The position numbers were made by a program, and so were the translations under genes. A DNA stretch of 12,037 nt from Candidatus Omnitrophota bacterium (GTDB lineage Bacteria; Omnitrophota; Gorgyraeia; Gygaellales; JAHJCI01). The notes under the pieces are model-generated. The model worked only from the letters and a program-made list of their open reading frames with translations. It did not search any database and was not told the DNA's origin. How positions within the stretch are numbered: position 1 is the stretch's first letter; every line of letters begins with the position of its first letter. Where the stretch lies: positions 1 through 12,037 of the forward strand of contig JAHJCI010000148.1 of the NCBI GenBank assembly GCA_018813085.1, read 5' to 3'. Shown in pieces: positions 1-12,037 of this stretch.

Positions 1-64
1 AAGTGGGACTTTAATTTAACCCGGCCTTAACTATCGCAGCGTTCCATTTGCATAAGGCAGGAGT
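1..64. other. Unassigned edge sequence downstream of ftsL
   Basis: The 64 bases after the ftsL stop contain no convincing start codon with an open frame on the minus strand. They also contain no hairpin followed by a T-run. The next dcw gene, expected to be ftsI/pbp, would begin outside the window. Confidence 0.4.
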
Positions 65-436
65 CTATCTGCTAGGCTTAATTGGCGTGGCTTCGGCCTG
101 TGACTTCAACCTGAACAAACCGGCAATTATGTTTCTTTTCTCTGAAACCCCTTTGCTTTTTTCGGCAGCTTTATCCGCAGTTGATAAACTGACAAGTTGT
201 TCCTGATGAGGCCACTCAAAGTTACCTTTCTGCCAAAGCCCTGCCATGGAAACCAAAGAGGTACGGCAATTTATGTTATATTTGAGGTTATTACTCTGGT
301 TGACTAAACTATTAAGATAAGCTGACTTCTCCTGCTCTTCATAAGCCAGCTGGACTATCTTTATTTGCTGGTTAACATAGAAAAAAGACGTCACGGTAAT
401 CAATAAAACTGTGGTTAAAAATTTGCCCAGCCTCAA
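65..436 (-). CDS. ftsL: FtsL-like cell-division membrane protein
   Basis: Predicted 123-residue bitopic membrane protein: a short basic cytoplasmic start (MRLGK), one membrane segment at about residues 6-22, then an extracytoplasmic segment rich in Glu, Gln, Leu and Asn (about 25-60) that looks coiled-coil. This matches the FtsL/DivIC type, which helps recruit septal peptidoglycan synthase at the division site. Its position directly after rsmH in an mraZ-rsmH cluster is the classical place for ftsL and is the main reason for the name, since FtsL sequences are poorly conserved. The start is TTG at 434-436, preceded by a G-rich stretch (GGGGG) that could serve as a ribosome site. The last roughly 50 residues are low-complexity and basic, with no recognised motif. 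No ftsI start is visible in the remaining 64 bases. Confidence 0.6.
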   Translation of the reverse strand: MRLGKFLTTVLLITVTSFFYVNQQIKIVQLAYEEQEKSAYLNSLVNQSNNLKYNINCRTSLVSMAGLWQKGNFEWPHQEQLVSLSTADKAAEKSKGVSEKRNIIAGLFRLKSQAEATPIKPSR

Positions 437-467
437 TTTATTACCCCCGTGTTTATTTCGGCTTAAA

Positions 468-1364
468 CTATATTTTTTCCGCTACCCTTAATCTTGCGCT
501 TCGCGAGGAAGGATTGTCCGCCCTTTCTTCTTCTGAAGCACGCAACGGCTTAGGCGTAATTATATTTAGCTTTCCCTCAACCCGGGCAGTACGTAAATTT
601 ATCTTTACAATCCTGTCTTCCAGAGAATGAAAAGCAATTACCCCTATCCTGCCCTTGGTATTAAGCAGGCTTATCGCTTTCTTAATACCTTCATCCAGCG
701 CCTCTAATTCCCTGTTTACCGCAATTCGTATAGCTTGGAAGGTGCGCGTGGCCGGATGAATACGCCCGAACCTGTAATGGCGCGGCATGGCTTTAATAAC
801 TATCTCGGCAACCTGAGAAGTGCTGCTAATCGGTGTCCTCTGCCTTTCGTAAACCAGTTGATGGGCAATGCGATTATGAAACCTCTCCTGGCCGAATGAC
901 CAGAGAAGGGAAGAAATTTCTTCTTCGTTAAGGTTATTTATTAAATCGTAAGCCTGAATAAAGCTGTTCCTGTCCATGCGCATATCCAAAGGGCCTTCTA
1001 AACGAAAACTAAAGCCTCTTTCAGGGTCAGATAACTGCAAGGAAGAAAGCCCCAGGTCAAACAATATCACATCCAGTTTTCTAGCGCTTGTAATCGGCAG
1101 AATCTTATCTATGTCGCGGAAATTTCCGTATACCAGGCTAACGGAATCCGTAAATTCAGCAAGCCTTCCCTTTGCCATTTCCAGAGACTCCCTATCGCGG
1201 TCAATGCCGATCAGTTTGCCTCCGGGTAAAATCTTCTCTAATATTTTAACGCCGTGGCCTGCGCAACCGATAGTCGCATCTAGCACCGTCATGCCTGGCT
1301 TCAGGTTTAAATATTCTAAAACCTCGCTGCACATGACCGGCTTATGCATGTCTGGTTTCAGCAT
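468..1364 (-). CDS. rsmH: 16S rRNA (cytosine-1402-N4)-methyltransferase RsmH (MraW)
   Basis: SAM-dependent methyltransferase that modifies C1402 in the decoding centre of 16S rRNA. Using the 298-residue form, the sequence shows the family start (MHKPVMCSEVLEYL, 6-19), the SAM loop DATIGCAGHG (29-38), DLGLSSLQLSDPERGFSF (103-120), LDMRMD (126-131), HPATRTFQAIRIAVN (203-217) and an IAFHSLEDRIVK motif near the C-terminus. The SAM loop reads TIGCAGHG where TLGGGGHS is more usual. An upstream ATG at 1424 would add 20 residues overlapping the mraZ end, but family starts align with ATG 1364 or ATG 1349. I chose 1364 because it begins 4 bases after the mraZ TAA, which suits translational coupling. 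The order mraZ-rsmH-ftsL is the standard head of a dcw cluster. Confidence 0.95.
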   Translation of the reverse strand: MLKPDMHKPVMCSEVLEYLNLKPGMTVLDATIGCAGHGVKILEKILPGGKLIGIDRDRESLEMAKGRLAEFTDSVSLVYGNFRDIDKILPITSARKLDVILFDLGLSSLQLSDPERGFSFRLEGPLDMRMDRNSFIQAYDLINNLNEEEISSLLWSFGQERFHNRIAHQLVYERQRTPISSTSQVAEIVIKAMPRHYRFGRIHPATRTFQAIRIAVNRELEALDEGIKKAISLLNTKGRIGVIAFHSLEDRIVKINLRTARVEGKLNIITPKPLRASEEERADNPSSRSARLRVAEKI

Positions 1365-1368
1365 CTCA

Positions 1369-1806
1369 TTAAGATTCCATAAGTTGTTCAGCGATGTCCT
1401 CAAAAACAGGCTGGTTATTTCCATAGAACTCCCGCCATTTTTCTTTCGACCAAATTTCGATACGGTTGGAAACCCCTACGATTGCTACGTCCCTCTTGAT
1501 TCCCGCAAAGTCTTTCAGGAATTGAGGAATGAGTATTCTGCCCTGCTTATCAGCCGTCATCTCTACTGCACCTGAGAAATAAAGGCGGTTAAATGTACGT
1601 GCCTGCTGTTTAGTTATGGAAAGATTCTTGAACTTTTGCTCCTGAGAACGCCATTCTTCTTCCGGGAACATAAACAGGCATTTATCTAAACCGCGGTTGA
1701 TATAAAATTTCTCAATAAAATTTGCTTTGGCCGCTTCGCGGAATTTTGCCGGCAGGATAAGTCGACCTTTACGGTCAATAGTGTGAGAAAATTCACCATA
1801 AAACAT
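1369..1806 (-). CDS. mraZ: Transcriptional regulator MraZ
   Basis: 145-residue protein with two tandem AbrB/SpoVT-type swapped-hairpin domains. The first carries DRKGRLILPAKFRE (11-24) and the second DKQGRILIPQFLKDF (86-100), each with the family DxxxR signature (D11/R15 and D86/R90). Known members form ring-shaped oligomers that bind repeated GTGG-type boxes in front of their own operon and repress it. The expected boxes are present upstream, at 1919-1945. The ATG at 1804-1806 gives the canonical N-terminus MFYGEFSHTID. There is no evident Shine-Dalgarno sequence in front of it (GGCAAGCAA), so initiation is probably weak. The stop is 4 bases before the rsmH start. It is the first gene of a transcription unit running toward position 1. 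Confidence 0.95.
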   Translation of the reverse strand: MFYGEFSHTIDRKGRLILPAKFREAAKANFIEKFYINRGLDKCLFMFPEEEWRSQEQKFKNLSITKQQARTFNRLYFSGAVEMTADKQGRILIPQFLKDFAGIKRDVAIVGVSNRIEIWSKEKWREFYGNNQPVFEDIAEQLMES

Positions 1807-1948
1807 TTGCTTGCCAAAAGAGTAAAACGCATTCCAACATTAAATAATAGCCGAGATGCTGCTTTTAAAATAAAATACCTGCCCGGCTTACTTAATCTCT
1901 CTTGCGCTTTTGGGGCTTTCCACTCTGCTCCACTATACTCCACTTTAT
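1807..1948 (-). other. mraZ 5' leader
   Basis: About 140 transcribed bases between the predicted start point (near 1948) and the mraZ ATG. An ORF beginning at 1955 runs through it into mraZ in another frame, but it has no ribosome site and no family resemblance. No riboswitch-like fold was recognised. The leader starts with the MraZ boxes. Confidence 0.4.
1919..1945 (-). promoter_or_regulatory. MraZ operator: three GTGGA boxes, 10-bp spacing
   Basis: On the minus strand AGTGGAGTAT, AGTGGAGCAG and AGTGGAAAGC follow one another exactly every 10 bp; on the plus strand tccact occurs at 1919, 1929 and 1939. Repeated GTGG/TGGG boxes at one-helical-turn spacing before mraZ are the known binding sites of the MraZ ring. 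The boxes begin 10 bp downstream of the -10 hexamer and cover the expected start site, which fits autorepression by blocking RNA polymerase. Confidence 0.85.
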
Positions 1949-1954
1949 AGAGCA

Positions 1955-1983
1955 AGTATAGGCTTTTTTGTTTTTTTTGTCAA
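1955..1983 (-). promoter_or_regulatory. Sigma-70 promoter of the mraZ operon
   Basis: The minus strand has TTGACA (1978-1983), a 17-base spacer (1961-1977, mostly A) and TATACT (1955-1960). The -35 is perfect and the -10 is one base from TATAAT. A- and T-tracts at 1986-2005 lie just upstream of the -35 and could act as an UP element or as curved DNA. This is the clearest promoter in the window. Confidence 0.85.
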
Positions 1984-2153
1984 GCAAAAAAACCAACTTT
2001 TTTTTCAACTACAACCTGTTGGGGTAGGAGGAAGGTTTAAACCGAATTTATGGTATTGATTTATAGGGAGGGTAAAAATCCATTCTTTTTAAGGTGCGCT
2101 GATTTATAGCCTTAAGCTGACGGATGAGGATATTGATAACTTGATGCAGATAG
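1984..2153. other. Spacer between ribF and the mraZ promoter
   Basis: Non-coding on the minus strand. It has A/T tracts at 1986-2005. A weak 5-bp stem (2018-2022 with 1993-1997) precedes seven Ts on the minus strand at 1986-1992. This could be a poor terminator for the ribF transcript, but the stem is too short and its loop too long to call firmly. A short plus-strand open stretch (2093-2167) is discussed as a finding. Confidence 0.35.
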
Positions 2154-3062
2154 CTACTTCGCTTTAAATAACCTGCGGCAGTTGCGGATGTCGCTTCCTA
2201 TTTGTGAGGCTAATCCCTGAATAGAATTAAACTTTTTTTGCTGGCGTATCCTTTTTATGAATTCTACTTCTGTACGCTGCCCGTAAAGATTGCCGTGAAA
2301 ATCCAATATATGAACCTCAATGCTTATCTTGCCCGAATTATTAACTGTCGGCTTACTCCCGATATAGCAGGCGCCTTTAAAACGCCTGAGCGCTAACCTA
2401 ACCCTGACCGCGTAAACACCAAAAGGCGGGATGATATCGTGCTCCGGAAGTATATTTGCAGTCGGATATCCTAACTCCCTGCCCAGGCCAGAACCCTTAT
2501 TTATCTTTCCGAAAATTGTTACCGGACGGCCTAACAATTGCCGTACCTTAAGCAGGTCTCCGGATTTAATCAACTTCCTGATCCAGCTACTGCTTACAGG
2601 CTTACCCTTATGCATCAGAATATCTGCGACAACTAATTTAAATCCAATTTTGCTGGAATAATCCCTTAACATACGCCAGTCGCCTCTAGCCTGTTTTCCG
2701 AATGTAAAATTCTTCCCTATAAGCACGACTGCGGGATTTATTTTTTTTATTATCACTTCGAGTAGGAATTTTTCTGCGGGTATTATGCGTAAGCGGTGAG
2801 TAAACCGGATAACCAGGCATAACTCAACGCCTAATTCCTCCAATAACCTTAAGCGGTGCGATAAAGAATATAGCGCGCTTTCTTTCTGGGGATGAGGGAA
2901 AAACGTAACTACGAGGCTCTTGGCATGAATTCTCCTGGCCTCTTTTTTTAACCTGCTGATTATCCTGCGGTGGCCCCGATGCATGCCGTCAAATACTCCC
3001 AGCGCAACTGCGGGTTTTTTATTTAAAGTTTTGAAGCGGGTAAGGCCGTAAATTACTTTCAT
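2154..3062 (-). CDS. ribF: Bifunctional riboflavin kinase / FAD synthetase RibF
   Basis: 302-residue enzyme, usual length for the family, that phosphorylates riboflavin to FMN and adenylates FMN to FAD. The N-terminal nucleotidyltransferase part shows GVFDGMHRGH (22-31), the counterpart of GxFDGxHxGH. It also shows GKNFTFGKQARGD (116-128) and SSSWIRKLI (157-165), the counterpart of the ISSxxIR motif. The C-terminal kinase domain (about 175-300) shows GLGRELGYPTAN (192-203) with the PTAN nucleotide/Mg motif. It also has FGVYAVRV and SIEVHILDF, with the presumed catalytic Glu at 249. The ATG at 3060-3062 lies 44 bases inside truB and has no clear ribosome site, so translation is probably coupled to truB. 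ribF commonly follows truB in bacterial rbfA-truB-ribF operons. Confidence 0.95.
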   Translation of the reverse strand: MKVIYGLTRFKTLNKKPAVALGVFDGMHRGHRRIISRLKKEARRIHAKSLVVTFFPHPQKESALYSLSHRLRLLEELGVELCLVIRFTHRLRIIPAEKFLLEVIIKKINPAVVLIGKNFTFGKQARGDWRMLRDYSSKIGFKLVVADILMHKGKPVSSSWIRKLIKSGDLLKVRQLLGRPVTIFGKINKGSGLGRELGYPTANILPEHDIIPPFGVYAVRVRLALRRFKGACYIGSKPTVNNSGKISIEVHILDFHGNLYGQRTEVEFIKRIRQQKKFNSIQGLASQIGSDIRNCRRLFKAK

Positions 3063-3696
3063 TGATTTTTAAAAGGGGTACTGCCTGTTTAATATCAAAA
3101 GGCCCTATACTCTGCCTGTTGATCTGTGAAATATGCCCTACGCAATCCAGGTCTTTGGCAATATCTTCGGCTAGCTGCCGTACATAAGTTCCTTTCGAGC
3201 ACCTAATAAAGAACCTGATGTCGGGTAGGTTGAATTCCAACAACTCTAACTCCTTAATCTCAATAGGCCTGGGGCGCCTGCTTACCTGGATGCCGGAACG
3301 AGCCAGTGAATACAGCCTCTTGCCTTTATGTTTAATCGCAGAAACCATCGGCGGAACTTGAAATACCTTCCCCAGATAAAAACGCATGACATCCTCCAGC
3401 TTCTTGCGCGTAACGTGTGCGAAATCTTTCGTCTGGATAGTTTCGCCTTCGCGGTCTCCGCTTGTGGTACGCCTGCCTAACGTCAGGGTAGCCGAGTAGG
3501 TCTTATCATAACCGGAAAAATGGTCAAATAATTTTGTGCACCTGCCGATGAGAATTAAAAGTACTCCCGTTGCAATCGGGTCCAAAGTCCCTGTATGCCC
3601 AACGCGCCGGGTTTTTAACCTCTTTCGCACGAAGTCAACTACGTCATGCGAAGTCATGCCTTCCGGCTTATTAACCACTAGAATCCCGTCTTTCAC
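3019..3696 (-). CDS. truB: tRNA pseudouridine(55) synthase TruB
   Basis: 225-residue enzyme making pseudouridine 55 in the T-loop of tRNA. Visible motifs are GILVVNKPEGMTSHDVV (4-20), GHTGTLDPIATGVL (33-46) with the catalytic Asp at 39, YDKTYSATLTLG, VPPMVSAIKHKGKRLY, and the CSKGTYVRQLAEDI motif in the last third. It is much shorter than E. coli TruB (about 314) and lacks room for the C-terminal PUA domain, as in other compact bacterial TruBs. The present start is GTG (3694-3696), overlapping the stop of the upstream GIY-YIG pseudogene as GTGA. Removing the inserted element would give ATGAAAGACGGG, so the original start was probably ATG overlapping the nrnA stop. The preceding GGAAGG (3702-3707) is supplied by the element. 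Confidence 0.95.
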   Translation of the reverse strand: MKDGILVVNKPEGMTSHDVVDFVRKRLKTRRVGHTGTLDPIATGVLLILIGRCTKLFDHFSGYDKTYSATLTLGRRTTSGDREGETIQTKDFAHVTRKKLEDVMRFYLGKVFQVPPMVSAIKHKGKRLYSLARSGIQVSRRPRPIEIKELELLEFNLPDIRFFIRCSKGTYVRQLAEDIAKDLDCVGHISQINRQSIGPFDIKQAVPLLKINESNLRPYPLQNFK

Positions 3697-3979
3697 CCCG
3701 CCCTTCCTTTTTTACCTACACCGAGCCGAGCCTTAATTTTCACCAAAGTGTTCCCGTATTTTTTCAAAGTTTTCTCTCGCCTCATAAACACATTCTTTAG
3801 ATCTATATGCTTCATAATATATTAATTCTACCGGCAGCATCTTTTTAGTTGAATAAATGCTGCATCATTATGTTCCTTTAACCTATTCTCTAAATTATTA
3901 GTGCAACCTATGTATATCAATCCTCTCTCTTTGTTTCTAAGCAAATATACAAAATACCGCTTAGGGAGGGCGGGGTTCA
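3692..3979 (-). mobile_element. GIY-YIG mini-element 1 with its target duplication (nrnA/truB junction)
   Basis: A 280-bp unit (3696-3975) ends in inverted repeats of 13 bp with one mismatch: CCCCGCCCTTCCT at 3696-3708 against CCCCGCCCTCCCT on the other strand at 3963-3975. It is flanked by a perfect 4-bp direct repeat, TTCA, at 3692-3695 and 3976-3979 (TGAA on the coding strand). Deleting the unit and one repeat copy joins nrnA to truB as TTAAAATGAAAGACGGG, with the nrnA TGA and a truB ATG overlapping as ATGA. The only content is a decayed GIY-YIG gene filling the unit from end to end; there is no transposase. It shares end bases (CCCCG), size, contents and target sequence with the unit at 4945-5213. 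The name is mine. Confidence 0.8.
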
Positions 3980-3980
3980 T
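3693..3980 (-). pseudogene. Frameshifted GIY-YIG nuclease (UPF0213-like), copy 1
   Basis: Three reading-frame segments together give one small GIY-YIG protein. Segment 1 starts at ATG 3978-3980: MNPALPKRYFVYLLRNKERG, then LIYIGCTNNLENRLKEHND, carrying the YVY and YIG strand motifs and the conserved Arg; it ends at a TAG at 3828-3830. After a shift near 3856-3868 the next frame reads SIYSTKKMLPVELIYYEAYR, continuing SKECVY. After a second shift near 3780-3785 it reads RREKTLKKYGNTLVKIKARL, ending KKGRAG and TGA at 3693-3695; the conserved Glu of this half is in RREK. A one-base loss at the first site and a one-base gain at the second would explain the breaks. Its ATG overlaps the nrnA stop (ATGA) and its TGA overlaps the truB GTG. 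GIY-YIG domains cut DNA; this copy should be inactive unless the breaks are assembly errors. Confidence 0.85.
3702..3713 (-). promoter_or_regulatory. Element-borne ribosome site for truB
   Basis: The minus strand reads AAAAAAGGAAGG, 5 bases before the GTG at 3694-3696. It lies inside the right end of mini-element 1 and partly within its inverted repeat, so the inserted DNA appears to supply the initiation signal for the displaced truB. Confidence 0.65.
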
Positions 3981-4945
3981 TTTAACTGTTCTTTTATTTT
4001 ACTTACTACCATTTTCCTTGCCTGCTTCAGGCTTCCTATAATCGTGCACCCGCTGGCAGTCTTGTGCCCTCCGCCGCCGAAAAATTTGGCAATGCGGTTT
4101 ACGTCTACCTTCCCCTGGGACCTGAAGTTTACGCGAATTTGCCCGGGCTTACTCACCTGCTCTCTAAACAAAACACATGCCTGGCAACCACGAATCAAGC
4201 GCCCGAAATTCAGTATATTTTCGGTTAAATCGAAACTGACTTTTTTCTGCCTGAGAAAATTGATTCTAATCTGAAAGATGATGATTTTCCCGGATGCGTC
4301 TTTTTCTAATCTTGAAAAAATTTTCGATAAAAGAAACATGTCAGAGTAAGAAACAGACTCGTAAATATTTCTATAAATTTCCAAGATATCCAATTTATGC
4401 TTCATCAGCTCTGCTGCCATTTGATGCGTAAAAGAGCTGGTATTTATATAGCGAAAAGATCCTGTGTCGGTAAGTATCCCGGTATACAAAGCCCTGGCTG
4501 AATCAAGGTCGATTTTAACGCGCATGGCTTTATAAAGCCGGTAAACCATCTCTGCTACCGAAGAAGCATCTGAAAGAACCCAGTTGACTTCGCCGAATTT
4601 AGTATTTGAAATATGGTGGTCTATATTTAAAACTGTCTTGCCCGGTGAGACCAAATCATAGACTTTACCCGGGCGGGATTTATCGGAACAATCAAGCAAT
4701 ACCAACACATCAAAATCGACTTTCATCTTAGGCCGGTACCTGGATATGGCCTTAGTATCCTTAAGGAAAGTATATTCTTCAGACGTAGGGTCCTGGTTTA
4801 CTATTAACGCAGACTTGCCCTTTTTCTTAAGAAGCCTGTAAAAGGCTATTTCCGAACCCAGGGCATCACCTTCTAAGTTCTGATGCGAGGTAATTAAAAA
4901 TTTCTTGTTCCTGTTAATGCAATCAATCACTTTTTGTATGCTCAC
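3977..4945 (-). CDS. nrnA: Bifunctional oligoribonuclease / PAP phosphatase NrnA (DHH family)
   Basis: 322-residue DHH-DHHA1 phosphoesterase that degrades nanoRNA and dephosphorylates 3'-phosphoadenosine 5'-phosphate. The DHH domain (about 1-185) shows ITSHQNLEGDALGSE (18-32), LLDCSD (83-88), IDHHISNTKFG (108-118) with the DHH triad, and LTDTGSFRY (158-166). The C-terminal DHHA1 domain carries FGGGGHKTASG (289-299). Motif I reads NLEGDA where NPDGDA is usual, a conservative Asp-to-Glu change at residue 25. The current start is GTG (4943-4945), overlapping the stop of the GIY-YIG pseudogene. Removing the upstream insertion gives AAAGGAGCAAAATGAGC, a normal ribosome site and ATG. nrnA between rbfA and truB is a recurrent bacterial gene order. 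The stop overlaps the ATG of GIY-YIG copy 1. Confidence 0.93.
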   Translation of the reverse strand: MSIQKVIDCINRNKKFLITSHQNLEGDALGSEIAFYRLLKKKGKSALIVNQDPTSEEYTFLKDTKAISRYRPKMKVDFDVLVLLDCSDKSRPGKVYDLVSPGKTVLNIDHHISNTKFGEVNWVLSDASSVAEMVYRLYKAMRVKIDLDSARALYTGILTDTGSFRYINTSSFTHQMAAELMKHKLDILEIYRNIYESVSYSDMFLLSKIFSRLEKDASGKIIIFQIRINFLRQKKVSFDLTENILNFGRLIRGCQACVLFREQVSKPGQIRVNFRSQGKVDVNRIAKFFGGGGHKTASGCTIIGSLKQARKMVVSKIKEQLK

Positions 4946-5217
4946 CCCGTTAGACCCTCCTTTAAGCGATTTTTTAAATATCGCTTTTCCATTCCTGTTT
5001 TTAGATACTTTTCTCTACGATAAGCATCGTTTTTATTCAAACAAACTTCATAATAAATTAACTTCAAAAGGCTTCCTTAATTTTGTAGCTTTAGCTGTTG
5101 CGTTATTATGTTGTTTTATCCGTAGCATTAAATTTGCCGTTACCCCAGTATAGAAATTTTTATCTCTTTCTGATTGTAAAACATAAGTATAATACCACAA
5201 GGGTCTAACGGGGCTCA
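4941..5217 (-). mobile_element. GIY-YIG mini-element 2 with its target duplication (rbfA/nrnA junction)
   Basis: A 269-bp unit (4945-5213) has perfect 14-bp terminal inverted repeats: CCCCGTTAGACCCT at 4945-4958 and its reverse complement at 5200-5213. It is flanked by a perfect 4-bp direct repeat, CTCA, at 4941-4944 and 5214-5217 (TGAG on the coding strand). Removing the unit and one repeat recreates AAAGGAGCAAAATGAGC in front of nrnA, and lets rbfA run on to a stop a few codons later. The left arm now provides the rbfA stop (TAG, 5205-5207) and the right arm provides the nrnA GTG start. The only gene inside is a GIY-YIG nuclease relic; no transposase is present. Confidence 0.85.
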
Positions 5218-5218
5218 T
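4942..5218 (-). pseudogene. Frameshifted GIY-YIG nuclease (UPF0213-like), copy 2
   Basis: From ATG 5216-5218 the frame reads MSPVRPLWYYTYVLQSERDK, then NFYTGVTANLMLRIKQHNNA, and reaches KPFEV before stopping at TGA 5048-5050. Reading resumes in another frame at about 5061-5071 as KLIYYEVCLNKNDAYRREKY, ending RLKEGLTG with TGA at 4942-4944. One extra base in CTTTTGAAG (expected PFKLIYYE) explains the break. The GIY-YIG pattern is seen as YTYVLQS (first strand), FYTGVT (YIG position), the Arg in MLRIKQH and the Glu in RREK. The first 14 bases overlap the end of rbfA, and the ATG and ribosome site used (AAAGGAG, 5223-5229) are those that originally belonged to nrnA. The N- and C-terminal residues are encoded by the inverted repeats. 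Confidence 0.87.
4956..4963 (-). promoter_or_regulatory. Element-borne ribosome site for nrnA
   Basis: The minus strand reads AAAGGAGG, 10 bases before GTG 4943-4945, at the inner edge of the right inverted repeat of mini-element 2. It replaces the original nrnA site left behind at 5223-5229. Confidence 0.7.
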
Positions 5219-5558
5219 TTTGCTCCTTTATTTCGTCGATTTCTTTCTGAATTTTAATACTGTATTCAACCGAACGGTCGAGTTTAAAAAGAATCTCCGG
5301 GTTATAGCGTAATTGCACTCTTTGCCCGAGGATAAAACGGATATACGGCGTAGCATGCTTCAATACCTTCTGCGTAGCCTTCTGCTCCTTCTCTCCTGCC
5401 AGTACGCTGAAATAAACTTTTGCGAACTTAAAATCATCGCTTAACTCAACGCTCATAATGGTAACAAACCCTAAACGCCTATCCTTTAATTCATTATGCA
5501 CTATATTGCTTATCTCCCTCTTAAGGGCTGCTATTACCTTCTGTTGCCTGACTCTCAT
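5205..5558 (-). CDS. rbfA: 30S ribosome-binding factor RbfA
   Basis: 117-residue KH-type protein that binds the 30S subunit during late 16S rRNA maturation. The N-terminal helix MRVRQQKVIAALKREISNIV, the LKDRRLGFVTIMSVELSDDF segment, KVYFSV and the C-terminal RYNPEILFKLDRS all match the family, and length is normal. GGAG lies 8 bases before the ATG (5556-5558). The last codons PR and the TAG lie in the left inverted repeat of mini-element 2. Before that insertion the frame would have continued about five more codons into the nrnA start region. The tail is non-conserved, so function should be unaffected. Its neighbours ylxP, truB and ribF are the usual operon partners. Confidence 0.93.
   Translation of the reverse strand: MRVRQQKVIAALKREISNIVHNELKDRRLGFVTIMSVELSDDFKFAKVYFSVLAGEKEQKATQKVLKHATPYIRFILGQRVQLRYNPEILFKLDRSVEYSIKIQKEIDEIKEQNEPR
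5223..5229 (-). promoter_or_regulatory. Ancestral nrnA ribosome site, now driving the GIY-YIG relic
   Basis: AAAGGAG lies inside the 3' end of rbfA, 4 bases before ATG 5216-5218. If mini-element 2 is removed, the same ATG continues as ATGAGCATACAAAAAG, which is the nrnA N-terminus MSIQK. The signal has been captured by the inserted gene. Confidence 0.7.
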
Positions 5559-5609
5559 TATATCGTCTCCGTTCCTCAGGAAATTTAAAACTATATTATT
5601 TTGTAATTG

Positions 5610-5724
5610 GATTCACGCTGATTTCTAATTAAGAACGACCTGTCTTCTGATTCACGCAGATTTAATTTTTTATCTGTGTGTATCCAAAAAAATATTGTTT
5701 CCGCCTGCTTATCTGTGTGTATCC
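5610..5724. repeat. Palindromic short repeat array with 39-bp period
   Basis: GATTCACGC(T/A)GATTT occurs at 5610-5624 and 5649-5663. ATCTGTGTGTATCC, its imperfect reverse complement (GGATACACACAGAT), occurs at 5672-5685 and 5711-5724. Both pairs are spaced 39 bp, and both copies of the second type are followed by an A-rich run and AATATTG. It lies in the roughly 200-bp gap between the broken ylxP and rbfA. It resembles dispersed intergenic palindromes; no gene or promoter is recognised in it. Confidence 0.7.
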
Positions 5725-5757
5725 TTTAAAAATATTGAATTCTTAAATTGGGCCTTC

Positions 5758-6038
5758 TTAGATCATCTCCGTTTCGTAATCTACTATATTAACCTGGCTG
5801 AAATTTTCAACAAAATTAATTAGCTCAGCAAATTCCCTGTCTATATATCTTTTGTTCTTTTCCAAGCCTACGATAGCTAAGCTGGACTTCTGCCATTTAT
5901 CCTATCATCAACTTCGCTTATTGCTATATTGAATCTATTACGCAGGCGGCCTTTTATGCTGTGTAGGGCCATTCCCTTATGCTTCAAGGAATTAGAGCTA
6001 GCGATAAACAATACCAGCCTCAATATAGCAATGGCCAT
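5758..6038 (-). pseudogene. ylxP: Frameshifted YlxP (DUF503) protein
   Basis: From ATG 6036-6038 the frame reads MAIAILRLVLFIASSNSLKH, then KGMALHSIKGRLRNRFNIAI and SEVDD, the typical DUF503 pattern with the NSLK...RLRNRFN segment. It then hits TAG at 5877-5879. A one-base shift near 5899-5904 restores DKWQKSSLAIVGLEKNKRYI and the family ending VNIVDYETEMI, with TAA at 5758-5760. Together the two parts give about 93 residues, full family length. YlxP is a small protein of uncertain function encoded next to infB and rbfA in many bacteria, so the position before rbfA supports the call. The ATG follows the cca stop by one base. Either the gene is decaying or one base is missing from the assembly. 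Confidence 0.8.
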
Positions 6039-6039
6039 T

Positions 6040-7317
6040 CTAATTTCTCGGGCACTTAAAGCGCCTAATCCAGCTTAAGGCAGCGCGCCTGGAGCTGATT
6101 TTTCCTTCCAGTTGTAAATGCAGCAACTGATTCAATATCCTTTTATAATACGCGCCAGGAAGTAAGCCCAGTTTATTCAAATCATTTCCTGAGGCATAAA
6201 GCCGTATTCCATTATGATGCCTGAGATAGTTTTCGATATTCAGCCTTAGTGTTTTTTTCCCATATTTGGCTTTAATCAGTAAAATAACCTCGAAACTTAA
6301 GGGCTCTAAAATCTTATAGATTTCCCCTACAGGCACATTCTTCCTGGTTAGCTTCAGGACTGCTGAGGGAGAAAATTTCTTAAAAGAAATTACCCTTTTT
6401 TCTTCGCCCTTGCGTAAGCCGAATCTCCTGGAGAATTTTTTTATCTCTTCTTTGCTTAAGTTGGCGAGTAAGGCCGTAAGATACATTAACCAGGTATCCA
6501 GTGCCCTGCGCTTGGGAAACATGCTCCTGAATGAGCTTATTTCTTTTTCAATCTGCGATAAATAAATAAGGTTCTTCCTGGGGAGTTCGCATTTGGAATG
6601 AATAAAATCCAAGCCTGCCAATGTATTAAGGCGCAGGATGTGCCTTGAAGCGCCTTCTTCCTTCAGTATAAGCATGAGTTCATCCCTCAGGCGGTGCGGG
6701 CTTACCTGATTCAACATCCCGGCCCCGGAAGCGTCCTTTAGCAATTCCAAACTGTAGGGCTCAATTTTAAATTTAAGCCTTTGCTCAAAGCGCACTGCCC
6801 TGATTATGCGCGTTGGATCGTCAATAAAACTCGAATCATGTAAAATCCTGATAAGCTTTTTCTCTAGGTCCTGCCTGCCGTTATAAAAATCCACTAAGCC
6901 GCCGAAATTATCGGGTAATAAATCTATAGCCAGGGCATTTATCGTAAAGTCTCTCCTTGCCAAGTCCTCTTTGATTCCGGCAGGTATGACTACGGGCAAG
7001 CTCGCCGGCTGAGGATAGATTTCCGAACGCGCAGTAGCTATATCTAATTTTATCTTCCTGGGCGTGATTAAAGTAGCTGTCTTAAAACGCTGATGCACGA
7101 CCATCCTGGCATTAAGCCTGGCTGCAAGCTCAGAAGTAAAATTAGGACATTCCGGTTGAACAACTATATCTAAATCCAAATTGGGGGCGCCTAGAATCAG
7201 GTCTCTCACGCAACCGCCAACCAGGTAAACATTCATTCCTTTTTGGGAAGCCAGCTTTCCTGCCAAGTATAATAGATCGCGGAATTGCTTAGGTAATCTT
7301 TTTATGTAAGCTTTCAT
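6040..7317 (-). CDS. cca: CCA tRNA nucleotidyltransferase / poly(A) polymerase family protein
   Basis: 425-residue class II nucleotidyltransferase that most likely adds or repairs the 3' CCA of tRNA. The head domain shows YLVGGCVRDLILGAPNLDLD (31-50), with GG, RD and the DxD metal ligands (D48, D50). It also has KLDIATARSEIYP (90-102) and EDLARRDFTINALAIDL (117-133), with the RRDFTINA nucleotide-recognition motif. DDPTRIIRAVRFEQRLKF (166-183) is the neck/RNA-binding signature. The C-terminal part (about 225-425) is helical with no clear HD motif. Some bacteria split CCA- and A-adding activities between homologues, so the exact specificity (CCA, CC or A) cannot be read here. No ribosome site precedes the ATG. 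infB, often found ahead of ylxP-rbfA, is absent; cca occupies that place. Confidence 0.88.
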   Translation of the reverse strand: MKAYIKRLPKQFRDLLYLAGKLASQKGMNVYLVGGCVRDLILGAPNLDLDIVVQPECPNFTSELAARLNARMVVHQRFKTATLITPRKIKLDIATARSEIYPQPASLPVVIPAGIKEDLARRDFTINALAIDLLPDNFGGLVDFYNGRQDLEKKLIRILHDSSFIDDPTRIIRAVRFEQRLKFKIEPYSLELLKDASGAGMLNQVSPHRLRDELMLILKEEGASRHILRLNTLAGLDFIHSKCELPRKNLIYLSQIEKEISSFRSMFPKRRALDTWLMYLTALLANLSKEEIKKFSRRFGLRKGEEKRVISFKKFSPSAVLKLTRKNVPVGEIYKILEPLSFEVILLIKAKYGKKTLRLNIENYLRHHNGIRLYASGNDLNKLGLLPGAYYKRILNQLLHLQLEGKISSRRAALSWIRRFKCPRN

Positions 7318-7340
7318 ATATTTATATTATCCAAGAAATA

Positions 7341-7374
7341 GTAGCGAGTAGCCCTTCGACTCCCTGCTCGTTAC
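7341..7374. repeat. Intergenic hairpin between xerD and cca
   Basis: GTAGCGAGTAG (7341-7351) pairs with CTGCTCGTTAC (7364-7374) over 11 positions with two G-T type pairs, around a 12-base loop. On the transcribed strand it is followed by ACTATTTC rather than a T-run, so it is not a good intrinsic terminator. It may be another small palindromic repeat or a processing/attenuation structure. Confidence 0.5.
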
Positions 7375-7379
7375 TTTTA

Positions 7380-8270
7380 CTAAGGCCTTGGATGAAATTG
7401 CCTGTGTATCATTTTTAGCCTATCCTTGTTAATATGCGTATAAATCTGCGTAGTTGAGATATCGCTATGGCCGAGCATCTCCTGCACGCTCCTTAAATCT
7501 GCTCCCCCTTCCAGAAGGTGAGTTGCAAAGGAATGCCTTAATATGTGCGGACGGATTTCTTTCTTAATCCTGCAGCGTGAGGCATGCTTCTTTATCATCT
7601 TCCAGATGGACTGGCGGGAGACCCTGCGATGCAGTCGGCTCAAGAATAAGACATTATTGGAATGCCCTTTAAGAAAATGCGGGCGCGCTTTTTCTATATA
7701 TTTCTTCAAGCTCGTAATTGCCTTTCTGCCTAAAGGTATAATACGCTCTTTATTGCCCTTGCCTAGGCAGCGCAGAAACCCGACATCCATACTTATATCC
7801 GAAACCTTCAATTGAGATAATTCCGATACACGCATGCCCGTAGCATACAATAATTCTATAATTGCCCTATCCCTTAAACCGCTCATGCTTCTGGTATCCG
7901 GCTGCGCAATCAATGTTTCTATCTCCTCTAAGGTAAGTGTCTGCGGAATCTTCTTCCACAGCTTAGGAGACTCAAGCAGGCTGGTGGGGTTATCTTTAAG
8001 AATTTTCTCTCTTATCAGGAAACGATAAAACGTTTTAATCGCCGCCAGGCGCCTGGCTATAGAGCTGGCATTTAACCCCGCCTCTTTCAAGCTTAACATA
8101 AAATCAATTATTTGATTCTTATTTACTTTTTCCAAAGAGCTGACATGCCGCTTATCTTTTAAATAATCAAGATATGCCTGTAAATCATGGCGATAAGATA
8201 TAATCGTATTTTTACTCAATCCTCTCTCAACCGAGAGGTAATTAAGAAAGATATCGATAAATTCGTGCAT
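7380..8270 (-). CDS. xerD: Tyrosine recombinase XerC/XerD
   Basis: 296-residue site-specific recombinase of the size and domain layout of XerC/XerD, which resolve chromosome dimers at dif. The N-terminal SAM-like core-binding domain spans about 1-85 (NYLSVERGLSKNTIISYRHD). The catalytic domain has every expected residue: R147 in ATGMRVSEL, K171 in LGKGNKER, H242 and R245 in PHILRHSFATHLL, H268 in LGHSD, and nucleophile Y277 in IYTHI. I cannot tell XerC from XerD by eye; xerD is used because the sequence resembles XerD-type proteins. No dif-like site or mobile element ends were seen beside it, so a chromosomal resolvase is more likely than a phage integrase. The ATG at 8268-8270 has no clear ribosome site. 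Confidence 0.92.
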   Translation of the reverse strand: MHEFIDIFLNYLSVERGLSKNTIISYRHDLQAYLDYLKDKRHVSSLEKVNKNQIIDFMLSLKEAGLNASSIARRLAAIKTFYRFLIREKILKDNPTSLLESPKLWKKIPQTLTLEEIETLIAQPDTRSMSGLRDRAIIELLYATGMRVSELSQLKVSDISMDVGFLRCLGKGNKERIIPLGRKAITSLKKYIEKARPHFLKGHSNNVLFLSRLHRRVSRQSIWKMIKKHASRCRIKKEIRPHILRHSFATHLLEGGADLRSVQEMLGHSDISTTQIYTHINKDRLKMIHRQFHPRP

Positions 8271-8352
8271 ATCAAATGTAGCCTAAACTTACGAACGCAG
8301 TGAACCCCGCGATTTCTAAACAGGTAAACGCAAGCTTGTTGGCTGAATTTGT

Positions 8353-8377
8353 CCCTTGACATCTTTGATGTCAAGGG
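8353..8377. repeat. Perfect 11-bp hairpin upstream of xerD
   Basis: CCCTTGACATC (8353-8363), a TTT loop, and GATGTCAAGGG (8367-8377) form a perfect stem. GAATT (8345-8349) and AATTC (8381-8385) could extend it across a 3-base internal mismatch. It lies between the metallo-hydrolase stop and xerD. No T-run follows on either strand, so a Rho-independent terminator is unlikely; an operator, an RNA stem or a repeat unit are alternatives. Confidence 0.7.
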
Positions 8378-8380
8378 CTC

Positions 8381-8434
8381 AATTCGTACTTATCCCTTAG
8401 CTTTATTGCATCCGCTAAGTGATGTGCTCATTAA
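8381..8434 (+). repeat. Hairpin repeat, copy A (gene-flanking inverted pair)
   Basis: This copy is built of AATTCGTACTTATCCCTTAGC (8381-8401, first 20 bases shown without the final C in the comparison), a 12-base loop, and an arm at 8414-8434 starting GCTAAGTGATGTGC. The inner stem ATCCCTTAGC/GCTAAGTGAT pairs with one mismatch. The arm at 8414-8434 is identical, over 21 bp, to the reverse complement of 9050-9070. The other arm matches the reverse complement of 9082-9102 at 19 of 21 positions. The last codons of the metallo-hydrolase and its TAG lie within this copy. Confidence 0.8.
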
Positions 8435-9047
8435 GAAAGGGGTTGTTGTGTTTTTCCTGTCCTATTGTTGTTGACGGCCCGTGTCCCGGATAAACCTTTG
8501 TTTGCTCTCTTAAGGCAAATAATTTCTTTTCTATGGATTCTTTTAACTTTTCAAAAGAAGAGCCGGGAAAATCTGTACGCCCGATACCCTGACAGAATAA
8601 GGTATCCCCTGAAAAAACAATACTATTGCCTGGTTCTTTCAATAATAAACAAATCCCCCCGGGGGTGTGCCCCGGTGTATGCAAGACTTGTAATTTAATA
8701 CCGTCTAAACTGATTTCTTCTTTATCCTCAACTGACTTGTACTGAGAACTTATGCGCAAGGGGAATCCTGTAAATTGCGAAAGATTCAAATTAGGGTCGT
8801 TTAAAAAAAGCGCATCCTGTTTATGGATATAAACACAAATGCCAAAGTTATCATTCGCACCGATATGGTCTGCGTGGCCGTGGGTATTAATAATAATACC
8901 CGGGGTTAATTTATGTTTAACTAAAGCTTTATTAATTTTCCCTGTCTCAGCTCCCGGATCAATAATGATTGCCTGCGAATTTTTATCCTTAGCCAGGACA
9001 TAGCAATTCACTTCATATGGGCCGACAATTATAGTTTCGAATATCAT
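8415..9047 (-). CDS. MBL-fold metallo-hydrolase, glyoxalase II-like
   Basis: 210-residue metallo-beta-lactamase-fold hydrolase of the short hydroxyacylglutathione-hydrolase-like type (YcbL-like). Metal ligands are complete: THGHADH (H56, H58, D60, H61), H127 in HTPGHTPGG, D148 in FSGDTLF and H189 in VYPGHGP. The N-terminal MIFETIIVGPYEVNCYVL and C-terminal GPSTTIGQEKHNNPFL are typical. The substrate is a thioester or similar, not determinable here. I chose ATG 9045-9047 because family proteins start there. An upstream GTG (9063-9065) would add MMCSLK, encoded entirely in the flanking repeat. Conversely the last residues, NEHIT and the TAG, lie in the other repeat copy, beyond where the family usually ends (NPFL). 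No ribosome site is evident, and a hairpin lies directly upstream. Confidence 0.9.
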   Translation of the reverse strand: MIFETIIVGPYEVNCYVLAKDKNSQAIIIDPGAETGKINKALVKHKLTPGIIINTHGHADHIGANDNFGICVYIHKQDALFLNDPNLNLSQFTGFPLRISSQYKSVEDKEEISLDGIKLQVLHTPGHTPGGICLLLKEPGNSIVFSGDTLFCQGIGRTDFPGSSFEKLKESIEKKLFALREQTKVYPGHGPSTTIGQEKHNNPFLNEHIT

Positions 9048-9049
9048 CT

Positions 9050-9102
9050 TTAATGAGCACATCACTTAGCGAACGAAGCAAGCTAAGTGATAAGTGCGAA
9101 TT
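9050..9102 (-). repeat. Hairpin repeat, copy B (gene-flanking inverted pair)
   Basis: This is the inverted counterpart of 8381-8434. A perfect 10-bp stem is formed by ATCACTTAGC (9061-9070) and GCTAAGTGAT (9082-9091) around an 11-base loop. The outer parts carry the second matching segment, GCTAAGTGATAAGTGCGAAT at 9082-9101. It ends 2 bases before the chosen ATG of the metallo-hydrolase, so in mRNA the stem would sit just upstream of the start codon. Confidence 0.8.
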
Positions 9103-9120
9103 AAGTTCGGGTGCCCTCAC

Positions 9121-12037
<2,917 letters not shown>

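Follow-up and report, generated by a model that had tools for sequence, protein, structure and literature searches.

To our knowledge, no GIY-YIG enzyme acts as a transposase. The T4 Seg type represents the free-standing GIY-YIG homing endonucleases. A cluster of free-standing homing endonucleases of the GIY-YIG type is described in PMC1564403, in which Penelope-like elements with GIY-YIG are mentioned as well. The RUP, ERIC/RU-1, Correia and RPE repeats are described as not protein-encoding in PMC2229807. Among solved structures, the best relatives by sequence of the nuclease described here are UPF0213 proteins (PDB 1zg2, 1ywl). We analysed two small units in an operon of a Candidatus Omnitrophota bacterium (contig JAHJCI010000148.1). 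The whole stretch of 12,037 nucleotides that was analysed is referred to as the window, and all features given below lie on its minus strand.

Results

Each of the two units in the window consists of inverted arms, a 4-bp target duplication and a single GIY-YIG nuclease gene. Unit 2 is an RP-type element of 269 bp (4945..5213) with the arms CCCCGTTAGACCCT and AGGGTCTAACGGGG. Its left arm (5200..5213) and right arm (4945..4958) are 14 nt long and complementary at 14/14 positions, the copies of the target duplication TGAG are found at 5214..5217 (left) and 4941..4944 (right), and the junctions read ATGAG/CCCCGTTAGACCCT...AGGGTCTAACGGGG/TGAGC. Unit 1 is an AP-type element of 280 bp (3696..3975) with the arms CCCCGCCCTCCCT and AGGAAGGGCGGGG, which show one mismatch. 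It is flanked by TGAA at 3976..3979 (left), which holds the nrnA stop, and at 3692..3695 (right), with the junctions ATGAA/CCCCGCCCTCCCT...AGGAAGGGCGGGG/TGAAAG.

An earlier reading of this DNA (the sequence-only reading) had proposed that both units are inserted directly after the ATGA or ATGAG of the downstream gene, that the GIY-YIG frame begins at the captured ATG and that the downstream gene receives a new GTG start. All three points were confirmed at both units. The ATG at 5216..5218, which the sequence and the empty sites identify as the original nrnA start, now starts the GIY-YIG frame of unit 2, and the ATG at 3978..3980, on the same grounds the original truB start, starts that of unit 1 and overlaps the TGA stop of nrnA (ATGA). 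New GTG starts are present for nrnA (4945-4943; DHH/DHHA1, 3977..4945), where the G of the arm is joined to the TG of the duplication, and for truB (3696-3694; gene 3019..3696). The predicted purine-rich ribosome sites at the right arms were found as the Shine-Dalgarno-like sequences AAAGGAGG for nrnA (4956..4963, partly within the arm) and AAGGAAGG for truB (3702..3709). The new stop claimed for rbfA (5205..5558; open reading frame with Pfam RBFA) is present too, since the left arm of unit 2 supplies the last codons and a TAG at 5205-5207, at position +13 of the arm.

The proposed overlap of the GIY-YIG TGA with the new GTG start did not hold in the window; because both window copies are frameshifted, it is seen in intact relatives only, that is in 16 of the 26 distinct elements described below. 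In unit 2 (MSPVRP..., 5048..5218) a frameshift is located near 5060, the frame from the captured ATG ends at 5048 and a second frame continues to a TGA at 4942-4944. Unit 1 (MNPALP..., 3828..3980) is likewise broken by frameshifts; its frame from the captured ATG ends at 3828, and the in-frame end KGRAG-stop lies at the right arm. Though broken, the two frames match PF01541 in a profile scan (1.2e-9 and 2.7e-10). Both window units are decayed copies.

In some relatives the nrnA and truB start codons are uninterrupted. The first codon of nrnA reads ATGAG in 9 of 19 insert-free relatives, the other 10 having another triplet at the aligned place, and, where truB aligned (11 insert-free relatives), 2 have ATGAAAGACGG at its first codon.

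A family survey yielded 26 distinct elements with both ends, belonging to two arm families (16 RP and 10 AP). Elements were selected on their arms and nuclease without regard to the flanks, although the AP protein query did contain the first residues MNP, and the element table demanded a GIY-YIG-like motif. Dropped before counting were a chance match not at [A/G]TGAR (L129), a locus with other arms (L187), duplicate loci, L123 and L126 (left ATGAA, right arm not found), L170, L153, L157 and L158 (all without GIY-YIG) and the outer scar row of L156. One further AP-like match, L183, was kept out of the table as its left end does not fit. The flanking genomes are mostly draft assemblies, and the named DNA loci are limited to Omnitrophota, Aminicenantes and one Phycisphaerae record.

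A left [A/G]TGAR with an identical right TGAR duplication is present in 24/26 elements; L111 (ATAAA) and L125 (ACAAG) have no exact left match. The right copy is TGAA in 22 and TGAG in 4 elements. A downstream frame of at least 100 codons opens exactly from the regenerated start in 25/26, the exception being L119 with 17 codons, and an upstream frame of more than 60 codons ends within 60 nt in all 26. The upstream stop coincides with bases 1-3 of the left duplication in 11 elements (TAA in L111) and lies inside the arm in 7. Arms ending in C/G give a GTG start (14/14) and arms ending in T/A restore ATG (12/12), so that replacement by GTG, as claimed from the window, applies to 14 of the 26 elements. 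The combination of a left [A/G]TGAR with a frame open for 100 codons or more after the regenerated start was found in 23/26 elements compared to 79/774 TGAR sites taken from the flanks as a control (binomial tail 3e-20), a control which cannot tell target choice from selection. All 22 downstream frames that were scanned with Pfam (L081, L089, L119 and the second of L121 were outside the scan) gave a match, to 21 different families including TrpRS, DnaE, RpiB, AroB, HisD and ribosomal L10.

Internal in-frame ATG, GTG or TTG codons are absent in 23/26 elements, and stops in the left end close the other two reading frames as well. The mean Shine-Dalgarno pairing energy at the right end is -9.5 (RP) and -9.7 (AP) kcal/mol, compared to -2.2 in the B group and -2.9 in the background, and is weaker than -6 in 4 of 27 rows (L081, L097, L130, L131). 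The nuclease frame is intact in 16 elements, counting L125, whose ATG is one codon further upstream, and broken in 10, including both window copies. Element sizes range from 265 to 301 bp, with L132 (171 bp, an internal deletion) and L185 (343 bp) as outliers. The arms are predicted to pair in the mRNA of 24/26 elements. Such pairing could conceivably make the downstream start depend on translation of the nuclease, which we put forward as a mere idea because long complementary arms often pair regardless.

Whether other members overlap start codons had been proposed as a check, and both arm families passed it. The start-codon-capture interpretation is thereby supported, and RP and AP elements carry features without counterpart in the related B group, which has similar arms and its own start codon. 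Only 2/16 B elements are located at [A/G]TGAR versus 24/26 RP/AP elements (Fisher 2e-7). An own in-frame start is present in 14 of 15 B elements and lacking in 1, the right end has no Shine-Dalgarno site, and the duplications vary (TAAA, TTTA, TGAA, TGGA, TAAG, TTCG). Eight further rows are outside the 16, namely four B-like ones in which the nuclease motif is not clear (L095, L112, L113, L163) and four arm pieces (L164-L167). None of these 8 has [A/G]TGAR on the left, and a matching duplication (TTTA) is found in L164 only.

According to Pfam labels, intact relatives carry PF01541, some also PF10544, and PF13455 occurs in one fusion; no DDE, HUH, serine or tyrosine transposase was recognised among the labels of the element-encoded proteins. 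A search with the RP core domain gave 373 matches, and among the 120 listed, 95 carry [M/V][N/S]PVRP. Residues Y9, Y11, Y22, R32, H36, E56, E68 and N82 and the R-x3-H spacing are invariant among 10 aligned RP proteins; the active-site set of R.Eco29kI is given as Tyr, Tyr, Arg, His, Glu and Asn in PMC1952068. The RP profile is passed at 1e-3 by at least 7968 among the 7999 scored candidates listed. Start capture may account for some of the genes that are commonly annotated as small GIY-YIG or 'excinuclease subunit C'.

Near-identical copies occur at unrelated genes. L130 and L131, on two contigs of one genome, are 92.2% identical, with flanks at 46-49% compared to a background of 49%, and the two copies in L121 are 80.1% identical. 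At the orthologous dsbD site of L071 and L081, third-position identity is 0.89 in the element compared to 0.49 and 0.55 in the flanks, showing the element to be much younger than its surroundings. One mnhB start is occupied by an RP element in one genome and by an AP element in another (L108, L179). A quick tree placed RP and AP in two groups with 2 label changes. RP and AP constrained to one clade was not rejected and even scored higher (p-AU 0.71), so the habit may have had one or two origins. No support was obtained for an origin in phages or plasmids: two patterns searched in viral contigs gave 0 stretches, the plasmid search gave no match, and 2 phage records matched with 34% identity across 73% of the query.

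Discussion

We consider it likely that both units are decayed members of a family of tiny mobile elements specialised for landing inside start codons. The insertion point would be within a gene's start codon, at ATGAR or sometimes GTGAR, and the duplicated TGAR would keep the host ATG and ribosome site in front of the element. The host ATG would start the nuclease frame (M-[N/S]-P-V-R-P or M-[N/S]-P-A-L-P), the left end would terminate upstream genes reading in from other frames, and the right arm would provide both the last residues of the nuclease and a Shine-Dalgarno site. The last base of this arm and the TG of the duplication would form a new ATG or GTG, overlapped by the nuclease stop (RTGA). 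'Gene A - gene B' would become 'gene A - nuclease - gene B', and coupling could occur at either junction. With the new ribosome site and start codon, the operon of the host is expected to remain readable, and expression of the downstream gene would be kept, presumably at the low cost that the sequence-only reading proposed. We infer that the element is mobilised by its GIY-YIG nuclease and that ATGAR is chosen at insertion, beyond mere retention by selection.

The strongest competing explanation, possible but in our view clearly the lesser one, is a loose target of about TNNR with selection alone leaving copies at start codons, where both neighbours are spared. The varied duplications of the similarly armed B elements are in line with this, as is the fact that harmless places in dense operons are gene junctions. 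Across 25 empty sites, ATGAR is all that is conserved apart from the purines that a ribosome site would bring. On the other hand, the right copy is TGAA or TGAG in all 26 RP/AP elements, which is narrower than in B, RP and AP elements occur at one and the same mnhB start, and features that depend on the position are present (no own start, Shine-Dalgarno site, third-frame stop).

It is unlikely that the arms form a non-autonomous MITE whose movement depends on an unlinked transposase, with the GIY-YIG gene as passenger or helper. Some pieces do have GTTAGAAA arms but lack a GIY-YIG motif, among them L164 with its matching duplication, L132 is internally deleted and a known transposase is absent from the element; the table cannot fairly count nuclease-free arms because a GIY-YIG-like motif was required. 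Within the table, however, the arms encode the termini of the nuclease itself, the arm families track nuclease groups (RP and AP each on one side of a branch), and, where a MITE would encode no protein, an intact nuclease frame is found in 16/26.

Still less probable is that the units are free-standing homing endonuclease genes whose only movement is into the corresponding site of relatives lacking the element. The GIY-YIG domain fits such genes, and the dsbD-site element, younger than its flanks, is what repeated homing would give. The arms, the target duplications, the 21 different families to which the downstream genes belong and the L130/L131 copies at unrelated genes of one genome all speak against it. 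Movement was not confined to the cognate empty allele, and homing as the only process is rejected because the insertion sites are unrelated, even between copies within one genome. The idea of ordinary GIY-YIG genes of the operon whose inverted repeats arose by chance can be dismissed: small GIY-YIG genes are common in these genomes (58/58 with a GIY-YIG match, UvrC included), but the arm pattern occurs in 23/384 genomes versus 2 for the reversed control, and the identical 4-bp duplications and the empty sites refute chance.

Beyond start-codon capture itself, we give about even chances to a class of autonomous DNA transposons of ~270 bp, with the GIY-YIG nuclease as sole enzyme and the start codon as target, which take the host ATG and repay it with a Shine-Dalgarno site and an ATG or GTG, and which have related small GIY-YIG lineages with their own conserved landing sites (tRNA genes elsewhere). 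A point against mobilisation by the nuclease is that, as far as we know, a 4-bp duplication differs from the overhang usually described for GIY-YIG enzymes. If true, precise insertion in the starts of essential genes with preserved translation would show a new way in which mobile DNA can persist in a compact genome. If the nuclease moves the element, a GIY-YIG nuclease would act as transposase and the elements would be among the smallest autonomous transposons known; what assays of cutting, transposition and translation should show follows directly from this reading.

Compared to known systems, the elements share with TIR transposons the terminal inverted repeats, the constant 4-bp duplication with empty nrnA and truB sites, and several copies at unrelated sites of one genome (L130/L131; L121); a recognised transposase is missing. 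UPF0213 proteins have the same domain and a similar size, and we know of no arms or start-codon position for them. As in Penelope-like elements, GIY-YIG would serve mobility, but these are retroelements with a reverse transcriptase, for which 265-301 bp is too small. GIY-YIG homing endonucleases are similar in that a selfish-looking gene has a GIY-YIG nuclease as sole product and the flanks are older than the element at one of the sites; in contrast to them, the elements have arms, a 4-bp duplication, many unrelated sites and dependence on a captured start. Like the insertion sequences and MITE-like repeats treated in PMC2229807, they are short, have terminal inverted repeats and a target duplication, and lie between genes or add reading frames. 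Unlike MITE-like repeats, they are filled by a nuclease gene, with no known transposase, and their arms serve both as ends of the protein and as signals for translation.

Two Decayed Elements Occupy Former Start Codons in the Window

Re-examination of the sequence returned the same coordinates for the two short GIY-YIG inserts as the sequence-only reading. The genes rbfA, nrnA and truB lie on the minus strand of the window (Pfam RBFA, DHH/DHHA1 and TruB_N), and on the same strand unit 2 (5213-4945, 269 bp) is located between rbfA and nrnA and unit 1 (3975-3696, 280 bp) between nrnA and truB. Both carry inverted arms at their ends, complementary at 14 of 14 positions in unit 2 and with one mismatch in 14 in unit 1, and are flanked by four-base repeats (TGAG/TGAG and TGAA/TGAA, respectively). 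Each contains a GIY-YIG frame whose ATG lies immediately outside the left arm. The sequence-only reading had overlooked the interruption of both frames: the ORFs from the captured ATGs stop early, at 5048 (unit 2) and 3828 (unit 1), and both units are decayed copies. A DUF503 gene at 5877-6038 is apparently truncated (53 amino acids, matching profile positions 1-43 of 88), and together with the two broken frames it could point to decay or to errors of assembly.

Empty sites were compared in 19 relatives retrieved with the nrnA protein, of which 11 had an alignable truB. Nine of the 19, including a genome of the same family (G002), have ATGAG at the aligned first codon of nrnA, and ten differ there; the aligned first codon of truB reads ATGAAAGACGG in two of the 11 (G001, of the same family, and G014). 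The starts behind the inserts in the window read GTGAG (nrnA) and GTGAAAGACGG (truB). The uninterrupted starts in relatives therefore place the inserts exactly behind ATGA-R of the former starts, with TGAR doubled, in agreement with the proposed insertion right behind ATGA or ATGAG of the downstream gene.

Elements of Two Arm Families Are Found at Start Codons

After removal of duplicates and of matches without two arms, the counted set consisted of 26 distinct elements, 16 of the RP type (arms YCCYGTTAGACCY, as unit 2) and 10 of the AP type (arms YCCMGCCCYYCC, as unit 1), part of them taken from the initial GIY-YIG family search. The arm pattern CCYGTTAGA...TCTAACRGG occurred in 23 of 384 genomes of the phylum, and its reversed control in two. 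A pattern of RP left arm and nuclease N-terminus with unconstrained flanks gave 16 matches in 15 stretches of genome contigs, and a relaxed version was found in 8 of 384 genomes of the class. The AP arm pattern was present in 7 of 285 genomes, four of them with GIY-YIG elements, and an AP protein query, itself starting with MNP, found 13 places in 11 of 384 genomes. True RP elements in named records belong to Omnitrophota, Aminicenantes and one Phycisphaerae; one Deltaproteobacteria match to the RP pattern was a chance match.

In 24 of the 26 elements, [A/G]TGAR at the left end is matched by the same four bases behind the right arm. The left ends of L111 and L125 read ATAAA and ACAAG instead, and the right copy of each is TGAA. 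The ORF from the regenerated codon spans at least 100 codons in 25 elements (17 codons in L119), and the prediction that other members overlap start codons holds in both arm families. The sequence-only reading had each insertion create a GTG start; the outer arm bases covary, C with G giving GTG in 14 elements and T with A restoring ATG in the other 12. Of the 26 downstream proteins, 22 were scanned, and each had a Pfam match. As expected if the regenerated start is right, a matched domain begins within the first 20 residues in TrpRS, RpiB, HisD, DnaE, MnhB, DsbD, ribosomal L10 and a pyridine-nucleotide oxidoreductase. The combination of [A/G] before TGAR with 100 open codons was found in 23/26 elements versus 79/774 TGAR sites in the flanks (tail probability 3e-20), a control that is blind to target choice versus selection.

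The B group, which shares CCCCGTTAGA-like arms and a related nuclease but differs in the GAGAT-like sequence that comes next, served as contrast. Fourteen of 15 B elements have their own start codon, and 10 of 16 are flanked by identical 4-bp duplications (TAAA, TTTA, TGAA, TGGA, TAAG, TTCG). Only 2 of 16 lie at [A/G]TGAR, compared to 24 of 26 RP/AP elements (Fisher, 2e-7), and start capture is therefore a trait of the RP and AP groups rather than of GIY-YIG elements generally. Several B elements are nonetheless near gene junctions. Neither [A/G]TGAR nor a matching duplication was found at four further B-like loci without clear motif. In the tree, a branch separates each of RP and AP from the rest (SH-aLRT 84 and 92), and a single start-capturing clade of both was not rejected.

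Three B-type copies in one genome (L160, L162 and L163 in G130) each have GCCAG in front and TAAA behind, with no matching duplications, and may reflect a different insertion site in common or recombination. L164, L165 and L166 are pieces between CCCGTTAGAAA arms without clear GIY-YIG motif, with a TTTA duplication at L164; they are possible non-autonomous relatives.

The Nuclease Frame Depends on the Captured Start

In 23 of 26 elements an in-frame ATG, GTG or TTG is absent between captured start and GIY-YIG motif; unit 2 (TTG), L180 (broken) and L186 do have one. The nuclease of these 23 therefore depends on the captured start. At residue 2 only Asn or Ser is possible, as no other amino acid can follow the start in ATG-AR-Y. 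Among the 120 matches listed for the RP core domain, a search that does not favour full N-termini, [M/V][N/S]PVRP was present in 95, other sequence preceded the motif in four, and 21 lacked it, several being near variants. In the RP profile and AP searches, which do favour full N-termini, the C-terminus was LTG in 111 among 120 RP matches listed, and M[N/S]PA and a C-terminal AG were present in 67 and 64 of 79 AP proteins.

The second frame runs into a TGA stop at the left end, and the third into TAG or TAA of the arm. The upstream ORF ends on the first three duplication bases in 11 of 26 elements (TAA in L111), in the arm in 7 and at most 60 nt ahead in the remaining 8. Pairing of the anti-Shine-Dalgarno tail with the 20 nt preceding the new start averages -9.5 (RP) and -9.7 kcal/mol (AP), compared to -2.2 for B elements and -2.9 for random 20-mers; -6 kcal/mol is reached in 23 of 27 rows.

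Copies at Unrelated Genes Indicate Mobility

Two contigs of Omnitrophica WOR_2 GWA2_47_8 (L130, L131) carry elements with 92.2% identity at unrelated genes, aroB and one for a UDP-GlcNAc 2-epimerase; the identity of their flanks is that of the background. At one dsbD site (L071, L081), third-codon-position identity is 0.89 for the nuclease versus 0.49 and 0.55 for the neighbours; the element therefore arrived or was replaced long after the host split, as if by re-acquisition or homing, judging from these identities. The same mnhB start is occupied by an RP element in one genome and an AP element in another (L108, L179). In L156 and L186 (both AP), apparent remnants of 39 and 30 bp that consist of arms alone lie at a start codon, and a newer element appears to sit inside the GTGAA regenerated by the older remnant, as if an element had been excised imprecisely or had lost its interior before the site was re-invaded. 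A weak candidate for a short AP right-end remnant (...KARLKLTMGKEGSGG) precedes a GTG-start nrnA in another genome (L143).

Proposed Mechanism and Comparison With Known Elements

The anatomy of the elements, the duplication of TGAR, the empty sites and the copies at unrelated genes are direct observations; in the mechanism that we infer, the GIY-YIG enzyme would take part in insertion at chosen start codons, and expression would be maintained. With the left copy of TGAR, the ATG and ribosome site of the host would come to serve the nuclease; the right copy and the final arm base would form the next gene's start, with a ribosome site supplied by the element's right end. In intact elements the terminal TGA overlaps the new start (RTGA), so that translation could pass from gene to gene. 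The conserved nuclease residues appear to fit the active-site set as described for R.Eco29kI (PMC1952068). By sequence, the closest proteins of solved structure belong to UPF0213.

Other small GIY-YIG lineages occupy loci that contain tRNA genes, present in 18 of 21 hand-picked ones: tRNA-Glu(ttc) in all five loci of an SSSLV/SSSLA-type lineage (L016, L057, L074, L077, L090), tRNA-Pro in L029, L051 and L076, and tRNA-Tyr (L002) and tRNA-Ser (L005), each followed by a copy, in the window's own genome. This association by lineage suggests lineage-specific landing sites.

No arm-bearing GIY-YIG elements at start codons were found in the titles and abstract openings of the open-access journal literature covered. 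The RP and AP elements differ from homing genes by their arms, duplications and unrelated sites, from insertion sequences in the strict sense by having no known transposase, and from MITEs by encoding their own nuclease. These contrasts would set them apart as a new category, provided that no separate transposase moves the arms.
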